Virus record (IMG/VR): IMGVR_UViG_3300046001_006061
Coordinates: 1-64,000 of that record
Strand: one strand, 5' to 3'
Source: a virus
Length of the DNA stretch: 64,000 nt
Positions 1 through 64,000 of this stretch are shown piece by piece. The translations under genes were made by a program, and so were the position numbers. Numbering within the stretch: the first letter of the stretch is position 1; every line of letters begins with the position of its first letter. The notes beneath the pieces were generated by a model. That model searched no databases, was not told the origin of the DNA, and worked only from the letters and a program-made list of their open reading frames with translations.

Positions 1-472
1 TTACCGAACCACCATCAACTGTTGCAGTTAATACTCCTGTTCCTACTGACTGAACACCAAAATCCCAATACCCAACATCACCCGTTAAAATCAAAGTAGC
101 TGTGCCACTTGCTGTAACCGAAATTCTAGGGTCTGCATTAATAGCTGCTTCTAAAGCAGTACAAATTACAGTTGCACTTGGCGCAGTTACTAAATCAGAA
201 GCATAGCTGTATGAGAATACTTGAGTTCCTCCATCAAGAACATTCGTTGCTCTGATTTTTACAGTATAAACCTTTGCTGCTGCTGCTGTTGGTGTTAAAG
301 TAACTACTCTGCTTACGCCTGTTACTTTCTTTTGTCTTTTAATTATGCTAGGAAGCCCTGCTGCGTTAAACGTAGCACTTGTTCCATCTGCTGCATTTGA
401 AACGGTAATAATCTTCCCGTTTATGCTTACATCTGCGCCATTGGCACTAATTGTATTATATACTAAATTCAT
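1..472 (-). CDS. Virion protein, partial (C-terminus outside window)
   Basis: The frame is open from an ATG at 472 to the window edge, giving 157 visible residues. The sequence is rich in Thr, Ala, Val and Gly with alternating beta-prone stretches and no charged domain, as in phage head-decoration or tail proteins. It follows the major capsid gene by about 30 bases in the same direction, so a late structural role is inferred. No family was recognised and the C-terminal part is not visible. Confidence 0.6.
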   Translation of the reverse strand, partial: MNLVYNTISANGADVSINGKIITVSNAADGTSATFNAAGLPSIIKRQKKVTGVSRVVTLTPTAAAAKVYTVKIRATNVLDGGTQVFSYSYASDLVTAPSATVICTALEAAINADPRISVTASGTATLILTGDVGYWDFGVQSVGTGVLTATVDGGSV

Positions 473-504
473 TTTATTTATTTATTTTTTTTAATTGTTT
501 AAAA

Positions 505-1833
505 TTAGTTACCGATTAGTACCCCACATTGAGAAGCGTTCATTAATTGGAACATTTTGTTATACATCATGTGAACACGAGTTTCTTTCGATTCTGTTTT
601 CGCATTTTTGATATCTAATGCACCGTCTTTGTTGATGATACCTTGAAAAACCATCATTTCCATTCCCATTTCACCGTACTTGTATGATTTTAAGAATGGT
701 ACAGTTCCTTTGCCATTAGCTAAAGTAACATTATCTAAGCTAAACCAAAACATTTTTCTTGCTTGTCTGTTTGCAACCGAAGATGCGCTAGATACAGTAA
801 ACATATTTTGATTGGTAAACATTGGCTCTTCAATCATTTCGATTTGGATTCCGTTATAAGCAAAATGGAATACGTCAATACCTTTTACTTCTTTACCTCC
901 AATAGTGTTATTCACACCCGTTGCAAGCAATAAATTACGACCCGCAAATCTTTGGAACATACCAATTACATCGTAACCCGCTACAACAGCAAATTTACTT
1001 GAACCACCACCGTTTGCTTTTAACTTGTCAATGAACGAAGTCAAAACATTTTCGCTTAAATCGCCTGTGTAGTAATCTACAACACCGCCACCTAAACCAA
1101 TTTGTTGTTCAAAACCCGCAGCCATATAAATATCATTTTTATAACTACGTTGTGAAGCGTATTGGTTTACTGCGAAACTTTCTGCTGCTCTTTGCATTGC
1201 ACCATAAACTTGAGCGTGTACGAAATAACCTTTTTCTAAGTAGGTAATATCGTCTTCTGTAACCTCTGCATAGTTAAATGCACCTGTTTCAACTGTTTCT
1301 GGAATGTAGTTGTAGTTCATTGCGAACTCTGCAATCTTACGTTCTGTTCCAATTTTAGTTGAACCTTGCTTAACTTGAACACCTCTTGAACTTACTTCTT
1401 CTCCCGCTACTGCGTCTGTTGCAGCAAATGATGTACTACCATCTACTGATGATTGATGTAAGAATGTTGCTGTTCCTTCGATTGTACCGTTACAAATTGC
1501 AACAGTTCCGCTTTCAAACTCAACAGCTTCGTCAAGTCTAAATGGAGTAGCTTGTGGGTCTGACCATGTTAAAGTCAAAATAACACCACTTAAACTTCTT
1601 TGAGCAATTGCAGCAACAGGATATGTGTTTCCTTGTTGTGGAATTTCTACTTTTCTTTTACCACTTTTAGTAGCTTCGGGGCTACCTAAAACCGAAGCAA
1701 TCTTCGATATAGTGTGGAATTGCTTGAACTGCTCAATAACGAATGGCTCAACGAATCGTTTGCCTACGTTTGTGCTTTCAATTACATTTAAAATGTTTTG
1801 CCCGCTTGGGGCATAGATTTTTGGATTTGACAT
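505..1833 (-). CDS. Major capsid protein
   Basis: 442 residues. Assigned by context and composition: it lies directly after an acidic scaffold-like gene and two genes after the portal, the usual order portal-scaffold-capsid. The protein is soluble, of mixed alpha/beta composition, has no signal or membrane segment, and its length is typical of HK97-fold capsid proteins. The N-terminus includes VGKRFVEPFVIEQFKQFHT, followed by a long helix-poor middle. A coat protein of another fold is possible; the virion role is more certain than the fold. Confidence 0.75.
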   Translation of the reverse strand: MSNPKIYAPSGQNILNVIESTNVGKRFVEPFVIEQFKQFHTISKIASVLGSPEATKSGKRKVEIPQQGNTYPVAAIAQRSLSGVILTLTWSDPQATPFRLDEAVEFESGTVAICNGTIEGTATFLHQSSVDGSTSFAATDAVAGEEVSSRGVQVKQGSTKIGTERKIAEFAMNYNYIPETVETGAFNYAEVTEDDITYLEKGYFVHAQVYGAMQRAAESFAVNQYASQRSYKNDIYMAAGFEQQIGLGGGVVDYYTGDLSENVLTSFIDKLKANGGGSSKFAVVAGYDVIGMFQRFAGRNLLLATGVNNTIGGKEVKGIDVFHFAYNGIQIEMIEEPMFTNQNMFTVSSASSVANRQARKMFWFSLDNVTLANGKGTVPFLKSYKYGEMGMEMMVFQGIINKDGALDIKNAKTESKETRVHMMYNKMFQLMNASQCGVLIGN

Positions 1834-1855
1834 TTTTTGGTTTTTTTATAGTTGA

Positions 1856-2872
1856 TTAATTTTTTGGAATTAAGGCATCATACATTTTTTGCCCTTCGTC
1901 TGTACTGTCTTGCTGAAAGTTTTCGTTACTTTCATTTGCATTTGGTCTGAATACTTCTTTCTTGGTATTCGCTTTAACAATCTTTTCGTGTTGTTCCAAA
2001 ATATCAGGCATCAAAATCGCAAACATTCTTTCTTGTGCAATCTTGTTTTGATTAAATGTGCCATCTTCATTTAAATAGTGGTTACTCTTTGGGTCAAGTG
2101 CTGCTTTCATTGCTTGAACGTGTTCGGGTGTTACTTTTAAATCACCTATCACAGTTAATCCTAAAAACTTATCCACACTTGCCATTGTGCTTTCTACTAT
2201 ACTATTCACTCTTTCAGCGTTTTCTTGCTCTGCTTTTCTTCTCTCGGCTGCCGATTGTTTTAAACCTGTAATATATTCGGGTTCTTTACCTAAATCTACT
2301 TTTGGCTTTAACTCACTAATCAGCTTATCTTTTAACATCTTTTGCTTTGCAGAACTATCTGAAATTGCGTAAAATTCTTCTTTCCATAATTCGTCTAATT
2401 CTTCGTCAGTAAAGTCTGAATTTGAATCTGATTTTGTTTTCATTTTCCATAAGTCTTCTAAGGAAATATCCTTAAAATCTTTTGGCTTATAATTCTCAAA
2501 GAACTTTTCTACGTCAAAGTTAGGGTCATTCATTACTTCTGCTAAACTATCAATAACTGGGTTATCAAACTTTTTTAACTTGCTTTGAGTTTCCTCATAC
2601 AGCTTTTTGTAATCAATTTCTACTTCTTTTTTTTCTGATTTATCCTCTTGGAATACATCAAAAATTGTCTTTTCGGTAGGCTTTTTTTCTTCAACCTTAG
2701 TTTCTTTAGGCTTTTCAGCTAAAGGCTTTTCTTCAATAATTTCTTTGGTTTCTACGTTTTCTTGCGAAGTAGGTATTTCGGTAGTTTCGGGTGTTTCGTT
2801 TTCCGAAATCGTGTGTGCTTCAATTAGCGTGTCTAAGGCTGATTTATCGCCTTCTTGTGTATTTTCTGTCAT
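1856..2872 (-). CDS. Putative capsid assembly scaffold
   Basis: 338 residues, very acidic and Lys/Glu/Thr-rich in the first ~110 residues (low complexity, probably disordered), then helical and coiled-coil-like to the end. It lies 23 bases upstream of the capsid gene in the same direction. Charged helical proteins in this position are normally scaffolds that are removed from or leave the prohead. No protease domain was seen. The -7-like TAATTTTG at about 2891-2898 on the minus strand could be its promoter, but no -33 box matches. Confidence 0.6.
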   Translation of the reverse strand: MTENTQEGDKSALDTLIEAHTISENETPETTEIPTSQENVETKEIIEEKPLAEKPKETKVEEKKPTEKTIFDVFQEDKSEKKEVEIDYKKLYEETQSKLKKFDNPVIDSLAEVMNDPNFDVEKFFENYKPKDFKDISLEDLWKMKTKSDSNSDFTDEELDELWKEEFYAISDSSAKQKMLKDKLISELKPKVDLGKEPEYITGLKQSAAERRKAEQENAERVNSIVESTMASVDKFLGLTVIGDLKVTPEHVQAMKAALDPKSNHYLNEDGTFNQNKIAQERMFAILMPDILEQHEKIVKANTKKEVFRPNANESNENFQQDSTDEGQKMYDALIPKN

Positions 2873-2934
2873 AGTTAGAACATTTTCTTATTCAAAATTA
2901 ATACTATAAATTTAAAATTATTTATTGTAGTGTA

Positions 2935-2964
2935 TTGTAGTTTATCATAAACTACTTATATTTG
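2935..2964 (+). promoter_or_regulatory. Promoter with operator in its spacer, leaderless start
   Basis: A -33 TTG at 2935-2937 and -7 TATATTTG at 2957-2964 are separated by exactly 19 bases. The ATG at 2969 follows after only 4 bases, so transcription should begin at or next to the start codon. The perfect palindrome GTAGTTTATCATAAACTAC (9-bp arms, one central base, 2937-2955) fills the spacer and is an obvious operator. Confidence 0.65.
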
Positions 2965-2968
2965 CATC

Positions 2969-3142
2969 ATGGAACTAAAAAAATCATTACCAAAAAGAAC
3001 CAACCTTTTTTCATGGCACTCTTATTTTGCTGCCGACTTATCAAGTAAGGCTTGGAAGAAAATGAAAGACATGGGCTGTACTTCGCAAAGTCAATTTGTT
3101 GTTATGGCTGTTAAAAAATTTATTGATACTGATGGAAAATAA
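2969..3142 (+). CDS. Small ribbon-helix-helix-like protein, probable autorepressor
   Basis: 57 residues. The middle (YFAADLSSKAWKKMKDMGC then TSQSQFVVMAVKKFI) fits a strand followed by two helices, the Arc/MetJ ribbon-helix-helix pattern in which the strand binds an inverted-repeat operator. The gene sits directly behind a promoter whose spacer is a perfect palindrome, so self-repression is inferred. Its 3' end overlaps the start of the next gene by 11 bases, suggesting translational coupling. Family assignment is by pattern only. Confidence 0.5.
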   Translation: MELKKSLPKRTNLFSWHSYFAADLSSKAWKKMKDMGCTSQSQFVVMAVKKFIDTDGK

Positions 3143-3743
3143 TACAGAAAATAACGAAGAAGAAGAATTATTTGACCCCGTTTTTGACCCTAAGAAGTGG
3201 GAAATAGCACATGGCATTTATGTTCGCCTTATTCAAAACGGTATGGGAGTATGCGCTCAAATCAAATTAGATATGAGTGTATTGAACGAAATTGTTAAAG
3301 AAAAAGGCTATGATAGGAATACTTTATTTATTGCTGCGCTACCAAAACGAAAGATAAAACCTAATGCCGAAACACACCTTTGTATCTTTGATGCTTTTGA
3401 TGCTCGAAGTAAATCAATTTATCTAAAAGGGAATAACGGGTTTACTATGCGTGGAGATTACGGTAGAGGTGCTGTTGAAGTTGAGACTTTAAAAGACAAG
3501 ATAAACGATTTTTTTGAAGAAGAAAATACAAAGATTACAAAAGAATTATTTGAAGAAGCGATAAGTTTAGAAGATGCTTTACACGCTTTAGATTGTGGAT
3601 ATTATGATACACATGATTTAGATAGCATTGGAAAAAATAAAGAAGAATACAAGACTAGAATAAAAGAATTGAAAAATATATTCAATTTAAAAGAAAGTGA
3701 ATCCTTTTGTAGTTTCACCTTTGATGATTTTAAACTTAACTGA
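3132..3743 (+). CDS. Hypothetical acidic protein coupled to the RHH-like gene
   Basis: 203 residues counting from the ATG at 3132, chosen because it overlaps the end of the upstream small gene; the longer frame starting at 3096 would run through that gene. The N-terminus has a run of Asn and Glu. No domain was recognised. The pair is on the opposite strand to the surrounding head genes and ends at a bidirectional terminator, so it looks like an inserted accessory (moron) unit with its own promoter and operator. Confidence 0.7.
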   Translation: MENNTENNEEEELFDPVFDPKKWEIAHGIYVRLIQNGMGVCAQIKLDMSVLNEIVKEKGYDRNTLFIAALPKRKIKPNAETHLCIFDAFDARSKSIYLKGNNGFTMRGDYGRGAVEVETLKDKINDFFEEENTKITKELFEEAISLEDALHALDCGYYDTHDLDSIGKNKEEYKTRIKELKNIFNLKESESFCSFTFDDFKLN

Positions 3744-3754
3744 TAAAGAAAAAG

Positions 3755-3787
3755 AAAAGCCCTAGCTAAATTATAACTAGGGCTTTT
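3755..3787. terminator. Bidirectional terminator
   Basis: Perfect 11-bp inverted repeat AAAAGCCCTAG / CTAGGGCTTTT with an 11-base loop. The A and T flanks give a U-run on either strand. It sits between the convergent ends at 3743 (plus) and 3790 (minus) and serves both. Confidence 0.85.
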
Positions 3788-3789
3788 TT

Positions 3790-5898
3790 CTATTGAGTTG
3801 GTTGCGTATTGTCCGCTTGTATTTCCATTGCGGTTTTTTCTAAATCTATATCGCCTTTCATTTGCGTATTAGCTAGTTTTCCCGCATTTTGAGTTTGTGT
3901 CATTTGCTCCATTGCTTGTTGTTGCATTTGTGCTTGTTGCATCTGTGCTTCTTGCTGTGCTTTGGCTGCTGCTGCTTGTTTTTCTTCCCAAACACGTTTC
4001 TTGTACCTTAGTATGTTTCGCATTTCAGTATTTGTTTGCGCTGCCATTGCTTCGGCTGCTACTTCGGCATCTACAAAACTATTAGGGATTGATGCTTCTC
4101 TTTCAAATATTATTAAATATTCAGCACGTTGTTTTTCGGTAATAGCGTCTTTATTATCTAGGTAAACATTTAAATCTACCAATGCCATGTCCTTAGTTAA
4201 CTCGAAAATGTCGTATTCACGCTTCGTAATTCGTAATGTTTCACGCATTTCGTCTGTGTCTTCGGCTATTAAAATTAGGTTTTTTCTAATCTCACAAGCT
4301 GCATGAATAATGGTGTTTAGGTATTGTCCAAATCCATCATAAAGAGGGGTTATTCCAAATGTTGATTGCGCTATCGAATTTTCTTGAACGCCTTGTCCAA
4401 TTATTCCTTTTTGGCTTCCTAGTGCTACTCTTGGAATACTGAAAATATCTCTGATTTCGTTTTTAAATAATTCTACTTCTGCTCGTAATGATTGGTACGA
4501 ATTGTAGTCTATTCCAATCTGTTCTACTTTAAAAGCGTAGGTTCTTTTGTCGTTTTCAGAATAATCATCTCCCGTAACACCTTCTAACACTACTACACCA
4601 TTGTTAATATCTTGCGCTAAACTAATTGCATCCATTCCTTCGGGAATTTTATCAGCAAATAATGTTGTTACAGCACCTTTTATTCTGTGAACCATTAAGT
4701 CAATCTTGCCTTCGTAAGCCCTAATTTTATCCACTAAATCCATTGACCTATCTACTGGGCTTCTGCTTCTACCGTTAATCAAGTCGGGAATAAAGTCTAT
4801 AAACGGTGTGCCTAAATATCCTTGCGCTGTTTTGGTCATGTTTTCACATGGCTTGCATCTTAAAGCAAATAGGTTAGCAATTAGGTCGCATTGATACCAT
4901 GTACTTTCATTTTCTTTATCTAAACTAATCCATCTTGCTTTTAAAACCGATACTGATTGTTGATTTTTGTCATACCATACAATATTATCTGTCGTTCCGT
5001 ATGACTGATTGAATCCACTTGTATTTTCTTTCGATAAACTATCTAGTTGGTCTAGCTGTTCTTTTGTAAGTTCGGGATATGCTGTTTTTAAAGCGGGTAT
5101 TGTAAATTCTTCGATAACGCCTTGAAATCTTTGCTTTTTACCGTTCTCGTCATCGAAGCTATTGTCCCAAATACAATTCTGTGGTTTGTGAACCTTTACT
5201 TTTACATTCCAATTTTCTACATATAATTCTACTCGGTTAAAGTAGGTAGGAACTAAGTATCTAAACAATTCTGCTACCCAATTAGTGTAGTCTGTTTTGT
5301 ATAGCCAATCTTTAGCCCAAGCGGTAAAGAAACGCTCCATTTTATTTTGAACAGTTTCTTCTAGGTATTTTCTAAGTTCTTCTTCGTTCTTAAATTCTTT
5401 GTCGCCTAGTGGCAAAAACTCCATTCCTTGCTCTTGTGCTTTTTCAAAAACATAGTTGAAGTCAATTTTCATCTTAGATAAATTGAATAGAGTTTTCTTG
5501 TATGATATGTAATCACTATCTAACGACCTAGCAAATATTGAATCGGGAAGAGTAGAAATATTACTCGCCATTGTTCCGTTAATATGCTTTACTAACGTGT
5601 AAATAATATTCGTGTTCAGTAGTTTTATAGGTAATGGATTATTATTTTCATCCATTGACATATAATCATAAACACCATTATTTTGTTCCGCAAATAAATA
5701 TGCTAGTAACTTCATTGTTCGTGAAGCCCATTGAGTAGGTCTATTTAAAGGGTCGGTTGGCACATTTCCAACACTATAAAAAAGAGGTATTGCGTGATTG
5801 TATTTTGTACCAACATATCTTGCGTATTGCTCGTACCATGCTTTGTCTTTTTCAATTCCAAAGTCTTTTGGTTTTAAATTTGAAATATTACTTATCAC
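3790..5898 (-). CDS. Portal protein
   Basis: 702 residues, a length typical of podovirus-type portals. Supporting features: Trp/Tyr-rich N-terminal half, a middle with LVDKIRAYEGKIDLMVHRI, a long helical segment, then a Gln/Ala/Met-rich tail (about residues 640-680) as in many portals. It lies two genes before the capsid gene and downstream of the large terminase. The start codon is GTG (no ATG occurs in frame until residue 62). The portal forms the twelve-fold ring at the capsid vertex through which DNA is packaged and ejected. Confidence 0.75.
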   Translation of the reverse strand: MISNISNLKPKDFGIEKDKAWYEQYARYVGTKYNHAIPLFYSVGNVPTDPLNRPTQWASRTMKLLAYLFAEQNNGVYDYMSMDENNNPLPIKLLNTNIIYTLVKHINGTMASNISTLPDSIFARSLDSDYISYKKTLFNLSKMKIDFNYVFEKAQEQGMEFLPLGDKEFKNEEELRKYLEETVQNKMERFFTAWAKDWLYKTDYTNWVAELFRYLVPTYFNRVELYVENWNVKVKVHKPQNCIWDNSFDDENGKKQRFQGVIEEFTIPALKTAYPELTKEQLDQLDSLSKENTSGFNQSYGTTDNIVWYDKNQQSVSVLKARWISLDKENESTWYQCDLIANLFALRCKPCENMTKTAQGYLGTPFIDFIPDLINGRSRSPVDRSMDLVDKIRAYEGKIDLMVHRIKGAVTTLFADKIPEGMDAISLAQDINNGVVVLEGVTGDDYSENDKRTYAFKVEQIGIDYNSYQSLRAEVELFKNEIRDIFSIPRVALGSQKGIIGQGVQENSIAQSTFGITPLYDGFGQYLNTIIHAACEIRKNLILIAEDTDEMRETLRITKREYDIFELTKDMALVDLNVYLDNKDAITEKQRAEYLIIFEREASIPNSFVDAEVAAEAMAAQTNTEMRNILRYKKRVWEEKQAAAAKAQQEAQMQQAQMQQQAMEQMTQTQNAGKLANTQMKGDIDLEKTAMEIQADNTQPTQ

Positions 5899-5917
5899 AA
5901 TTTAGTTTTTTATGTTA

Positions 5918-5925
5918 CAAATATA
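5918..5925 (-). promoter_or_regulatory. Possible -7 box for the portal gene
   Basis: Minus-strand TATATTTG about 20 bases before the GTG start of the portal gene, just after a terminator. No convincing TTTG lies 19-21 bases upstream, so this is a weak call. Confidence 0.35.
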
Positions 5926-5939
5926 TATAAACTTAAAAG

Positions 5940-5971
5940 AAAAACCCTCACTATTTTTAGCAAGGGTTTTT
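5940..5971 (-). terminator. Terminator after the 5974-6318 gene
   Basis: AAAAACCCT / AGGGTTTTT, 9-bp arms, 14-base loop. On the minus strand it lies just past the stop at 5974 and before the portal gene, separating the two transcription units. Confidence 0.7.
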
Positions 5972-5973
5972 GG

Positions 5974-6318
5974 TTATTGCGGAGTAGCCCATTCGTTATC
6001 TATTTCTTTACTTCGTATATCTTTAAAGTTTTCTATGTTTGTTTCAGTAAAACTTCCCCACCCAAATACTTGTGTAAAGGATTTACCGCTTTCGTATAGT
6101 ACGGTTTTAGGTATCATTTCAGTATTAAATATAGTTCCTATTGGGTATTTTTCTACTCTGCCAATATCAGATTTGCCGTTAAAACTAAGTATAACTTCAA
6201 CTATTCTTCCGTAGGTTTCGTATGATACAAATACCTCTAATGCTTGCCATTCTTTACCGTCTTTTTTTACTCCGTTTTTGAATGATAGTATTTTTTCAAG
6301 TTTTACTTTTGTGGTCAT
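5974..6318 (-). CDS. Hypothetical small beta-rich protein
   Basis: 114 residues from the inner Met (MTTKVKLEK); the longer frame from 6354 overlaps the neighbouring gene. The sequence alternates short strands (KILSFKNGVKKDGKEWQ, VEVILSFNGKSD), reminiscent of a small OB-fold or DUF3127-type protein, but no signature is clear. It closes the short minus-strand run that starts at the antirepressor gene. Confidence 0.6.
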   Translation of the reverse strand: MTTKVKLEKILSFKNGVKKDGKEWQALEVFVSYETYGRIVEVILSFNGKSDIGRVEKYPIGTIFNTEMIPKTVLYESGKSFTQVFGWGSFTETNIENFKDIRSKEIDNEWATPQ

Positions 6319-6322
6319 AGGT

Positions 6323-6643
6323 TTAAAAAGGATATTTAGAAAGCGAATGTTCAACTTCTTTTATATCGTCATAAACATAATTGCAGTTGTTACATTTGCT
6401 TATTTCTATTTCTGTTGAAAATTGACTTATCGTTTTTGCCAATATAACTGTACCGTTTTTACACTTACCACAACAATAGTATTCTGTTGTTGTTTTAGCT
6501 GTTTTTAGTAGTTCTAACTCCTCTTCCATTATTTCTTTTAGCCTATCGTAGTGGCTAATCGGAACTGCAAATGATAGCGATTTTGTTTTTTCTCCGTAAA
6601 GTTTAGGTTTTCCTCTACCTCTTTTTTCGTGTGTTATTTCCAT
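6323..6643 (-). CDS. Ribbon-helix-helix-like protein with zinc ribbon
   Basis: 106 residues. The N-terminus (GRGKPKLYGEKTKSLSFAVP then SHYDRLKEIMEEEL) resembles a CopG/Arc-type DNA-binding strand-helix-helix. The C-terminal half carries two Cys pairs, CGKC and CNNC, about 25 residues apart, fitting a zinc ribbon. A regulatory DNA-binding role is inferred. It lies between the antirepressor gene and the next small gene with gaps of 2-4 bases, so all three are probably co-transcribed. Confidence 0.6.
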   Translation of the reverse strand: MEITHEKRGRGKPKLYGEKTKSLSFAVPISHYDRLKEIMEEELELLKTAKTTTEYYCCGKCKNGTVILAKTISQFSTEIEISKCNNCNYVYDDIKEVEHSLSKYPF

Positions 6644-6645
6644 GA

Positions 6646-7359
6646 TTATTTTTCTAATAAAGTTTTATGAATAAATCCTAGTCCTTTTGAGGTTACATAA
6701 GTAGTTGATACAAGTTTTTTAAATTTACCGCTATCAATAAGAGTTTCTACTACTTTAAAGTATTTACTATTTATATATTTTTGGTTTGGAGTATTTGAAG
6801 ATTTTAAAAGTATTCCAAGTTCTTTTAGTTTTTTCATCATAGTATTTCTGCCATAACCAAGTTTTAAAATCTTGTTGGTTTCTTCCATTGAAAAAACACC
6901 ATCTGTATCAAAACAAATATCTACGAAGTCTGAACGTAATTGAAGTTTTTCGTTTTTTGTTTCAAGTAAAATTATTTGTTCTTCTTTTGCTACTAATTCT
7001 TTTAATGCTTCCAAATAGGTTGTAGGTAATTTTGCTACTTGTTTGTTTTGAACGGTTTTTTCACACTCCAAAAAGTACAGCCTTGCTTGTTTTCCTTTTT
7101 CTTTTCCGTTCAACATTGATATTTCTTTTGCTGCACTAAGTTTCAACGCAATGTCTGTAATATCGTATGGTTGCCCATTAGCACCTATACTTTTTTGTAT
7201 ATATGGTACAAAATCCTCATTTTCAATTAACATGGCTCTTTCCGTTTGTGTCGCTATCCATGTTGTAAACTGTGCTTTACTACCTAAAAAAGAATGTAGT
7301 TCACGAGCAGAAACGACTTGCTCATTTTTATCGTTTGTTTGTATTTTTATGATTTCCAT
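6646..7359 (-). CDS. Phage antirepressor (AntA-type N-terminus, ANT C-terminus)
   Basis: 237 residues from the inner ATG at 7359. Residues ~15-80 (VSARELHSFLGSKAQFTTWI, ENEDFVPYIQKS, DITDIALKLSAAKEISML) match the AntA/AntB antirepressor family; the C-terminal ~110 residues resemble the ANT/KilAC domain. Such proteins bind or displace lysogeny repressors. The start is fixed by the promoter: the -7 box ends 4 bases before this ATG, so the message should be leaderless, and the longer frame (start 7404) would begin upstream of the transcript. Confidence 0.85.
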   Translation of the reverse strand: MEIIKIQTNDKNEQVVSARELHSFLGSKAQFTTWIATQTERAMLIENEDFVPYIQKSIGANGQPYDITDIALKLSAAKEISMLNGKEKGKQARLYFLECEKTVQNKQVAKLPTTYLEALKELVAKEEQIILLETKNEKLQLRSDFVDICFDTDGVFSMEETNKILKLGYGRNTMMKKLKELGILLKSSNTPNQKYINSKYFKVVETLIDSGKFKKLVSTTYVTSKGLGFIHKTLLEK

Positions 7360-7363
7360 GCCA

Positions 7364-7394
7364 CAAAGATAATTATTATTTTTAATAATACAAA
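7364..7394 (-). promoter_or_regulatory. Promoter of the antirepressor gene (leaderless)
   Basis: On the minus strand TTTG (7391-7394), 19 bases, TATCTTTG (7364-7371), 4 bases, ATG. This is a full match to the Bacteroidota sigma-70 consensus. A DnaA-box match TTATCCACA lies just upstream at 7397-7405 (plus-strand reading). Confidence 0.75.
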
Positions 7395-7403
7395 TATTAT
7401 CCA

Positions 7404-7490
7404 CAAAAAAAGCCCACTATCTCTAGTAGGCTCTTCTTGATGAAAAATAACAAAACAGGAAACAAGTCGCTAAACTTATGAGGTAATCTG
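7404..7490 (-). ncRNA. Candidate small RNA with own promoter and terminator
   Basis: A promoter on the minus strand (TTTG 7523-7526, 19 bases, TATATTTG 7496-7503) points at an 85-90-nt stretch that ends in a terminator hairpin (AGCCCACTA 7411-7419 with TAGTAGGCT 7424-7432, one mismatch, followed by T7). No start codon with a useful frame lies inside. The next promoter follows at once, so this unit is separate from the antirepressor gene. Function unknown. Confidence 0.5.
7411..7432 (-). terminator. Terminator of the small RNA
   Basis: 9-bp stem with one mismatch and a 4-base loop, followed by a run of seven T on the minus strand. Confidence 0.7.
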
Positions 7491-7495
7491 TATTG

Positions 7496-7526
7496 CAAAT
7501 ATAATTGTTATTTTATTCTTTACAAA
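7496..7526 (-). promoter_or_regulatory. Promoter of the small RNA
   Basis: Minus-strand TTTG (7523-7526), 19 bases, TATATTTG (7496-7503); exact consensus and spacing. Confidence 0.65.
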
Positions 7527-7540
7527 TTTCTTTACAAATA

Positions 7541-8104
7541 TTATTTGTTTGAATTTGTTCTTGGCATTGCTCCCGCATCGGGGTCTTTTATTTTTAAAGG
7601 TGTCATATAGTAGCTGTAATGTAATCTCCCTTGCTTAATAAATGGATTTGAGCCTCGCTGAACTAACCAATCTATATGTGGCATCGGTTGTTCACACTCT
7701 GTTATTGGCGAATATCCCTCAAGTACAAATTTATATTTAATTAAACATTCTTCGGCATAATCTTTTGCTGCTGCGCCCATAATCTCTATCATAGGCACTT
7801 GCATCATGGTAAAAAATCTAAATATTCCTATTTCTGAAACCAAATAGTCTAATCTATTTTCCATTGCCATACTAAAAAAAGCTGCACTTGGTACTTTGTA
7901 GTTTGGAATATTTGAACCCGCTTGGGAAATTGCTTCTAAACTTTTATACCCTTTTACCTCTTTCAAATATTTAATAGCGTGGCGAACCACATACATAAAC
8001 AGTCGGTTTTGGTCGATTTCTGTACGAATTGATTTCTTTGCATTAATATTGCTTCTAGCGTGCCACTTATTTTCAAAGTAATTTGTTTGATATTCTTTTG
8101 CCAT
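7541..8104 (-). CDS. Hypothetical protein next to the terminase
   Basis: 187 residues, helical, with a hydrophobic stretch around FRFFTMMQVPMIEIMGAAAK but no clear membrane helix. It lies 3 bases after the stop of the large terminase gene. A packaging or head-assembly role is inferred from position only; no family was recognised. Confidence 0.7.
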   Translation of the reverse strand: MAKEYQTNYFENKWHARSNINAKKSIRTEIDQNRLFMYVVRHAIKYLKEVKGYKSLEAISQAGSNIPNYKVPSAAFFSMAMENRLDYLVSEIGIFRFFTMMQVPMIEIMGAAAKDYAEECLIKYKFVLEGYSPITECEQPMPHIDWLVQRGSNPFIKQGRLHYSYYMTPLKIKDPDAGAMPRTNSNK

Positions 8105-8107
8105 GAT

Positions 8108-10177
8108 TTATGCTGATTTTTTAACTTCTACCTTTTCCCATTGTCCTGTTTGTTGGTTGAAAATTCTATTCGCTCTCAACTGTCTGTATCTGTCGTTGTT
8201 TACTGCTTCTTTGTGTTCTATGTTTCCGAAATTTCCCCAACCCACTAAGGCTGCTTGGAACGCATCACTTAAATCGGTATTCTCTACGCCCGTTTTTATA
8301 ATGTTCTCAATTAATCTTTTTGACCTAAAATGGTGTCCAAATAGTCTAATCTGAATATTTAATAGGTAAATTTGTGCTTCTTTCATTTTACCCGTTCTCA
8401 CAAATCCATATCTTGACATTACTTCCTTGCTATCTGTTCCAACGTACTTAGGTTCTTGGATTAACGCTCTTTTTGCCCCTCTATTAGTGAAGTATGAGAA
8501 TATTGGACTTATATTTCCCGCATTTGCTTCGGGGCTTACCTTGCAATTACCAAATACGTTATAATACTTGTAAAGAAGGAAAGATATTCTAAACATATCG
8601 TCTTTATTTACTGGTATTCGTGAAATATAAGCTACTTCGCAATAACTTCTTCCACCTATTTTTAGTTTTTTGGTTACTACAATAGCAAAATCTGACTTTT
8701 TATTCTTAGGGTCTGTACCGCTACTTGCTTTATCGGTTGCTGTACCATCTATTCCTATTACATACTCTGTATTTTCTTCGGGTTCTTCAATAATATATAG
8801 ACAATCTTTAGTAGGTTTGGAATTTCTTGTCCTTACTTCTCCATCTACTTCGTAAATTTCACATGGTCTTTCGGGAAATAAGCCATCGTTAGCCTTTTCT
8901 AACACGTCTTGAAGTATCATTTTACAATCTTCTTCAATTCCAGTTCCTGTTTCTATATTAAAGGCATCATTTGAGTTTCTAGGAAATTGTCTTCTATATC
9001 TTACTGCTTCGTCAAGTTCTCCTTTATCTAAAAATGATTGATATTCGTTTTCAACAAATTCTACCGCTTCTTCTTTTTTATCAAATCCGTAATCGTCTAT
9101 AAATCCCTCTAATCCTTCCCAATAAGGCTTCAAATATCTAATTAGCCCACTACTTGTTCTGCCATTAAGGGTTAATTGATTTACGTTTGATTGCTTCCAA
9201 AGCGTATAATACCTTTCTCCCGATTTAGGGTTCATTTCCTCTAAAGTACAAGGCATCATTACCTTTCCTATAATTTTCTTTCCACCCCCTAAAGCTAGGG
9301 CTTGTTTTGATGTACTCCAAAACTTAGTTAAATCCATTTCGTCAATGGTAGCACCCTCGTCTAAGAATGTATAGAATGGTTTCTTTCCTTGTAAGGCAGC
9401 AATTTTTGTTGACCTTGTTCCAATTACGTTATTTAAAAAGGTTTGCTCTTTTTGTTTTATTCTTTCCTTTTTTGAAGAGCGTGGTGGTCTTGAAAACACT
9501 AAACTTTCGGTAGGTCTTGTTGTTCCGCTGTGTTTGGGTTTAAAAAATTCAAACATTACATCCCAACTTCTTACTATCTTAGCGAATAAGTTCTCTTTTG
9601 CTTCGTCTTTTGTTAAAGACATTAGCGCAAATATCTTATTTTGGCTTGTTATTGCTTTACGGTAAACTCGGCATAACTCTTTTTCCGTCTTACCAAAACG
9701 CCTTCCTGTCACGAATAAACCACCGAATACATCGGAATCTGTATCTACTATGTCTGCGAAATAAAAGTATTTACAGTCAGCATATCTAAAGTCAGGATAA
9801 CCGTCTTCATTTTCTGCGCCAATCCACCAATAGTTTAGATAGAAATAGTTATCGCCCGTAAAATATATTGGTTTTCCTTTAATTAAATACCAACAACCGT
9901 CTATTATTCTATCCCTTTCTTGAATAACAAAATCTTGCTGTTCTTTGTTTAATAAAGCGTTTCCATCTTCGTCACGAATAATTTTAGTATTTCCTAAGTC
10001 GTTTAAATCTCCAAAACATTCGGGTATTTCTGTACGCTTAAACTTTTGGTCTTTAGTGTCAAATCCAAAGTTAAGCATAGTAGAAAGCTGTGGCATTGGA
10101 GGTGTTTCGTAATAGTAAACCACACCTCCATCTACTTTTTCGTCGCCAATCTTTATTACAAGAGGCTCACCTATCAC
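8108..10177 (-). CDS. terL: Terminase large subunit
   Basis: 689 residues. The ATPase half carries a Walker A-type motif VTGRRFGKT (~residue 155) and Walker B FYTFLDEGA (~270). The nuclease half starts with YVIGIDGTATD (first acidic residue of the RNase H-like fold) and contains VSPEANAGN and SDAFQAALVG near the C-terminus. It pumps DNA into the prohead through the portal and cuts the concatemer. The start is GTG, overlapping the upstream stop as GTGA, so translation is probably coupled to the upstream gene. Confidence 0.93.
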   Translation of the reverse strand: MIGEPLVIKIGDEKVDGGVVYYYETPPMPQLSTMLNFGFDTKDQKFKRTEIPECFGDLNDLGNTKIIRDEDGNALLNKEQQDFVIQERDRIIDGCWYLIKGKPIYFTGDNYFYLNYWWIGAENEDGYPDFRYADCKYFYFADIVDTDSDVFGGLFVTGRRFGKTEKELCRVYRKAITSQNKIFALMSLTKDEAKENLFAKIVRSWDVMFEFFKPKHSGTTRPTESLVFSRPPRSSKKERIKQKEQTFLNNVIGTRSTKIAALQGKKPFYTFLDEGATIDEMDLTKFWSTSKQALALGGGKKIIGKVMMPCTLEEMNPKSGERYYTLWKQSNVNQLTLNGRTSSGLIRYLKPYWEGLEGFIDDYGFDKKEEAVEFVENEYQSFLDKGELDEAVRYRRQFPRNSNDAFNIETGTGIEEDCKMILQDVLEKANDGLFPERPCEIYEVDGEVRTRNSKPTKDCLYIIEEPEENTEYVIGIDGTATDKASSGTDPKNKKSDFAIVVTKKLKIGGRSYCEVAYISRIPVNKDDMFRISFLLYKYYNVFGNCKVSPEANAGNISPIFSYFTNRGAKRALIQEPKYVGTDSKEVMSRYGFVRTGKMKEAQIYLLNIQIRLFGHHFRSKRLIENIIKTGVENTDLSDAFQAALVGWGNFGNIEHKEAVNNDRYRQLRANRIFNQQTGQWEKVEVKKSA

Positions 10178-10551
10178 GATTTTCTGCTCCCTAACATGAT
10201 TTCTTCCATTGATTTAGGCTTGTGTTCTTCGGCTGCTATTAGTTCGCTAGGAAGTAAATGTTTCTTTATTTCTTCCATTGATTTGATTAGCTTTCCGATA
10301 TCACCCATATAACTAGAAGGGTTTTTAAAGTTATCTACATAGGCAATCTTCTCGCCCATATCAACTACTTCAATAAAGATTGATGGCTTTTTGTCTTTGA
10401 TTTCTTTGTTCCAAAACGCTATTGTTTCCTTTAGTGTAATGAATGTTTCTAAATAAGGATTCTCAAATACTTGTTTTAGTAATTCACCGCCTTCTTTTAC
10501 TTTACTGTCCTTGTGGGAGGTCAAGTAGTTTATTGTATCTTGTAATGTCAT
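10174..10551 (-). CDS. Probable terminase small subunit (by position)
   Basis: 125 residues, helical, Lys/Glu-rich, no membrane segment. It overlaps the large terminase start by 4 bases. A gene of this size immediately before terL is usually the small terminase, which recognises the DNA to be packaged, but no helix-turn-helix is obvious, so the call is positional. Confidence 0.5.
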   Translation of the reverse strand: MTLQDTINYLTSHKDSKVKEGGELLKQVFENPYLETFITLKETIAFWNKEIKDKKPSIFIEVVDMGEKIAYVDNFKNPSSYMGDIGKLIKSMEEIKKHLLPSELIAAEEHKPKSMEEIMLGSRKS

Positions 10552-10765
10552 TTTCCTTTAACTTTTGTTTTATTCGGTCTAAACCGACATAGTGTGTGAA
10601 CTCCGAACTTTCATCGGTGTCTTTTATTTGTCCTATTGTGATGTGTATTAAATCCTTTTCGTCAGCGTGAAGTTTATCAAACTTAGTTTTGTTTATGGAT
10701 ATGTTCATAAACTTCTTGTTATTCGATATCTTGCCTTTACCCAAAAAGTAGTCTTTATTTTCCAT
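10502..10765 (-). CDS. Hypothetical protein
   Basis: 87 residues, charged, no recognised domain. It overlaps the gene after it by 50 bases and the tiny gene before it by 11 bases, so it is part of one tightly coupled minus-strand unit leading to the terminase. Confidence 0.6.
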   Translation of the reverse strand: MENKDYFLGKGKISNNKKFMNISINKTKFDKLHADEKDLIHITIGQIKDTDESSEFTHYVGLDRIKQKLKENDITRYNKLLDLPQGQ

Positions 10766-10862
10766 TTTGTTTCACGACAATTCTCACTAAATCTTCTAGT
10801 ATTGGCTCTAAGTTTTGAAGATTTTCAACAAGTTTTATGGTTTTTAAGCTGCCTGTTTCCAT
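10755..10862 (-). CDS. Truncated copy of a tail-fibre N-terminal module
   Basis: 35 residues starting METGSLKTIKLVENLQNLEP. This is nearly the same as the N-terminus of the 165-residue fibre protein at 11476-11973 (MERDSLQTIELIKNLQNLNP), but the receptor-binding part is missing. It overlaps the next gene by 11 bases. It may be a remnant of a fibre gene duplication or a small partner made from the anchoring helix. Confidence 0.5.
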   Translation of the reverse strand: METGSLKTIKLVENLQNLEPILEDLVRIVVKQNGK

Positions 10863-10880
10863 TTCATTACTTTAATTGTA

Positions 10881-11258
10881 TTATCCTAAAATTGTAAAGA
10901 TTACTTTTGGCACTGCTGGCGAACCTGTAAAACCATCATTTATGAGTATTGATATACTGCCCGTAGCACAAGTTACGCCAAGTTTTGAAGCGCATACGAT
11001 AGGGTTATCACCTTGAACATTAACGCTAAGTAACGATTCCGCTGTTATTAAGGAGTTGTTTATTGTGTATTCCGACCATGAAGGTGCTAATGCACAAGTA
11101 TCTGTAAAAATAGCTACTCCATTAATTGTATTTAAAGTAACCGAATTTGCTGCTGTTGCTGTGTTTGCTTTATTAAACTCTAACGCTGAAATTTTTGCAT
11201 CGTAATAGTCTTTTAATTTCTGCGGAAATGCTTGTGTAAATAATGTTTTTAGTCCCAT
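10881..11258 (-). CDS. Small tail-fibre-like protein
   Basis: 125 residues: a short helical N-terminus (KTLFTQAFPQKLKDYYDAKI) followed by a Thr/Ser/Asn/Val-rich beta domain ending VIFTILG, the shape of small phage receptor-binding or fibre-tip proteins. It lies in the fibre cluster 10.7-15.1 kb. Confidence 0.55.
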   Translation of the reverse strand: MGLKTLFTQAFPQKLKDYYDAKISALEFNKANTATAANSVTLNTINGVAIFTDTCALAPSWSEYTINNSLITAESLLSVNVQGDNPIVCASKLGVTCATGSISILINDGFTGSPAVPKVIFTILG

Positions 11259-11473
11259 ATTAATTTATCTAAAATTGTGTTTTTTTCTAAATCTGTTAAA
11301 AAATATCCTAGTTCATTGTCCTCTAATATTCCAATCAAATTGATTTTTACATTAAAAGGTACTTCTTTTATTTTGCCCTTTTTTCTTTTGTTGGCAATCA
11401 AGTAATATTCAGTAGTAAGTTTTTCCTTTACTATTAATAATTGTTCGTCAAATTCTGCTTGTTGGCGTATCAT
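11249..11473 (-). CDS. Hypothetical charged protein in the fibre cluster
   Basis: 74 residues from the inner ATG (MIRQQAEFDEQ), which falls 2 bases after the preceding stop at 11476; the longer frame overlaps that gene. Helical and Lys/Glu-rich, possibly a fibre assembly helper. It overlaps the next gene by 10 bases. Confidence 0.6.
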   Translation of the reverse strand: MIRQQAEFDEQLLIVKEKLTTEYYLIANKRKKGKIKEVPFNVKINLIGILEDNELGYFLTDLEKNTILDKLIWD

Positions 11474-11475
11474 TT

Positions 11476-11973
11476 TTATAAAATAATATAAGTTCCTGAT
11501 ATGTACCAATAATCATTAGTAGCCAAAGTATTAATAGGTGTATTGTATTTAAATGCTAGGTCATTTGTTGTTCCACCATACCATAAAAGCATCGCATCAG
11601 AAGAAGGAATCCCTTCTCCTAATATTCTGTAATGCTGTGTTGCAGAAGTATCGTATGCTTGTCCATCTCTAAACGCATAAGGTACAGAAGCAGCAAATGG
11701 AAGGGTTATTGAATACTGACCCGTTCCAAAATTAGTTACTGTTGTGCAATCTACATTTATAGTAAAATGTACCAAAGAGCCAATTTTCACATAAGAATCC
11801 GTTGTGGGGTTTCCCGTATATTCTAATCCTGTTCCTGTCCAAATTGGAGTATAGGTTTGAATATCAGAAAATCCGTTTATTTCATCGTTTATAGATAACA
11901 AATCTTGCAATATAGGATTTAAGTTCTGTAAGTTCTTAATTAATTCTATTGTCTGTAATGAATCTCTTTCCAT
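11476..11973 (-). CDS. Tail fibre / receptor-binding protein
   Basis: 165 residues. A helical N-terminus (about residues 1-35) probably anchors or trimerises it; the remainder is a beta-sandwich-like domain with the motif YVKIGSLVHFTINVD, common in phage fibre tip domains. The N-terminal module is repeated as a stand-alone fragment at 10755-10862. Host recognition is inferred. Confidence 0.6.
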   Translation of the reverse strand: MERDSLQTIELIKNLQNLNPILQDLLSINDEINGFSDIQTYTPIWTGTGLEYTGNPTTDSYVKIGSLVHFTINVDCTTVTNFGTGQYSITLPFAASVPYAFRDGQAYDTSATQHYRILGEGIPSSDAMLLWYGGTTNDLAFKYNTPINTLATNDYWYISGTYIIL

Positions 11974-11998
11974 TTTATTTATATTTTATTATTGAATA

Positions 11999-12823
11999 TT
12001 ATTCAGTTGAAATTTCTATTATTTGGTCAAGCATTGTTTGAGTTCCGCTATAATCTAAATTGATTACGTCTTGGAAATTATATCTTATTGCTTCTAAAAG
12101 ATTATCTATCTTGAATAGCTTTAATTCTAGTTCGTTTCTACAAGTACAGCCTTGTCTTACATAGTCATTGGCTATGCCGTTTCTTGCTAATAGTGCGTTG
12201 TAGTAAAGGGGAAATACAAATTCTTGACTTTCGTCTAGTAAATAGATAGTTCCACTTGTCAAAGTAAAGGTAGAAGTTTTAATTATAACTTCGCCCGCTC
12301 TATAAGTAGCACCCGATATTACTGCTGTTCCTGTTTTTACTATGTATGTTCCCGCTGCTTTCCCCGCACCCGAAGTAATCGCTGTATCAAATACTTCGTA
12401 AGTACACTTAAAACTGCTATCGTTAAAAGTTAAGTCGTTTATTCCAAACTCGCTAGGGCTAAATTCTTTGTAAAAATCTGTTGGCAAAAAGGTACTGTAA
12501 CTTACTACTCTCCTTGTTTCGGCTAATTTTAATCCACTTCCTATTACGGGTGTTGCGTCTATCATTAAGGTAAACACATCTCCTAAAACAAAAGTTTTGG
12601 TATCTACAACTACTGTATTTACTCCTGTTCCTGTTACTTCGTACTCTACGTTACTGATACATTCTGTAACATCGGTATCTACCAATAAGTCTTTGCTGTA
12701 ATTTGAGAATAAGAATCTTGTAGCTGCTATAAGTGTTGTATAGTTAGTAGTGATGTCGTCAATTCTAACTAAATCTCCTGTTGAAAAATCTTGTGTTACT
12801 AATATCTCTAATTCAGTTGCCAT
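11999..12823 (-). CDS. Tail protein, paralogue of 14280-15098
   Basis: 274 residues. Beta-rich first ~200 residues with a segment LPTDFYKEFSPSEFGINDLT, then a helical C-terminus (NELELKLFKIDNLLEAIRYN). Length, domain order and the central motif (compare VPSDLYLTETIFPNDVYAL in the other gene) indicate that it is a diverged duplicate of the 272-residue protein at 14280-15098. The two flank the collar fibre gene. Structural role inferred. Confidence 0.6.
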   Translation of the reverse strand: MATELEILVTQDFSTGDLVRIDDITTNYTTLIAATRFLFSNYSKDLLVDTDVTECISNVEYEVTGTGVNTVVVDTKTFVLGDVFTLMIDATPVIGSGLKLAETRRVVSYSTFLPTDFYKEFSPSEFGINDLTFNDSSFKCTYEVFDTAITSGAGKAAGTYIVKTGTAVISGATYRAGEVIIKTSTFTLTSGTIYLLDESQEFVFPLYYNALLARNGIANDYVRQGCTCRNELELKLFKIDNLLEAIRYNFQDVINLDYSGTQTMLDQIIEISTE

Positions 12824-12832
12824 GCTTCAAAG

Positions 12833-13948
12833 TTAATATTTAATAATGAAATTACAAACTTGACTTGGTTGAATTGTTGAAACTGCTAATGTTTCTGTAT
12901 CAACTGTTATTTCTGCTGTGCCTTCGGGTGTTAAACTAACATTTGCTCCTGTAAAGGTTGCTGAATGTCCATGATTTAAACTAATCGCACTTGATGTTGA
13001 AGTTGCTGTATGCGAGTGTGCCAAATCATCAGAAGTTCCTGTAAATGTTGCGGTGTGTCCATGATTCAAACTTACTGCGCTTGATGTTGCGGTGTGATTA
13101 TGTGCCAAATCATCGGCATCTCCTGTAAATACCGAAGTTGTTGTTGCGTCTATTGCAGCTATTATATTGTCTGTGCTTATAGTAAGTTCTACGCAATCCA
13201 TTACACTCTCGGTAGCTTCTGCTATACTTACACTGACACACGTTTCTCCATCTACATCTATTGATACTGCTGTTGCTGTAAGGGTTGTTGTTGATTCTAT
13301 TGAACCCGTAGGTGTTGTTGACAATACTACGGAAGCAACTGTTATTGTTGGCGTTACACTACCACTATAATTATCAACTGCTACTGTTCCTATTGGAGTT
13401 GTTGATAATACTACTGGGGCTATTGTTGTAGTAATACTCGGTGTTGCATTCCCCGTATAGTTAGTAACCGCTACTATTCCCGTTGGAGTGTAGTTTAACC
13501 CATCCATGTTCAAAGTACCACTAGCAGTATGGTCGTGGTCTGCATTTGCTATTTCTGCTCCTACTATTGCACCGTCAGTTCTTGCTGATATTCCTACTTT
13601 TGTGGATAGTCCCATTGGATTTGAACCCATTGGACTTGCTCCCCTAAAATCGGGTAGATTAAAAGTTGTTGTTCCGTTCCCTACGCCAAATTTTGTCCCT
13701 GTAATTGCAAATAAACTAGCATAAGTTGTTCTACTTACTGCTGCACCATTACACCAAAGATGCCCCGTTGGAAGACTAGCCCCACTAAAAAGTTTTATCT
13801 CACCCCTAATGGCTGTCGGGATTGGAGTTTCCGATTCTTCTAGCAAGAAGTTTATAGCAGTTTTTAGCTTTCTAAAATTATCATCTAATTCTAGGTCGGT
13901 TAAAGGTTCTCCTTTGGCAATTCTGAAAAGTAGTTCTACTGCATCCAC
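12833..13948 (-). CDS. Tail-collar-domain fibre with HxH metal-binding motifs
   Basis: 371 residues. After a ~40-residue helical N-terminus comes a Phage Tail Collar domain (LFSGASLPTGHLWCNGAAVS, FGVGNGTTTFNLPDFRG). The rest is Thr/Ser/Val-rich repeats with at least five HxH motifs (DHDHT, AHNHT, NHGHT, AHSHT, NHGHS), which in fibre tips such as T4 gp37 bind metal ions along the trimer axis. The C-terminus SQVCNFIIKY is the usual ending of collar-family proteins. Likely a host-recognition fibre. Confidence 0.85.
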   Translation of the reverse strand: MDAVELLFRIAKGEPLTDLELDDNFRKLKTAINFLLEESETPIPTAIRGEIKLFSGASLPTGHLWCNGAAVSRTTYASLFAITGTKFGVGNGTTTFNLPDFRGASPMGSNPMGLSTKVGISARTDGAIVGAEIANADHDHTASGTLNMDGLNYTPTGIVAVTNYTGNATPSITTTIAPVVLSTTPIGTVAVDNYSGSVTPTITVASVVLSTTPTGSIESTTTLTATAVSIDVDGETCVSVSIAEATESVMDCVELTISTDNIIAAIDATTTSVFTGDADDLAHNHTATSSAVSLNHGHTATFTGTSDDLAHSHTATSTSSAISLNHGHSATFTGANVSLTPEGTAEITVDTETLAVSTIQPSQVCNFIIKY

Positions 13949-13965
13949 TTTACAAAAATAGTTAT

Positions 13966-14277
13966 TTATTGACTAAAAACAACATAATCATTTCCTATCG
14001 AATAATTATTTTCTACATAGCTTTTCCCTAATGACATATTTATTTCCCATTGCTGCTTTACAATATAGTCAGCCATTGTATTCTTTTGGGCTAGTGTCAA
14101 ATATCCGTTCTCGATTGATTGGATTGCTACACTTAAAGATTGGAGTTCTTTTTCAGCCAACTGCTCACCCTCGTTCAGTAATCTAGTTTCTAAAATAGTC
14201 GCTATATTCTGAACCTCTTTGGTAAAAAACGCTTTAGCATTTAAGATTACGGTTAATATTTGTCCTTCATCTCTCAT
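13966..14277 (-). CDS. Hypothetical helical protein in the fibre cluster
   Basis: 103 residues, mainly helical (residues ~5-70) with no recognised domain. It lies between the collar fibre and the 272-residue tail protein with gaps of 17 and 2 bases, so it is co-expressed with them. Confidence 0.65.
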   Translation of the reverse strand: MRDEGQILTVILNAKAFFTKEVQNIATILETRLLNEGEQLAEKELQSLSVAIQSIENGYLTLAQKNTMADYIVKQQWEINMSLGKSYVENNYSIGNDYVVFSQ

Positions 14278-14279
14278 GG

Positions 14280-15098
14280 CTATAAATCTTGCAAATTAGT
14301 TATTTTCTCTTCTACCCAATTCATTGTTTGTAACGCCTTACTAATACTGATTTCTTGTGTATAGTTAGTCCATTCTAAAGCTAACAACTTAGATTGAATT
14401 TTATTCATCAATAACTCATTCTCTTCACAGCATTTTCCGATATTCTCTAATACTAATTGATAAAAGTATTGAGTTAATAACCAATTAAAGGTAAAGAATT
14501 TGTTCCTACTCTCTGACAGTATCTTTAGATTAGCCGACCCAGTTAATGTTATCGAACCATTAGTAGTAGCGATAAACACCTCGTTCTCGTAATAAGTGTT
14601 TCCGTTATAAACACAAGTTCCCGTTCCTACTACCATATACTGACTTTCATCAACTACTGTGGTTAAGGTACTAGGTGTTGTATCTACATAAGTTTCGTAT
14701 TGTAAAGCGTAAACATCATTTGGGAATATCGTTTCAGTCAGATATAAGTCGCTAGGAACTATTGTTAATGGTGTTAAACTTGGTAAGTACCCCAATGGTT
14801 TTACAGTTGCGTTCAAATACTCAAAGATATCCCCACTCAATACAGCAATGTCGGCTCTAGGTATAAAGACACCCCCTACTCCGATTGTCTTACCGTCATA
14901 AACTTGTGCTGTCCCACTTGTCTTGATATATTTATAAAAGGCTTCTAAAGTTCCACCTACTATAACCTCTCCACCAATTGAGGTGATATCTTTCTGAAAC
15001 ACAAATCTCGTACCCTTAACACTTGCATATATGCTCGTTTCGTCTAAGAATGATAGGCTTTCACCATTTGATTTGTTTAACTCTAAACTGAAATTCAT
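14280..15098 (-). CDS. Tail protein, paralogue of 11999-12823
   Basis: 272 residues: beta-rich to about residue 195, then helical with CCEENELLMNKIQSKLLALE. Same domain order and near-identical length as the 274-residue protein two genes on, with a shared central motif. First gene of the fibre cluster. Structural role inferred from the neighbourhood. Confidence 0.6.
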   Translation of the reverse strand: MNFSLELNKSNGESLSFLDETSIYASVKGTRFVFQKDITSIGGEVIVGGTLEAFYKYIKTSGTAQVYDGKTIGVGGVFIPRADIAVLSGDIFEYLNATVKPLGYLPSLTPLTIVPSDLYLTETIFPNDVYALQYETYVDTTPSTLTTVVDESQYMVVGTGTCVYNGNTYYENEVFIATTNGSITLTGSANLKILSESRNKFFTFNWLLTQYFYQLVLENIGKCCEENELLMNKIQSKLLALEWTNYTQEISISKALQTMNWVEEKITNLQDL

Positions 15099-15112
15099 AG
15101 TGCAAATATAAT

Positions 15113-15655
15113 TTATTTAGTTTTATCTACACGTTTTTTATATTGTTTCAAATCTGACATTCGATAACCCACATAATAAAATTTAGGATTCACCCAATAC
15201 CAACCACCATGATTTTCTGTCTGATAAATTATTCCAGCATCTATCAACTCTTTCTCAAACCCATACCATGTCTTTATACTTTTTATATTACGAAACTTCA
15301 TGTAGGCATATTTATCTAAACAAATATAACTTTTACCTTTTTTGGTGTTTCTCTTTATATAATCGTACAGCCTAAAAGCACCATCACTCAATACGTCTAT
15401 TATTGTTCCCAAGTCCTCATTGTAGTAACTACTGTACTCAATTACGAATTTCTCCAACTCAATATCTCTACTACTCGTTTTAGAAATACTATTACCTAAT
15501 GACGTCACAATACTCTCTTTAGCTTTTATTCCTTTAGTCTCAGTAAACTCTTCTTTAGTCACTACCGTATAACACTTGATACTAAAGTCAGATAAGAATA
15601 CATTATCATTGTCTTTCAAGTCTTTAGGTGTTCTTTTAATTTTATTTTTCTCCAT
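15113..15655 (-). CDS. RepL-like winged-helix protein
   Basis: 180 residues. The C-terminal half (FRLYDYIKRNTKKGKSYICL, WYGFEKELIDAGIIYQ, WYWVNPKFYYVGYRM) follows the winged-helix pattern of plasmid RepL-type replication proteins, including the WVNP-F--G-R ending. It could be a replication initiator or a regulator. It is divergently oriented from the early plus-strand genes, next to a long intergenic region with iteron-like repeats, which favours replication. A -7 box TATCTTTG lies upstream at 15714-15721. Confidence 0.6.
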   Translation of the reverse strand: MEKNKIKRTPKDLKDNDNVFLSDFSIKCYTVVTKEEFTETKGIKAKESIVTSLGNSISKTSSRDIELEKFVIEYSSYYNEDLGTIIDVLSDGAFRLYDYIKRNTKKGKSYICLDKYAYMKFRNIKSIKTWYGFEKELIDAGIIYQTENHGGWYWVNPKFYYVGYRMSDLKQYKKRVDKTK

Positions 15656-15713
15656 ATATCTATTGTGATTAAAGCAAAGTAGGTAAAACTACTCAACTAA
15701 ACTATCTGTAATA

Positions 15714-15721
15714 CAAAGATA
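15714..15721 (-). promoter_or_regulatory. Possible -7 box for the RepL-like gene
   Basis: Minus-strand TATCTTTG, about 60 bases before the start at 15655. No matching -33 box at 19-21 bases. Confidence 0.35.
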
Positions 15722-16138
15722 TAACTATCCTTATTTGCTTTTTACTATATAACTAACTTAATAGCTGATTTAATTGATTGTCAGATAATTAAAATTTGTT
15801 AGATTGGAATAGTAGTAGAATTGGTACTGATAATGAAAACATATATGGAGTAGGTATCAATAAATATTTTTTACGAATAATGTACTTCTGAATGGCTACC
15901 ACTACCTCACAGCGCAAACCGATACAAATAAAAAGATAGCCCCCCCTTAACCTCTTTGCTACGGGGTTAAATTTATTCTTCTGACTGCTTTGCTTTGCAT
16001 CTAATAAATAATATTTGTAAAGTGAATGCAAGGCAAGCAAACAGTTTAAGCCTTTGTTAGCTGCTATGTATGTATGTTTTTACCTGTGTGTTACGTTCGT
16101 TTCACAAATGTAAAAGGATTAATATAGTTAGTTAGGTA

Positions 16139-16226
16139 TAATTTATTTGTTTTAGCAGCCTAAATTATTTGTTTTGATAGTAAAATATAAATGTTAGATG
16201 CGTCTAAGTTTATTTGTTAGATTTAA
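16139..16226 (+). repeat. Iteron-like repeats, four units of about 22 bp
   Basis: Units begin at 16139, 16161, 16183 and 16205. The core is TAAnTTATTTGTTnT in units 1, 2 and 4; unit 3 is degenerate. The GTT of each unit lies at 16149, 16171, 16193 and 16216, i.e. spaced 22, 22 and 23 bases, about two helical turns. Such phased repeats bind replication initiators or repressors. Confidence 0.45.
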
Positions 16227-16431
16227 CTAACAACCAACAGCACATTCGTATAACTGTCTAATTTATTATACACTATAATAATACTGGTAATTTTGCGCGG
16301 CAAACTTTCACCTTTATAGCGCACTCGTAAAACCAATGTTTTATATAATCGTGTTTTATTCACTATCATTTGCCGTTTATCATTTCAATTTACCTTTTAT
16401 GTTACAAATTAAACCGTTTATGTATTGTTGT

Positions 16432-16463
16432 TTTGAGTGAATAGTGTTTTAGTTGTACGTTTG
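16432..16463 (+). promoter_or_regulatory. Promoter of the early plus-strand genes
   Basis: TTTG (16432-16435), 20 bases, TACGTTTG (16456-16463), about 32 bases before the first ATG at 16496. Consensus match with one extra base in the spacer. Confidence 0.6.
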
Positions 16464-16495
16464 TAAGGTCAAATAAAGCAATTGACATTTATATT

Positions 16496-16699
16496 ATGAA
16501 TAACATAAAAAATACAATATCGTTTCAATTGATTAATGAAGAGGCAAGGGAGCTAAGTTGGAAAATACAAAATACTATTTATGTAATAAAAAAAGGTGAT
16601 AGTTTATTTAATTGCCTAAGTATTGAAGATGGTGAAATTTTAGCTATATGGAAGCAAGGGAGTAGTCAGCAAATAGAGCAAAACACATTTAAAAAATAA
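16496..16699 (+). CDS. Hypothetical early protein
   Basis: 67 residues. First gene of the plus-strand early train behind the promoter at 16432-16463. Beta-prone, no recognised domain. Confidence 0.6.
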   Translation: MNNIKNTISFQLINEEARELSWKIQNTIYVIKKGDSLFNCLSIEDGEILAIWKQGSSQQIEQNTFKK

Positions 16700-16703
16700 A
16701 ATT

Positions 16704-16889
16704 ATGAAAAATCAAAAACAGCATTTTGAAAGTATGGCAAATAATTACCTTAATGACAATATTTCAGATTTTCGCACCGATTTAAAGAAACTAAACAGAA
16801 GCGACTTGTTGAGATTCGTTTTACATTGTGAGCTGTATTGGAATGACTTATTAAACATTTACGAAATAGAAAAACTGTTTAATAGCTAA
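16704..16889 (+). CDS. Hypothetical early protein
   Basis: 61 residues, helical and acidic; the core is LNRSDLLRFVLHCELYWNDL. It follows the previous gene by 4 bases. No family recognised. Confidence 0.6.
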   Translation: MKNQKQHFESMANNYLNDNISDFRTDLKKLNRSDLLRFVLHCELYWNDLLNIYEIEKLFNS

Positions 16890-16996
16890 CAAACCACACA
16901 AACCAATTTTAAACCATTTAAGTAAATTAGCTATTTTAGTAAATTTATAAAAATAATATTCGCACATCAATTAATCAAATAAAAAACACAAAAATT

Positions 16997-17227
16997 ATGA
17001 AAGCAGTAAAATTTTTAGCACCAAACCAATGTTATTTTTTTCAAGATAACAAAATAGTATTTCAAAGCTACGAAACTATTATTTGCACTATTGAAAACTA
17101 CGAAAATGGAAACGAACCGATAATAAAAATAACCGATTCGCAGCCACAAAGTAAAACCACAGCAAAATATTTAAATCAATTTTTGCAATTACACACAAGC
17201 TTTAAAAGCTATAAAGATATAAAATAG
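16997..17227 (+). CDS. Hypothetical early protein
   Basis: 76 residues, strand-rich N-terminal half. It has its own A-rich leader of about 100 bases. No recognised domain. Confidence 0.6.
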   Translation: MKAVKFLAPNQCYFFQDNKIVFQSYETIICTIENYENGNEPIIKITDSQPQSKTTAKYLNQFLQLHTSFKSYKDIK

Positions 17228-17259
17228 TGTTAAGGTTTCAAGTCCTTTAAATTGTGAGA

Positions 17260-17278
17260 ACAGCCTTAAAACGGCTGT
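17260..17278 (+). other. Hairpin between early genes
   Basis: ACAGCC / GGCTGT around a 7-base loop, without a T-run. Possibly an mRNA processing or stabilising hairpin rather than a terminator. Confidence 0.35.
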
Positions 17279-17306
17279 AAACAAACAACACAAAATAAAA
17301 ATAATT

Positions 17307-18221
17307 ATGGAAACATTAACAGAAGTATTGAAAAAAAATGATTTGCGTTTTACTATCAATTTGAATGATGATAAAACAAACTGTAAAATTGAAATTAATC
17401 TAAATGATGAATGTAAAAATGGTCATCAAGATTTTAGTATTACTGCTACATTTTGGCAAGTTGGCGAAGTAAGAAGCGACAGAAATATGATTGCGGGCGG
17501 TTGTTGTCATGATGATATTTTAAATATTCGCCCTGACTTACAAATATTTGTTAATTTACATTTATGTGATTGGCAAGGCGTTCCAATGTATGCAGTTGAA
17601 AATGGATTTTATCATTTAAAAGAAGGCTTTAACAATACCAAGCCAAGCGAAGAAAGTTTTAAAACTAAATTTTGCGAATATTACAGATTGACTTTAAAAC
17701 AGTTTGAAATATTAAGCAAGTCAGAAAATAAAACGCATTACGCTATTTTATTAATGGATTTAGGTATTTTAGACCAATGGAAAGAAGAAGCAGACAAGGC
17801 AATTAAAATACTAGAAAATTTATGTAATTGTGTTTTTATCTGTGATAGTGTAAAAAGCCAATTTAATGCACCCGCAGAGGCAGAAATTTACCAATTTAGA
17901 AAGAACTGTGAAGAAGGTTATTATTTGCCACAGAACCAAGAAAAAAGGCGAATAATGAAAATTCGTGCGGCTCGTAGTGCTGAAAAATTTAAAATTAAGC
18001 AAGAAATGGACAAAGCAATTTTAAAAGCTAAAATTGAACACTATGTTAAAAGCGCAGTTTTAAAAGGCGGTTTGTCACTTGATAATTTTATTTATTATTC
18101 TCATAGTTGCGAAGGCGTTTTTAATTGGAAAAATTATGGCAAACAAGTTACCGAAGCCGAATTTAACAAGTTTATGGAAGTTACAAAAATTGAAGGTATT
18201 ACCTTTAAACTAGGCAAATAA
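17307..18221 (+). CDS. Hypothetical protein, largest of the early train
   Basis: 304 residues. The N-terminal ~110 residues are beta-rich with a CC pair (AGGCCHDDI); the middle is helical, Lys/Glu-rich and basic (RRIMKIRAARSAEKFKIKQE), then a short aromatic domain. No known family was recognised. It precedes a hairpin TTACTCC/GGAGTAA near 18238-18272. Confidence 0.7.
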   Translation: METLTEVLKKNDLRFTINLNDDKTNCKIEINLNDECKNGHQDFSITATFWQVGEVRSDRNMIAGGCCHDDILNIRPDLQIFVNLHLCDWQGVPMYAVENGFYHLKEGFNNTKPSEESFKTKFCEYYRLTLKQFEILSKSENKTHYAILLMDLGILDQWKEEADKAIKILENLCNCVFICDSVKSQFNAPAEAEIYQFRKNCEEGYYLPQNQEKRRIMKIRAARSAEKFKIKQEMDKAILKAKIEHYVKSAVLKGGLSLDNFIYYSHSCEGVFNWKNYGKQVTEAEFNKFMEVTKIEGITFKLGK

Positions 18222-18301
18222 AAAACTATTTTGTGTTTACTCCGAACCTTTTACGCTAAGGAGTAAGCACTTTTACACAAACAATTTAAACACAAACAAA
18301 A

Positions 18302-18721
18302 ATGAACTTAACACCAATCGAATTTATCGAAGCAATTAAAAAAGGCAAAACAGAGTTTCAACTTAATAGAAACGAATCAGATTATTATGATGAATCGGAG
18401 TTTAGAAAACTTGTTAAAAAATACGGACATACAGCCGAAGAGGCAAAAACGCACTTACAAACCGACTACACAAACGGATTTACTATTTGTAAAAATTGCG
18501 GCTCTTATTATCATTTAGGAAAGGGATTTACAAAACATATTTCAAATGGTTGTTTGCATTGCGAAGGAAAAGAAAAGCACAATGTTTATTTTGTTAATGC
18601 AAGTCCAAAAGATGAAGGCGGTTTTCATGCTCGTTATATGTCTGTAATGTTTGACGATAAAATGTCATATTGTTATGATAAATTAATAGTTGAAAAATTT
18701 AGAAAACTGTTTAACGATTAG
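18302..18721 (+). CDS. Hypothetical zinc-ribbon protein
   Basis: 139 residues. CKNC followed some 20 residues later by CLHC fits a zinc ribbon in the middle of the protein. The N-terminal part is helical (EFRKLVKKYGHTAEEAKTH). Function unknown; nucleic-acid or host-protein binding is possible. Confidence 0.6.
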   Translation: MNLTPIEFIEAIKKGKTEFQLNRNESDYYDESEFRKLVKKYGHTAEEAKTHLQTDYTNGFTICKNCGSYYHLGKGFTKHISNGCLHCEGKEKHNVYFVNASPKDEGGFHARYMSVMFDDKMSYCYDKLIVEKFRKLFND

Positions 18722-18724
18722 ATT

Positions 18725-18925
18725 ATGAACTACACAGACACCGATTTATATTATTTGCTACTTACTTTTTTAAATAGCAAATTAGGGCTTTTAACTATCA
18801 TTTTAGCTTACTTGTTGCTTATTGCCTTATTAGGAGTAATGATAAGCGCAATTATTACTTGTAATAAGATAATAAAAGACTGTAATAACATTTTAAACAA
18901 AAAAGAAAAACCAACTTTTAAATAA
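18725..18925 (+). CDS. Small membrane protein
   Basis: 66 residues with a long hydrophobic segment, LTIILAYLLLIALLGVMISA, roughly residues 22-47, and a lysine-rich C-terminus. A single transmembrane helix with the tail in the cytoplasm is predicted. Confidence 0.65.
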   Translation: MNYTDTDLYYLLLTFLNSKLGLLTIILAYLLLIALLGVMISAIITCNKIIKDCNNILNKKEKPTFK

Positions 18926-18933
18926 AAAACACA

Positions 18934-19110
18934 ATGAAAAAAATAATTGTAGATAGTTGGACAAAAGTCCCTTTTATTGGTTTGCAAATATCAAACTGTA
19001 ATAACTCAAACGATGCTTTTAAATATGCAGAAAAAGAATATTTGCCTTTTGGTTATAATTTAGGATATTGGGCAGAAGATTTAAAAACACTTTTTATAAA
19101 ACAAAACTAA
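18934..19110 (+). CDS. Hypothetical small protein
   Basis: 58 residues beginning MKKIIVDSWTKVPFIGLQIS. It follows the membrane protein by 8 bases. Aromatic-rich second half; no recognised domain. Confidence 0.55.
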   Translation: MKKIIVDSWTKVPFIGLQISNCNNSNDAFKYAEKEYLPFGYNLGYWAEDLKTLFIKQN

Positions 19111-19112
19111 CC

Positions 19113-19301
19113 ATGAAAACAAAAAGATTAACTATACAAGAGGGAGAAGCATTGAAAATTGACCAATTCCCAAATTTCCACAAAAGCGGAAGCATTAAAG
19201 GAATGAAAAAACTTTACTATGGTAAAGATGCAATGTTAGTAAGATGCGGAAATTATATTTACAATGTAAACGAAAATATTTACAATAATTGGGCAAGATA
19301 A
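19113..19301 (+). CDS. Hypothetical small protein
   Basis: 62 residues from the ATG at 19113, 2 bases after the previous stop; the upstream in-frame extension overlaps that gene and is not used. Basic, no recognised domain. Confidence 0.55.
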   Translation: MKTKRLTIQEGEALKIDQFPNFHKSGSIKGMKKLYYGKDAMLVRCGNYIYNVNENIYNNWAR

Positions 19302-19313
19302 AAGACTAAACAA

Positions 19314-19406
19314 ATGAACATACTTACACCAACAGACACAATTTTAATTGTAGCAACTATTATTGTATGTTGCTTAATGTACTCAAACGACATAAAAACA
19401 AAATAA
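19314..19406 (+). CDS. Tiny membrane peptide
   Basis: 30 residues, MNILTPTDTILIVATIIVCC then a polar end; essentially one transmembrane helix. Tiny hydrophobic genes of this sort recur between the early genes of this phage. Confidence 0.45.
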   Translation: MNILTPTDTILIVATIIVCCLMYSNDIKTK

Positions 19407-19410
19407 GAAC

Positions 19411-19620
19411 ATGAAAAATACAAAATATTTCAATGCAGTTAATGAAGCTATTGATAACGATATTATTGATATAGAATATTTAAAAAGTAAGTTTATTGAC
19501 TATTTGTATAACAAAGATTACGATTTTGATTTAATACTTAGTTATACAGATGAACATTTTGAAAACTTATTGACCTTTAAACAAAACTTTGAAAACTTCA
19601 AAAAATTTATAAAATTATAA
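19411..19620 (+). CDS. Hypothetical acidic protein
   Basis: 69 residues, Asp/Phe/Tyr-rich and helical. Acidic small early proteins are often host-inhibitory or DNA mimics, but nothing specific is seen. Confidence 0.55.
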   Translation: MKNTKYFNAVNEAIDNDIIDIEYLKSKFIDYLYNKDYDFDLILSYTDEHFENLLTFKQNFENFKKFIKL

Positions 19621-19622
19621 CC

Positions 19623-19838
19623 ATGAACACATATTACACAAAATTTCAAAAAGAAAAGAAAATAAACGCCACAACAACACGACTTGCAAATGTAACCGTT
19701 TACAATACTAAATGGAAACAAATAGGAAACGCCACAGTTTCTAAATGGCAAGATGTAAACGATGTTGCAAACATGATTATTAGAGATTATGAAATAAGCA
19801 AAGTTTGGAACAGTAAACAATTTTCATTTAACCAATAA
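19623..19838 (+). CDS. Hypothetical small protein
   Basis: 71 residues, basic, beta-prone with a C-terminal helix (WQDVNDVANMIIRDYEISK). Two bases after the previous stop. No family recognised. Confidence 0.55.
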   Translation: MNTYYTKFQKEKKINATTTRLANVTVYNTKWKQIGNATVSKWQDVNDVANMIIRDYEISKVWNSKQFSFNQ

Positions 19839-19845
19839 AAAGCAC

Positions 19846-20151
19846 ATGAAAACAATAAAAGTAAACTGCGATTTTGGATTGACAGAAGTCAAAACAATAG
19901 GCAAAGCAAGAGAAATTTTAGGGCAAAAATGGATTTTAGTACACTATCCATGCAAATATATGAACGCCACAGAACCGCTATTAATGAGAAAAATAGTACA
20001 TTATAACACTGGTGGAGTTTTGCCTATTTTCAATATGCCAAGCAAAGCACCGCAAAAAGATTTTTTCACAGAAGCAGAAACCTTTTTAAATAAAATAGGA
20101 GAAGCAGAAATAAAAGCAGTAGTAAACAAGCAAGCAATTTTAAATAACTAA
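19846..20151 (+). CDS. Hypothetical protein
   Basis: 101 residues; N-terminal strands, C-terminal helix rich in Ala, Glu and Lys. No domain recognised. Co-oriented in the early train. Confidence 0.6.
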   Translation: MKTIKVNCDFGLTEVKTIGKAREILGQKWILVHYPCKYMNATEPLLMRKIVHYNTGGVLPIFNMPSKAPQKDFFTEAETFLNKIGEAEIKAVVNKQAILNN

Positions 20152-20155
20152 ACAC

Positions 20156-20341
20156 ATGAAAAACACAGCAGACAAAGAACATTTATTAAATGTAGCAATA
20201 GGCGAAAAGATAAGCCTACTTTTAAACCTTAAAATTAACAAACAAGGCAAAGTAAAAACAAGCTATGGAGATAAAACATGGATTGGCTTAGGCGCAACAG
20301 TTTTACAAATTATAAAAGAGGAAACAGAAAAACATAAATAG
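20156..20341 (+). CDS. Hypothetical small protein
   Basis: 61 residues, Lys-rich, mixed helix and strand; no recognised family. Gaps of 4 and 2 bases to its neighbours. Confidence 0.55.
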   Translation: MKNTADKEHLLNVAIGEKISLLLNLKINKQGKVKTSYGDKTWIGLGATVLQIIKEETEKHK

Positions 20342-20343
20342 TT

Positions 20344-20643
20344 ATGAAAAACACAGAAAATTGGCACATTCAAGATTTGCCCGAGCATAAAAGATTTGGA
20401 ATTTACAAAGACGAAGAATTTATTGGAGTAGCATTTTACGCCACAGCCTACAAAAAAACACTTGACCAAGCAAGAAAAGAAGCCGAAGCAAACGCTAAAA
20501 TTATGGCAGCATCAAGCGAATTATTAAATGCACTACAATTATGTAGAAATTGGTTTGATGAACATGGCAAAGATTACGAAATAGGCACACCAAATTGTTT
20601 TATTCAAGCAAAGGCAGCCATTAATAAAGCGAAAGGAGAATAA
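20344..20643 (+). CDS. Hypothetical protein common in Bacteroidota phages
   Basis: 99 residues. The second half (ANAKIMAASSELLNALQLCR then a helix ending FIQAKAAINKAKGE) is the pattern AA-PELLEAL...AI-KA often seen in small phage and prophage proteins of unknown function. Confidence 0.6.
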   Translation: MKNTENWHIQDLPEHKRFGIYKDEEFIGVAFYATAYKKTLDQARKEAEANAKIMAASSELLNALQLCRNWFDEHGKDYEIGTPNCFIQAKAAINKAKGE

Positions 20644-20645
20644 TT

Positions 20646-20795
20646 ATGTACCCTTATAAAAGCAAATACGACCAAACAAAAGAACTTGTAGAAGATTTTA
20701 TATATGCCACAAAACAAAAGCCTATAATTAGAACAAATAAACAAAAAAAGGCACGACAAAAAAGTAAAAACGCTAAACAAGCTAGGAGGAAATAA
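20646..20795 (+). CDS. Small very basic protein
   Basis: 49 residues, with a C-terminal half of mostly Lys, Arg and Gln (RTNKQKKARQKSKNAKQARR). Nucleic-acid binding is plausible. The end of the gene carries AGGAGG just before the next ATG, an unusual Shine-Dalgarno-like stretch for this phage. Confidence 0.5.
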   Translation: MYPYKSKYDQTKELVEDFIYATKQKPIIRTNKQKKARQKSKNAKQARRK

Positions 20796-20797
20796 TT

Positions 20798-21007
20798 ATG
20801 AGAACAATAGAAAAATGCACATACCAAAACACCGATTTAATGGTATTGATTGAAGAAATTGAAGACGGAAAAGCACAAGCAAGCTATTTTGTAAATGGCA
20901 AAGAAGTACACCGATGGCTTGATATTTTACCATGTTACCAAGTTTTATTAATGGCTATGCTTGACCAACATTGTAAAGACTATAATTTAATAAAATGGAG
21001 TTACTAA
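20798..21007 (+). CDS. Hypothetical protein
   Basis: 69 residues, beta-rich N-terminus then helix. Preceded by AGGAGG 9 bases before the ATG. No family recognised. Confidence 0.6.
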   Translation: MRTIEKCTYQNTDLMVLIEEIEDGKAQASYFVNGKEVHRWLDILPCYQVLLMAMLDQHCKDYNLIKWSY

Positions 21008-21099
21008 CAATTAATCCAATGACTATTCCAATTTACGCACTTTTCGCTATTTGGATATGCTTAAAAGTTTACCAACTTTTTAAAAACACAAACAAATAA
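20995..21099 (+). CDS. Tiny membrane peptide
   Basis: 34 residues with one hydrophobic helix (IPIYALFAIWICLKVYQLF). It overlaps the previous gene by 13 bases, suggesting translational coupling. Confidence 0.45.
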   Translation: MELLTINPMTIPIYALFAIWICLKVYQLFKNTNK

Positions 21100-21103
21100 A
21101 ACA

Positions 21104-21295
21104 ATGAAAATACTACTAATACCATGCGACCTTTGCAATATTCAGATTGTAAACGCAATTAATCCAACCGAGCCTTTAGAGCCGAAATACAAAAGATACC
21201 TTATTGAAGTTGAGGAGTTTGAAAAAATGTTTAACGAGGGCAGTTTAGATATTGACCGAAAATATATTAAGTTTGTTAATCCTAATCAATTGTAA
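21104..21295 (+). CDS. Hypothetical small protein
   Basis: 63 residues with CDLC near the N-terminus (a possible half metal site), acidic C-terminal half. No family recognised. Confidence 0.55.
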   Translation: MKILLIPCDLCNIQIVNAINPTEPLEPKYKRYLIEVEEFEKMFNEGSLDIDRKYIKFVNPNQL

Positions 21296-21297
21296 TT

Positions 21298-21507
21298 ATG
21301 AGCGAAGCAAGCATAACAATCAGCAAACATATTAAGGAGCAAGCGACACTGCTTCCAATAGGACACAAGTTTCAACTTAAAATGCACGACAAAATAAAGC
21401 CTTTCAAAGATTTACTAGAAGCTATCCGATTTTGCAATGTAATGGAAATCGAAGTAACTAATAAGGCAAGTTTATCAGAGTTTTTTCAAAATCAATTAAT
21501 GCACTAA
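21298..21507 (+). CDS. Hypothetical small protein
   Basis: 69 residues, helix-strand-helix with no recognised signature; two bases after the previous stop. Confidence 0.55.
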   Translation: MSEASITISKHIKEQATLLPIGHKFQLKMHDKIKPFKDLLEAIRFCNVMEIEVTNKASLSEFFQNQLMH

Positions 21508-21511
21508 AATT

Positions 21512-21733
21512 ATGTACGATTACAAAATGTTAGCAAAGGCAAGCCAAATTTTAAGAGCAACCGACCCAAAGCCATTAATAGGCAGAACAGTTGATGCTTA
21601 CGAAAACGCTACTTCAATTGAGCGACAAATAATGGCGTTTAACGAGAAGAAATATAGTAACGAAATGAAGTTACAAGAAATAAACAAACAAAAGAAAGTC
21701 ACATTGTTTTTAATGCAGCAAAATCCCAAATAA
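21512..21733 (+). CDS. Hypothetical small protein
   Basis: 73 residues, helical, basic C-terminus (NEMKLQEINKQKKVTLFLMQ). Its stop overlaps the next start by one base (TAATG). Confidence 0.55.
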   Translation: MYDYKMLAKASQILRATDPKPLIGRTVDAYENATSIERQIMAFNEKKYSNEMKLQEINKQKKVTLFLMQQNPK

Positions 21734-21912
21734 TGAAAGACCTCGAAAAATTGGTGAAAGAATACCCGCTTCTTACAAGCAATGAGCGCAAATTGCTTAA
21801 AAACATTCTCAACTATCATGGCATTAACAAATCCGATGCTTCAAAAAGAATAGCGCAAGTTTTGAAAATACCACTTCAAGAAAACAAAATACTTTCAATT
21901 TTAACCGCTTAA
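21733..21912 (+). CDS. Hypothetical helical protein, last gene before the cassette array
   Basis: 59 residues. LTSNERKLLKNILNYHGINK then SDASKRIAQVLKIPLQENK suggests a small helix-turn-helix-like protein. It ends 73 bases before the first attC-like site; the stretch between holds the array promoter. Confidence 0.55.
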   Translation: MKDLEKLVKEYPLLTSNERKLLKNILNYHGINKSDASKRIAQVLKIPLQENKILSILTA

Positions 21913-21944
21913 AAATCACATCAATACAACTATTTTATTATTTA

Positions 21945-21977
21945 TTGGTGTCAATTAATAGGGAAAAGTTATATTTG
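21945..21977 (+). promoter_or_regulatory. Promoter reading into the cassette array
   Basis: TTGG (21945-21948), 21 bases, TATATTTG (21970-21977). It lies 8 bases before the R'' end of the first attC-like site, the position a cassette promoter (Pc) would need. The spacer is two bases longer than the phage's best promoters. Confidence 0.5.
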
Positions 21978-21984
21978 TAGGAGA

Positions 21985-22075
21985 AAATAACGGGCGGACG
22001 GTTTGGGCAGGCTGCAAACCTGACCAACTTTCCACCCTAACCAACATCGCAGCTTGCTTAAACCGTATGTTAGAA
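21985..22075 (+). repeat. attC-like site 1
   Basis: R'' AAATAAC (21985-21991) and R' GTTAGAA (22069-22075). Inner arms GGGCAGGCTGC / GCAGCTTGC; the pair ACGGTTT / AAACCGT flanks them. Related to site 8 (both start TAACGGGCGGACG). No cassette whose left end matches this R'' is seen upstream. Confidence 0.7.
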
Positions 22076-22131
22076 GCAGTTAATTAAACCTTGTGCGTGG
22101 GGTTCACGCAAGTAAATTAGAAAATAAAATT

Positions 22132-22458
22132 ATGACATTTATTCATCAGCCAACAGAATTTGAAAAACAAAAAAATGATAAAGATTTTATAGAAAGATTG
22201 AAATCATTTTGTAAAAACCAATTAGAAGAAAAACCAAAAAAAATGAGTAATAAAGATAGAATTGATTATATCTCATTCCTTCATAAGCAAAATTTGAATG
22301 GAAGAGAAGATGAGGATACGCTTTTTGAAGCTGGTATAGAAGCTGGCATAACAGAAACAGAAGAGTTTATGTTAGAATTTATTGTTAGTTTAAATCTTCC
22401 ATTTACTGAAGATGAAATTACGGAAATGTTTAATAAATTTAAAGCAAATGCAGAATAA
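22132..22458 (+). CDS. Cassette A, gene 1: hypothetical acidic protein
   Basis: 108 residues from the first ATG after attC 1. Helical and acidic: EDTLFEAGIEAGITETEEFM, FTEDEITEMFNKFKANAE. No family recognised. The leader between R' and ATG holds a small hairpin, TGCGTG/CACGCA, that is shared word for word with cassette H. Confidence 0.6.
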   Translation: MTFIHQPTEFEKQKNDKDFIERLKSFCKNQLEEKPKKMSNKDRIDYISFLHKQNLNGREDEDTLFEAGIEAGITETEEFMLEFIVSLNLPFTEDEITEMFNKFKANAE

Positions 22459-22729
22459 AACATACAGTGGGATACTAATTAAATATGTTAGAGATAACAA
22501 TATGATTATTTGGAAAATAGAAGAATCACTAGCTGCTTTAAATATTTATGTCGATTGTAAAGATGAAGATAAACTAACCGATTTAGATAATGAACGAAAA
22601 GTATATTTCAAACTCAAAAAAGTATTTATGGGTAGAGAATATGGCGAAGATATGAATATGAATTTAGCATATAACCTAAGTTTTGAAATAAATGTCCAAG
22701 CGCAAAAGGCGGAAGCAAGCAAGGTTTAA
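22448..22729 (+). CDS. Cassette A, gene 2: hypothetical protein
   Basis: 93 residues from the ATG at 22448, overlapping the previous gene by 11 bases. Mixed helix and strand, with no known domain. Its last codons run into a segment (22700-22740) that is also found after the cassette H gene and is complementary to the cassette's left end. Confidence 0.55.
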   Translation: MQNKTYSGILIKYVRDNNMIIWKIEESLAALNIYVDCKDEDKLTDLDNERKVYFKLKKVFMGREYGEDMNMNLAYNLSFEINVQAQKAEASKV

Positions 22730-22738
22730 TTTATTGCT

Positions 22739-22871
22739 TTCTAACGGTATCGGGGCTTGTAGCAGTAGGGGATTTTGAAAAACTACTGCTCAATTAACCA
22801 CCACAGCCCAATAGAAGTAAAAGGCTCAAAACTTGCACTTCTGCCCCTATTGCTACAGACCCTTGTTAGCG
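22739..22871 (+). repeat. attC-like site 2
   Basis: R'' TTCTAAC and R' GTTAGCG (22865-22871). Long arms: GGGGCTTGTAGCAGTAGGGG against CCCCTATTGCTACAGACCC. Same subtype as site 11, including the internal sequence. Confidence 0.75.
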
Positions 22872-22915
22872 GTAGGTTTTTTCAAATCAAGGGTTAATTT
22901 TAAAAGTTACATAAA

Positions 22916-23161
22916 ATGTTCAAAAAGAAAATAACATATTTTGTACTATATTTTTTAGAAGGAAATTCAAATAATAAATATAGTGTTTATATGACATCTA
23001 ATGTAGAAAGTACAAACTCCTCCGAATTTAATTTGCATTTTAATAATCAATGCAAATTAAATTACGAAGAAAATACGGGTTTAAAAACTGATGAAGTGGT
23101 TATCGAAAGCATTCAAATGATTTCTATTCAAGTTTCTTTGTTTGGGTGGCGTATTTTTTAA
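22916..23161 (+). CDS. Cassette B: hypothetical protein
   Basis: 81 residues: ITYFVLYFLEGNSNNKYSVY then polar strands, ending ISIQVSLFGWRIF. Beta-rich, no family recognised. Single gene between attC 2 and attC 3. Confidence 0.55.
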   Translation: MFKKKITYFVLYFLEGNSNNKYSVYMTSNVESTNSSEFNLHFNNQCKLNYEENTGLKTDEVVIESIQMISIQVSLFGWRIF

Positions 23162-23167
23162 ACTTAC

Positions 23168-23300
23168 CGCTAACGTTTTCGGGCTTTGTGTCCGTTGGCG
23201 ACTTAAACTACAAATGTTAAATTGAAAAACAAATATTGATATGAGTACAAAAATTAAATCGAAGAACGAAACCGCCAATGGCACAAAACCCGTGTTAGGC
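23168..23300 (+). repeat. attC-like site 3, with the next start codon in its loop
   Basis: R'' CGCTAAC (23168-23174) and R' GTTAGGC (23294-23300); arms CGGGCTTTGTGTCCGTTGGCG against CGCCAATGGCACAAAACCCG. The ATG at 23241 lies in the variable loop, so the gene reads through the 3' arm and R'. Confidence 0.75.
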
Positions 23301-23534
23301 GAAGTTATTGATAGCAAGGTTAATCAATTGCTGTCTTTAAGTGATGAATTTATATTCCCTGCTTACTATTCACATTCAGGTAAAACAATGTGGAAGATTT
23401 CAAATGTTTATACAAAATACGGTTCTGAAACATTGGTTTTGTGTGGCGTTGATGAAGGTATTGAAACAGCAATTGATTTGGCAATAGAACACATTTCAAA
23501 AGCTAAAGATAAGTTCTATGGTGTCGGTGTATAA
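23241..23534 (+). CDS. Cassette C: hypothetical protein starting inside attC
   Basis: 97 residues. The first ~20 codons (MSTKIKSKNETANGTKPVLG) are encoded by the loop and 3' arm of attC 3; the conserved-looking part follows (FIFPAYYSHSGKTMWKIS, GIETAIDLAIEHISKAK). No domain recognised. The stop lies inside the R'' of attC 4. A start downstream of R' would be Met-50, which would discard half the protein. Confidence 0.55.
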   Translation: MSTKIKSKNETANGTKPVLGEVIDSKVNQLLSLSDEFIFPAYYSHSGKTMWKISNVYTKYGSETLVLCGVDEGIETAIDLAIEHISKAKDKFYGVGV

Positions 23535-23660
23535 CGTTTTGCGGCTTTATGCAGTAGCGGACTTAAACCAAAAAATTTGATATGGAAAACGAAATTATAA
23601 ATACAGATAAAAGTTCATTAGAACCACGAAATCCGCTATTGCTTAAAGCTGATGTTATAA
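23529..23660 (+). repeat. attC-like site 4, with the next start codon in its loop
   Basis: R'' GTATAAC and R' GTTATAA (23654-23660); arms GGCTTTATGCAGTAGCGGA against TCCGCTATTGCTTAAAGCT. The ATG at 23582 lies in the loop. Confidence 0.7.
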
Positions 23661-23893
23661 GCCGTTTTGGTGAATGTAAGTACAGTTGTCAATTAACACA
23701 CGAGCCAAGTTGGTTTCATACAATATTGATTAAAGACTTTAGCATTTATATCGAGGAATGGATGGATGATGAAGATAATGAAATTTGTGCAACAGTTTTT
23801 ACAGGCGAGAAAAAAAATGCTAATGGCTTTGCAAATACCAACTTGGCTTTATTGTTGAATGATATTGAGGAGTTCGTTAAAAATGGCTTATAA
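23582..23893 (+). CDS. Cassette D: hypothetical protein starting inside attC
   Basis: 103 residues. The N-terminal ~26 residues are encoded by the loop and 3' arm of attC 4. The remainder is strand-rich (SWFHTILIKDFSIYIEEWMD, ICATVFTGEKK) with a C-terminal helix. No family recognised. The stop lies inside the next R''. Confidence 0.55.
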   Translation: MENEIINTDKSSLEPRNPLLLKADVISRFGECKYSCQLTHEPSWFHTILIKDFSIYIEEWMDDEDNEICATVFTGEKKNANGFANTNLALLLNDIEEFVKNGL

Positions 23894-23987
23894 CGTTTGG
23901 TGGCTTTGTGTCTGTTTGCCCCTTGCGCAAAGTTTCAAGTTTACCACAAATGTTGATGGGGCAAATAGCACAAAACCGCTGTTATGC
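23887..23987 (+). repeat. attC-like site 5
   Basis: R'' CTTATAAC and R' GTTATGC (23981-23987); arms GGCTTTGTGTCTGTTTGCCCC / GGGGCAAATAGCACAAAACC. The bases between R'' and L'' (GTTTG) are longer than those between L' and R', giving an unpaired spacer typical of attC. Nearly identical inside to site 7. Confidence 0.8.
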
Positions 23988-24022
23988 GTAGTAGCGGATT
24001 ATTAACGATAAATTTAATTAAA

Positions 24023-24490
24023 ATGATGAAACATAAACAAAAACAACCTTACGGATGCGGTTTATATGCCGTTGCAAACGCCTGTAATTTAGACAACTTT
24101 ATTACAGATGAAAGACTTGAAAAAAGTAAAACAGGAAATGTAATAGGGCAACTTTCAAAGTGGATGCAAGAAGATGGACACCCATTTTACATTGATACGC
24201 TTTACTATAACCACGTTGGAAAAAAGTTACCTAAAACGGCATTGGACTATAAACCAAGTGGAGAAGGAATACATTTTTTGCCTGTGCTTATAAATGTAAG
24301 ATTTTCTGATGAAGGGAAAAATCATTTAGTAGGTGGGAAAATTGACAAAGAAGGCAAATTATATTTATACGATAGCCTTAAAGAAGAAATGATTGAAACA
24401 ACGATGAGGCAGGTAAACAGAATGTATCATCACGTTTACGGGTTGTTTTTGTTTATGGGTGTTGATAATGGAGAATATGTCTTTATATAG
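24023..24490 (+). CDS. Cassette E: papain-like cysteine protease candidate
   Basis: 155 residues from the first ATG. QPYGCGLYAVANA (Gln-8, Cys-12), then HLVGGKI (His-101) and LYLYDS (Asp-117) line up as the Gln-Cys-His-Asp set of papain-like peptidases such as the C39 group. The protein is shorter than most full proteases and has no signal peptide. A protease or related amidase/transglutaminase activity is inferred; the motif positions are what is seen. Single gene between attC 5 and 6. Confidence 0.55.
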   Translation: MMKHKQKQPYGCGLYAVANACNLDNFITDERLEKSKTGNVIGQLSKWMQEDGHPFYIDTLYYNHVGKKLPKTALDYKPSGEGIHFLPVLINVRFSDEGKNHLVGGKIDKEGKLYLYDSLKEEMIETTMRQVNRMYHHVYGLFLFMGVDNGEYVFI

Positions 24491-24508
24491 CAGTAACGTA
24501 GCTATTAC

Positions 24509-24602
24509 GCATAACGTTTTGCGTATATGAGAAGTGGCACTTGCAGAATGTTGAAAGTTAGCACGAATGTTTCTGTGCCATTTCTTATATACGCTGTTAT
24601 AA
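24509..24602 (+). repeat. attC-like site 6
   Basis: R'' GCATAAC and R' GTTATAA (24596-24602); arms GCGTATATGAGAAGTGGCAC / GTGCCATTTCTTATATACGC. Same subtype as site 10. Confidence 0.8.
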
Positions 24603-24635
24603 GCAGCCTTTTTATTAACTTAAATTAAAAACAAA

Positions 24636-24908
24636 ATGAGAAACTTTAAAACAAAAATTGAAGGACACGAAGAAGAGTTTGACTTTGAATGTTACGAAAA
24701 TACAGAATCAATAGAAATTGGAGATAAATATATTTTCTTTTTTGGTGGTATTGCAGACGTTCAAGTATGCGACTCTGAAAATGTAAAAGAAGAAGTAAAC
24801 AAACACAATAGACCTTATCAGTACGATAAAATTGATTTAACACACAATTTTTGGACTAAGTGTTTTAAAATTAAAGAAACAAATTTTGACCTTAGTACGG
24901 TTTTATAA
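24636..24908 (+). CDS. Cassette F: hypothetical protein
   Basis: 90 residues, acidic, beta-rich (GDKYIFFFGGIADVQVCDSE), no family recognised. Single gene between attC 6 and 7. Confidence 0.55.
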   Translation: MRNFKTKIEGHEEEFDFECYENTESIEIGDKYIFFFGGIADVQVCDSENVKEEVNKHNRPYQYDKIDLTHNFWTKCFKIKETNFDLSTVL

Positions 24909-24913
24909 GGTTG

Positions 24914-25014
24914 CTTATAACGTTTTGCGGCTTTGTGTCTGTTTGCCCCTTGCACAAAAGTTTCAAGTTACCACAAATGTTGATGGGGCAAATAGCACAA
25001 AACCGCTGTTATAT
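24914..25014 (+). repeat. attC-like site 7
   Basis: R'' CTTATAAC and R' GTTATAT (25008-25014); arms as in site 5 (GGCTTTGTGTCTGTTTGCCCC is shared). Confidence 0.8.
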
Positions 25015-25063
25015 GCCGTTGTGGGTTGTCAAAAGGAATTTTAAAACTTAATAATTAAAAAAT

Positions 25064-25669
25064 ATGTATAAATGTAATATTTGTCCTGCTGAATTTAAAA
25101 CAGAAAAGGGATTATCAAACCACAAATGTAGGTGGATATGTAAAATATGTGGAACTAAACTTACCACACCAAAAGGTTATGATAGGCACTTGCAAAATCA
25201 TAGTAACTCTGAAACAAGAAAAAAAGAACAACAGATAAAGCAGGTTGAAGCACAAAAACAAAAAGATGAAGAATTTGCAATAAAATATCAAAAATTGATT
25301 GATATGGGTTTATTTAATCCATTACATAATTCTGGCGATAGTGTTATTGTTTCTACATATATTGTAACAAAGCCAACTCACGAACAAAGGTTTAATAGAA
25401 TGGTAAGAGTTCGGTATGAAGAGGAAAGAAGGTATGATGTATTTGATTGGATAATAGACAAAGCAATAGAACCAACAATTAACGATTTGTATAGGATTAA
25501 TAATTGTATTGAGTTGAATAAACAATATCCAATTCAATATTTAACAAAGAATTTTAAAGTAATTTCTGAATCCAATATTTTTCAAGATAGAACCAAAGCT
25601 ATTGATGAGGCAACTAATAAAGGTAAACAATATAAAGAGGCTTGTGACTTTGCTTCTATGTGTCGCTAA
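25064..25669 (+). CDS. Cassette G: C2H2-type zinc-finger protein
   Basis: 201 residues. Two adjacent zinc fingers at the N-terminus: C4-C7...H20-C22 (CNICPAEFKTEKGLSNHKC) and C26-C29...H42-H46 (CKICGTKLTTPKGYDRHLQN). A charged coiled-coil-like linker follows, then a ~120-residue domain of unknown type (EQRFNRMVRVRYEEERRYDV). Classical C2H2 fingers are uncommon in phages; DNA binding is inferred. Confidence 0.65.
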   Translation: MYKCNICPAEFKTEKGLSNHKCRWICKICGTKLTTPKGYDRHLQNHSNSETRKKEQQIKQVEAQKQKDEEFAIKYQKLIDMGLFNPLHNSGDSVIVSTYIVTKPTHEQRFNRMVRVRYEEERRYDVFDWIIDKAIEPTINDLYRINNCIELNKQYPIQYLTKNFKVISESNIFQDRTKAIDEATNKGKQYKEACDFASMCR

Positions 25670-25675
25670 CAATGG

Positions 25676-25770
25676 CATATAACGGGCGGACGCTTGCATT
25701 GCAGGTTGCAAAAACAATAATTATTCCTTACAGTAACTTGTCAGCAACTTGCTGCAAGCGTATGTTAGAA
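25676..25770 (+). repeat. attC-like site 8
   Basis: R'' CATATAAC and R' GTTAGAA (25764-25770); arms ACGCTTGCA / TGCAAGCGT and GCAGGTTGC / GCAACTTGC. Related to site 1. Confidence 0.75.
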
Positions 25771-25826
25771 GCAGTAAATTAAACCTTGTGCGTGGGGTTC
25801 ACGCAAGCAAATTAGAAAATAAAATT

Positions 25827-26234
25827 ATGAAATCAACAGAAGAAGAAAAGAAAAAAGAAAAAATAGTTCAATCCGCTTACGGTAATCTTTATGAAAAATA
25901 TAAAATAAACATAAATAAATACAGCGGATTCACAGATACAAAAGAGGAAAAATTAGGATTCTCGCCATTGTCTGATGAAATTGAATATTTGGATTTTACT
26001 TGTAGTAATTTATGGAGACCAATTTCGTTAAAAGGAATAGAAAATAATAATGGGTGGATACGTATTGATAATAAACAATCAATTGAAAAAATAAATTATG
26101 TTGGATGGGCGTTCATACGTGTTTGTCGTGAAAATATTGAAGATATTTATTGTGAATATGTAGCAAATTCAATAGGCTATTTCTATGCTACTCATTACCA
26201 ACCAATAATAAAACCTAAATCACCTCATTTTTAG
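25827..26234 (+). CDS. Cassette H: hypothetical protein
   Basis: 135 residues from the ATG at 25827. Lys/Glu-rich start, then a Trp-containing region (LWRPISLKGIENNNGWIRID). No family recognised. Its 57-base leader and the ~45 bases after the gene are almost identical to those of cassette A although the coding part is unrelated. Confidence 0.55.
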   Translation: MKSTEEEKKKEKIVQSAYGNLYEKYKININKYSGFTDTKEEKLGFSPLSDEIEYLDFTCSNLWRPISLKGIENNNGWIRIDNKQSIEKINYVGWAFIRVCRENIEDIYCEYVANSIGYFYATHYQPIIKPKSPHF

Positions 26235-26272
26235 CGCAAAAGGCGGAAGCAAGCAAGGTTTAATTTATTGCT

Positions 26273-26356
26273 TTCTAACGTTTTCGGGCTTGGCGAAGTG
26301 GCTTTTGTGCGTTGGCTTGTGTGTCGGGAAGCCATTTTGCCAAACCCGTGTTATAC
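26273..26356 (+). repeat. attC-like site 9
   Basis: R'' TTCTAAC and R' GTTATAC (26350-26356); arms CGGGCTTGGCGAAGTGGC / GCCATTTTGCCAAACCCG. Same subtype as site 12. Confidence 0.8.
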
Positions 26357-26413
26357 GCTGGCACGGGTAATTTAGTAGGAACTTAATTTGAAACACAAAT
26401 AAAAATCAAAGCA

Positions 26414-26719
26414 ATGGCAACAGCAATTTATGAAATACCGAACTCCGTAAAGGAAATGTTTGAACAAGGCGAAAATAGTTATCGCATAATTGACTATTCA
26501 ATACAGGAAATGGACAATATCCAAAGTATGCAACATTTCCTTGACTGCATAGGTGCAACAAGCGATAATATTGAAACAGACGATGGAACGCAAGTGGTAA
26601 TTATTCATCCTGACTTTGACCACAAACTTGTAATTGATAGTGGTGGGTTGGGCGATTTTTATTCTCACGGTTATGACGTAACTCTCTATTCGGAGACGGT
26701 CAGTAGTGCTTGCGTATAA
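26414..26719 (+). CDS. Cassette I: hypothetical protein
   Basis: 101 residues, acidic: helix EIPNSVKEMFEQGENSYRII followed by strands (TQVVIIHPDFDHKLVIDSGG). No family recognised. The stop codon is part of the next R''. Confidence 0.55.
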   Translation: MATAIYEIPNSVKEMFEQGENSYRIIDYSIQEMDNIQSMQHFLDCIGATSDNIETDDGTQVVIIHPDFDHKLVIDSGGLGDFYSHGYDVTLYSETVSSACV

Positions 26720-26817
26720 CGTTTTGCGTATATGAGAAGTGGCACTTGTAGAATGTTGAAATTTAGCACAAATGTTTCTGTGCCATTTCTTATATACGCT
26801 GTTACCTGCTGGTGCGG
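26713..26817 (+). repeat. attC-like site 10
   Basis: R'' CGTATAAC and R' GTTACCT (26811-26817); arms as in site 6. Confidence 0.8.
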
Positions 26818-26873
26818 TTAATTTAGTAGAATTTTGATTTGAAAACGAATAGAAAATTTAAAAAGTTTTAGAG

Positions 26874-27119
26874 ATGGAAACACAAAAAATGTATGGAGTA
26901 GAATATAAAACAGATAGCAGTTCTACTTATGAAATATTTGAAAATTACGATGATGCGTTAGCTTTTGCTAATAGTAATGAAAATGCTATGTTTTTATTTA
27001 CAGCAGACTTTAATAAGGACAGAGTTTATTTAGATAGTGAAACTTGGAATTACGATGATTTTACCGACACTTTTATTAACCAAGAAATAATTGAAACTTA
27101 TGAAATATATGGGAAGTAA
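26874..27119 (+). CDS. Cassette J, gene 1: hypothetical protein
   Basis: 81 residues, acidic, Tyr/Asp/Asn-rich (YEIFENYDDALAFANSNENA). Its end overlaps the methyltransferase start by 20 bases. Could be a methyltransferase partner, but no family was recognised. Confidence 0.55.
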   Translation: METQKMYGVEYKTDSSSTYEIFENYDDALAFANSNENAMFLFTADFNKDRVYLDSETWNYDDFTDTFINQEIIETYEIYGK

Positions 27120-27867
27120 GGCGAGATTTAGTAAAGAGATTTTGCCGATAATATTAAAAGACAGAACAGCCGACCAATGGTATGTTGAGCCATTTGCAGG
27201 TGGAATGAACGCAATTTGTGATGTAGATGGCAATAGACTTGCTAATGATAAAAACTACCACTTAATTGAAATGTGGAAAGGATTAACAAATGGCGTTAAA
27301 TACCCAACAGACATACCAAAAGATTTGTATGACCTTGCAAGAGATGTTTATAATGGTAGAGAAACAAGGTTTGAACACAAAATGAATATGGCTGATGATA
27401 TGGTGGGTTGGATTGGTTGGATGGGTTCTGCAAATGGTAGATTTTTTGATGGTGGATATTCTGGTAAATCAAATACCAAAATTGGAACGGTAAGAAATTA
27501 CATTAAGGAAGCAATAAGTAATATTGAAAAGCAATTACCAAAGATGGTAGGTGTTAAATTTGAGAACAAAGATTATACTGAATTGCTATTACCCAATAAC
27601 AGTATTATTTATTGCGACATTCCATATCAAGGAACAAAACAATATTCAACATCAAAAGATTTTAACCATTCAAATTTTTGGAAATGGTGCAGAGAAAAGG
27701 CAAAGCAAGGACATACAATTTTTGTAAGTGAATACGAAGCACCTGCCGACTTTGAATGTGTTTGGCAAAAAGAGGCTAAATCTTCTTTATCGGCAAATGG
27801 TGTAATAGGTGGTAATAAGGTGAGTGTGGAAAAACTTTTTAAATTTTCTCCCACAAATGCTAATTAG
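27100..27867 (+). CDS. Cassette J, gene 2: Dam-type adenine-N6 DNA methyltransferase
   Basis: 255 residues from the ATG at 27100. MKYMGSKARF is motif X, EPFAGGMN (30-37) the SAM-binding motif I, and DIPYQG (173-178) the catalytic DPPY-type motif IV, in the D12/alpha-class order. Ile replaces Pro in the second position of DPPY, a tolerated variant. It methylates adenine in a short DNA target. No restriction enzyme gene is adjacent, so it is an orphan enzyme, plausibly shielding phage DNA. Confidence 0.85.
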   Translation: MKYMGSKARFSKEILPIILKDRTADQWYVEPFAGGMNAICDVDGNRLANDKNYHLIEMWKGLTNGVKYPTDIPKDLYDLARDVYNGRETRFEHKMNMADDMVGWIGWMGSANGRFFDGGYSGKSNTKIGTVRNYIKEAISNIEKQLPKMVGVKFENKDYTELLLPNNSIIYCDIPYQGTKQYSTSKDFNHSNFWKWCREKAKQGHTIFVSEYEAPADFECVWQKEAKSSLSANGVIGGNKVSVEKLFKFSPTNAN

Positions 27868-27888
27868 AAGCACGAATGTAGCACTTGC

Positions 27889-28021
27889 AGGTAACGGTCT
27901 GGGGCTTGTAGCAGAAGGGGAATTTGAAAAACTACTGCGCAATTAACCACCACAGCCTAATAGAAGTAATAAGGCTCAAAACTTCCACTTCTGCCCCTAT
28001 TGCTACAAACCCTTGTTAGCG
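27889..28021 (+). repeat. attC-like site 11
   Basis: R'' AGGTAAC and R' GTTAGCG (28015-28021); arms GGGGCTTGTAGCAGAAGGGG / CCCCTATTGCTACAAACCC. Same subtype as site 2, internal sequence largely shared. Confidence 0.75.
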
Positions 28022-28066
28022 GTTCGGGCTTGTTTTCACAAGGGTATAAATTTTAAATAAATAAAA

Positions 28067-28303
28067 ATGTCAGAGAAAAAAGTATCAGTTACCATTAAGT
28101 GTAAACAAGTAATGCACTTTGCTCAAAGTGTTGAAATGTCCGAAAGTGATTATGAGAAAATCAAAGATTTGGATTTTGAAGATGTCCACGAAATAAGAGA
28201 AAGAGAGCAGTATTCAGTTATTGAAGGATATCTGAATTTTATGGATATTCTTGAAAGCGATGATGAATTTTTAGATGTCCAAATTACCAAAGATGAAGAT
28301 TAG
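28067..28303 (+). CDS. Cassette K: hypothetical acidic protein
   Basis: 78 residues, strongly acidic second half (DFEDVHEIREREQYSVIEGY, LESDDEFLDV). No family recognised. Acidic small proteins in such arrays can be inhibitors, but this is only a guess. Confidence 0.55.
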   Translation: MSEKKVSVTIKCKQVMHFAQSVEMSESDYEKIKDLDFEDVHEIREREQYSVIEGYLNFMDILESDDEFLDVQITKDED

Positions 28304-28324
28304 TAGGGTGTTTTTTAGCCTGAC

Positions 28325-28450
28325 CGCTAACGTTTTCGGGCTTGGCGAAGTGGCTGAACGCGAAGCTAAATAGAATTACAAAACTTTAAAATTAAAAACG
28401 AATGATTGATAGAATTACTGAACAGCCATTTTGCCAAACCCGTGTTAGTG
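28325..28450 (+). repeat. attC-like site 12, with the next start codon in its loop
   Basis: R'' CGCTAAC and R' GTTAGTG (28444-28450); arms CGGGCTTGGCGAAGTGGCTG / CAGCCATTTTGCCAAACCCG. The ATG at 28402 lies in the loop. Confidence 0.75.
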
Positions 28451-29175
28451 GCAGTACTTTTGTGAACGCAGACTGCTTTGATGTTTTTCCTTTTATTGAG
28501 GATAAATCAATTGATGCGATTATTTGCGATTTGCCTTATGGAACTACTGCTTGTAAGTGGGATAGTATCCTGCCATTAGACAAACTTTGGAATGAATACA
28601 AGCGTGTTTTAAAGCCAAACGGTGTTATTTTACTTACTGCTTCGCAACCATTTACAACTGTTTTGATTGGAAATGATTTGAAAATGTTTAAGTATAATTT
28701 AGTTTGGGATAAAGTAGCTGTTACAAATCCGATGTTGGCTAAAAAACAACCTATGAGATGCCACGAAGATGTATTGATTTTTTACGATAAGCAACCAACT
28801 TACAACCCACAAATGAGAGTAGGCGTAAAATGGAGTAGAGCAGGAAAAAAACAACATACAACAGATACTTTAGGGCAAAGCACGTTGTTTAATAATGGAA
28901 GCGATGAAAGTGAAATGAAATACCCTAAAAGTATTATCACATTTTCAAATGCTGACAAAACAAAAAACGAACATCCAACTCAAAAACCGATTGACTTAAT
29001 GGAATGGTTGATTAAAACATATACAAACGAAGGCGATATGGTATTAGACAATACAATGGGTTCAGGAACAACAAACTTGGCTTGTATTAAATTAAATCGC
29101 AAATCAATTGGAATAGAAAAGGAAAAACAATATTACGATGTTGCTGTTCGGAGGGCTTCGGAGTATTGCCACTAA
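28402..29175 (+). CDS. Cassette L: beta-class DNA methyltransferase
   Basis: 257 residues. Catalytic DLPY (43-46) comes first, then HPTQKP (191-196) and the SAM motif DNTMGSGTT (216-224), the beta-class order of N4-cytosine or N6-adenine methyltransferases. No nuclease gene is near, so it is an orphan. The first ~15 residues (MIDRITEQPFCQTRVS) are encoded by attC 12; an alternative GTG start just after R' (28461-28463) would give a protein nearer the usual N-terminus. The stop is inside the terminal R''. Confidence 0.85.
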   Translation: MIDRITEQPFCQTRVSGSTFVNADCFDVFPFIEDKSIDAIICDLPYGTTACKWDSILPLDKLWNEYKRVLKPNGVILLTASQPFTTVLIGNDLKMFKYNLVWDKVAVTNPMLAKKQPMRCHEDVLIFYDKQPTYNPQMRVGVKWSRAGKKQHTTDTLGQSTLFNNGSDESEMKYPKSIITFSNADKTKNEHPTQKPIDLMEWLIKTYTNEGDMVLDNTMGSGTTNLACIKLNRKSIGIEKEKQYYDVAVRRASEYCH

Positions 29176-29176
29176 C
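29169..29176 (+). repeat. attC remnant at the right end of the array
   Basis: CCACTAAC is complementary to the left end of cassette L (GTTAGTGG, 28444-28451), as expected for its R''. No L', L'' or R' partner follows, so the site seems truncated. Confidence 0.55.
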
Positions 29177-29196
29177 TATGTGATTGGCGCAACAAC

Positions 29197-29487
29197 ATGG
29201 TAATACAATCAATGATAACTAACATTTCAGCTATACCAACAGAAAGAATAATGAGTTGTGATTTTGTAATTATAACTCATTATTTACCGAACACAGATTA
29301 TGTTTTTAGTGGCAATGAGGTTTACAAGAAAATAAACAGTAACCTAAAACCAGTATCAACTTATATGAGTGGTAGATGTAAGGTCGCTAAGATAAATACT
29401 AAGCCAAAAAGTTTAACATGGCTAAAAGCAAATAGAAAAAGCAAAATAGAAACTTTTATAAAAAACGTACAAATATTACCTTTTTAA
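29197..29487 (+). CDS. Hypothetical protein after the array
   Basis: 96 residues with a basic C-terminus (KPKSLTWLKANRKSKIETFI). No family recognised. First gene of the phage backbone beyond the array. Confidence 0.5.
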   Translation: MVIQSMITNISAIPTERIMSCDFVIITHYLPNTDYVFSGNEVYKKINSNLKPVSTYMSGRCKVAKINTKPKSLTWLKANRKSKIETFIKNVQILPF

Positions 29488-29489
29488 AC

Positions 29490-29657
29490 ATGAAAAATAA
29501 ACCAATCCCCAAATCCAAACTAGGGCGCAACAAAAACGAACTGCCAACAAAGCGTATTTCACGAAGAGTTGACCCTCGTATTTACGACAACTGTATTGAC
29601 TACATAGCTAGTCAAGTTAAATTAATAAAGTCACAAAAAACACCAATCGAACAATGA
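29490..29657 (+). CDS. Small basic protein
   Basis: 55 residues, Lys/Arg-rich (KSKLGRNKNELPTKRISRRV then a helix). The pattern VDPRIYDNCIDYIASQVK could be a ribbon-helix-helix core; low certainty. Overlaps the next gene by 4 bases (ATGA). Confidence 0.5.
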   Translation: MKNKPIPKSKLGRNKNELPTKRISRRVDPRIYDNCIDYIASQVKLIKSQKTPIEQ

Positions 29658-29737
29658 AAAGAGCATTGCAAATTTTAGGAAACTTAGCTATATTAGCTGT
29701 GTTTATGTTTTATGTTTGGCAAACTTTAGTTAGATAG
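29654..29737 (+). CDS. Tiny membrane peptide
   Basis: 27 residues, LQILGNLAILAVFMFYVWQT: one transmembrane helix with basic ends. Coupled to the gene before it. Confidence 0.45.
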   Translation: MKRALQILGNLAILAVFMFYVWQTLVR

Positions 29738-29741
29738 AATT

Positions 29742-29930
29742 ATGACATTTAGCATATTCGAAGAAGACTTTACTCAACCGCAAAGACGAGGAGAACTAAT
29801 AGCAACATTTACAATATCAAGTAAATTAACCAAACTCCAAAAGCGAGAAACAAGAGATTACTTTTGGCAAATAAAAGACTATCTTCAAAAAATAGAAAAC
29901 AAAAATTTAATAATTAAAATAGGAGAATAA
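29742..29930 (+). CDS. Hypothetical small protein
   Basis: 62 residues, mixed strand/helix, basic. AGGAG stands at its 3' end just before the next ATG. No family recognised. Confidence 0.55.
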   Translation: MTFSIFEEDFTQPQRRGELIATFTISSKLTKLQKRETRDYFWQIKDYLQKIENKNLIIKIGE

Positions 29931-29931
29931 C

Positions 29932-30282
29932 ATGGATAAATTAGCATTTTACATCATAATAGCAGTAATAGGAAGCGTTGTAGCTTGGTTTAGCTACATT
30001 GTTTACACTTTACTTCGTAGCCGCAACACACCGCAGCAAAAGGACAAAGACTTAGTTTTAATAAAATCTATTCGTTTTGAAATAGACGGCTTAAAGGATA
30101 GAGTTATTGAATTATACAAGCGTACCGAAGTTTACGAGATACACGATACCGATTCACCTATAATAGTGGTAACAATTGGTGAAGCAGTGGCGAGAATGAA
30201 GCATAAGCAAATATTTCTAAATTATAGACAAGCGTGTTTAGATATGGATAGAATTTTTAAAGTAGTAGTAATAACAGTATAA
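29932..30282 (+). CDS. Membrane-anchored hypothetical protein
   Basis: 116 residues with an N-terminal transmembrane helix (FYIIIAVIGSVVAWFSYIVY, about residues 6-26) and a soluble domain with strands and helices behind it. Cytoplasmic domain inferred from the basic residues after the helix. Confidence 0.6.
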   Translation: MDKLAFYIIIAVIGSVVAWFSYIVYTLLRSRNTPQQKDKDLVLIKSIRFEIDGLKDRVIELYKRTEVYEIHDTDSPIIVVTIGEAVARMKHKQIFLNYRQACLDMDRIFKVVVITV

Positions 30283-30285
30283 ATT

Positions 30286-30633
30286 ATGGAACAGAAAATA
30301 AAAGAAGTACAAGAATACTTCAAACAAAAAATGCTTAAAGGCGAGTTTGTATTGGGCGAAAAAGTTGAACCAACATTTTCAGATATTATAATCGAGGATA
30401 GGTATAAATTTATAATTTGGATAAGTACAACACATGATACCGCTAAAGTTTGGGAAAGTGTTGATAACCATTTTATCAAAGGAATTAAGTTTACAGATGA
30501 AGAGCAAATAGAGTTCCGTAAAATTATAGAGCCAAAACTTGCATCATGGTATATAAAAATTGGACTACAACAAGATAAAGACGCTTTCAATAAATTAGCA
30601 GTTAAACTAGGTAAAGAACAAATAACCGAATAA
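30286..30633 (+). CDS. Hypothetical protein
   Basis: 115 residues, helical ends with a beta-rich middle (RYKFIIWISTTHDTAKVWES). No domain recognised; it abuts the next gene directly. Confidence 0.6.
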   Translation: MEQKIKEVQEYFKQKMLKGEFVLGEKVEPTFSDIIIEDRYKFIIWISTTHDTAKVWESVDNHFIKGIKFTDEEQIEFRKIIEPKLASWYIKIGLQQDKDAFNKLAVKLGKEQITE

Positions 30634-30870
30634 ATGAAACCACAAAGAGAAGCAGAATTTGCAATAGTTAGAGCAGCAGTACAAGCTACTAACGACCAAA
30701 AGCTAGTGTACGACCATTATAAACGTATTACAGCAACAGACGAAGCCACCGAAGAAGATTATATCAAACTTGGTGAAGCAAAAGAAGCATGGAAACAAGC
30801 GGGTTTAAATTCGCAGCAAATGTTTTCACTATACAATATTTCAGAATTAACAGCAATAAATCACAAATAA
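30634..30870 (+). CDS. Hypothetical protein
   Basis: 78 residues, helical, directly abutting the preceding stop. Precedes the recombination pair by 25 bases. No family recognised. Confidence 0.6.
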   Translation: MKPQREAEFAIVRAAVQATNDQKLVYDHYKRITATDEATEEDYIKLGEAKEAWKQAGLNSQQMFSLYNISELTAINHK

Positions 30871-30895
30871 ACAAAAATAAACAAAAAAAAATCAA

Positions 30896-31807
30896 ATGGA
30901 AAACGAAGAAATTCAAATTATTGATGCTGGAATTTACGAACAGCAAGACAGAGCAATCTTTGATGTGCAAATTGTTACGGCTAAAAAATATCCCCGTAAT
31001 ATTATGAGAGCAACCTCAAATGCTATTGCAATTGTTACTATGGACATGGAAACAGCAAAAGTATGTACCTATTCAGTTCCTAGAGGTGGAAAGTCAATTA
31101 CAGGACCTTCTGTGCATTTAGCTAAAATCTTATTGCAGCAATGGGGAAACTTGCGAGTAGAAGCAAAAGTTGTAGAAACAACCGATAGACAGTTGACAAG
31201 CGAAGCAGTTTGCTTTGACCTAGAAACTAACATTGCAGTTAAGGTTCAAGTTAAGCGTTCTATTATGACTAGAAGTGGTAGAATGACAGACGACATGATT
31301 ACTGTTACGGGTAATGCTGCAAATTCAATAGCTTTAAGAAATGCTGTTTATAATGTAATCCCTAGAGGTGTTGTTGATAAAGTTTACGATTCAGCAAAGA
31401 AAATGATTACGGGAGATTTATCAAGTGAAACAAAATTAATTGCCAAGCGTAAGCAAGTTGTAGATGCCCTAAGAGATACTTACAACATAACCGAAGAAGA
31501 AGTATTAAAAGCAGTTGGGAAGGCAGCACAATCGCAATTAACAACAGACGATATTATTACCTTAATCGGTATCGGGACAGCAATTAAAGACGGTGATACA
31601 ACAGTAGATTTTGCTTTTAGAAACTTGAAAGGAAGTGTTATCGAAAACCCAACACCAACTAATCACGAAGAAGACCGAGTAAAATTGATGTTAAGTGACT
31701 GCAAAACCGCTAAAGAAGTTGACGAATTAGCTAAGAACAACCCCGAAATTAGCCAAGAACTTGTAATTGCAAGAAAAGACGAATTAAAACAAGGGAAACT
31801 ATTGTAA
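30896..31807 (+). CDS. Probable single-strand annealing protein
   Basis: 303 residues. The middle (GKSITGPSVHLAKILLQQWG, LRVEAKVVETTDRQLTSEAV, AVCFDLET) resembles the central part of phage ssDNA-annealing recombinases, and the gene overlaps the next one, a PDDEXK exonuclease, by one base. An annealing protein next to an exonuclease is the lambda Red / RecET arrangement. The exact family (RecT, Erf, Sak or other) is not resolved. Confidence 0.55.
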   Translation: MENEEIQIIDAGIYEQQDRAIFDVQIVTAKKYPRNIMRATSNAIAIVTMDMETAKVCTYSVPRGGKSITGPSVHLAKILLQQWGNLRVEAKVVETTDRQLTSEAVCFDLETNIAVKVQVKRSIMTRSGRMTDDMITVTGNAANSIALRNAVYNVIPRGVVDKVYDSAKKMITGDLSSETKLIAKRKQVVDALRDTYNITEEEVLKAVGKAAQSQLTTDDIITLIGIGTAIKDGDTTVDFAFRNLKGSVIENPTPTNHEEDRVKLMLSDCKTAKEVDELAKNNPEISQELVIARKDELKQGKLL

Positions 31808-32739
31808 TGGAAAATGCTGATGATTTATTATTTAGGTGTTCCGCATTGGGACACCTAATGAAAGAGCCGAAGGGTTCAAGTGCTTATTTTATACATGGAG
31901 TTGAACTTACAACAGCTAAAGCAAATAAACTAATTGACGAAGCTATTAAAACTAAAAGTATTGGAAACCTATTAGGTCTTGAAAAAAGAACTTTAAAGCC
32001 AAGCAATGACGATTTAGCAGAAGGAGTAAAAACACATTTAGTTGATGTGTATGTAGCTGCAATGTATGAAAGACATGAAGAAATATCTAGTAAATACTTG
32101 GACAAGGGAAACGAAACGGAAGAAAATTCTATTACAATTGTTTCTCGAATGACTAAAGAGTTCTATAAGAAAAATGAAACTACTTTAAGGAATAATTTTA
32201 TTTGCGGTACTCCCGATTTGTTTAAAGGAAAAGATATTCATAACGCTACTCACATTCGAGATACAAAGAGCAGCTATTCAGTTTACACTTTCCACCGTTC
32301 AATTTCAAAAGAATTATTAGACCTTTACTATTGGCAAGTTCAAGGATACATGGCATTGAGTGGCGCACAAGTAGCAAATGTTGATTACTGCTTAAACAAT
32401 ACTCCTTTTAACATGATAGAAGCAGAACTAAGACGTGAAAGTTATAAATATTTAGAAGGAAATACTCCTAATTGGATTGATTTACAAATTGCTGCCAATC
32501 ATATATTTGACCGTAACAGTTTTGAAGAATTTATTCAGCGTATAGGAATTAACCCTACTGATGAAAACTCAAAAGCAATCGTTCAAGGATTTGTAGAAAT
32601 ACCTTTAGAAAAGCGTTGGTTTACTTTTGAAGTAAAACGCAATGATGAAGATATTCAACGCTTGTACGATAGAATAAGACAATGTAGAAACTGGATAAAT
32701 GAAAGGTATTTCAATGACACAATTAGCACCAACATTTAA
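31807..32739 (+). CDS. PDDEXK-family exonuclease
   Basis: 310 residues. An upstream Glu region (KGNETEE), then CGTPDLF (Asp-137), RDTKSS (Asp-152, Lys-154) and YYWQVQGYM (Gln-177) give the RecB/YqaJ-like nuclease order. It probably makes single strands for the annealing protein encoded just upstream. The start overlaps that gene's stop. Confidence 0.75.
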   Translation: MENADDLLFRCSALGHLMKEPKGSSAYFIHGVELTTAKANKLIDEAIKTKSIGNLLGLEKRTLKPSNDDLAEGVKTHLVDVYVAAMYERHEEISSKYLDKGNETEENSITIVSRMTKEFYKKNETTLRNNFICGTPDLFKGKDIHNATHIRDTKSSYSVYTFHRSISKELLDLYYWQVQGYMALSGAQVANVDYCLNNTPFNMIEAELRRESYKYLEGNTPNWIDLQIAANHIFDRNSFEEFIQRIGINPTDENSKAIVQGFVEIPLEKRWFTFEVKRNDEDIQRLYDRIRQCRNWINERYFNDTISTNI

Positions 32740-33166
32740 ATTTTACAGAGCCTACGTTAAGCCTTATAAAAAAAGACCTTTAACAATTAAGCAGCAGAAC
32801 GAATTGGCTGTAAAAAACGCTAAAGAAGCTGTTTTTAGGGCAACTGATATTCCTTTTGAAATTCTTAATAAAAATATTAGACAAAGAACCATTACTTATC
32901 CTAGATATATGTTTTTTGCTTTATTGAACAGAAATACCAAAATGACTCTAAAAGAAATTGGTGGATTATTTTGGAGAATGGCTTGGAATCCTATTTTAAA
33001 AAAGAACATTATGTGTGGGTATAATCATGCAAGTATCATCTCTGGACTTGAAAACATTCGCAACATAGAATACGTTGGAATACGAGAAGAGTGGTATGAT
33101 GTGTGGGTAAACTGCCAAAAAATATTTAAAGAATTACAGAATAAATCTAAATACGAAGGAGAGTAA
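32714..33166 (+). CDS. DnaA domain IV-like DNA-binding protein
   Basis: 150 residues from the ATG at 32714. RQRTITYPRYMFFALLNRNT then MTLKEIGGLFWRM and CGYNHASIISGLENI follow the DnaA C-terminal domain (R..I..PR, LxEIG, G-DHSTV). The AAA+ part of DnaA is absent. The protein may bind DnaA boxes for phage replication or control. It overlaps the exonuclease gene by 26 bases. Confidence 0.7.
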   Translation: MTQLAPTFKFYRAYVKPYKKRPLTIKQQNELAVKNAKEAVFRATDIPFEILNKNIRQRTITYPRYMFFALLNRNTKMTLKEIGGLFWRMAWNPILKKNIMCGYNHASIISGLENIRNIEYVGIREEWYDVWVNCQKIFKELQNKSKYEGE

Positions 33167-33168
33167 TC

Positions 33169-33576
33169 ATGGCAAAGAAAGTAAAAACAATAATCCTTGA
33201 CGAAAATAAAGTTAAAGAGTTTTTTGAAACAATAGAAGATGCTGCACTAAGAAACTCTATTATTGACGTACTTAAAATCTGTACCGTTACCAATACTAAA
33301 ATACCACCTTTAGAAGAATTTATTGAATACGGATATTTTATTTATCGACAGCAAAAACGAAATCCAAATGATTACGACTATGCTTTACGTGCAAAATACT
33401 TTCAATGGGTTGAAGATGGTTGGGTTGATGGATATGGAACACCAATAAGAAATTGGAAAACAAAACTAGCTAATACAATTCCAAAACTTAGCCCAATGTT
33501 TCAAACTACACATAGAAACACCTCACAGAACCTTGTGGAAAACTTAATCAAAAATGGATTACCCGAATTTAAATAG
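33169..33576 (+). CDS. Hypothetical replication-region protein
   Basis: 135 residues. The pattern FIYRQQKRNPNDYDYALRAK then YFQWVEDGWVDGYGTPIRNW recurs in Bacteroidota phage replication clusters, but no function is known to me. It lies between the DnaA-like gene and the next replication-type gene. Confidence 0.6.
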   Translation: MAKKVKTIILDENKVKEFFETIEDAALRNSIIDVLKICTVTNTKIPPLEEFIEYGYFIYRQQKRNPNDYDYALRAKYFQWVEDGWVDGYGTPIRNWKTKLANTIPKLSPMFQTTHRNTSQNLVENLIKNGLPEFK

Positions 33577-33577
33577 C

Positions 33578-34357
33578 ATGACCTATCCTTTAGAAAAAAC
33601 AGAAAGCAAAGAAGAGTTAGCGCAAAAGAAACTTGTAGCCAAACTTACCGAAGAATGGGTTGAAAAGTATGATTTGCTAAAGGTAAATACATTTGTTGAA
33701 TGTTTCCCTAGCGACACCAATTTAACGCTTAAAACCATAGCTAGAAAAGGATTTGATAAAGTTGCGAAAGGAACTGTTTATGTGGCAATAGCTAAACTAG
33801 CAACATCGTTTAATATAACTAATAATTTTACTCCCTTACAAATCGAAAACTTAGTAAATGATATTTTTGAGTTTTATTCACAACTTACTATTCGAGATTT
33901 AAAACTATTTTTTCAGCAAATAAGTTTAGGGCAGTTTGATAAAAATTACAACCGACTTGACGCTCCTTTAATATTTGGCTATTTAGAAATCTATTGCAAT
34001 AATAGGCTTGCGGAAATTGAAAGAGATAATGAGAAATATAAATCACAAAACAACGCTTTGGACAACCAAACTCTTTTAAAATACATTGCTCCATTTTTTA
34101 AAGACAAAGAAAAAAGAGTAATGAGAACCGAAGCAAACGAAAGGTCAAAAGAAAAAATTAGACTAGAGCAAGAAGTCATTGATGGCTTTGTAGCAAAAGT
34201 TAGAAAAGACTTTGAGGAACTTCATCATTTACAAGGTAGGCAAGGCGCAATAATGACCGTTAAATATCTGAAAAAAGATATGGACTTTAAACAATTTTAC
34301 GAAACAATTTGTGCTGAAAAATTAGCGCATAGAGACAAACGCACACCTAAAAACTAA
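33578..34357 (+). CDS. Hypothetical replication-region protein
   Basis: 259 residues from the ATG at 33578, one base after the previous stop; the frame is open from 33554. Helical, charged C-terminal half (EKIRLEQEVIDGFVAKVRKD). Could be a helicase loader or a similar partner; no motif proves it. Confidence 0.6.
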   Translation: MTYPLEKTESKEELAQKKLVAKLTEEWVEKYDLLKVNTFVECFPSDTNLTLKTIARKGFDKVAKGTVYVAIAKLATSFNITNNFTPLQIENLVNDIFEFYSQLTIRDLKLFFQQISLGQFDKNYNRLDAPLIFGYLEIYCNNRLAEIERDNEKYKSQNNALDNQTLLKYIAPFFKDKEKRVMRTEANERSKEKIRLEQEVIDGFVAKVRKDFEELHHLQGRQGAIMTVKYLKKDMDFKQFYETICAEKLAHRDKRTPKN

Positions 34358-34369
34358 ACAACTTTTAAA

Positions 34370-34537
34370 ATGGAAAACAAAGACCTAATCACAAAAGAGC
34401 AAGCTATTGTTTACGAAGCGGGCAGATGTAATTTATTTATGTCGCTATTTTATCGGATTTTCACAAAGTATTTTCTTTGGATATGCGAGAAACGATACGA
34501 CAGTTATCTTTATTTTATAATTAATAGACCCAAATAG
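34370..34537 (+). CDS. Small aromatic-rich protein
   Basis: 55 residues ending in TAG, with LFMSLFYRIFTKYFLWIC, an amphipathic or membrane-associating helix. Last gene before the bidirectional terminator. Confidence 0.45.
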   Translation: MENKDLITKEQAIVYEAGRCNLFMSLFYRIFTKYFLWICEKRYDSYLYFIINRPK

Positions 34538-34542
34538 CAATA

Positions 34543-34576
34543 AAAAAGCCCTCGCAAATCAATGTGAGGGCTGCTT
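34543..34576. terminator. Bidirectional terminator
   Basis: AGCCCTC (34547-34553) pairs with GAGGGCT (34566-34572), flanked by A6 and a T-rich stretch. It separates the plus-strand replication genes from the converging lysis genes. Confidence 0.75.
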
Positions 34577-34669
34577 TAAAAAGTTTTTCATTGCAACTTA
34601 TAAGTGTTACCTTTTATTTCAGATACCAATCACCGTTTATGTTTTTTATTCGCTTTACGGTAACGAAAT

Positions 34670-35041
34670 TTATTTTAAAAGCAATATCACTAAAACAATA
34701 AACTCGGTTGTAGTCACATAAGCCAAACCTTTTATCCATTTGTTTTTAGTTTCTATTACTGATTTATTATCGTTGTTTATTTTTGTCAGATTTTTATTTG
34801 AGGTAAATAAGGTATCTGATAAAAATTCTAGGTTCTTTATTTTCTTCTTTAACTCTAGGTTTATGCTGTCGGTTTTATTTATTCTACTGCCTAATACCTT
34901 AACTTCTTCAAAGCATTTGATTGAGTTGTTAATTAGCGTATGCTTTGTACTGTCTGGCGGATTGTTGCCATAGCTTGTAACTGCTATCATAACTAAGAGA
35001 ATCAATAGCGTAAAATTTTTCAATAAGTTTTCCTTTTTCAT
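34670..35041 (-). CDS. Lysis protein: spanin-like with signal and C-terminal membrane helix
   Basis: 123 residues. N-terminal signal-like segment (LLILLVMIAVTSYGN), a long coiled-coil-like middle, then a C-terminal hydrophobic helix (TTEFIVLVILLLK). This two-ended layout is that of a unimolecular spanin joining both membranes, but no lipobox Cys follows the signal. It overlaps the 3' end of the preceding Rz-like gene by 113 bases in another frame, as Rz1 does with Rz. Confidence 0.5.
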   Translation of the reverse strand: MKKENLLKNFTLLILLVMIAVTSYGNNPPDSTKHTLINNSIKCFEEVKVLGSRINKTDSINLELKKKIKNLEFLSDTLFTSNKNLTKINNDNKSVIETKNKWIKGLAYVTTTEFIVLVILLLK

Positions 35042-35237
35042 ATTTTATTTCTCCTTCTAATTCTATTATTACTGTATCAATTGTTTTGTTCGCCTTTAAA
35101 ATACTATCAGTTAAATATTCTAGGTCGTATATTATTGGTACTTCTGTTTTGTGATTGTATCTACAAAGCTGTATTCCAATAATAAAGGAAAGTACCGCTA
35201 CTATTGCTATTGTTATCCAAAAATCTTTTATCGTCAT
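34929..35237 (-). CDS. Rz-like inner-membrane spanin candidate
   Basis: 102 residues from MTIKDFW. One N-terminal membrane helix (WITIAIVAVLSFIIGIQLC) followed by a helical periplasmic domain. It follows the endolysin gene and overlaps the next lysis gene, the layout of Rz/Rz1. Confidence 0.55.
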   Translation of the reverse strand: MTIKDFWITIAIVAVLSFIIGIQLCRYNHKTEVPIIYDLEYLTDSILKANKTIDTVIIELEGEIKYEKGKLIEKFYAIDSLSYDSSYKLWQQSARQYKAYAN

Positions 35238-35244
35238 GTTCTTG

Positions 35245-35304
35245 TTAGTTAAATAGTAAGCAATATCCAACCGAAATCAGTATTGCTGTAATGTCTTTTA
35301 GCAT
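35245..35304 (-). CDS. Tiny hydrophobic peptide in the lysis cassette
   Basis: 19 residues, MLKDITAILISVGYCLLFN, overlapping the endolysin stop by 7 bases. A possible lysis accessory peptide; may be non-coding. Confidence 0.3.
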   Translation of the reverse strand: MLKDITAILISVGYCLLFN

Positions 35305-35759
35305 GGTTTACTATAAAGTTTATACTCCGCAGCCCTACGTCTTGTCAAGCCCGCTAATACCTTATTCCCTCCACGATTCCACCTCGCAAATTCGGCTGCA
35401 ATAGTAGGTTCGTTTGGATTAGCATTTACTTTCTTTAAAAGTGTGCTAGACTTTAAATTGCCATTACCGCAGTTATATGCGAAGTCAACAAGTGCGTCAA
35501 ATTGATTTTGGTTAATATCATCTCTACAATAAGCATCTACCGCTAATTCGTATTGAGTTAAAGTTTGTTTCAATAACTGTACTCCCGCTTCAACTGTTAT
35601 CCTATTATCAGTCATTGATACTTTGCGACCATCACTATATCTTGTACTTCCATACGCAATTGTACATACCCCCGCAGGACAAATATAAGGTACTGCACTA
35701 AATCCTTCAAACTCTTTTATAAGTTCAATTAAATTGTTGCTAGATTTCGTTATTTTCAT
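35298..35759 (-). CDS. Endolysin, GH24 T4-type lysozyme
   Basis: 153 residues. The catalytic triad spacing Glu-18, 8 residues, Cys-27, 5 residues, Thr-33 (KEFEGFSAVPYICPAGVCTI) is that of phage lysozymes of the P21/P1 type. QFDALVDFAYNCG and FARWNRGG are further family motifs. It cleaves the MurNAc-GlcNAc bond of peptidoglycan. No signal-anchor is visible, so holin-dependent release is expected. Confidence 0.93.
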   Translation of the reverse strand: MKITKSSNNLIELIKEFEGFSAVPYICPAGVCTIAYGSTRYSDGRKVSMTDNRITVEAGVQLLKQTLTQYELAVDAYCRDDINQNQFDALVDFAYNCGNGNLKSSTLLKKVNANPNEPTIAAEFARWNRGGNKVLAGLTRRRAAEYKLYSKPC

Positions 35760-35979
35760 CTTCTTCCCCTCCCATTAACTTAGTTAAAAATTTAAATGCT
35801 ACCGCAGTAACAGAAACAATACTACTTATCGCCCAAGATTGAGTTGATGTAAATGTGCCTTCGGGCGCACCGCCTAAAACCAATTGAACTGTTGGTATCA
35901 TTAATAGCCCAAAATCAGCTATGTACTTCCAAAATTTTGGTGTTGGTTTTTCATAGTTTTTTATTGATAGTTTTTTCAT
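35740..35979 (-). CDS. Holin
   Basis: 79 residues from MKKLSIK. Two hydrophobic segments, IADFGLLMIPTVQLVLGG and AISSIVSVTAVAFKFLTKL, with an acidic C-terminus (GGEEDENNEI). It overlaps the endolysin start by 20 bases. A class II holin forming the membrane lesion for endolysin release. Confidence 0.75.
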   Translation of the reverse strand: MKKLSIKNYEKPTPKFWKYIADFGLLMIPTVQLVLGGAPEGTFTSTQSWAISSIVSVTAVAFKFLTKLMGGEEDENNEI

Positions 35980-35980
35980 T

Positions 35981-36565
35981 TTATAGTTTTTCAATTTTAA
36001 TATCCTTTGGTGCTTTTTGATTTCCTCCGAAAAAGAAACCTAAATAGTAACCATAAGGTTTTGTTTTTTGCTTTGCTTCTTCTACCTTGTCATATATTTT
36101 TAAATTACCCCTTATAGCTGTAAAGTAGTAATTGTTAAAAGTTTTAGTTATCTTAAAATCGGTTATACTATTTAAGGGTATATTGAAAACATCATAATAA
36201 TAAGTCCTAACACCTTTTACATAGCAATAGCTTGTACTTTCAAACACTTGCTTTTCTGTACTCCACCTCCAAACAAATCTAGCGGATTGCCAATGAACAG
36301 GTCTAAAGAAAGCCACCACTCTATTTAGTATCTTAACCTTAAAGTCGCAAGTATTAACTCTTGTGTCCTCTGTATTTAAAACTCTAAATCTTGGTAACAA
36401 ACAATCAGTAAAACCAAACAATTTATTCCAATCATATTGGTCAGAATTGTTTAAATCATAGATTGTTTCTTCTATAAATTTATACGATGCTCTAATGTTT
36501 TTACCAAACTTAAACCCTACTTCGTCATTAAAACAAATATGTTGCCCTTTTTTAATTATTAACAT
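35981..36565 (-). CDS. Hypothetical aromatic-rich protein upstream of the lysis genes
   Basis: 194 residues, beta-rich, many Phe/Tyr/Trp (WQSARFVWRWSTEKQ, YYYDVFNIPL). No family recognised. It overlaps the previous gene by 7 bases and ends 1 base before the holin gene. Confidence 0.65.
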   Translation of the reverse strand: MLIIKKGQHICFNDEVGFKFGKNIRASYKFIEETIYDLNNSDQYDWNKLFGFTDCLLPRFRVLNTEDTRVNTCDFKVKILNRVVAFFRPVHWQSARFVWRWSTEKQVFESTSYCYVKGVRTYYYDVFNIPLNSITDFKITKTFNNYYFTAIRGNLKIYDKVEEAKQKTKPYGYYLGFFFGGNQKAPKDIKIEKL

Positions 36566-37221
36566 TGCTCTGTAATTAGTTTTAGTTTATTCTTTACCTG
36601 TCCAACGTAGCTATGTATCATCGTTTTGCCTATTTTACAAAAATCTTCTTCTCCATGTGTAGCAACCGAGCAGTAAAATAACCTATCGTTATTTCCGTCA
36701 ATTTTGTTTCTGCTTAAAAAGTGTACGCTCGAAAACTTTACTTGCTCGCTTTTGTAGATATTTTTCAAATCGCAATCTTCCATTGTATTTACATCGAAGA
36801 AAACTCCATCACGCTCAATTTCACATTGTTTTAAAGTTCTTAAATAATGTTGGTCAAATACATAATTTTGATATTTGTTTGTTGCCCCTAAACTTAACAT
36901 AACCTTACTTTCTCCATCTAGGCAATGCTGTTCATACAATACAGTTGCTTGCCTTAGTTCTGATTTCCCGTTGGTAGCTGCTAAAATAAGAAATCTGTCG
37001 CTGTGAGTATTCTTGAACATCTTAGAAACAATGTGATTTATCTCGTTAAATGTTGATAAATCAAACACTAATTCTTGTGAAAGGTCTTTATTCTTTCTTT
37101 TTAGTACATTGTTTTCACGTTTTAGTGTAGTTATATAAGCAGCAGAAATAACACCAATACAACCAAGTAGTGCTGTGCCTAAAGTATTTAACGTGGTGTA
37201 TGCTTCGGTGCTTAACATCAT
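36559..37221 (-). CDS. Membrane-anchored GAF-like domain protein
   Basis: 220 residues. N-terminal hydrophobic segment (TLGTALLGCIGVISAAYITT), a coiled coil (KRENNVLKRKNKDLSQELVF), then a ~150-residue domain with the strand-helix layout of GAF-type sensor domains (DRFLILAATNGKS, DRLFYCSVATHG). The fold is inferred. In front of the lysis genes it might sense or delay lysis. Confidence 0.5.
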   Translation of the reverse strand: MMLSTEAYTTLNTLGTALLGCIGVISAAYITTLKRENNVLKRKNKDLSQELVFDLSTFNEINHIVSKMFKNTHSDRFLILAATNGKSELRQATVLYEQHCLDGESKVMLSLGATNKYQNYVFDQHYLRTLKQCEIERDGVFFDVNTMEDCDLKNIYKSEQVKFSSVHFLSRNKIDGNNDRLFYCSVATHGEEDFCKIGKTMIHSYVGQVKNKLKLITEQC

Positions 37222-37228
37222 TTATTTT

Positions 37229-37468
37229 CTATGCTTGTAAAGTTATTAATTCGTAATTTACACAAGAATTTAACTGTACTTCCGAAAGCAAATCTTCTGC
37301 TTCGGGGTTTACAATGAAATAGTGTTTGCCTTCTGTGTCTATTATTGGCTCTGAATAGGTATCAGCACCGTTTGACTTATAGCCTAGTTTATTATTAGCT
37401 AAGTTGTTTAATCCTACCCACTCTGCTTTGCTTTTGCATTTAAAATATATAGGGAATGTTCTTTCCAT
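37229..37468 (-). CDS. Hypothetical small protein
   Basis: 79 residues, N-terminal beta segment, acidic C-terminus. It abuts the preceding fibre gene by one shared base. No family recognised. Confidence 0.6.
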   Translation of the reverse strand: MERTFPIYFKCKSKAEWVGLNNLANNKLGYKSNGADTYSEPIIDTEGKHYFIVNPEAEDLLSEVQLNSCVNYELITLQA

Positions 37469-38979
37469 TAGAATCCTCCTTGATTAAATTGCGAAATCAT
37501 CGAATAAATTGCTGTGTTCTGTGCTGAACTATTATTTATAGAACTTACTACAACTGTGCTTATTTGGCTATTAGCAAAGTGAACGCTTGGAGAGCCAAAT
37601 AATATATGACCCGCACCACCCACATAAGCACCTGTTATAGCACTACTAAAAGTACCGTTATTTACTTTGTTTCTTGTTGCGTTTGTTCCGAATACAGTAG
37701 TTGTCATTCCTAGTGTTTGAAATACTTTTGCTCCTTGTACTGCAAATAAAGCAGAAGTTAAACTTACGAATACATTGTTTGTTGAAAATGAAGCTATGAC
37801 ATTATTGAAATTGGTAGTACCATTAGAATAAATTATTCTGTTGCCACTACCGTCTTGAACCAATGCTTTATACGCTGTATAGTTGGTATGGTTGTTTGCT
37901 AATGTTATTGTAGTTTCTAGTTTATCATTTACTCCATCGCTTTGCATAAGGGTTCTTGAAACAATACAACCTTTATAGCCCGTACTTGCACTACCCGTAT
38001 TTATTGTCCAAACTTCACTCGTTGTACTTGTCCATTGTGTTTGACTTGTAGCTATATTATAGCTATTAGGATTAAAAGTAGATACTAAAGTTGTTGAAGT
38101 AGCGTCAGAATAAAAATTAGCACTAATAATATTACAGCCAATTCCTAAATAGTTTGTATTAAATCCATTTCCTACTTGTATTGTTGATGTTATAGCTACT
38201 AATGGTGTTGCGTCTATTACTGTCGCTCCTACTTGTGTATAAGTTCCACCATCAGCCTTTTCCCAAAATGAATAATTATTTCCACTTCTTACAACCTTAA
38301 TCCATCTATTGCCAGTTACACTTATTCCAACGGTTGATTCAATAGTTAAAACATTTACACTAGCAACTCTACCATAAAATCTTAAAATATTTGTTCCTGC
38401 TTGTATTTGTAAACTCCATCCATCAACAGCCAAAGAAGGACAACCACCTAATACACCTCTTGATGTAAAGCCACTAAAATTAAATTCAAATGTAAAATCT
38501 GTATTTATTTGTGGACTTACATTTGTTGAAGTTTGACAAAAAGCACCAACTACATCATTTCCCGCACCCGTATAAAAATAGTTTCCAACTGTGCTGTCCC
38601 AACTTAATAATAACGGTTGGCTTGTTGCTGTGGTCTTTGTGTAGTCTGAACTAGGATTAATCGAATAAAGATTTTTAATTGCTTGCCCTAGTGTTTCTCC
38701 ACTTCCCGCACCCATTAAGTAACCCGTAATATGTGGGTCTGCAAATATTGGGTAGAATGTGTTAAATTCAGCAGTTGTTGTAATTACTGTTGGCGTTCCT
38801 CCCGTTGCTGCTGCGTCTATTGCTGTTTGGATATATGCTGCTAATGTACTTACTCCAATAGGTAATACGGAGTTAGCGTCAACAGCTAATATTCGCAATT
38901 GGTGAGCAACTGCAATGTTAGTAGAAAGCAAACTTCGCTTTATTCCTCCTCTATTAAGTCCTAATCCTAGCCCTAGCAT
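37468..38979 (-). CDS. Receptor-binding tail protein with LamG-like lectin domain
   Basis: 503 residues. N-terminal Gly-rich start (MLGLGLGLNRGG). From about residue 165 a concanavalin/LamG-like jelly roll is seen: INTDFTFEFNFSGFTSRG, WSLQIQAGTNILRFYGRVAS, RWIKVVRSGNNYSFWE. The remaining part is Thr/Ser/Asn-rich. Such proteins bind surface glycans. It follows the 1313-residue tail protein and a small 107-residue fibre gene. Confidence 0.7.
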   Translation of the reverse strand: MLGLGLGLNRGGIKRSLLSTNIAVAHQLRILAVDANSVLPIGVSTLAAYIQTAIDAAATGGTPTVITTTAEFNTFYPIFADPHITGYLMGAGSGETLGQAIKNLYSINPSSDYTKTTATSQPLLLSWDSTVGNYFYTGAGNDVVGAFCQTSTNVSPQINTDFTFEFNFSGFTSRGVLGGCPSLAVDGWSLQIQAGTNILRFYGRVASVNVLTIESTVGISVTGNRWIKVVRSGNNYSFWEKADGGTYTQVGATVIDATPLVAITSTIQVGNGFNTNYLGIGCNIISANFYSDATSTTLVSTFNPNSYNIATSQTQWTSTTSEVWTINTGSASTGYKGCIVSRTLMQSDGVNDKLETTITLANNHTNYTAYKALVQDGSGNRIIYSNGTTNFNNVIASFSTNNVFVSLTSALFAVQGAKVFQTLGMTTTVFGTNATRNKVNNGTFSSAITGAYVGGAGHILFGSPSVHFANSQISTVVVSSINNSSAQNTAIYSMISQFNQGGF

Positions 38980-38981
38980 AA

Positions 38982-39305
38982 TTATAAACTTTTTGAGCGT
39001 AAGTAAGCTATGTATTTTCCGCTAACTATTACAAATGTGCTGCAAGGAATGTAAAATACATCTCCCGCTAGGATTGTAATATTTCCGCCCGTAAGCGTAT
39101 ATGCGTCAGCATTAGGGTCAGAAATCCCACTTAAAACTAAGTTTGCAGCACCGTCAGCTTTAATCGCATAGATATAAGAACCTTTTGGTACTGTTGCCGA
39201 AGTTGGTGCAACATTGCTTATTATAGGGTTTATTTCGCCACCCATGTTTATACTATTTTGTTGGTTTATAAAGTAGTTTACTTGATTTGGGTCATCTATT
39301 TTCAT
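38982..39305 (-). CDS. Small fibre-associated protein
   Basis: 107 residues, beta-rich (SATVPKGSYIYAIKADGAAN, FVIVSGKYIAYL). It overlaps the preceding gene by 4 bases. Possibly a fibre-binding or adaptor protein. Confidence 0.6.
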   Translation of the reverse strand: MKIDDPNQVNYFINQQNSINMGGEINPIISNVAPTSATVPKGSYIYAIKADGAANLVLSGISDPNADAYTLTGGNITILAGDVFYIPCSTFVIVSGKYIAYLRSKSL

Positions 39306-42300
39306 GGCTTCCTAAATTTTAAAATTATTGTGCTTACGAAATTATGTATTTTTTGATTAAATAAAAAATATAATTTTAGTTTGATTTTATTCCCACCCAC
39401 TCTTTTTCCCGTTCCGTAAAAATCTTTTAGAATATTAAATAAAACTCTATCTCGTCTTTCAGTGAAACTTGTAATGTTTGCAGCAGTTCCATTGTCGGTT
39501 GTTGTAATAACTCTATTTGGCACTCCGTCTTCAATATTTATCCAACTCTTTAAAAATCTTTTAAATATATTCGGTTCTTTTGCAATTGAAACCTCTACCA
39601 TAGGATATTTTGTAATCCCTTGAATATAGGTTTCTGAATTTCCGTTGTCGTATTCTAGCAGTCTAGTTCCCGTTGCTCCGCCTTGTGTGAAAGGGAAAAA
39701 CCCAATCATTTTATTCAAATAAGTTGCAGTAATTCTAGGTTTAAAAGTATAGAATGTTGAAAACATATTCCACTTTTCGTTAAAGGCTAACATAAAATTT
39801 GAGTTTCTGTACTCTTTCCAAGTATTGAAAGTTGAACCCGTATAGTTTAAAGGAACATTCGTATTGTTAATTAACGCTTGGAAATAATATTTACTGTCAT
39901 CATAATCAAAGTTACTTGTATTATCTCTAGCTTTTTGCCAAGCTATTTGACCCTCAGTATAATTACTTGCACTATTATAAACCGAACCTAAGTCAGCTTT
40001 TGCTATAAATAATACTTCGTCTGTATAAGAATTATAGCCTACATACATCGAATATTCGCCATCTAAATATTTGGTATTATTCAGTAAAAAGTTTGCCACA
40101 AAGTTAGTTTCTGAAATCTGTTTAATCCCATCAACTCCGTAACGAATAATCTTTTTGTTATCACTATCGTAAAAGGCTATGTATTCTGTACCACTTTTTG
40201 ATAGATACCAAGTGCTTGATGTTTTATACTTTGCACCGTTACGAGAAATAGACATTTCCTTAGTACCCATAACCGTTCCTGTTCCTAAAATTAAGTCAGC
40301 AACGTCTTGTCCTTGTATTGCTATATTTGGGCTAATTGGTTGTACTTTAAAACCTCTTTCTTGTATAATTGCTAATACTTCTCTTATTCTATACATTCCC
40401 GTTAAAATGCCGTCTGACATTTCAAACGCTTTTTGGTTTGAGAATTTAAATACTCGGTAAGGGTCTGATAAATCTCCTTCTAGTTTTTGCTCACTCCAAA
40501 ATACTGTTGAAAAGTAATCTGTTACTTCGGGAATACTTGGGTTAAACGCTTGTGAAGTTCGTAAAGTATTTAGGTTTGTAAAACTTCCGTCATAAAGTCT
40601 TTCTTCTTGTGCTGTTGGTAAAGTATTAAACCAATCTCCTATAAAATTAGTATTCAAAGGATATACAAACTGTGATGAAGTTGGTGTAATATATTCAAGC
40701 TGTGAGTTTACTCTGTTTTGAGAATAATATGATACTGCATAAGGACTACTAAGAACAGTAAATGGAAAAATAGGCATTACATCATATTCCTTGTAAACTA
40801 CCTTTTGGAAACTTCTTTGTGTATATGTATCGCCACCAAATACTAATTGATTTGTTGTTGACGCAATTGAAACATTAATAAAGCAGCCTGTACTAAAATA
40901 TTTACCTGTGTATTTGTTCCCATACCTATCATCGCTAATCCCTATATATATTTGAGCATAATACCCGTAAACATCGGTATTAGAACTTGTATTAACTATT
41001 CCTGTTGCCGATGCTAAACCAAAACATTTTGAATTGTTAATATAAAAAGTTGTTGAATCGGTACAGTCTATATACTGATTAGCAGCAGTCAATAGCCTAC
41101 CATTAAATCCTATTGTTCCTGCGCTTTCAATTAAAGAAGTTGAAAATGTTGGAACTGTCTTGAAAAAACCATTATAGTTTTCTAATCCTCCGTTAAAGGA
41201 AAGCTGTAATATACTATCAGGACTTCCAAAACTTCTAATATTTTGATTAGGTGAAATACTTTGATTGTCTAATAAAATTCCTTGCGAAACAAATGTCATT
41301 TTTTGGTTATCTATAAGTATAGTACCCGCATAAGCATTATTAGCAAACAGCGTTCCTGTCTTTATGTACGAAGAGCCACTTACGATTTCATCTTCCACTC
41401 CAACTAAGATATATCCAGTATCTACAATATCTCGTACACATTCTTGTCTTACTACTTCGACTGTTTCGATAGCATCAATAAAAGAAATGCCATCTATACT
41501 AGGGGCAGTTGCAAAATTTATGGAATTTATTCTTGGTGAATAAACATAAGTTTTTGTACCCGCAGCATTTGTCAAGTTCCCTAATTTACTTGTAATATCT
41601 GCTTCTATTTTTATGTCTGCACCAAAATAAGTTTGAACTACTCCGCTTTTAAAGTAAACTTTTAACCCAAATCTGTATAGTTCATTATACATATAGCCAA
41701 CAGTGTTTAAACAATTTTGGACATCGTAATATTCTTTACTTGGCAATGCTGCGGGTAGCGAAGTAGAAACAAAAACTGAATCAATTTCATTCGCTACTAT
41801 ACTAATATTTCCACTTGCAAAAACTGTATTTTCAACCCAATCGGCTACGTCAGGATAATAACTACTAGCAGTTTCAACTCTACCTAAGAAATATTTGTTT
41901 TCCATTATTTCGTTTAAGTGCGCTGTTTTTAAAGCGGGCGAAACCGCTAATAATTCATTTATGTCAATAGATTGCTTGTTCTCGTTTCCTGAAATAGTAA
42001 TTTCAAAAGTTTCGCCTAATATTGGGAAATCCCCTAATACATAAGCACTTTTAGTTAATCCAACTTGTTGAATTACTCCTATCTGAAATAACTCGTATAA
42101 GCTATCTTTTGCCTTGTCAATAGTAATAGTTAAAGATTTTGTTGTGTCAATATTTGGTACTCCACCACCTCCTATTGCATCGGTTTGAGAACGAAAAAAT
42201 ACAGGAAATTGGTTTGTAAGTAAACTAAACTCCGTATAAGTTCCGCCTATTTTATATCTTATTGCTAATTGCGTATTCGCACTTTTAAAAAATCCCGCAG

Positions 42301-43243
42301 TATCATTTACTACTACATCAGTTATTCTAGTTTGGTTGTTAAATACTTGTAATGAAGTTTGCTGTTCTACTGTTCCGTATTGGTATAAAGCGTCTAAATT
42401 TCCTGTTACAAAATTACTTGTTGTGTATCTTAATGCGCTATCTGTAACCCAAGTGTCTTGTTTTAAAATACTAAAAACTCTAGGTTTATCAGCACCGTCA
42501 ACCCAATATAAATTTATGTAACTGTTGTTTTGTTCTAGTTTTAAAAAGGTTACGTTGTTTTTATCAAATGATAGTTTAGTGGTTTGAAGTAGTCTTGTAG
42601 TAGCCCAAGTATTATTTGCTTCGTCTTTTTTAGCCACAGCAATCATTCCTGTTCCATTTATGTTTACAAGCATAAATAAATCATCGCCTATTGCTTTAGC
42701 GCATACTACATCAGCATAACTAGCACCTATATAATTGTAGTTTTCTTGTAATACAACCATTGTTTTGGTTGCACCACTTCCAATTTTTAAAGTTAAAACT
42801 AAGGTTTGAAATTCCCCTGCTACATACATTAAACAATTTGCCATACCGTCTGAAATACTTACTATATCAACAGTAAAAGTAGTCGCAGATTCTATTTGTG
42901 TTTGCAAATCAACCGCCCTTAGTCCTTGTGTCGCTCCCATGCTTGAAAACGCCCCATAAGTTAGTCCATAAGCAGTAAAAGTATGGTCTATGTTTATTGC
43001 AGATACATCTAGTCTTGCAGAAAAAATTTGGTTTGTATTATTTGTTTTACTACTAGGTAATGCAAATGTTAGCATAGAATTAGCCCCACCAATACGAACT
43101 ATATTGTTTTCTTCGTCTGATGTAACTTTTATATCATTAGCATCAAGATATTGTTCGTTTGGAATATTCTCTTGCGCTAAGTCTTTATTCATACCTCCTT
43201 TAAAGGTATTTATATTTTGTACTATGTCGTTATCTTGTGCCAT
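39302..43243 (-). CDS. Large tail protein (stabilisation/hub type)
   Basis: 1313 residues. The N-terminus NTFKGGMNKDLAQENIPN then EQYLDANDIKV is the usual opening of the large tail or DNA-stabilisation proteins of Bacteroidota podovirus-like phages (including crAss-like ones). The remainder is beta-rich (Thr/Asn/Ser/Ile), with many tandem strand regions and no catalytic motif. It overlaps the preceding ring-type gene by 14 bases. Structural role secure, exact place in the tail inferred. Confidence 0.75.
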   Translation of the reverse strand: MAQDNDIVQNINTFKGGMNKDLAQENIPNEQYLDANDIKVTSDEENNIVRIGGANSMLTFALPSSKTNNTNQIFSARLDVSAINIDHTFTAYGLTYGAFSSMGATQGLRAVDLQTQIESATTFTVDIVSISDGMANCLMYVAGEFQTLVLTLKIGSGATKTMVVLQENYNYIGASYADVVCAKAIGDDLFMLVNINGTGMIAVAKKDEANNTWATTRLLQTTKLSFDKNNVTFLKLEQNNSYINLYWVDGADKPRVFSILKQDTWVTDSALRYTTSNFVTGNLDALYQYGTVEQQTSLQVFNNQTRITDVVVNDTAGFFKSANTQLAIRYKIGGTYTEFSLLTNQFPVFFRSQTDAIGGGGVPNIDTTKSLTITIDKAKDSLYELFQIGVIQQVGLTKSAYVLGDFPILGETFEITISGNENKQSIDINELLAVSPALKTAHLNEIMENKYFLGRVETASSYYPDVADWVENTVFASGNISIVANEIDSVFVSTSLPAALPSKEYYDVQNCLNTVGYMYNELYRFGLKVYFKSGVVQTYFGADIKIEADITSKLGNLTNAAGTKTYVYSPRINSINFATAPSIDGISFIDAIETVEVVRQECVRDIVDTGYILVGVEDEIVSGSSYIKTGTLFANNAYAGTILIDNQKMTFVSQGILLDNQSISPNQNIRSFGSPDSILQLSFNGGLENYNGFFKTVPTFSTSLIESAGTIGFNGRLLTAANQYIDCTDSTTFYINNSKCFGLASATGIVNTSSNTDVYGYYAQIYIGISDDRYGNKYTGKYFSTGCFINVSIASTTNQLVFGGDTYTQRSFQKVVYKEYDVMPIFPFTVLSSPYAVSYYSQNRVNSQLEYITPTSSQFVYPLNTNFIGDWFNTLPTAQEERLYDGSFTNLNTLRTSQAFNPSIPEVTDYFSTVFWSEQKLEGDLSDPYRVFKFSNQKAFEMSDGILTGMYRIREVLAIIQERGFKVQPISPNIAIQGQDVADLILGTGTVMGTKEMSISRNGAKYKTSSTWYLSKSGTEYIAFYDSDNKKIIRYGVDGIKQISETNFVANFLLNNTKYLDGEYSMYVGYNSYTDEVLFIAKADLGSVYNSASNYTEGQIAWQKARDNTSNFDYDDSKYYFQALINNTNVPLNYTGSTFNTWKEYRNSNFMLAFNEKWNMFSTFYTFKPRITATYLNKMIGFFPFTQGGATGTRLLEYDNGNSETYIQGITKYPMVEVSIAKEPNIFKRFLKSWINIEDGVPNRVITTTDNGTAANITSFTERRDRVLFNILKDFYGTGKRVGGNKIKLKLYFLFNQKIHNFVSTIILKFRKP

Positions 43244-43928
43244 TCGGTAGTAATTGGTTCCAAACTTGTGCTAATATTTGTTTTTGATTTGCGTCAGGCA
43301 TTTTACTTTTTGCGGTTGCTGCTTTTATTCCCCAACTTGATGCTCTTTTATAGTCTTCCATTTGTGCAAGTAAAAACCCAAATTGCTTGTTGTTTATTCT
43401 TGAACGTATAAATTTATAGCAAGTAGTATCAATCAAGGCTCTTTCGTGTAACATTGGGATATACATTCCGCCTAAATCATTCTTTCTTAAAAATAAACCA
43501 CCTACTTCTACTTTATTACTAGGTAGTGAATTATCAACACCATTGTAATATCCGTCAAAATATAAACATTGTTTGTTTTGTTGAACTGTACTCCAACCGT
43601 AACCGCTATTATTTGTAAAAAATGGTCTTCTAATATTTGTTGGGTAAATCCAAAATCCAACTGGCATATTATCAACTCCTATAAATCTAATTCCACCCGT
43701 TATATTGAACATTACAAAATCACATGGTAATTTTGCCATATTATTTTCAATGTCTAATATTTCACTACTTTGAATAGTTTGGTCTAATGAAAATATATTA
43801 CGTTCAGTTTCTTTAATTAGTCTGCGTAAATAAAAATCTTCGTTAGTAGTATTTTTTAAATCAAGTTCTTCCTTAACACTTGTAAGCACCGATTCTATTG
43901 ATGTTTCTTCTCCAATTGCTATACTCAT
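43230..43928 (-). CDS. Head-tail connector / ring protein
   Basis: 232 residues: helical N-terminus (VLTSVKEELDLKNTTNEDFY), then a beta domain, and a C-terminal helix (SKMPDANQKQILAQVWNQLL). One of three similar-size genes in a row before the large tail protein, as for connector/ring proteins of podoviruses. Overlaps both neighbours by a few bases. Confidence 0.6.
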   Translation of the reverse strand: MSIAIGEETSIESVLTSVKEELDLKNTTNEDFYLRRLIKETERNIFSLDQTIQSSEILDIENNMAKLPCDFVMFNITGGIRFIGVDNMPVGFWIYPTNIRRPFFTNNSGYGWSTVQQNKQCLYFDGYYNGVDNSLPSNKVEVGGLFLRKNDLGGMYIPMLHERALIDTTCYKFIRSRINNKQFGFLLAQMEDYKRASSWGIKAATAKSKMPDANQKQILAQVWNQLLPNGTR

Positions 43929-44593
43929 ACTGTGTTTGCTTTATTTATTCGTCTGTCTTTTGTATCAACACCATCGTTAATTAAATCTTCGGGTGTACTA
44001 CCTTCTTGTAATAATTCTTGCATTGCAATTCTTTCAATTACTGAAATTACGTCTTCACTTACGGGGTAAGGGTCAGTATCAATATTGAAGTTTGTATCGT
44101 CTAATGGATTAGACAGTATTCCTTGAATAGTAAATGTTTCAAGTTGTTTGTTTCCGTAAAATCTAATGTCATTTGCTAGTATTACGAATCCAATTACGTC
44201 TTCATTCAAATCACCTCTACTCATTAAATCACTAGCGTAACTTGGTGAACTTATTCTTATAAAAGCTACTGTATCATCATCATCTCCCACAAAAACAAAT
44301 CCGTCTGTATTATTATTTATTCTAATAACACTTGGAACTGTTGCTGAAATGTATGATTTATTGTTATTGCTTTGTCCACTAGGTATTGAAACTGTTACTG
44401 TTTGATACCAATCGGGCGAAATAAAGCTGTTTGCTGCTTGTTCTCTACTTCCATTATATAGGATAGACATTGCAGCTTGTCGCCATTTTTGGACTTTACT
44501 TTCAACGTATTCAAAATCTATTTCGGTTTCGTCTTTGGCTTTTCCGCCTTGACAAGCCCTTACTATTCTTTCTGTGATTTCTGATAATAACAT
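43925..44593 (-). CDS. Head-tail connector / ring protein
   Basis: 222 residues. MLLSEITERIVRACQGG and VESKVQKWRQAAMSILYN are typical helical starts of connector proteins; the middle is beta-rich, the end helical. Coupled to both neighbours by a 1-4-base overlap. Confidence 0.6.
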   Translation of the reverse strand: MLLSEITERIVRACQGGKAKDETEIDFEYVESKVQKWRQAAMSILYNGSREQAANSFISPDWYQTVTVSIPSGQSNNNKSYISATVPSVIRINNNTDGFVFVGDDDDTVAFIRISSPSYASDLMSRGDLNEDVIGFVILANDIRFYGNKQLETFTIQGILSNPLDDTNFNIDTDPYPVSEDVISVIERIAMQELLQEGSTPEDLINDGVDTKDRRINKANTV

Positions 44594-45210
44594 TACATTT
44601 CTCTAATTAATGATTGTTGTTCAATACCTGTCATAGAAAACTCCCTCGTACTCTTAGTAGCTTCTATAATTGCTGCTTTAATAATTAATTCTACCATTTC
44701 ATCTGTGTAAGGAATAACTGTTGAGTTGTCTGCTACATCAATATAAATAGGTTCGCTTACATACCAAACAGTACAAGTTGTAATAGCGGGTGTTTTTGGG
44801 TAAATATCAATACCGTCAGCACTTAAAATATATTTTGGGTAACGAACTGTTCCTTGACTATAAATAGCACCGAAATCAGCGTAAGAAACGGGTGTTGTTC
44901 TTATTGTTTGTTGTGTTGAGTTGAATGTAGGGTCAACTATTAATACTTGCTTTAAGTTAGGAATAACTGAACTTGCTTTTGAAATATCAATTACGTTTGA
45001 AGCGGGTGAAGCTATTGGTGTGCTTTTTTGAAGCAATGGCATTAGCCTTGTTAAGTCAACATTATTTGACTGAAACTTCTTGATTAAGTCAGTCGTAACA
45101 GTATTGATTGCAGTTGCAAAAAATATGTTCTTATCGGACGAATCCCAATATCCACTATAATTCTCGTCTAATAGTGTTTCAAATTTAAGGTTTATATCAC
45201 TTCCGTACAT
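44593..45210 (-). CDS. Head-tail connector / ring protein
   Basis: 205 residues. First gene of the minus-strand tail unit. Beta-rich middle with YPKYILSADGIDIYPKTPAI and C-terminal helix (MVELIIKAAIIEATKSTREF), a pattern found in tail-tube or connector proteins. A candidate promoter with a palindrome lies upstream at 45219-45249. Confidence 0.6.
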   Translation of the reverse strand: MYGSDINLKFETLLDENYSGYWDSSDKNIFFATAINTVTTDLIKKFQSNNVDLTRLMPLLQKSTPIASPASNVIDISKASSVIPNLKQVLIVDPTFNSTQQTIRTTPVSYADFGAIYSQGTVRYPKYILSADGIDIYPKTPAITTCTVWYVSEPIYIDVADNSTVIPYTDEMVELIIKAAIIEATKSTREFSMTGIEQQSLIREM

Positions 45211-45218
45211 GAGCGCAA

Positions 45219-45249
45219 GATAAAATTTTTTATCCTAAATGCAAAGTTA
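45219..45249 (-). promoter_or_regulatory. Candidate late promoter with palindrome at the start site
   Basis: Minus-strand -7 TAACTTTG (45242-45249) without a clear -33 box. Eight bases on, at the expected transcript start, is the perfect palindrome GATAAAATTTTTTATC (45219-45234, 7-bp arms). A weak -33 plus an operator suggests activator- or repressor-controlled late transcription of the tail genes. Confidence 0.4.
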
Positions 45250-45864
45250 TGTATAAATTGCAATAATTTGATTAAAATGTTTTCGCATTTCAATTCTTTC
45301 TGTTGCAGTGTAATCTTTATCTGCTTTTATAAGCTGTTTTACTATTTCACTTGCTTTTTTTGTAGCTTCAACTATTTCGTCTTGATTTAATTTCACTGCC
45401 TTATATTCGCTCACTATCGTAAATTCGCAGTATTCTTTTATTTCGTTCCCGTAAATATTTCTCAAGCCCTTACCGTAATCTAAAAGCATACCACCCTTAA
45501 ATCCATTACAAGAGAAGCATTGTAGAAAAATATTAAATAGGTTGAACCTTAGAGATTCGTTGCTGCCTACTGAATGATAGTGTCCTGCAAATGGTTTATT
45601 GGCAACTCTACCACAACTAATACATGGTTGATTTAAGTCAATTAGCCTTACTATTAAATTTATTTTTTGCTCTAGTTCTTTACGATAGTCAGATAGTGTT
45701 TTTAGTGGTTCTCTTTGTGCTGTTTTGCTTATTTTGGTTGGCTTAGTCCTCCCGTATTCAATTGCACAATCCACTCCGCAAACCTTATCTGTTGAACGAT
45801 ACTGCTTAAATTCTTTTTCGCATACAGCGCAAAGTTTTGGTTTCTTAGGTTTGACTTTTATCAT
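45247..45864 (-). CDS. ninG: NinG-like (Rap) recombination protein
   Basis: 205 residues. Cys pairs CAVC/CGVDC at the N-terminus and CISCGR...AGHYHSVGS...FNLFNIFLQCFSCN in the middle are the NinG signature (HNH-like zinc-bound nuclease). In lambda, NinG/Rap is a structure-specific endonuclease acting on recombination intermediates. It is the last gene of the minus-strand early unit that starts at the BRO-type antirepressor. Confidence 0.85.
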   Translation of the reverse strand: MIKVKPKKPKLCAVCEKEFKQYRSTDKVCGVDCAIEYGRTKPTKISKTAQREPLKTLSDYRKELEQKINLIVRLIDLNQPCISCGRVANKPFAGHYHSVGSNESLRFNLFNIFLQCFSCNGFKGGMLLDYGKGLRNIYGNEIKEYCEFTIVSEYKAVKLNQDEIVEATKKASEIVKQLIKADKDYTATERIEMRKHFNQIIAIYT

Positions 45865-45874
45865 TTATACAGTT

Positions 45875-46069
45875 TTATATTTCTAATCCCCAACTCCATT
45901 TTTTTGTATTCGCTGTTTTTGTGATTTGTAATAATTGCTTTTGCTCTTTACTTATTTTTCTATAAAAAGTCGTTCTGTTAAAACTTAGTTTAATTAAGGC
46001 TTCGTTTATACCTAAACCTTCTTCAACTAATTTAATTACGTTTTTAAAAACTATATCTATGTCTTCCAT
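45875..46069 (-). CDS. Small helix-turn-helix protein
   Basis: 64 residues. GLGINEALIKLSFNRTTFYR reads as a helix-turn-helix. A regulator or recombination partner; it lies 10 bases before ninG. Confidence 0.6.
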   Translation of the reverse strand: MEDIDIVFKNVIKLVEEGLGINEALIKLSFNRTTFYRKISKEQKQLLQITKTANTKKWSWGLEI

Positions 46070-46072
46070 AAT

Positions 46073-46294
46073 TTAAAATAATTCTGTTTGTATTTTAGTC
46101 TTTTCTATTTTCGGATTTTTTTTGCCTTTTTCGGATTTTTCTACTTTAATATCGCTATCGTCTAATTTTTCCTTAGTCCAAGTCTTAACTACTACTACTG
46201 GCTTTTCTACCTTAGTGTTGTATTTAGCGTTGATAAGGTCAACTATTCTTTTTCTATCGGCTTCTACTTTGTCAAGTGGTCTTTCGCTTTCCAT
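46073..46294 (-). CDS. Hypothetical lysine-rich protein
   Basis: 73 residues; acidic start, then Lys/Glu/Val-rich low-complexity sequence (KVEKSEKGKKNPKIEKTK). Overlaps the gene before it by 31 bases. Confidence 0.5.
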   Translation of the reverse strand: MESERPLDKVEADRKRIVDLINAKYNTKVEKPVVVVKTWTKEKLDDSDIKVEKSEKGKKNPKIEKTKIQTELF

Positions 46295-46557
46295 TCTTTA
46301 AATTCTCTCCTTATTGCAGCTTGTAAAGTTCTACATGATTCACATTTTTCGTTAGTGCAAAAGTTTAAAGTTAAGTTATTTTCTTTTATAAATCCTTTAT
46401 CTAAACAAGTTCTGTAAAACTCTGTTTCCTTTTCTGTTTGCTTTTTAAGTTTGTTGGTAATTTCATCAAAAGTTTTTTCAAGGTCTTTGAGTGTAAGTCC
46501 TTTTGGATTATCTTTAATAATTGGATTTCCTTCTGTTTTTATAAAGTTATTTTCCAT
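46264..46557 (-). CDS. Hypothetical protein with Cys cluster
   Basis: 97 residues. Helical with CTNEKCESC near the middle, a possible metal site. No family recognised. Confidence 0.5.
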   Translation of the reverse strand: MENNFIKTEGNPIIKDNPKGLTLKDLEKTFDEITNKLKKQTEKETEFYRTCLDKGFIKENNLTLNFCTNEKCESCRTLQAAIRREFKEWKAKDHLTK

Positions 46558-46679
46558 TTTTTTATTAAATATTTAAGTAAATCGTAAATAGCAATCCCGC
46601 ATAGTGTAAGAAACTGCCAAATAGCTAAATAGTATAAAATATCAATTAGTTCAGACGATTGTATATACTTTATGCTCAT
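46539..46679 (-). CDS. Small membrane protein
   Basis: 46 residues, with a hydrophobic helix (LIDILYYLAIWQFLTLCGIA) and a basic C-terminus. It overlaps both neighbours (29 and 19 bases), as usual in this unit. Confidence 0.45.
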   Translation of the reverse strand: MSIKYIQSSELIDILYYLAIWQFLTLCGIAIYDLLKYLIKKWKITL

Positions 46680-46896
46680 TATGAAAAGTTTTATTAGAAG
46701 TATTTAACGAAGTTTCATACTTTTTATCTATCTTTATAATATTCTTATTTATAAGAGGCTGTAAGTTTTTCATGTCAAGATGAAAATATTTATCCTCTTT
46801 TATTAGTTTTACATAATAACCCGATTCAGTAAATCTTTCTGATGTTTCTATTTTATACCCATCTTTTAGGTATTTAATTATTTCTTTCTGTGTCAT
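46651..46896 (-). CDS. Hypothetical protein
   Basis: 81 residues; helical start (MTQKEIIKYLKDGYKIET) then strands. Possibly a small DNA-binding protein, not recognised. Confidence 0.55.
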   Translation of the reverse strand: MTQKEIIKYLKDGYKIETSERFTESGYYVKLIKEDKYFHLDMKNLQPLINKNIIKIDKKYETSLNTSNKTFHNEHKVYTIV

Positions 46897-46897
46897 A

Positions 46898-47197
46898 TTA
46901 AATCGTATTTATATCAATTGCCAATCCTTTAGGTATCATGCCAAAAACGTCAAAATGATTTGATAGTAAATGTTCTACATAAGAATAACAGCATTTCTGT
47001 AATTCTTCGGGTGTAACTTCTTCATCACTTTCTACTTCTGATAGTGGGCGTAAAACTAATTTATGACCGCATTCAATAACGTCCATCATACCTACTGTAT
47101 CGTTTTCGTCTTCAATAGTTAACGTGTAATCTATTCCGTGAATATACACCTTTACATCGTAAGGCAAATATGCTGCTAAGTATTTTATGTTTCCCAT
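46898..47197 (-). CDS. Hypothetical protein
   Basis: 99 residues, beta-rich N-terminal half, acidic helix (EVESDEEVTPEELQKCCYSY). Proteins of this appearance are common in Bacteroidota phage early regions; function unknown. Confidence 0.6.
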   Translation of the reverse strand: MGNIKYLAAYLPYDVKVYIHGIDYTLTIEDENDTVGMMDVIECGHKLVLRPLSEVESDEEVTPEELQKCCYSYVEHLLSNHFDVFGMIPKGLAIDINTI

Positions 47198-47205
47198 AAT
47201 TTTAT

Positions 47206-47373
47206 TTAAAAAGGGGTATCAATTAATAATTGTTTTAGCTTTTTTGTTTCTTCGTTGTCGTTCTTAGTAATTATTACAACTCTATTAGTTTCTTTTAGCC
47301 ATCTTTTATAAGCAGCTATAATTTTTTCTTCGCTCATTCCCGAATACCATTTTATAAATTCTAAATCTCTCAT
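47206..47373 (-). CDS. Hypothetical small protein
   Basis: 55 residues (MRDLEFIKWYSGMSEEKIIA then a basic segment). Start overlaps the preceding stop as ATGA. No family recognised. Confidence 0.5.
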   Translation of the reverse strand: MRDLEFIKWYSGMSEEKIIAAYKRWLKETNRVVIITKNDNEETKKLKQLLIDTPF

Positions 47374-47699
47374 TTTAGTTTCTCCTTTAATTCGTTAAAA
47401 TCTTCGTCACTTATTTTACTATCTACTAATATCCAATGCCCTTTGTACGCTAGTTTTTTTGAAACTTTTGTGTGTACATTCATTGAAGTTGAAATTACTC
47501 CGTTTGTCCTATCCATTGCTTCTTTAAAGTTGTTTTGTAAGGCTTTTATCTTATCTGCAAAGGTTATCATTTCAGTAAATGTTTCTTGCTCAACTTTACG
47601 CTTTAAGTTATCTAATAGTTCAAATGTAGGTTGTTTTGGCAATTCGTTTTGTTTATTTTCTAGCATTTTATGTGCTAAGAATGGGTCTATTCCGTTCAT
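47370..47699 (-). CDS. Hypothetical helical protein
   Basis: 109 residues, helical to about residue 75, then a short beta segment. No family recognised. Confidence 0.6.
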   Translation of the reverse strand: MNGIDPFLAHKMLENKQNELPKQPTFELLDNLKRKVEQETFTEMITFADKIKALQNNFKEAMDRTNGVISTSMNVHTKVSKKLAYKGHWILVDSKISDEDFNELKEKLK

Positions 47700-47701
47700 A
47701 A

Positions 47702-48013
47702 TTATAATTTTTTAAATTCAAGTTCTATTTTTTCGAGCATATCTGTAACTAATTCCTCAATCTTAGATATGTCTAAGTTAGCTTTTTTTAGTGATTTATC
47801 GGTTTTAGTAACAAAATCTTGATTAGCTATTCTAAGTCTATTCATCACCGAAAATTCCTTGCTAATCATTAGTTTTCTCATTCCGTAAATACTGTCTAGG
47901 TACTCTTGATTATGCTTGCTAATAATATAGCACATTACGCCCATTTCACTTAGCGATTTTTCTAACTTTGCTTTTACTTCTAACTCGTCTATTGGTGCTG
48001 CTTGTGTTTCCAT
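47702..48013 (-). CDS. Hypothetical coiled-coil protein
   Basis: 103 residues, helical and Lys/Glu-rich throughout (KSLKKANLDISKIEELVTDM). Gam-like or simply structural coiled coil; not resolved. Confidence 0.6.
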   Translation of the reverse strand: METQAAPIDELEVKAKLEKSLSEMGVMCYIISKHNQEYLDSIYGMRKLMISKEFSVMNRLRIANQDFVTKTDKSLKKANLDISKIEELVTDMLEKIELEFKKL

Positions 48014-48014
48014 G

Positions 48015-48230
48015 TTACTTTGCTGTGAAAAATTCGTCTATACTTTTTATTTCAAAAAAATGGTTTTCATCTAATTCTGATTCAATTAATATTTGATTTC
48101 TGGTTACTTCTTTAACTACATATTCTTTTCCTATAATTAAAGCTGGTTTTCCTGCATTTTCAAACGAACTCTCATTCATTATACATTCGTTTATGGCTAT
48201 TAATATTGTGCCTTCTTTTATCTTTTTCAT
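48015..48230 (-). CDS. Hypothetical small beta-rich protein
   Basis: 71 residues, short strands (GTILIAINECIMN, PALIIGKEYVVKEVTRNQIL), an SH3-like barrel look. Function unknown. Confidence 0.55.
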   Translation of the reverse strand: MKKIKEGTILIAINECIMNESSFENAGKPALIIGKEYVVKEVTRNQILIESELDENHFFEIKSIDEFFTAK

Positions 48231-48235
48231 GTTAT

Positions 48236-48988
48236 TTAATCTGTTATTTCTATTCCTAATTTATTCAATTCTTTAAATGCGGGCAAAAATGCTTTGTCAA
48301 GTTCTCGTAATTGCTCTAAATCTACATGATGATTAATTACCAAATGGTCATTCAAACTCATTACTGCTGCCATTTCGGGTTTATGTTCTCTAAATAATTC
48401 TTTTGCCGATGTGCCTTTTTTGGCATTAAACATTTCTTTTACTTGCTTTGGTTCAAGTCCGCTAACTTGCTTGCAGTTTGCTTTATTGTAATCAATAATT
48501 GCTTTAACGCCTTTCTTTTTAAAGTTTTCAGTATTTACTAGCTTACTATTATTTAATTGTGTTATTCTATCTGTTTGAGCGTTTAGTTCTGCTTTAGTAA
48601 TTTTTAAATTATAGCTACCAAATTTTCTTATACTTGGTAAAACTTCTTTTGTTACCCAATCTTTAAATGGTTGTGCTGCTTCTAAACTTGAAGCAAGTGC
48701 TAATTTATACATTCCACTTTCCGATAATAATGTAACAGAAGACGCTCTCCCACCGACTAATTTTGAGTTAGTCAGTTGTTTTTTAAAATCCTTAAAGTTT
48801 TTAAGATTAATTACTTTGTATTCATTATTATCCAAACTTGCTGCTTTTATTGCTTGAGTTAAATTTGTATGCCCCCAAATATTTGCAATTTCAGTTCCTA
48901 AAAACATTGTTACCCCACTTTCATTATTTGTAAATGTAGTTAGCGAACCAAAACTTTCCTTATTGAATTTTTCTATACTTATCTTCAT
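48236..48988 (-). CDS. BRO-N family antirepressor
   Basis: 250 residues from the inner ATG at 48988. BRO-N features: VTMFLGTEIANIWGHTNLTQ, ASSVTLLSESGMYKLALASS, FKDWVTKEVLPSIRKFGSYN. The C-terminal ~110 residues form a separate helical domain. Such proteins act as phage antirepressors or transcription regulators. First gene of the minus-strand unit ending at ninG. The -7 box ends 4 bases before this ATG, so the message should be leaderless. Confidence 0.85.
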   Translation of the reverse strand: MKISIEKFNKESFGSLTTFTNNESGVTMFLGTEIANIWGHTNLTQAIKAASLDNNEYKVINLKNFKDFKKQLTNSKLVGGRASSVTLLSESGMYKLALASSLEAAQPFKDWVTKEVLPSIRKFGSYNLKITKAELNAQTDRITQLNNSKLVNTENFKKKGVKAIIDYNKANCKQVSGLEPKQVKEMFNAKKGTSAKELFREHKPEMAAVMSLNDHLVINHHVDLEQLRELDKAFLPAFKELNKLGIEITD

Positions 48989-48992
48989 GCCA

Positions 48993-49023
48993 CAAAGATA
49001 ATAAATCAAACCAATTACGCAAA
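48993..49023 (-). promoter_or_regulatory. Promoter of the BRO-type antirepressor (leaderless)
   Basis: Minus-strand TTTG (49020-49023), 19 bases, TATCTTTG (48993-49000), then TGGC and ATG, the same arrangement and even the same bases (TATCTTTGTGGCATG) as for the antirepressor at 7359. A DnaA-box match TTATCCACA lies at 49040-49048. Confidence 0.75.
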
Positions 49024-49528
49024 TATATTTAGTTAAAAGTTATCCACAATTATATAAAAACCAATATCGTGGGTTTTATAAATCGGAATATTATCTGTTT
49101 TATAAAGTTCAACTTATCGAAGTTTATGAACCGTTTGATTTGTTTTCAAGTAATTCCAATATTTATTTTTATTTGTTGTAATTTAGAATCAAACTAAATA
49201 ACTAAACTATTTTTTAAACTTTAAACATAGCAGTAGCCTTATGCGTGGAGGGAGGGGCTGCTCCAACTAGCATTTGATTAAGACTTATTTAGTGATTGCC
49301 TTAAACTATATCGGTAAAATAAAGAATGATGTACTGCTAGACATCTTGGGTATGCGAAACCCCCTAGTTTTGGTTATCTCTTTCACTCCACGCCCAAGTT
49401 GTCGGCTAAACATTGCTTGGATTGGTTTAAAACTAGGATTATTTTACATGGTTGTTTTTGATTGTGGCGTTAAAATCACTTAGCCAATAGATATACAATT
49501 CATACAATACCTATTGTTGAGTAGGCAT
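49024..49528. other. Gene-free stretch with long-range pairing
   Basis: About 500 bases without a convincing gene. Several perfect complementary segments suggest structured RNA: GCGTGGAG (near 49243) with CTCCACGC (near 49386), CCTAGTTTT (near 49363) with AAAACTAGG (near 49428), AGCAG/CTGCT around 49230-49263, and GGGT/ACCC around 49350-49361. No promoter consensus was found on either strand. Could be a structured RNA or an operator-rich region. Confidence 0.35.
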
Positions 49529-49628
49529 AAAAAAAGCCCTAAGACGGGGGTTTTAAGGCTTTTAAGTCCATAAGATACGAACTTGTTTTATATAAAATGT
49601 CTTGTGTTAATTAAACCCCCGTCTAACA
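49529..49628 (-). ncRNA. Candidate structured small RNA, copy 1
   Basis: Minus-strand, about 100 nt. A near-consensus promoter (-7 CATATTTG, 49635-49642) precedes it. 5' arm AGACGGGGGTTT (complement of 49613-49624) pairs with AAACCCCCGTCT (49542-49553), which itself lies in the loop of the terminator AAAAGCC / GGCTTTT + T7. The element AACACAAGA follows the 5' arm (49600-49608). All of this layout recurs at 55212-55305 with different arm sequences. Confidence 0.6.
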
Positions 49629-49683
49629 ACCTTGCAAATATGAACAAAATATTTTTGTTTTGCAAGAAGTTTTTTAAAAAAGT

Positions 49684-50115
49684 TTATAGTTCTTTGTTAG
49701 TTTGTGAAAAGTAAAAGTTTTGTATTTGATGCACATAGCTTATATCTGTTAAGAAGACAAACGAATCATCTTCTTCATCATCTATTTGTGAAACACATAC
49801 TGAATAAGCAGTACACATATCGTCTTGTGGAATTAAAGTAAGCCAAACTACTCCACACTCTGAAATAGGTATCTTGTAATCAAATTGTTCTACTATAAAA
49901 CCATGCTCTAGTAACCATTCTTCTTTTAACGGTATTGGATATAATTCCTTTGATTTTATTATTTTTTCAGAATTTAGATATTTAAAATAAAATGTATATT
50001 TAAAAATACCAACTACCTCAACTACTTCATAAGCCCAATCAGGATTTTTTGGGTCAGGATTCCAATATTTGTAATAGGCTAAATTTCCTATTTTTATTTG
50101 ATTTGCGTTTATCAT
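49684..50115 (-). CDS. Hypothetical protein of a widespread Bacteroidota phage type
   Basis: 143 residues from the second Met (MINANQIKIGNLAYY); the ATG at 50130 is possible but overlaps the preceding gene. ELYPIPLKEEWLLEHGF and YVHQIQNFYFSQTNKEL are typical of a frequent Bacteroidota (pro)phage protein of unknown function. Confidence 0.7.
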   Translation of the reverse strand: MINANQIKIGNLAYYKYWNPDPKNPDWAYEVVEVVGIFKYTFYFKYLNSEKIIKSKELYPIPLKEEWLLEHGFIVEQFDYKIPISECGVVWLTLIPQDDMCTAYSVCVSQIDDEEDDSFVFLTDISYVHQIQNFYFSQTNKEL

Positions 50116-50116
50116 A

Positions 50117-50449
50117 TTATTTGTTTTCAAAAATGTTTTTAAATTCTTCTGCTACTACATATTTTCTACTAAATTCACTATCGGTAAATTCTTTTAGTTT
50201 TAAAAATGAATTACTTTTCCTTAGTGGCGAAAGTTCGTTTTGGTATAAATCTATTTCCATTATTAATTGACAAATGTGGGAATGAAAATTTTCAATTAAA
50301 TCAACTTGAGTAGGTATTGCTGCGTTTCTAATACTATCAATAACACATTGCGGGGCAAAATCTTCTTTACTCCCCGCATAATAAGATTCGTACTCTTTAA
50401 CACAGTTTTCTCTCTGCTCTTTTAATAATTCTAAATAATCTATTTTCAT
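50117..50449 (-). CDS. Hypothetical protein
   Basis: 110 residues, helical with an acidic middle. No family recognised. Co-transcribed with the antirepressor at 50625-51389. Confidence 0.6.
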   Translation of the reverse strand: MKIDYLELLKEQRENCVKEYESYYAGSKEDFAPQCVIDSIRNAAIPTQVDLIENFHSHICQLIMEIDLYQNELSPLRKSNSFLKLKEFTDSEFSRKYVVAEEFKNIFENK

Positions 50450-50625
50450 TGTTCTATTTTATCTAATGTTTTAAATAAATTTCTAAAAAACTTTTTTCTA
50501 CCAACTCTTTTCCAATCACCTTTTTTAAAAAAACATAAATGTATTCCTTTTCGGTCTATCGGATTTCCGCAATCTCCTTCGGCAAAGTTATGGTAGCGTT
50601 CTGTTTTAGGTCTTGCTATTTTCAT
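50446..50625 (-). CDS. Hypothetical basic protein
   Basis: 59 residues, Lys/Arg-rich (KKGDWKRVGRKKFFRNLFKT). Its ATG overlaps the antirepressor stop as TAATG, suggesting coupling. Confidence 0.5.
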   Translation of the reverse strand: MKIARPKTERYHNFAEGDCGNPIDRKGIHLCFFKKGDWKRVGRKKFFRNLFKTLDKIEQ

Positions 50626-51389
50626 TAGTTTAAAAGGTTGTTTTCTATTGGTGGTAATTCTTGATATTTTTGGAATAATGTTTCTTCATTGTTTCGGTGC
50701 ATTTCAATATTTTCTGTTTTAGCCATTGCTTTTACTAAGTTAGCTACATTATCAGCCCATCTTGATTGCTTTGCTTTAAGGAAATCCCAAACACCATTTC
50801 TAAGTACATCATACTTATCTAGTAATAGTATCTTATCATTTTTAGTCATATTGCTTTTAGTTGAAGCCTTGTTATTTAATATGCACCATTCTTTTATTCT
50901 TTGGTCAATTGTATTTGGGTGAATATTTAAAGCATTATTTCTCATACTATGAAATTCAGCATAAACATTTTTTAAATCAGGGTTGTTTTCTACAAATACT
51001 CCCATGTGATTTTTGGTTTGCTTTTCGCACTCGTCAATGTATTTGAAAACTTCTTTTAGCTTTGTAATGTAAATGATTTGTTCAGCCGAAAATAATTCGC
51101 CATTCTCTACTTTGTTTGAAAGTCCAATTAACCATCTGCGAAGTTCTTTTGCTTTTGGTGTTGCTGAAACAATACATATTTCTTTTGCAGCGTCAATTGT
51201 AAATGTGTGGTGCATAGCGGGTGAACCGCCTTTTTCCCCAGTGGTCAGTTTTGAACAGTAGTCTTTTCCTTCTACTAAATCAGCGTAATCTATACACCTT
51301 CTAACCCAATGTCTATATCTTGTTTTTACTTCTACAAACTCATGTAAAGCCCTTCCGTCAACTTGATTATTGCTATCTACTTGTATCAT
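50625..51389 (-). CDS. AntA/AntB family antirepressor
   Basis: 254 residues. VDGRALHEFVEVKTRYRHWV, EGKDYCSKLTT, TFTIDAAKEICIVSATPKAK, LRRWLIGLSNKVE are the AntA/AntB pattern. The C-terminal ~150 residues are helical and unlike the usual KilAC domain. The third antirepressor-type gene in the window and the third with a predicted leaderless message: TATATTTG, 4 bases, ATG. Divergent from the SSB-like gene. Confidence 0.85.
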   Translation of the reverse strand: MIQVDSNNQVDGRALHEFVEVKTRYRHWVRRCIDYADLVEGKDYCSKLTTGEKGGSPAMHHTFTIDAAKEICIVSATPKAKELRRWLIGLSNKVENGELFSAEQIIYITKLKEVFKYIDECEKQTKNHMGVFVENNPDLKNVYAEFHSMRNNALNIHPNTIDQRIKEWCILNNKASTKSNMTKNDKILLLDKYDVLRNGVWDFLKAKQSRWADNVANLVKAMAKTENIEMHRNNEETLFQKYQELPPIENNLLN

Positions 51390-51393
51390 GCAA

Positions 51394-51423
51394 CAAATAT
51401 AATGAAATGTTTATAAATTGCAA
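51394..51423 (-). promoter_or_regulatory. Promoter of the AntA/AntB gene (leaderless)
   Basis: Minus-strand TTG (51421-51423), 19 bases, TATATTTG (51394-51401), 4 bases, ATG. Confidence 0.7.
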
Positions 51424-51441
51424 CATTTTTTTTGAAATAAA

Positions 51442-51472
51442 TTTGTTTAAGTAAATTATTGTGTTATTTTTG
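51442..51472 (+). promoter_or_regulatory. Promoter of the SSB-like gene
   Basis: TTTG (51442-51445), 19 bases, TATTTTTG (51465-51472), 19 bases before the ATG. Back-to-back with the antirepressor promoter, so one regulator could act on both. Confidence 0.7.
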
Positions 51473-51491
51473 TGCTATAAATATTTAAATA

Positions 51492-51890
51492 ATGGCAGAA
51501 GACAAAAAAGAAGGTTTATCCTTAAAAGGGCGTGTGGTTTTGATACTACCCGAAGAAACTATCAATAAAAAAGATGGTGGACAAATGATTAAAAAACAGT
51601 TCGTGATTGAAACCGAAGAGCAGTACGCTAAAAAAGTATGCTTCCAAATAATGAGCGAAAAGTTAAACGTACCTAAGATTGGTACTTTATGCGATGTTAA
51701 ATTCAACATAGAAAGTCGTGAATATAATGGTCGTTGGTATAACCAAAACACAGCTTGGAATATATGGGAACAGAAAAATTCAGCACCTACGCAAAGCAAT
51801 ACGCCTAGTGCGCCATTAGAAAGACCATTAGTGAAAGGTGAGCCTAGTTTTAGTGAAGTAGAAGATGATGGAAATCCGTTGCCTTTTTGA
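51492..51890 (+). CDS. SSB-like protein, DUF3127 family with SSB-type acidic tail
   Basis: 132 residues. The N-terminal OB-like domain (FVIETEEQYAKKVCFQIMSE, CDVKFNIESREYNGRWYNQN, AWNIWEQ) is the DUF3127 family of Bacteroidota. A Pro/Ser-rich linker follows and the C-terminus is EVEDDGNPLPF, matching the acidic DD-xPF tip by which SSB proteins recruit partners. Single-stranded DNA binding in phage replication is inferred. Confidence 0.75.
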   Translation: MAEDKKEGLSLKGRVVLILPEETINKKDGGQMIKKQFVIETEEQYAKKVCFQIMSEKLNVPKIGTLCDVKFNIESREYNGRWYNQNTAWNIWEQKNSAPTQSNTPSAPLERPLVKGEPSFSEVEDDGNPLPF

Positions 51891-51920
51891 TAACTAACTT
51901 ATAATCAGCAATATATACTA

Positions 51921-52139
51921 ATGAGCAACAATTACGACCTTAAAACCCTAAAAGCAGTAAAGCATATTTTCGACACAAATTTGGTCGTTAAGGCTTCGTT
52001 AATGCTTACACAAATGATAGCGGAAGAAGAAACTAGATTAGAGAAACTTCATCACATAAGCGATGGAACTGGTCACTCAAAAGCAGTCCCAACAAATCCC
52101 GATGTTTTTGATTATTGGAGAGAAAACGATATGAACTAA
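51921..52139 (+). CDS. Hypothetical protein co-transcribed with the SSB-like gene
   Basis: 72 residues, helical with acidic C-terminal tail. Second gene of the plus-strand unit ending at the terminator 52142-52178. No family recognised. Confidence 0.6.
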   Translation: MSNNYDLKTLKAVKHIFDTNLVVKASLMLTQMIAEEETRLEKLHHISDGTGHSKAVPTNPDVFDYWRENDMN

Positions 52140-52141
52140 AC

Positions 52142-52178
52142 AAAAAGCCCCGCTAATTAGTTTTAGTAGGGCTTTTTT
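52142..52178. terminator. Bidirectional terminator
   Basis: AAAAGCCC...CTA / TAG...GGGCTTTT with flanking A and T runs, between the convergent ends 52139 and 52181. Confidence 0.75.
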
Positions 52179-52180
52179 GG

Positions 52181-52429
52181 TTAAAAAATTGATAGCTTTC
52201 TTTTTACTTCTAAGTAATCTAAGTCGGCTACAATAAATTCATTTCCGTTAGTGTGTATTTCTACATATTCTTTGTCGTTATCGTTTCGGTCAAAGTGAGT
52301 TCCAATAGCGTTTATGTGGTAGAATGTTATTGGTCTTACATCGCAATCTGATAAAGGATAATCAATATCTAGTTTATTTAGTTCTCTAGTTTTTTCAGTA
52401 GAGTGTAGTATGTTAAATTCAATTACCAT
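52181..52429 (-). CDS. Hypothetical protein
   Basis: 82 residues, beta-rich, acidic (YVEIHTNGNEFIVADLDYLE). No family recognised. Confidence 0.6.
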   Translation of the reverse strand: MVIEFNILHSTEKTRELNKLDIDYPLSDCDVRPITFYHINAIGTHFDRNDNDKEYVEIHTNGNEFIVADLDYLEVKRKLSIF

Positions 52430-52431
52430 AT

Positions 52432-52647
52432 TTAGCTGTATTTTAGAATAATTAGTTTAGCAAGTTCAAGAGCGTCTTTTCGCTCAATTTCTGATTGCAT
52501 TAGGATTACTTCTTCTCCTAAGCCTTTTGTACTCATAAAGTTTATAATCATGCACTTATCGCTTAATACAAAACAATTTTCGCTGTTGTCTTTATTTGGG
52601 AGGATTGCATACTCCGTTACTTCGCAATCAAATTGTATGTTACTCAT
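52432..52647 (-). CDS. Hypothetical protein
   Basis: 71 residues; strands then a C-terminal helix. Overlaps the gene before it by 8 bases. No family recognised. Confidence 0.6.
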   Translation of the reverse strand: MSNIQFDCEVTEYAILPNKDNSENCFVLSDKCMIINFMSTKGLGEEVILMQSEIERKDALELAKLIILKYS

Positions 52648-52852
52648 TATTGTTTTCTTTTAGCTTTTGAAAAATATCTTTAATTGCTTCTATATCGGTT
52701 TTATCATAAGTAATCCACTCTCCACCGTATCTGATAAACATAACGAACATTTTAATAGTGTTCACTAAGTAGGTAACTAGCATTAGTGCTAGGATAATAG
52801 GGCTTGTTATTAGCCTTAGTAATAATTTGTATTTGCTTGAGTATTGTATCAT
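52640..52852 (-). CDS. Small membrane protein
   Basis: 70 residues with one or two close hydrophobic helices (LITSPIILALMLVTYLVNTI, then MFVMFI) followed by a charged tail. Common in Bacteroidota phages, function unknown. Confidence 0.6.
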   Translation of the reverse strand: MIQYSSKYKLLLRLITSPIILALMLVTYLVNTIKMFVMFIRYGGEWITYDKTDIEAIKDIFQKLKENNNE

Positions 52853-52854
52853 AG

Positions 52855-53160
52855 TTATTTGTCCTTTATGAAAAATCCGTTCTCCATTTTCCCCGTTCTT
52901 TTGGCTATTACGTTATAAGCACTTTCTAGGCAGTTTTCTAGTTTTAAACCTTGTAATTCTGCTTGAATAATAATAGTAACTAAAATATCTCCTAAAGCAT
53001 CAATGATTTCTTCTTTATCATTATTGTAAATAGCTTCAATTAATTCTTCAAGTTCTTCCGAAGTTTTGTTTGCTTGTGCTATTGGAGTTGCTTTGTCTAA
53101 AATTCCTTTGTCTGCTGCCCATTGTATTACTAATGGTTCTAATTCTTTGTATGTTTTCAT
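52855..53160 (-). CDS. MazG-like nucleotide pyrophosphohydrolase
   Basis: 101 residues. SEELEELIEAI gives the EExxE metal-binding helix and DALGDILVTI the second motif (D..GD), with CLESAYNVIAKRTGKMENGF at the end, the compact phage MazG-like fold. It probably hydrolyses nucleotides or alarmones during infection. Confidence 0.75.
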   Translation of the reverse strand: MKTYKELEPLVIQWAADKGILDKATPIAQANKTSEELEELIEAIYNNDKEEIIDALGDILVTIIIQAELQGLKLENCLESAYNVIAKRTGKMENGFFIKDK

Positions 53161-53249
53161 TTTCTTTTGTTTTTATGTTCTCTACGCTCTGAAAAATATT
53201 CTATTTCTCTTTTCCAAAGTATTTTTTGGATGCTTGCTAAATTACTCAT
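53157..53249 (-). CDS. Tiny basic protein
   Basis: 30 residues (SNLASIQKILWKREIEYFSE then a Lys/Arg tail). Overlaps the MazG-like start as ATGA. May be a coupling peptide or spurious. Confidence 0.4.
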   Translation of the reverse strand: MSNLASIQKILWKREIEYFSERREHKNKRK

Positions 53250-53257
53250 ATATTTCC

Positions 53258-53512
53258 CTAGTTATGTTTACTTAAAAAATAATCATCCACGATAAAATCT
53301 TCTGTAAGCACCATTTTATTAGGCATCTTAAAGTGTTTCTTTATTGCTGTTAAATAACAAGGCTGTGTTAATAATCTACTGTCTTGTTTGATGTTTTTTA
53401 TCATGCTTACAGCTTTTATCCCAAACTCTTTTGCTAGTTCAGCTAGTTTCTCTTGGTTGTCATCGTGCAACAAGATTGCTTTCGTTTCTTCGGTTAATTT
53501 TGATTGTTTCAT
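53258..53512 (-). CDS. Hypothetical helix-turn-helix-like protein
   Basis: 84 residues from the inner Met (MKQSKLTEE). NQEKLAELAKEFGIKAVSMI looks like a helix-turn-helix; the end is FIVDDYFLSKHN. First gene of the minus-strand unit; divergent from the serine recombinase gene. Possibly a repressor. Confidence 0.55.
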   Translation of the reverse strand: MKQSKLTEETKAILLHDDNQEKLAELAKEFGIKAVSMIKNIKQDSRLLTQPCYLTAIKKHFKMPNKMVLTEDFIVDDYFLSKHN

Positions 53513-53667
53513 TTTATTTATTTCTTTTTGGTCAAGCAAAAATAATATTACCAACCGTAATTGCTAGTAGTATCACTAAAATATATTTAAATATATTTTA
53601 TTTATCTGAATACCAATGCGTTTTTCTTTTGTGAGAATAATTTATTATGAAATACAAAGTAAGAATT

Positions 53668-53675
53668 TAACTTTG
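53668..53675 (+). promoter_or_regulatory. -7 box of the recombinase gene (leaderless)
   Basis: TAACTTTG followed by AACC and the ATG at 53680. No clear -33 box, so activation or weak expression is likely. Confidence 0.5.
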
Positions 53676-53679
53676 AACC

Positions 53680-54363
53680 ATGCAAAACGATGAAAAATAT
53701 GTGGCTTATAAAAGAGTTTCTACCAAAGAACAAGGTCAAAGCGGTCTTGGTTTAGAAGCGCAAGAGAAGGCTGTGAAGCAAATAACTGATAGTGGTATTG
53801 TGATTAAGTCTTTTACCGAAATAGAATCAGGCAAAAAGAACAATAGACCTATGCTTTTGGAAGCAATAAATATGTGTAAGCTACATAACGCTACTTTAGT
53901 TGTGGCTAAACTTGATAGGCTTTCGAGAAATGTTTACTTTATTAGTTCGCTAATGGAAAGCAAAGTTAAGTTTATATGTGCGGATTTTAAAGAGGTTGAT
54001 AATTTCACTTTGCATATATTTGCTTCTCTCGCAGAACGTGAGCGCAAAATGATTTCCGAGAGAACCGTTAATGGCTTGAACTCTATAAAAAACAGACTTA
54101 AAAAAGACAAGGTTTACGTTACCAAAAAAGGGAATACAATTACTTCTCTTGGAAACCCTCTTATGCAATGTAAAGAATACGCTAAAAAACAAATGAGTAT
54201 CGTTGCTTCTAATAGGGTTTACAATAAACGCAATCCTGTTGGAGTAGAACTAATCAAAGCCTATGCTAAAAATGGAATGGCTGCAAAAGATATTAAGGTG
54301 AAGCTGAACGAAAACAGCATTAATTATACGCTTAAAACTATTTACCAACACATAAAAGCATGA
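53680..54363 (+). CDS. Serine recombinase (resolvase/invertase family)
   Basis: 227 residues. The catalytic domain has YKRVSTKEQ with the nucleophilic Ser, then LVVAKLDRLSRN and LAERERKMISERT; the C-terminus (VELIKAYAKNGMAAKDIKVK then a helix) is a helix-turn-helix. The size is that of resolvases and invertases; it lacks the long C-terminal domain of large serine integrases. It may act in integration, inversion or dimer resolution. It cannot move integron cassettes, which need a tyrosine recombinase. Confidence 0.85.
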   Translation: MQNDEKYVAYKRVSTKEQGQSGLGLEAQEKAVKQITDSGIVIKSFTEIESGKKNNRPMLLEAINMCKLHNATLVVAKLDRLSRNVYFISSLMESKVKFICADFKEVDNFTLHIFASLAERERKMISERTVNGLNSIKNRLKKDKVYVTKKGNTITSLGNPLMQCKEYAKKQMSIVASNRVYNKRNPVGVELIKAYAKNGMAAKDIKVKLNENSINYTLKTIYQHIKA

Positions 54364-54452
54364 TAATAAACATAGCACTTGGCATAATAGCCTACGAGAT
54401 ACTTAGAAATTTAATAATTAAAACATGGTACAGAATACAGAACAAAGGATAA
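54360..54452 (+). CDS. Tiny hydrophobic peptide
   Basis: 30 residues, IINIALGIIAYEILRNLIIK then a polar tail. Starts at the recombinase stop (ATGA overlap). Confidence 0.4.
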   Translation: MIINIALGIIAYEILRNLIIKTWYRIQNKG

Positions 54453-54454
54453 TA

Positions 54455-54661
54455 ATGGAATACTTAAACCCGAAAGACAAAGCAGAAAAATTAGTTTAGA
54501 CTTATTTGCCAATGCTAGAAGGTTGGACAGACGATAAGAAATCACTCATAGCTAAGAAATGTGCTTTAAGCGCAGTAGCTTTTGCTAGAGAAAACCCGCT
54601 TAATTCAGATGGCTATAATAATTATCTTGACCAAATACGAAACGAAATAGAGGTACTTTAA
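54455..54661 (+). pseudogene. Broken small phage gene, in-frame amber stop
   Basis: The frame starts MEYLNPKDKAEKLV, hits TAG at 54497-54499 and continues open for 53 codons (TYLPMLEGWTDDKKSLIAKK, CALSAVAFARENP) to TAA at 54659-54661. Together the two parts match the layout of a common Bacteroidota phage protein (start -YL-PKEKAEEL, middle -AKKCAL-AV). One base change would restore it. TAG is used as a stop elsewhere here, so recoding is unlikely. Confidence 0.55.
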
Positions 54662-55161
54662 ACTAATTCGTGAATATAATTGTAATTCTCAATATTCGCA
54701 GTTCTTGTTATAAAGTTCAGTCTTAAATTGTAAAACTCAACCATTTTGTCTTGAATTTCCCAAGCTAAATCAGCGCAGTAGGCTTTTGGATTTATTCTTA
54801 CATTCCCCGCCATTTGGTCAAATACTAATGGACTTTCGGAAAATAAATTAATCTTCGCTTCTACTAAATCGTTTGAAATAAAATAATCAAATATTCTGCT
54901 AATTGCTGTATAGGTAAGCGAAAACTCACTAATTCCTTCGTGATAATGTACTTGGCTTCTATCTTGTTTAATAATTTCATTCTTTGATTTTATTGTGTAA
55001 GCCCAAGCAAAAAACTCTTCATTTTTTCTTTGGTAGTATCTGAATGAAATAAAACAATTGTAGTCTGCATCTTCTAAAGGGCAAAACGAGAATAGATTGA
55101 AGATTATATTTAGCTTCTTCTTCCTTTTAGGTCGTTGTGGTTTTACGAATAATTTCGACAT
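54658..55161 (-). CDS. RNase H-like fold protein (uncertain)
   Basis: 167 residues from MSKLFVKP. ISEFSLTYTAISRIFDYFIS and EAKINLFSESPLVFDQMAGN recall helix A (with its Glu) and the SDS-containing strand of RNase H-like proteins, with Glu replacing the usual Asp. The first catalytic Asp is not clear, so it may be inactive. Related small proteins are found in flavobacteria. Confidence 0.4.
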   Translation of the reverse strand: MSKLFVKPQRPKRKKKLNIIFNLFSFCPLEDADYNCFISFRYYQRKNEEFFAWAYTIKSKNEIIKQDRSQVHYHEGISEFSLTYTAISRIFDYFISNDLVEAKINLFSESPLVFDQMAGNVRINPKAYCADLAWEIQDKMVEFYNLRLNFITRTANIENYNYIHELV

Positions 55162-55174
55162 AGTGTATTTTTTA

Positions 55175-55205
55175 TTTGCATTGTTTAAAATAAATATTAT
55201 ATTTG
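55175..55205 (+). promoter_or_regulatory. Promoter of the structured small RNA, copy 2
   Basis: TTTG (55175-55178), 19 bases, TATATTTG (55198-55205). Full consensus match. Confidence 0.7.
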
Positions 55206-55211
55206 CTGTGT

Positions 55212-55305
55212 TGTTAAGGGTAGGACTAAAACACAAGATATTACATTACAAGGTTTGAGCAATTAAACCGAAAGCCTCAAAGTCCTACCCTTTAAGGCTT
55301 TTTTT
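55212..55305 (+). ncRNA. Candidate structured small RNA, copy 2
   Basis: About 94 nt. 5' arm AAGGGTAGGACT (55216-55227) pairs with AGTCCTACCCTT (55281-55292), which is in the loop of the terminator AAAGCCT (55271-55277) / AGGCTTT (55295-55301) followed by T-run. GTTGTTA precedes the arm and AACACAAGA (55230-55238) follows it, as in copy 1. No convincing reading frame inside. Confidence 0.65.
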
Positions 55306-55451
55306 ACGCCTACTTCAAAAACGCTTCCATTGGTCTGTGGCGAGGTTATATACCATTCGCTAATTACGATTACCAAATTATTTCTTTTAAATTTAAAGCA
55401 TGGATGTAACATTTTCCTTTTAAAGCCAAAACCGATTCCTATTGAGTTCAT
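55263..55451 (-). CDS. Doubtful small frame antisense to the RNA end
   Basis: 62 residues (CFKFKRNNLVIVISEWYITS). Its 3' end overlaps the terminator of the small RNA. No supporting context; may not be a gene. Confidence 0.2.
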   Translation of the reverse strand: MNSIGIGFGFKRKMLHPCFKFKRNNLVIVISEWYITSPQTNGSVFEVGVKKALKGRTLRLSV

Positions 55452-55568
55452 TATACGATAGACATTTTGAGTAAGAGTGTTACTTCTTTAGGGGTAGGGG
55501 TAACATTTTTACTTACCTACCTCAAACCTTTAAATTATTACCGATATACTTGGATTATAAATGTTTTA
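55452..55568. other. Gene-free stretch
   Basis: About 120 bases between the doubtful small frame and the next terminator. Pyrimidine-rich near 55488-55525 on the plus strand; nothing else recognised. Confidence 0.3.
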
Positions 55569-55570
55569 AA

Positions 55571-55600
55571 AAAGCCCTAAATAGTTAAATCTAGGGCTTT
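55571..55600 (-). terminator. Terminator after the 55612-56769 gene
   Basis: AAAGCCCTA (55571-55579) / TAGGGCTTT (55592-55600), 12-base loop; the minus-strand copy is followed by T6, 11 bases after the stop. Confidence 0.75.
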
Positions 55601-55611
55601 CTGTGTGAGTG

Positions 55612-56769
55612 TTATAAAGAAAACTCTATATTTTTGAGTTTAGTTTTAGCGTTAAAAACATCAATGAACATTATTTTTTCAGTTTCATTGTAAGCGTTTG
55701 CTTCAACTTTTATCTTGTCTTTAAGGTTATCGAAAGTCGCCTTTCCTTTATGTTTTTCTAAGCGTTCAATACATTTGTCAACTGCTTGAGTAATTTCCTC
55801 TACAATATCTGTATTGGTTTCAATTACAGCTTCTTCTTCAACGTGTCCACTTTCTTGTGCGCCTAATTCAATGTCTATTTTATCGGACACTTCTTCGCTT
55901 GTAAGTTTCCCCTGTGTTGCTGCTAAAAGATAATCGAACACCTTAGTATTGGTTTTAAAGAAGTAAATTACTTCTGTTTCGTCTTTACCAATTATTTGTT
56001 CTCCAAAATAGTAGTTACCGTTTTTAAAAGTGATAATTGGATTACTGCCTTTTTTAAGTTCTGTAATTGCTTTCCTAAACACAATTAGATATTGGCTTTC
56101 GTTTTTCTTTGAAACAAAGTCAACAAATCTTTTTGGTGAATGATTGATAAATTCTTTGGCTTTATTGTAGTTCACCATTGGTTCGTTTAGCTGTGGTTTA
56201 ATGGCTAAGTTTAGTCCGAAACAAATATCTACAAGTTCTGTAAAGTCTTTTGATTCTATGCAAGTATCGTAGATTTCGTCTAATAATAAAATTGCTTTTG
56301 TTTGCTCACGATTGGTATTAAACGCTTTTTCTTCAATTGCTGTTTCATCAACCAATACAAAGTTAATTCCTCTTGTAAGTCCTACGCTAAAGTTTATGTT
56401 TAACTGCTCTTTTGTTACTGAATGATACTCTGCAACTAATGGGTGTAATTTAACAAACTTAACTAAGTTCTGCATTTTTACAGCTTGGTTTCTTTCCATT
56501 TCATTATCCATTTTGGCAATGTCGTGGGCTTCGGGAACGTGAATTAAACCCCAAGAGAATTTATCCACTTTGTCTAGTAAAGGGATTTGCAAAAATGTTG
56601 AAAGTTTAAAGTTCCAAATTTCGCCTACTTTTCGAGTATGTTCTACTCCTTTTTTAATTTCTCCTGTTGTAAGGATAGTGTAATACTGTCCATCTTTTCT
56701 TTGGCAACTTCCATCTAAAATTGCACCTTTACGGTTTCTCTGTGTGTAATACAGTCGGTATGTTCTCAT
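55612..56769 (-). CDS. Probable virion protein
   Basis: 385 residues from MRTYRLYYTQ; the longer start at 56802 is not excluded. Beta-rich N-terminal half (GQYYTILTTGEIKKG, IWNFKLSTFLQIPLL), acidic helical C-terminal third. It is in line with the 1950-residue virion gene. Its probable promoter (58013-58043) is now cut off from it by a 1.15-kb integron-type cassette. Confidence 0.5.
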   Translation of the reverse strand: MRTYRLYYTQRNRKGAILDGSCQRKDGQYYTILTTGEIKKGVEHTRKVGEIWNFKLSTFLQIPLLDKVDKFSWGLIHVPEAHDIAKMDNEMERNQAVKMQNLVKFVKLHPLVAEYHSVTKEQLNINFSVGLTRGINFVLVDETAIEEKAFNTNREQTKAILLLDEIYDTCIESKDFTELVDICFGLNLAIKPQLNEPMVNYNKAKEFINHSPKRFVDFVSKKNESQYLIVFRKAITELKKGSNPIITFKNGNYYFGEQIIGKDETEVIYFFKTNTKVFDYLLAATQGKLTSEEVSDKIDIELGAQESGHVEEEAVIETNTDIVEEITQAVDKCIERLEKHKGKATFDNLKDKIKVEANAYNETEKIMFIDVFNAKTKLKNIEFSL

Positions 56770-56884
56770 TGTTTTTTTATGTCGTTTTTCTTGACGTTTC
56801 AAATATATAAATAAAAAATGCTATATGCAATTTTTTTCAAAAACTTCACATAGCTTCTGTTAGCTGCCACCTTTAGGACAGAGT

Positions 56885-57490
56885 ATGAGAGACAATAAAG
56901 GACAATTAGAATTATTAGGTTTCTTAAAAGACAACTACCATAACGGAGATGTTAATATTGCGCCTATTCTGAAAAAAATAAGCGAATTACATAATTTTGA
57001 CTACAACGACATAAAAACGTATTGTCTAAATCCATTAAGAGATAAGGGTTATATGAAAGACTGTAATTATAGCGACTTGGGTGGTTTAAATAAAAGTATT
57101 CGGGCTACTTATGACAATACAAGAATACTTACTTGTTTGACGGAAAAGGGATATAATTATTTATTTAATTTAGACAATCATGAATTATCTAAACAGCTAT
57201 CACTATCCACGTTAGAAACGAACAAGGCTATAAAGACTGCAAGTATAATTCAATGGGTTGCTGCGGTTTCCACTGTTTTAATTATTTCCGCTAATTGTAT
57301 AATTGATTTTTTAAATTACGACTTTAACAAAGCAACACATCATACATCATATATGCAACAGCAGAAAGACTCGACAGACAAAGAAGCTCAAAAAAGACTA
57401 CTCGACACACTGCATATTTATCGCCATCAAATTGACAGTCTTGTGTTATTGGGTAAGACAAAAAAGCAAGTATTTTCCAAACCAAAATAG
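56885..57490 (+). CDS. Cassette gene: membrane-anchored winged-helix protein
   Basis: 201 residues. N-terminal ~95 residues look like a winged-helix domain (LLGFLKDNYHNGD, NPLRDKGYMKD, ILTCLTEKGYNYLFN). A hydrophobic helix (AAVSTVLIISANCIIDFL) lies near residues 124-141, then a helical tail. Such small winged-helix/membrane proteins occur as accessory genes; a defence or exclusion role is only a guess. Starts about 25 bases into the cassette. Confidence 0.6.
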   Translation: MRDNKGQLELLGFLKDNYHNGDVNIAPILKKISELHNFDYNDIKTYCLNPLRDKGYMKDCNYSDLGGLNKSIRATYDNTRILTCLTEKGYNYLFNLDNHELSKQLSLSTLETNKAIKTASIIQWVAAVSTVLIISANCIIDFLNYDFNKATHHTSYMQQQKDSTDKEAQKRLLDTLHIYRHQIDSLVLLGKTKKQVFSKPK

Positions 57491-57551
57491 TGTGTGCCGA
57501 CAACGTAAAACGACACTCATTAACTAAACTCACACTTAAACAAAAAACAAT

Positions 57552-57758
57552 ATGACAACAAAATTTAAAATTGGCGACACTGTTAAACTAAAATCAGGCA
57601 GCCCAGTAATGACAATTACCAATACAAAGGTTTGGAAAAGAGTTGAAAAGAAACTTGATTGGGACGAAACTTATGCTGAATGCACTTGGTTTGACATCGA
57701 CAACAAATCACATACAAAAGAGTTTCCAAAAGACGCTTTAGAAAAAATTAACGACTAA
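57552..57758 (+). CDS. Cassette gene: DUF2158-type protein
   Basis: 68 residues. FKIGDTVKLKSGSPVMTITN then CTWFDIDNKSHTKEFPKDAL follows the DUF2158 (YodC-like) pattern: a KIGD-V-LKSG start, CxWF middle and FP-x-L end. Small, beta-barrel-like, function unknown; frequently found in accessory regions. Confidence 0.75.
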   Translation: MTTKFKIGDTVKLKSGSPVMTITNTKVWKRVEKKLDWDETYAECTWFDIDNKSHTKEFPKDALEKIND

Positions 57759-57888
57759 GGTAATATACCCTAATTCCTAAGAAATAAACGTGCAATTCTT
57801 TTTTGTCTGAATCTCTAATCACTCTAACAATGCTTGACAAAGTACCGTATTTAAATTTTGACATTATGTTTTTATACATAAGGCGAGC

Positions 57889-58012
57889 AGCTAACAGCAC
57901 CCTTGCGAAAATTTGCTACCTCTCGGAACTACTGCTCCTATTGGCTTTTTTCTGCGTTGACAACTTCGTGTTCCAATACCGCAAACTATCGCAAGGCTGC
58001 GAAACGTTATTG
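57889..58012 (+). repeat. attC-like site of the solitary cassette
   Basis: R'' AGCTAAC (57889-57895) and R' GTTATTG (58006-58012). Arms CCTTGCGAAAATTTGC / GCAAACTATCGCAAGG, with CAGC/GCTG outside. The R' is not complementary to the R'', as expected when the R' half comes from the target. Confidence 0.7.
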
Positions 58013-58043
58013 CAAATGTAATATAAAATACCATACAAACAAG
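58013..58043 (-). promoter_or_regulatory. Minus-strand promoter next to the solitary cassette
   Basis: CTTG (58040-58043), 19 bases, TACATTTG (58013-58020). The cassette junction is about 7 bases downstream, i.e. at the expected transcript start. Confidence 0.5.
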
Positions 58044-58063
58044 TAAAAAGAATGATATTTTCG

Positions 58064-61000
58064 TTATTTTGACAATTTAATAATTTCGTCTTTTTCTGTG
58101 TCGTCTTTAATAATTCCCGCTTCTTTCCATTGTTTTAAAGTGGTAGTTTTGTTTACTATTGAGCGAAGCATTTTAGCCAAAAATATTTGTTTATCGTATT
58201 TATCTTTAGGCAATTTATCTCGCAATGCTTTAGTTTCTTCGCTAACATTATTAGCAATATCATCGGCTGCTCTTTTGATTTCAGTTTCTTTACCTTCGTC
58301 TTTTTTCAACCAATCAAATTTATCTTCTAAATACTTATCTTCATTTTTGCTGCCTTTAAATATTTTTCTAAACGCTGCTTTTTTAGTTTCGTTATGTCTT
58401 TCGCTTAAATCTTTCGCAACTTGCTCTTGGCTTATTTTTGTAATAGGACTGTTCTTTTCGTGGTTATAGTAGTCAACCAATAATCCGTTAAATATTCTTG
58501 CTGCTTCTGCTGAAACATCATAGGTTTCTTCATCGGTCATTGGGCGTGAAGTTCCGTCACCATTATCTACTAAATAAAATTTATCACTATCTTTTTTGAT
58601 GTCGCTAATTCCTAAGTTATTATTTGCAGCTTTTAAAACCCAAACGTCAATTGGGTCTTTATTTACCTTACTTCCAAATAAATTCATTGCGCCACTAGCA
58701 CTACTTGTATAAAGTTCTCCCGTATCATAAGTCCTTCCTCTATAATCTAGGTTCGGTTTATTTAATAACCAACCACCAACTCCCGCTTGTTTAATTATAT
58801 TTTCTTTTAAACCAATTGCTTTTTTAGCTTCGGGTTCTGCTACTTGTCCCGCTTGGCGAACAAAACTTGTAAAAGGTAATATAATTCTAGTAGTTAGTTC
58901 GGCTGCTTTTTTCTCAAAATAAGTAGCTAATTTACCCGTTTGGGCTGTGCTTGAAGCTGCGGTTGCAATATCAGAAAGCCCTTTTGTGAATGATGAACTT
59001 ATAATCTGTGATAATACCATACCCATATATTGAGTATTCGTAATTTCTTTATCAGCGTATCTTTTTAAATCCTTTGCAATTGACCTAATTTTCATTTCAG
59101 TTGCTAATGTTCCAAAGAAATCGAATGAAATATCACGCCCACCTATTCTTATAGTGTTTTGAGGGCGAACAGTTTCTATAACTTTATTTCTGTTAAAGTT
59201 CTTGTCGCCTTGTCCATAAATTGCTTTTTCATCGTCTGCACCATCATCGTCTGCTAGTGATTGCAAAAGTGCCATTAACACCATTCCGACTGCTACTCTA
59301 TAAATAACTTCACCGCTTTTCGCTGAAAGTTCTCTTGCTTTTGCGGTGTCTTTTTTGTTATTAGCATTTAAAGCTAGTCCTAGATAGGTTGCTGATTTTA
59401 TTCCACCGTAAATCGGATTAAACTCTAATCCTTTTTCAAGAATATTTGCTACACCATTTATAAAAGGCATTGTACTTGTAAATAATAGTTCCCCACTTAC
59501 CTCAATACCATTAGCTATTTTGTTGGCTTGTTTTGAGTATGGTGTTCCTTTGGCATTTTTTCTAATCCTTGCTGCCATTAAAGGAAATACATCTTTTACA
59601 TATTTAATTAAGTTGGCTACTAAAGGAAACACACCAGCATCAGATTGTTTATAAGTATATCTCGAAGCAAATTCAGTAGCAATATTTAAAACCGCTATAT
59701 CTCTTTGTTGTTGAGTAATCTCATTTATTCTTCTGTTTAATTTCAGTTTTCCGCTTTTTGAAGTATATTCAATATTTGATTTAGTAAACTCTTGTATAGC
59801 TTGTTCTCTTGCTGCTTGCATAGTAGAATCTTGCGCTAATTTATAAACTAATTTATTGAACGCTCTTTTATTGTTCTCTATGTCTAATCCTTTTTCTTGA
59901 AATATTTTAGATGCTTCGGCTGTTGCTTCTGTAATATCTAGGTTATACATAATCTCATAAGCCACTTTCGCAGCTTCTTTAGAACTCATGTTAGGGTTGT
60001 TTCTCATAACTACTCTCTTTGTGAAAGTGTATGATTTCATTTCTTGCAAAATAGTATGGTTCACACTATCAGTTGCACCTAAAACTCTTTGAACGTATTT
60101 TTCGTTTTTCTTTAAAGCGTTTATTGGGTTTAGGTTAAATGTTACGCCTTTTATAGTTACATGTAAGTCGGGTGTCCAATAGTTGTGATATTTTTGAAAC
60201 TCTAAAAACCTTACGCTTGGTGTTCCTTCTTTCTGCCCCGTTTGTTCAGCAAAAGCACTTCCATTATCAACACTTCCGTTTACCAAACTTTCTAAGGCTA
60301 ATGTTCCACCAATTCTATTTGCTTGCTTGATTACCTTTAAAATATTTAATTCAACATTACCTTTTAATAAATCCATGTTCATATTGGAATCTATTAATTG
60401 GTGTCCAATCATAAATCCCGTATCAAAAAAGCCCGTTAAGTTTTTGCCCGTTGTAATGAAACCCGAAAGTAATCTTGCTCTCCAACGCTCAAACATTTCT
60501 TTCATGGCGAAAGTACCGCCTATATGTTCAAAGTATGCTTGTAGTTCTTCTTCTAAACCCGCACTAACAAAACCTATTCCCGCATTGTCAATACGTTGTA
60601 ACAAGTCTTCAATAATCTTTTGGTCGTTATCTGTAAAGGCTATAATACCTAAATCACGAGCCATTTTTTCTAAAATCTTATCGTTTGTTAAACCACCCGC
60701 ATTATAAAGTTCAATTAGTGAACGTATTTTATCTTTCCTTGCTTTGTTTGAAAACTGTGTAGCTGCTTTGTATCTATCATTTGCTTTTACTACTGCGTTT
60801 ATTTTGGCTTCTTTTTTAGCTTGAACAAGTTCGTTAAATCTTGTTTCTAAAGCAGCTAGTAAGTCGTCAATTTCGCTAGGGTCTAAACCCAACTCATTAC
60901 TTATCGCTTCTTTAACTTTTTCAATTGCTTCTTTAGGAGTGTTTTTGCTCAATGCAATTTTTCCTAAATCAGCTACTATATTTCCTTTACTATCTTGTGT

Positions 61001-63916
61001 TGCGTAACCCAATTTTACTAAGGCTTCTTTTATAATTAAGTCTTTGTTTTTATTAGTTAGCAAAGCATCAAATATTGACTTTTGATAGTTTTCTAAAAAC
61101 TGTTTTAAATCAGCTTTCTCGTTTTCTGTCAGTTTATTGTCATTTTCAATAATATTATTTACTTCTTTTTGAGCAGCATCAAACAATTCCTTCCCTTCTT
61201 TTTTGTTCTCAATAGCAAATAGTAGTAAATCAGTAGGGCTTGTTTTTCCTAATGTCTTACTTTTGTATTTATCCTTTGCCATTGCTGAAACTTTAGCAAT
61301 TAACTTATTAATCAATTCACCTTCTTTTTTAGTCGTTTCACCGTTCAAAAAGGTTTTAGCATCATTGACTACTCGCTTTGCAACTGTTTGTGGTGCATTG
61401 CCTTGTGCTTTGGCTAATCTTTCACTTGCTTTTGCTAGTTTAGCAACATCACTTGTTTTGCGTTGCTTATCTAAAATGTTATTTACTTGCTCGGTTGAGG
61501 TAAATTCAGTTTCTTTTACTCCTTTACTTACTGCTTTTTCTTTTGATTTCTCGTATGCTTCTGCGTAATATTCAGAGTGTAAACCACCTAAATCTTTTTT
61601 AAGTTTTTTCTGAATATCCTCAAAATCACTAAGTCCTTCTTGCATATAGTCAGTAGTCAAGTCAGTTAGCGTTTCCATTAGTTTAGGAGGTGCAACAGGA
61701 ATTATATTTTGTCTATTAGCATTATACTTAGTTTCTTTAAGTCTTTTAATAGTTTCTTTTCTATCAATACTTACTCCTAAATCTCTTTTTTTACTTGTAG
61801 GTCTTGGAGGTGTTGGATTAGTAATTTGTTTTTTAAGTTTTTCGTAAGCAGCTTCTAATTCTTTTACTTTTTCCTTTTCGTTGTTTAAAAGGTCTTGTAA
61901 GGCTTCGTTTGCTGAATCTGTATTGTCGTCTTCAAATATTGCTGCTTCTATTTTATCGGCTGCTTGTTCGGCTTTAATTTGGTTTGCACCGTTTCTGTCA
62001 GCTATAATCTTTTTAGCTTTCCTAGTTACCGCTAATGCGCTTTTGTTATAAAGTTTATTTAAGTATTGAATTGCTCTACCAAAATCCCTTGAAAGATTGT
62101 CTAGTTTATCAAACAAATCTATTTGAATGTCAGCAAATTTATTTTTGGCTTCTTGGGTTGCAGCGTTTTGTTCTAATTTCTTATTTTCAAGTATTGCTTG
62201 ACCTAGAATAAAGGTTTTCATGTAAGGCAATAAATCAGATTTAGCGTTTTGCGCTTCTAATAGTGCCTTGTCTAATCCACCTAATTCTTCAATAATAGTC
62301 TTACCAATTAGTTCAAGTTTCTCGTTTGATAACACTTCGTAGTTCCTACCTAAACGCTCATTCATTGCGTCTTTTTCTTCTTGAGTAAGTCCTTTTGCTC
62401 TATTCATGGAATCTATAAAGCCTTTTACGCCTTGTATAGTTTCTTCGTCATTTTCAGCAATGGTAATATCGTCAACTAACATTTTTTGGTCAGCGTCTAA
62501 TATTTCAACTTTTGCAGTTGCTTTCTCCTTATCAGTCATAACCGCTTCTTTGGCTTTATCAAAAATTTCGGTTTCGTCAAAGCCTTCTAAATCGCCTTCT
62601 TCTTTTAAAAATTGAATAGCTTGTTTTATCGCTTCGTTTATTTCTATTCCTGTTTTTGCTATTTGTATTGCAGTATCAGCTATTACATCAATTAGTTCAT
62701 TCATTGTAAATCCTTTGGTTTGTGTTCCTTCGGGTAAGTTTACTTTGAACTTTTCTTTTAGTTTGTTACGAATGTCGTTAATGCTTTTTTCGGCACTAGC
62801 TATTTTTTCATCTGTTGTTTTGCCTTTTTCGCTTCCTTTTACTTTATTATAGAAATCGGCAAACGCTTCTTTCTGTGATTTATTTCCACTTGGGTTGTAA
62901 GTTTTTGAAAATTCGTCTGCTGTTTCTTGCTGAACATCTTTTATTTTACTTACTTTTTCAAACGCTTCGTCAACTGTTTTTGAATTGTTGATTACCTCTA
63001 CAAAAGGCGCAAGTAATTTTTCTGAATCTACTTCATTTGTCTTGTTTTTATCATCAAAAACTGGACTTTCGTCTGTCTTAGTTTCTTTTTTAGTAACGGT
63101 TTCGGCTGTTTCGCCTTTTATGTTTTCTGTGGTAGGTGAATCGGAATCTAAAAAATTTTTGTTTAAAAAATTTCCGCCTTGTTCTTTTGCGAAATTAAAC
63201 GCATCTTCCATTGAATTGAATACTGGCAATCCAAAACCATCTGCTGTATATCCCCAATCTTCATCTATAATACCGTTATATTTTTTAAGCAGTTCTTTGT
63301 TTTTTTTGGTAGTCTTTACTAATAAGTCTAATATTTGGGTACTATAAGAAGGTTTGAATACGTTTCGTGGCATAACATTTTGTTCTATAACCGTTATATT
63401 ATTAGGTAAAACATAAATAGACCTATCTCTTTCCATGTCAACTTCTATGTTCTCTATACTAACTGCGTTTGATTCCCATTCTCTAAAAGTAGTTGTGGGG
63501 CTAATTTTTTCTAATTCTATTTTTCGTGTAGAATCTAATTCTTTTTCTTTCGGCAATACCTTATCGGGTATAGTTTTTTCTGTTTCGGCTGTTTCGGTTG
63601 GTTTTATACCCGATTGGGGCTTTTCTTCTTTCGGTTTTGCTTCAACCTTATCTTCACTCTCTTTATTAACGGGTTCTGTAACTTGTGTTCCGCTATTGCT
63701 TGGAGGAAGTTGCTTTTCTGTGTTGGTGTCATTGGTTATCTCTTCAACTTTTTCTGTAAATTCTTGATTTGTTCCATCTTGTTTTGCAACATTATAAGCC
63801 ATTGCTATTGTTTTGGTATTTATTGGCTCAATTAAATTTGCTTCCAATAATTCATTTATAGCGTTTTTATTTATTTCGCTAAATTCTTTTCCGTTTATTA
63901 TGTATATACAAGCCAT
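58064..63916 (-). CDS. Very large virion protein (likely ejected internal protein)
   Basis: 1950 residues. A short structured N-terminus (MACIYIINGKEFSEINKNAI), then ~300 acidic low-complexity residues (Lys/Glu/Thr/Pro), long coiled-coil and helical regions (~350-1150), a more hydrophobic part with LLSGFITTGKNLTGFFDTGF (~1170) and VAVGMVLMALLQSLADDDGA (~1570), followed by IRIGGRDISFDFFG, similar to large polyvalent protein domains of phage internal proteins. No polymerase or peptidase motif was found. Probably packaged in the capsid and ejected with the DNA. Confidence 0.65.
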   Translation of the reverse strand: MACIYIINGKEFSEINKNAINELLEANLIEPINTKTIAMAYNVAKQDGTNQEFTEKVEEITNDTNTEKQLPPSNSGTQVTEPVNKESEDKVEAKPKEEKPQSGIKPTETAETEKTIPDKVLPKEKELDSTRKIELEKISPTTTFREWESNAVSIENIEVDMERDRSIYVLPNNITVIEQNVMPRNVFKPSYSTQILDLLVKTTKKNKELLKKYNGIIDEDWGYTADGFGLPVFNSMEDAFNFAKEQGGNFLNKNFLDSDSPTTENIKGETAETVTKKETKTDESPVFDDKNKTNEVDSEKLLAPFVEVINNSKTVDEAFEKVSKIKDVQQETADEFSKTYNPSGNKSQKEAFADFYNKVKGSEKGKTTDEKIASAEKSINDIRNKLKEKFKVNLPEGTQTKGFTMNELIDVIADTAIQIAKTGIEINEAIKQAIQFLKEEGDLEGFDETEIFDKAKEAVMTDKEKATAKVEILDADQKMLVDDITIAENDEETIQGVKGFIDSMNRAKGLTQEEKDAMNERLGRNYEVLSNEKLELIGKTIIEELGGLDKALLEAQNAKSDLLPYMKTFILGQAILENKKLEQNAATQEAKNKFADIQIDLFDKLDNLSRDFGRAIQYLNKLYNKSALAVTRKAKKIIADRNGANQIKAEQAADKIEAAIFEDDNTDSANEALQDLLNNEKEKVKELEAAYEKLKKQITNPTPPRPTSKKRDLGVSIDRKETIKRLKETKYNANRQNIIPVAPPKLMETLTDLTTDYMQEGLSDFEDIQKKLKKDLGGLHSEYYAEAYEKSKEKAVSKGVKETEFTSTEQVNNILDKQRKTSDVAKLAKASERLAKAQGNAPQTVAKRVVNDAKTFLNGETTKKEGELINKLIAKVSAMAKDKYKSKTLGKTSPTDLLLFAIENKKEGKELFDAAQKEVNNIIENDNKLTENEKADLKQFLENYQKSIFDALLTNKNKDLIIKEALVKLGYATQDSKGNIVADLGKIALSKNTPKEAIEKVKEAISNELGLDPSEIDDLLAALETRFNELVQAKKEAKINAVVKANDRYKAATQFSNKARKDKIRSLIELYNAGGLTNDKILEKMARDLGIIAFTDNDQKIIEDLLQRIDNAGIGFVSAGLEEELQAYFEHIGGTFAMKEMFERWRARLLSGFITTGKNLTGFFDTGFMIGHQLIDSNMNMDLLKGNVELNILKVIKQANRIGGTLALESLVNGSVDNGSAFAEQTGQKEGTPSVRFLEFQKYHNYWTPDLHVTIKGVTFNLNPINALKKNEKYVQRVLGATDSVNHTILQEMKSYTFTKRVVMRNNPNMSSKEAAKVAYEIMYNLDITEATAEASKIFQEKGLDIENNKRAFNKLVYKLAQDSTMQAAREQAIQEFTKSNIEYTSKSGKLKLNRRINEITQQQRDIAVLNIATEFASRYTYKQSDAGVFPLVANLIKYVKDVFPLMAARIRKNAKGTPYSKQANKIANGIEVSGELLFTSTMPFINGVANILEKGLEFNPIYGGIKSATYLGLALNANNKKDTAKARELSAKSGEVIYRVAVGMVLMALLQSLADDDGADDEKAIYGQGDKNFNRNKVIETVRPQNTIRIGGRDISFDFFGTLATEMKIRSIAKDLKRYADKEITNTQYMGMVLSQIISSSFTKGLSDIATAASSTAQTGKLATYFEKKAAELTTRIILPFTSFVRQAGQVAEPEAKKAIGLKENIIKQAGVGGWLLNKPNLDYRGRTYDTGELYTSSASGAMNLFGSKVNKDPIDVWVLKAANNNLGISDIKKDSDKFYLVDNGDGTSRPMTDEETYDVSAEAARIFNGLLVDYYNHEKNSPITKISQEQVAKDLSERHNETKKAAFRKIFKGSKNEDKYLEDKFDWLKKDEGKETEIKRAADDIANNVSEETKALRDKLPKDKYDKQIFLAKMLRSIVNKTTTLKQWKEAGIIKDDTEKDEIIKLSK

Positions 63917-63925
63917 ATTTTAATT

Positions 63926-64000
63926 TTAATATAATTTTCTAGTGTGTCCTCCGCCTAATTGCCATACAGCACCACCAGTTGGAATTTTTCTGACACTAAG
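63926..64000 (-). CDS. Upstream virion gene, C-terminal 24 residues only
   Basis: Open frame entering from the right edge and ending at TAA (63926-63928); visible end LSVRKIPTGGAVWQLGGGHT then RKLY. It lies 9 bases before the 1950-residue gene in the same direction. Too short to identify. Confidence 0.5.
   Translation of the reverse strand, partial: LSVRKIPTGGAVWQLGGGHTRKLY

Follow-up and report, generated by a model that had tools for sequence, protein, structure and literature searches.

Integrons, which spread antibiotic resistance, hold one-gene cassettes in a single orientation, with complementary unit ends and an integration end beside the recombinase gene. In class 1 integrons and in the chromosomal integrons of Vibrio and Shewanella, attC sites have RYYYAAC and GTTRRRY cores joined by imperfect hairpin arms. 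Each gene precedes its own attC, cleavage falls at R' (G|TTRRRY on the gene-sense strand), the IntI integrase has a specific extra domain, and a Pc promoter at the integrase end reads into the array. Two or more neighbouring attC sites that lack an integron integrase are termed a CALIN. An IntegronFinder 2 survey found Bacteroidetes nearly devoid of complete integrons (PMC9024848). Clusters of attC sites in phages, including Polaribacter phage P12002L, were reported in 2023 together with methyltransferases (Qi 2023, PMC9892861). That report describes some of the phage sites as functional with IntI1, and explains phage CALINs as incorporated parts of bacterial integrons.

Here we analyze a cassette array in a 64,000-nucleotide stretch of viral DNA (the window; positions 1 to 64,000 of record IMGVR_UViG_3300046001_006061). 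Arrays of this kind share attC-type sites and methyltransferase cassettes with those phage CALINs, for which the accessible text gives no dedicated recombinase, no reversed unit and no unit turnover between isolates. A preliminary description had presented a long array in a Bacteroidota phage as unusual, a point that the 2023 report anticipates. The features that appear novel are reversed polarity, a dedicated recombinase and cassette turnover recorded directly; our literature search found no earlier description of this polarity, of this recombinase or of a unit made of a hairpin and its downstream gene. We consider it very likely that the locus is an integron-like cassette array of reversed polarity, belonging to a Bacteroidota phage and working broadly as set out below.

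Hairpin sites and units of the array

Twelve attC-like hairpins lie at 21985-28450, all on the + strand, and have the RYYYAAC and GTTRRRY cores and imperfect inner arms of integron attC sites. A structure-based scan (score of at least 12, at least four of seven R-box matches) recovers all 12, compared with about 1.0 such site on both strands together in a shuffled 64-kb window. A covariance model trained on 41 sites, taken from other phages only, finds exactly these 12 sites on the + strand (E = 1e-12 to 1.1e-3). Next come the minus-strand counterparts of sites 6 and 10 (E = 0.03-0.09) and one further match (E = 0.094). The number, positions and shared orientation of the sites in the preliminary description, and the attC-like fold for which it proposed a covariance-model check, are thus all borne out. 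Both partners vary in 14 of the 16 inner-arm pairs of the training set, and the true pairing has a covariation score of 0.57, versus 0.15 when pairings are shuffled and 0.135 or less when they are slid. An Rfam search at the array returned no match. Formally the window contains a CALIN, having neighbouring attC sites and no integron integrase; that label is silent on the polarity and the enzyme of the array.

The array starts at AAATAAC| (21985-21991, + strand), the half of the insertion site that belongs to the phage backbone. Twelve + strand units follow. Unit 1 (21992-22745) comprises hairpin 1 (21985-22075), which is preceded by no gene, ORFs 22132-22458 and 22412-22729, and an R'' core. 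Unit 2 (22746-23174) has hairpin 22739-22871 and ORF 22916-23161; unit 3 (23175-23535), hairpin 23168-23300 and ORF 23241-23534; unit 4 (23536-23894), hairpin 23529-23660 and ORF 23582-23893; unit 5 (23895-24515), hairpin 23888-23987 and ORF 24023-24490; and unit 6 (24516-24921), hairpin 24509-24602 and ORF 24636-24908. A C2H2 zinc-finger protein (25064-25669) is encoded in unit 7 (24922-25683; hairpin 24915-25014). Unit 8 (25684-26279; hairpin 25677-25770, ORF 25827-26234, phrog_27445) repeats the upstream hairpin arm, leader and tail of unit 1; the downstream hairpins of the two are not common. Unit 9 (26280-26720) has hairpin 26273-26356 and ORF 26414-26719. Unit 10 (26721-27895) joins hairpin 26714-26807 to ORF 26874-27119 and a D12-class adenine methyltransferase (27100-27867), and its homologue in another array (L084) retains the upstream hairpin. 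Unit 11 (27896-28331) has hairpin 27889-28021 and ORF 28067-28303, and unit 12 (28332-29176) has hairpin 28325-28450 and an N6_N4 DNA methyltransferase (28402-29175). The last cassette (28444-29176) terminates in R'' with no hairpin beyond it. At sites 3, 4 and 12 of the window, the hairpin contains the start codon of the gene that follows, as it does in 124 of 394 units overall.

In 11 of the 12 window cassettes the left end is complementary to the cassette's own R'', exactly as the preliminary description had counted; the sole exception is unit 3, where left end 23294 fails to pair with R'' 23532. Among 341 phage units, positions 4-7 pair with the unit's own R'' in 272 (22 after shuffling), and positions 4-10 all pair in 163 (2.6 after shuffling). 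Unit ends are therefore mutually complementary, as after integration of a circle.

Polarity, boundaries and turnover of the mobile unit

The mobile unit consists of a hairpin, R', the downstream gene and R'', cut at AAC| at all boundaries examined. Read in the gene sense, phage sites run AACG..TGTT, versus AACA..CGTT in canonical integrons. The base after RYYYAAC is G in 214 of 218 phage sites and the base before GTTRRRY is T in 216 of 218; the canonical control, the Shewanella M16-3 integron, has the mirror-image signature. With sites read as AACG..TGTT, genes are sense in 11 of 11 window units, in 20 of 20 isolate units, and in 180 of 183 and 194 of 202 viral units, versus antisense in 37 of 46 bacterial units and all four scorable units of the canonical control. 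Inheritance follows the same boundaries. When homologous genes were compared across different arrays, the upstream hairpin was kept in 14 of 17 pairs and the downstream hairpin in none (four pairs were informative at first, 17 after further loci were added). Base signature, gene orientation, co-inheritance with the upstream hairpin and the junctions described below all contradict the order given in the preliminary description, in which each gene precedes its own attC and the sites are read on the bottom strand. Nor do the junctions point to cleavage at R', where integron sites are cut.

The window record contains terminase, tail-collar and anti-repressor genes. The terminase has relatives in Flavobacterium and Cellulophaga phages, and it served to identify the true relatives of the phage. 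In the two close relatives, G001 and G002, the locus is occupied by different units. Backbone homology with G001 (90% over window positions 21721-21992) stops at the left boundary, and the hairpins beyond it differ. At the right boundary, the attI-like end AAC|TATGTGATTGGCGCAACAACATGG (29177-29248, + strand) is conserved with both relatives, in which it reads AAC|TCGTAGATTGGCGAAACAACATGG; neither a hairpin nor a recombinase gene follows it in the window. Two candidate landmarks were rejected: hairpin 1 as a resident anchor attC, since the window and G001 share their backbone but not this hairpin, and gene 30896-31804 as a backbone marker, since it is a mobile gene common to unrelated phages.

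Isolated phages record the same turnover. Ten Polaribacter phages are named Freya, and we analyzed seven genomes. Those compared are 99.99-100% identical in matching backbone and otherwise differ by whole units: F1 has an empty site, F2, F5 and F9 carry nested arrays, F8 lacks one internal unit and F6 has one extra. All junctions fall at AAC|, with only about 3 to 8 shared bases. The empty site reads TTTACAAC|ACCCC.. and lies some 50 bases ahead of the start of the integrase gene, so that Freya has an attI-like end beside a recombinase gene; the window has the end without the gene. Muminvirus isolates, which lack the recombinase, also differ by whole units. The central claim of the preliminary description, a genuine cassette array that resides in a phage and is moved by site-specific recombination, stands on these gains and losses and on the phage genes of the record, and the alignment of relatives that it proposed shows units gained and lost. 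The Freya isolates, with their empty site, offer a natural experiment on how cassettes are gained and lost, on the part of the recombinase in this and on effects on restriction.

The recombinase linked to the arrays

The usual companion of such arrays is a tyrosine recombinase of 265-280 amino acids at the right end. In a set of 80 viral contigs, the flank upstream of the recombinase contains 277 sites on the strand of that gene, and all other flanks together contain 47. Most of the viral contigs analyzed are metagenomic, and only eight of 37 match PF03237, the sole terminase family tested and too narrow a marker of phages. All ten Freya phages carry the recombinase. The phage enzymes have the full set of catalytic residues, but unlike IntI they lack the IntI-specific domain, with a K-to-H spacing of 58-68 in linked recombinases versus 104-105, and they score 142-165 bits against the IntI model, below its cut-off of 265. 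They are closest by sequence to Xer recombinases (XerA/XerC/XerD, NF040815; 167-198 bits), and fold comparison places XerA (5hxy) first and IntI (2a3v) next. Unlike Xer, they are shorter, phage-borne and linked to hairpin arrays instead of dif sites. They form their own branch in the tree, with the Leef recombinase outside it on a long branch. Plasmid R100 contributed only its IntI1 sequence as a comparison.

Close relatives of the recombinase occur in 86 of 150 Flavobacterium genomes, and attC-type sites lie downstream in eight of the ten loci where the recombinase was resolved and longer stretches were examined. The Flavobacterium chromosomal arrays L362, L363, L367 and L370 share with the phages a related recombinase lacking the IntI domain and the same hairpin consensus. 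Unlike in the phage system, their recombinase has about 347 amino acids, some 70 of them an N-terminal extension, the array lies downstream of it, and the genes have the canonical orientation.

IntI and Phage_integrase searches of the 66.9-kb record of the window phage found no tyrosine recombinase gene, and the available records of its two nearest relatives have none either. The window phage therefore probably draws on a recombinase in trans. Further candidate enzymes for the window array are homologues encoded by host chromosomes, and true IntI. Of the integron-type recombination previously proposed, the site-specific movement of cassettes holds and the IntI-type enzyme is not supported, the linked recombinase having no IntI domain and the searches of the record having found no tyrosine recombinase.

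Mechanism, alternatives and cargo

In the mechanism that we propose, the unit runs from hairpin through R' (TGTTRRRY) and a gene reading away from the hairpin to R'' (RYYYAAC). A tyrosine recombinase would cleave AAC| on the gene-sense strand, the excised circle would rejoin R' and R'' of one unit, and other AAC| ends, including the attI-like right end of the array, would gain or lose units. The likeliest enzyme would be the compact recombinase, related to Xer and IntI but devoid of the IntI domain, whose gene comes last in related phages, immediately 3' of the array; for the window phage, a co-infecting phage or the host may supply it. Transcription of the cassette genes would start from a left-end promoter, opposite the integration end. 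The data above show the anatomy and polarity of the array, the boundaries of its units, their turnover between relatives and isolates and the linkage of arrays to the recombinase; from these we infer that single-strand folding provides the substrate, that the recombinase is active, that it can be supplied in trans and that the cargo acts against restriction.

The array-side recombinase might instead be an ordinary lysogeny integrase, incidental in position, with host enzymes moving the cassettes. The Freya gene is annotated as an integrase and was read as a sign of temperate life (PMC8776804), and arrays without a recombinase vary too, but we regard this as unlikely: sites are concentrated upstream on the recombinase strand, the related Flavobacterium recombinases also adjoin attC arrays, and unrelated bacterial tyrosine recombinases have almost no adjoining sites. 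Slightly less probable still is a conventional CALIN captured from a chromosomal integron of bacteria, with host IntI rearranging it and each gene preceding its own attC. It would account for the attC-type R and L boxes and end pairing of the cassettes, for a hairpin consensus common to bacterial arrays, and for the recombination of phage-borne attC sites by IntI1 (PMC9892861). It is already contradicted by phage genes inverted relative to the sites in nearly every unit where bacterial arrays are mostly canonical, by junctions in relatives and isolates at R'' and not R', and by genes inherited with the upstream hairpin.

The least probable account, to which we give very little credence, treats the hairpins as terminators or RNA-processing elements and has homologous recombination between repeats swap the modules. 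Near-identical repeats do exist among the hairpins and could serve such exchange, and start codons inside hairpins suggest a role in expression. Exact unit boundaries already contradict it: junctions always fall at AAC| with only those few shared bases within matching backbone. Moreover, the two ends of one unit are complementary over about 15 bases, a match that only a circle uses, and the core and mispairs are conserved across divergent sequences.

Beyond the reversed array itself, we think it reasonably likely that Bacteroidota and their phages hold a second integron-like lineage, with Xer-related recombinases that lack the IntI domain. In the phage branch of this lineage the genes would have been inverted, with phage promoters reading the cassettes toward the integration end; the branch would also form a shared, exchangeable anti-restriction store, usable in trans by phages without an enzyme of their own. 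Phages would then take an active part in cassette exchange and would not be chance carriers of integron fragments, and an apparently widespread lineage can escape standard integron searches, which demand the IntI domain.

Matches to DNA-methyltransferase families were found for about 20 of 120 cassette proteins, and a PHROGs search named almost none of those tried. The most fitting interpretation of this methyltransferase-led cargo is a set of exchangeable genes that would counter host restriction. As to expression, the array genes run toward the integration end, with the window promoter at the opposite end; in integrons, by contrast, Pc lies at the integrase end. The candidate array promoter, a Bacteroidota-type motif TTG-N17-23-TATATTTG (21951-21984, + strand), stops directly before the array, and the left flank that contains it is conserved in G001. 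Of 37 other array starts only 1 has such a promoter, so we rejected it as a general feature and regard it as specific to this phage. The same type of motif, whose background frequency is 0.6%, recurs as TTG-N19-TACATTTG directly 5' of a solitary 13th hairpin of the same type (57889-58012, minus strand).

Hairpin sites carrying inverted genes

The twelve attC-like sites of the window (21985-28450), which the preliminary description had recognized from the sequence alone, are real and lie where it placed them. A structure scan recovered 12 of 12, using a score at which dinucleotide shuffles yield roughly one chance site per window. As an independent test on the window, a covariance model of 41 sites, all from other phages, returned exactly these twelve on the + strand (E = 1.6e-12 to 1.1e-3); its only three further matches were weak and on the minus strand, two being images of sites 6 and 10. 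In the training alignment of this model, 169 pair cells were changed on both sides versus 53 after shuffling, and the covariation score was 0.57 versus 0.15. The proposed rule that the ends of each cassette pair with one another held for 11 of the 12 window cassettes. Across 341 phage units (each a hairpin, an R' core, the downstream gene, and an R'' core), this own-end pairing extends for about 15 bases. Position 11 from each unit end is a nearly fixed mispair, G opposite T on the gene-sense strand (273/341), which also occurs in 38 of 46 bacterial units.

Core bases are strongly polarized, with G after RYYYAAC in 214 and T before GTTRRRY in 216 of the 218 phage sites. The integron of Shewanella phage M16-3, our canonical control, has AACA..CGTT in gene sense, the mirror image of the phage sites. 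When every site was read as AACG..TGTT, genes were sense in 11/11 window units, in 180/183 and 194/202 units on viral contigs, and in 20/20 isolate units; they were antisense in 37/46 units of bacterial genome arrays and in 4/4 scorable M16-3 units. Gene orientation and the mirror-image core bases therefore identify phage sites as canonical sites carrying inverted genes. Thus, the anatomy given in the preliminary description stands, but its orientation, with each gene preceding its own attC, does not: the sites are reversed relative to the genes.

By far the commonest arm mispair (658 cells in 466 phage sites) sets G against T on the gene-sense strand; there it is a wobble, and on the opposite strand it is a C-A mismatch. 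Viewed alongside the inverted polarity, this bias suggests that folding and cutting take place on the gene-sense strand, as a counterpart of the canonical bottom strand. The folded gene-sense strand would be the recombination substrate, with cleavage occurring there.

The mobile unit and its turnover

The moving unit is a hairpin with its downstream gene, cut at AAC↓ (the arrow marks the junction), a point on which three lines of evidence concur: hairpin co-inheritance, junctions in relatives, and frames that start within hairpins. Of 17 informative pairs of homologous genes located in different arrays, 14 retained the upstream hairpin and none the downstream one, and an earlier run with fewer loci had the same outcome. 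Window units 1 and 8 have a common upstream arm, leader, and tail, and differ in the hairpin that follows. Cassette content differs between related phages, in keeping with the preliminary reading: the array locus holds other units in G001 and G002, two close relatives of the window phage located via terminase. The left backbone is common to the window and G001 as far as AAATAAC↓, the right backbone after AAC↓ is common to all three, and G002 exceeds G001 by one unit, at AAC↓TCGTAG. In 124 of 394 units, three of them in the window, the main reading frame begins within the hairpin and extends across R'. On the reverse strand of another locus (L231), the hairpin loop of the last unit before the recombinase appears to hold an entire small gene (69 aa), and a gene-less stretch follows.

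Turnover is also evident among ten Polaribacter phages, Freya_1 to Freya_10, all obtained on a single host in 2018 (PMC8776804); we compared the genomes of seven. Backbone identity to Freya_10 is 100% in Freya_1, Freya_8, and Freya_9 and 99.99% in Freya_2, Freya_5, and Freya_6. Freya_1 has zero cassettes (TTTACAAC↓ACCCC.., then the recombinase gene); the arrays of Freya_2, 5, and 9 are nested subsets of that in Freya_10; Freya_8 is missing an internal part; and Freya_6 has a further ~470-base stretch found in no other Freya phage compared. Every junction is AAC↓. These phages (MT732463-MT732472) encode the array-linked recombinase, annotated as an integrase, from which a temperate lifestyle was inferred (PMC8776804). 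Because the gene adjoins the variable array, our comparison suggests a cassette recombinase rather than a sign of temperate lifestyle. The Flavobacterium phages tooticki and filifjonk (Muminvirus), in which we looked for an array-type recombinase and found none, show whole-unit differences with the same boundaries.

Recombinases beside the arrays

A short tyrosine recombinase lies directly 3' of the array in several array-bearing viral contigs. For the eighty relatives retrieved, sites upstream and on the recombinase strand numbered 277 in 293 kb, versus 47 in the remaining flanks combined; comparison bacterial tyrosine recombinases had almost no sites nearby. The first four phage recombinases examined scored highest as XerA (167-198 bits) and under the cut-off for IntI, the integron integrase. 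Catalytic residues are complete, with a K to H spacing of 58-68 residues versus 104-105 in IntI. The predicted structure (mean pLDDT 89.7) is nearest to XerA 5hxy, followed by integron integrase 2a3v. In trees, phage enzymes form one branch separate from IntI, except for the recombinase of phage Leef, on a very long branch. A Bacteroidia genome (KatS3mg027) has array sites as well as a true IntI (443 bits, K to H 105 residues), broken by an in-frame TGA.

No tyrosine recombinase was found in a search of the window phage record (66,927 bases), and we therefore infer that the enzyme for its array is supplied in trans. The right end of the window array, AAC↓TATGTGATTGGCG.., takes the same form as the integration end of other phages, with no recombinase gene after it.

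Relatives of the phage recombinase are present in 86 of 150 Flavobacterium genomes, the usual form among the 25 best being ~347 residues with a K to H spacing of 63-64. In ten longer stretches with the recombinase resolved, sites lie downstream of it in eight (1 to 18 each) and are absent from one; the tenth has a 276-residue enzyme with two sites upstream. Genes in Flavobacterium arrays are mostly canonical in orientation. These recombinases and arrays point to a wider lineage, which IntI-based searches would miss. In four Flavobacterium loci (L362, L363, L367, and L370), a ~347-356 aa recombinase without an IntI domain is followed downstream by a chromosomal array of 9-18 attC sites; these are possibly unrecognized chromosomal integrons of Bacteroidota.

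Classification, cargo, and the window phage

The window locus represents a genuine and active kind of cassette array. It works in the manner of an integron but departs from one on two defining tests, IntI and gene-attC order, and for this reason we name it an integron-like system of reversed polarity, not an integron. Qi et al. 2023 (PMC9892861) described 17 CALINs (clusters of attC sites without an integron integrase) in phages, and several phage attC sites recombined by IntI1. In the open literature, subscription papers and preprints aside, we found no further report of reversed cassettes, of phage-encoded cassette recombinases other than IntI, or of hypervariable cassette arrays in phages.

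Window cargo comprises N6_N4 and D12 methyltransferases, a C2H2 zinc-finger protein, and small unknowns. The zinc-finger protein, encoded at 25064-25669 (+), was not expected in a phage cassette. Among 120 cassette proteins from other arrays, we found N6_N4 (16) and C5 (3) methyltransferases, together with Dam, D12, Mom, a TET-associated glycosyltransferase, and RNA ligases; PADLOC matches were mostly methyltransferases.

The window covers bases 1-64000 of its IMG/VR virus record and encodes a terminase large subunit, a tail-collar protein, and an anti-repressor. Since its terminase is nearest to those of Flavobacterium and Cellulophaga phages (27-30% identity), we treat the virus as a putative Bacteroidota phage. 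A solitary 13th hairpin of the array type lies at 57889-58012 (-), directly after a TTG-N19-TACATTTG promoter; a small ORF (~38 aa) follows, and a search for the R'' end of this unit found none. At 17225-17293 (+), just before an ORF at 17307, there is a type-P3 twister ribozyme (55.1 bits versus a gathering score of 39.9).
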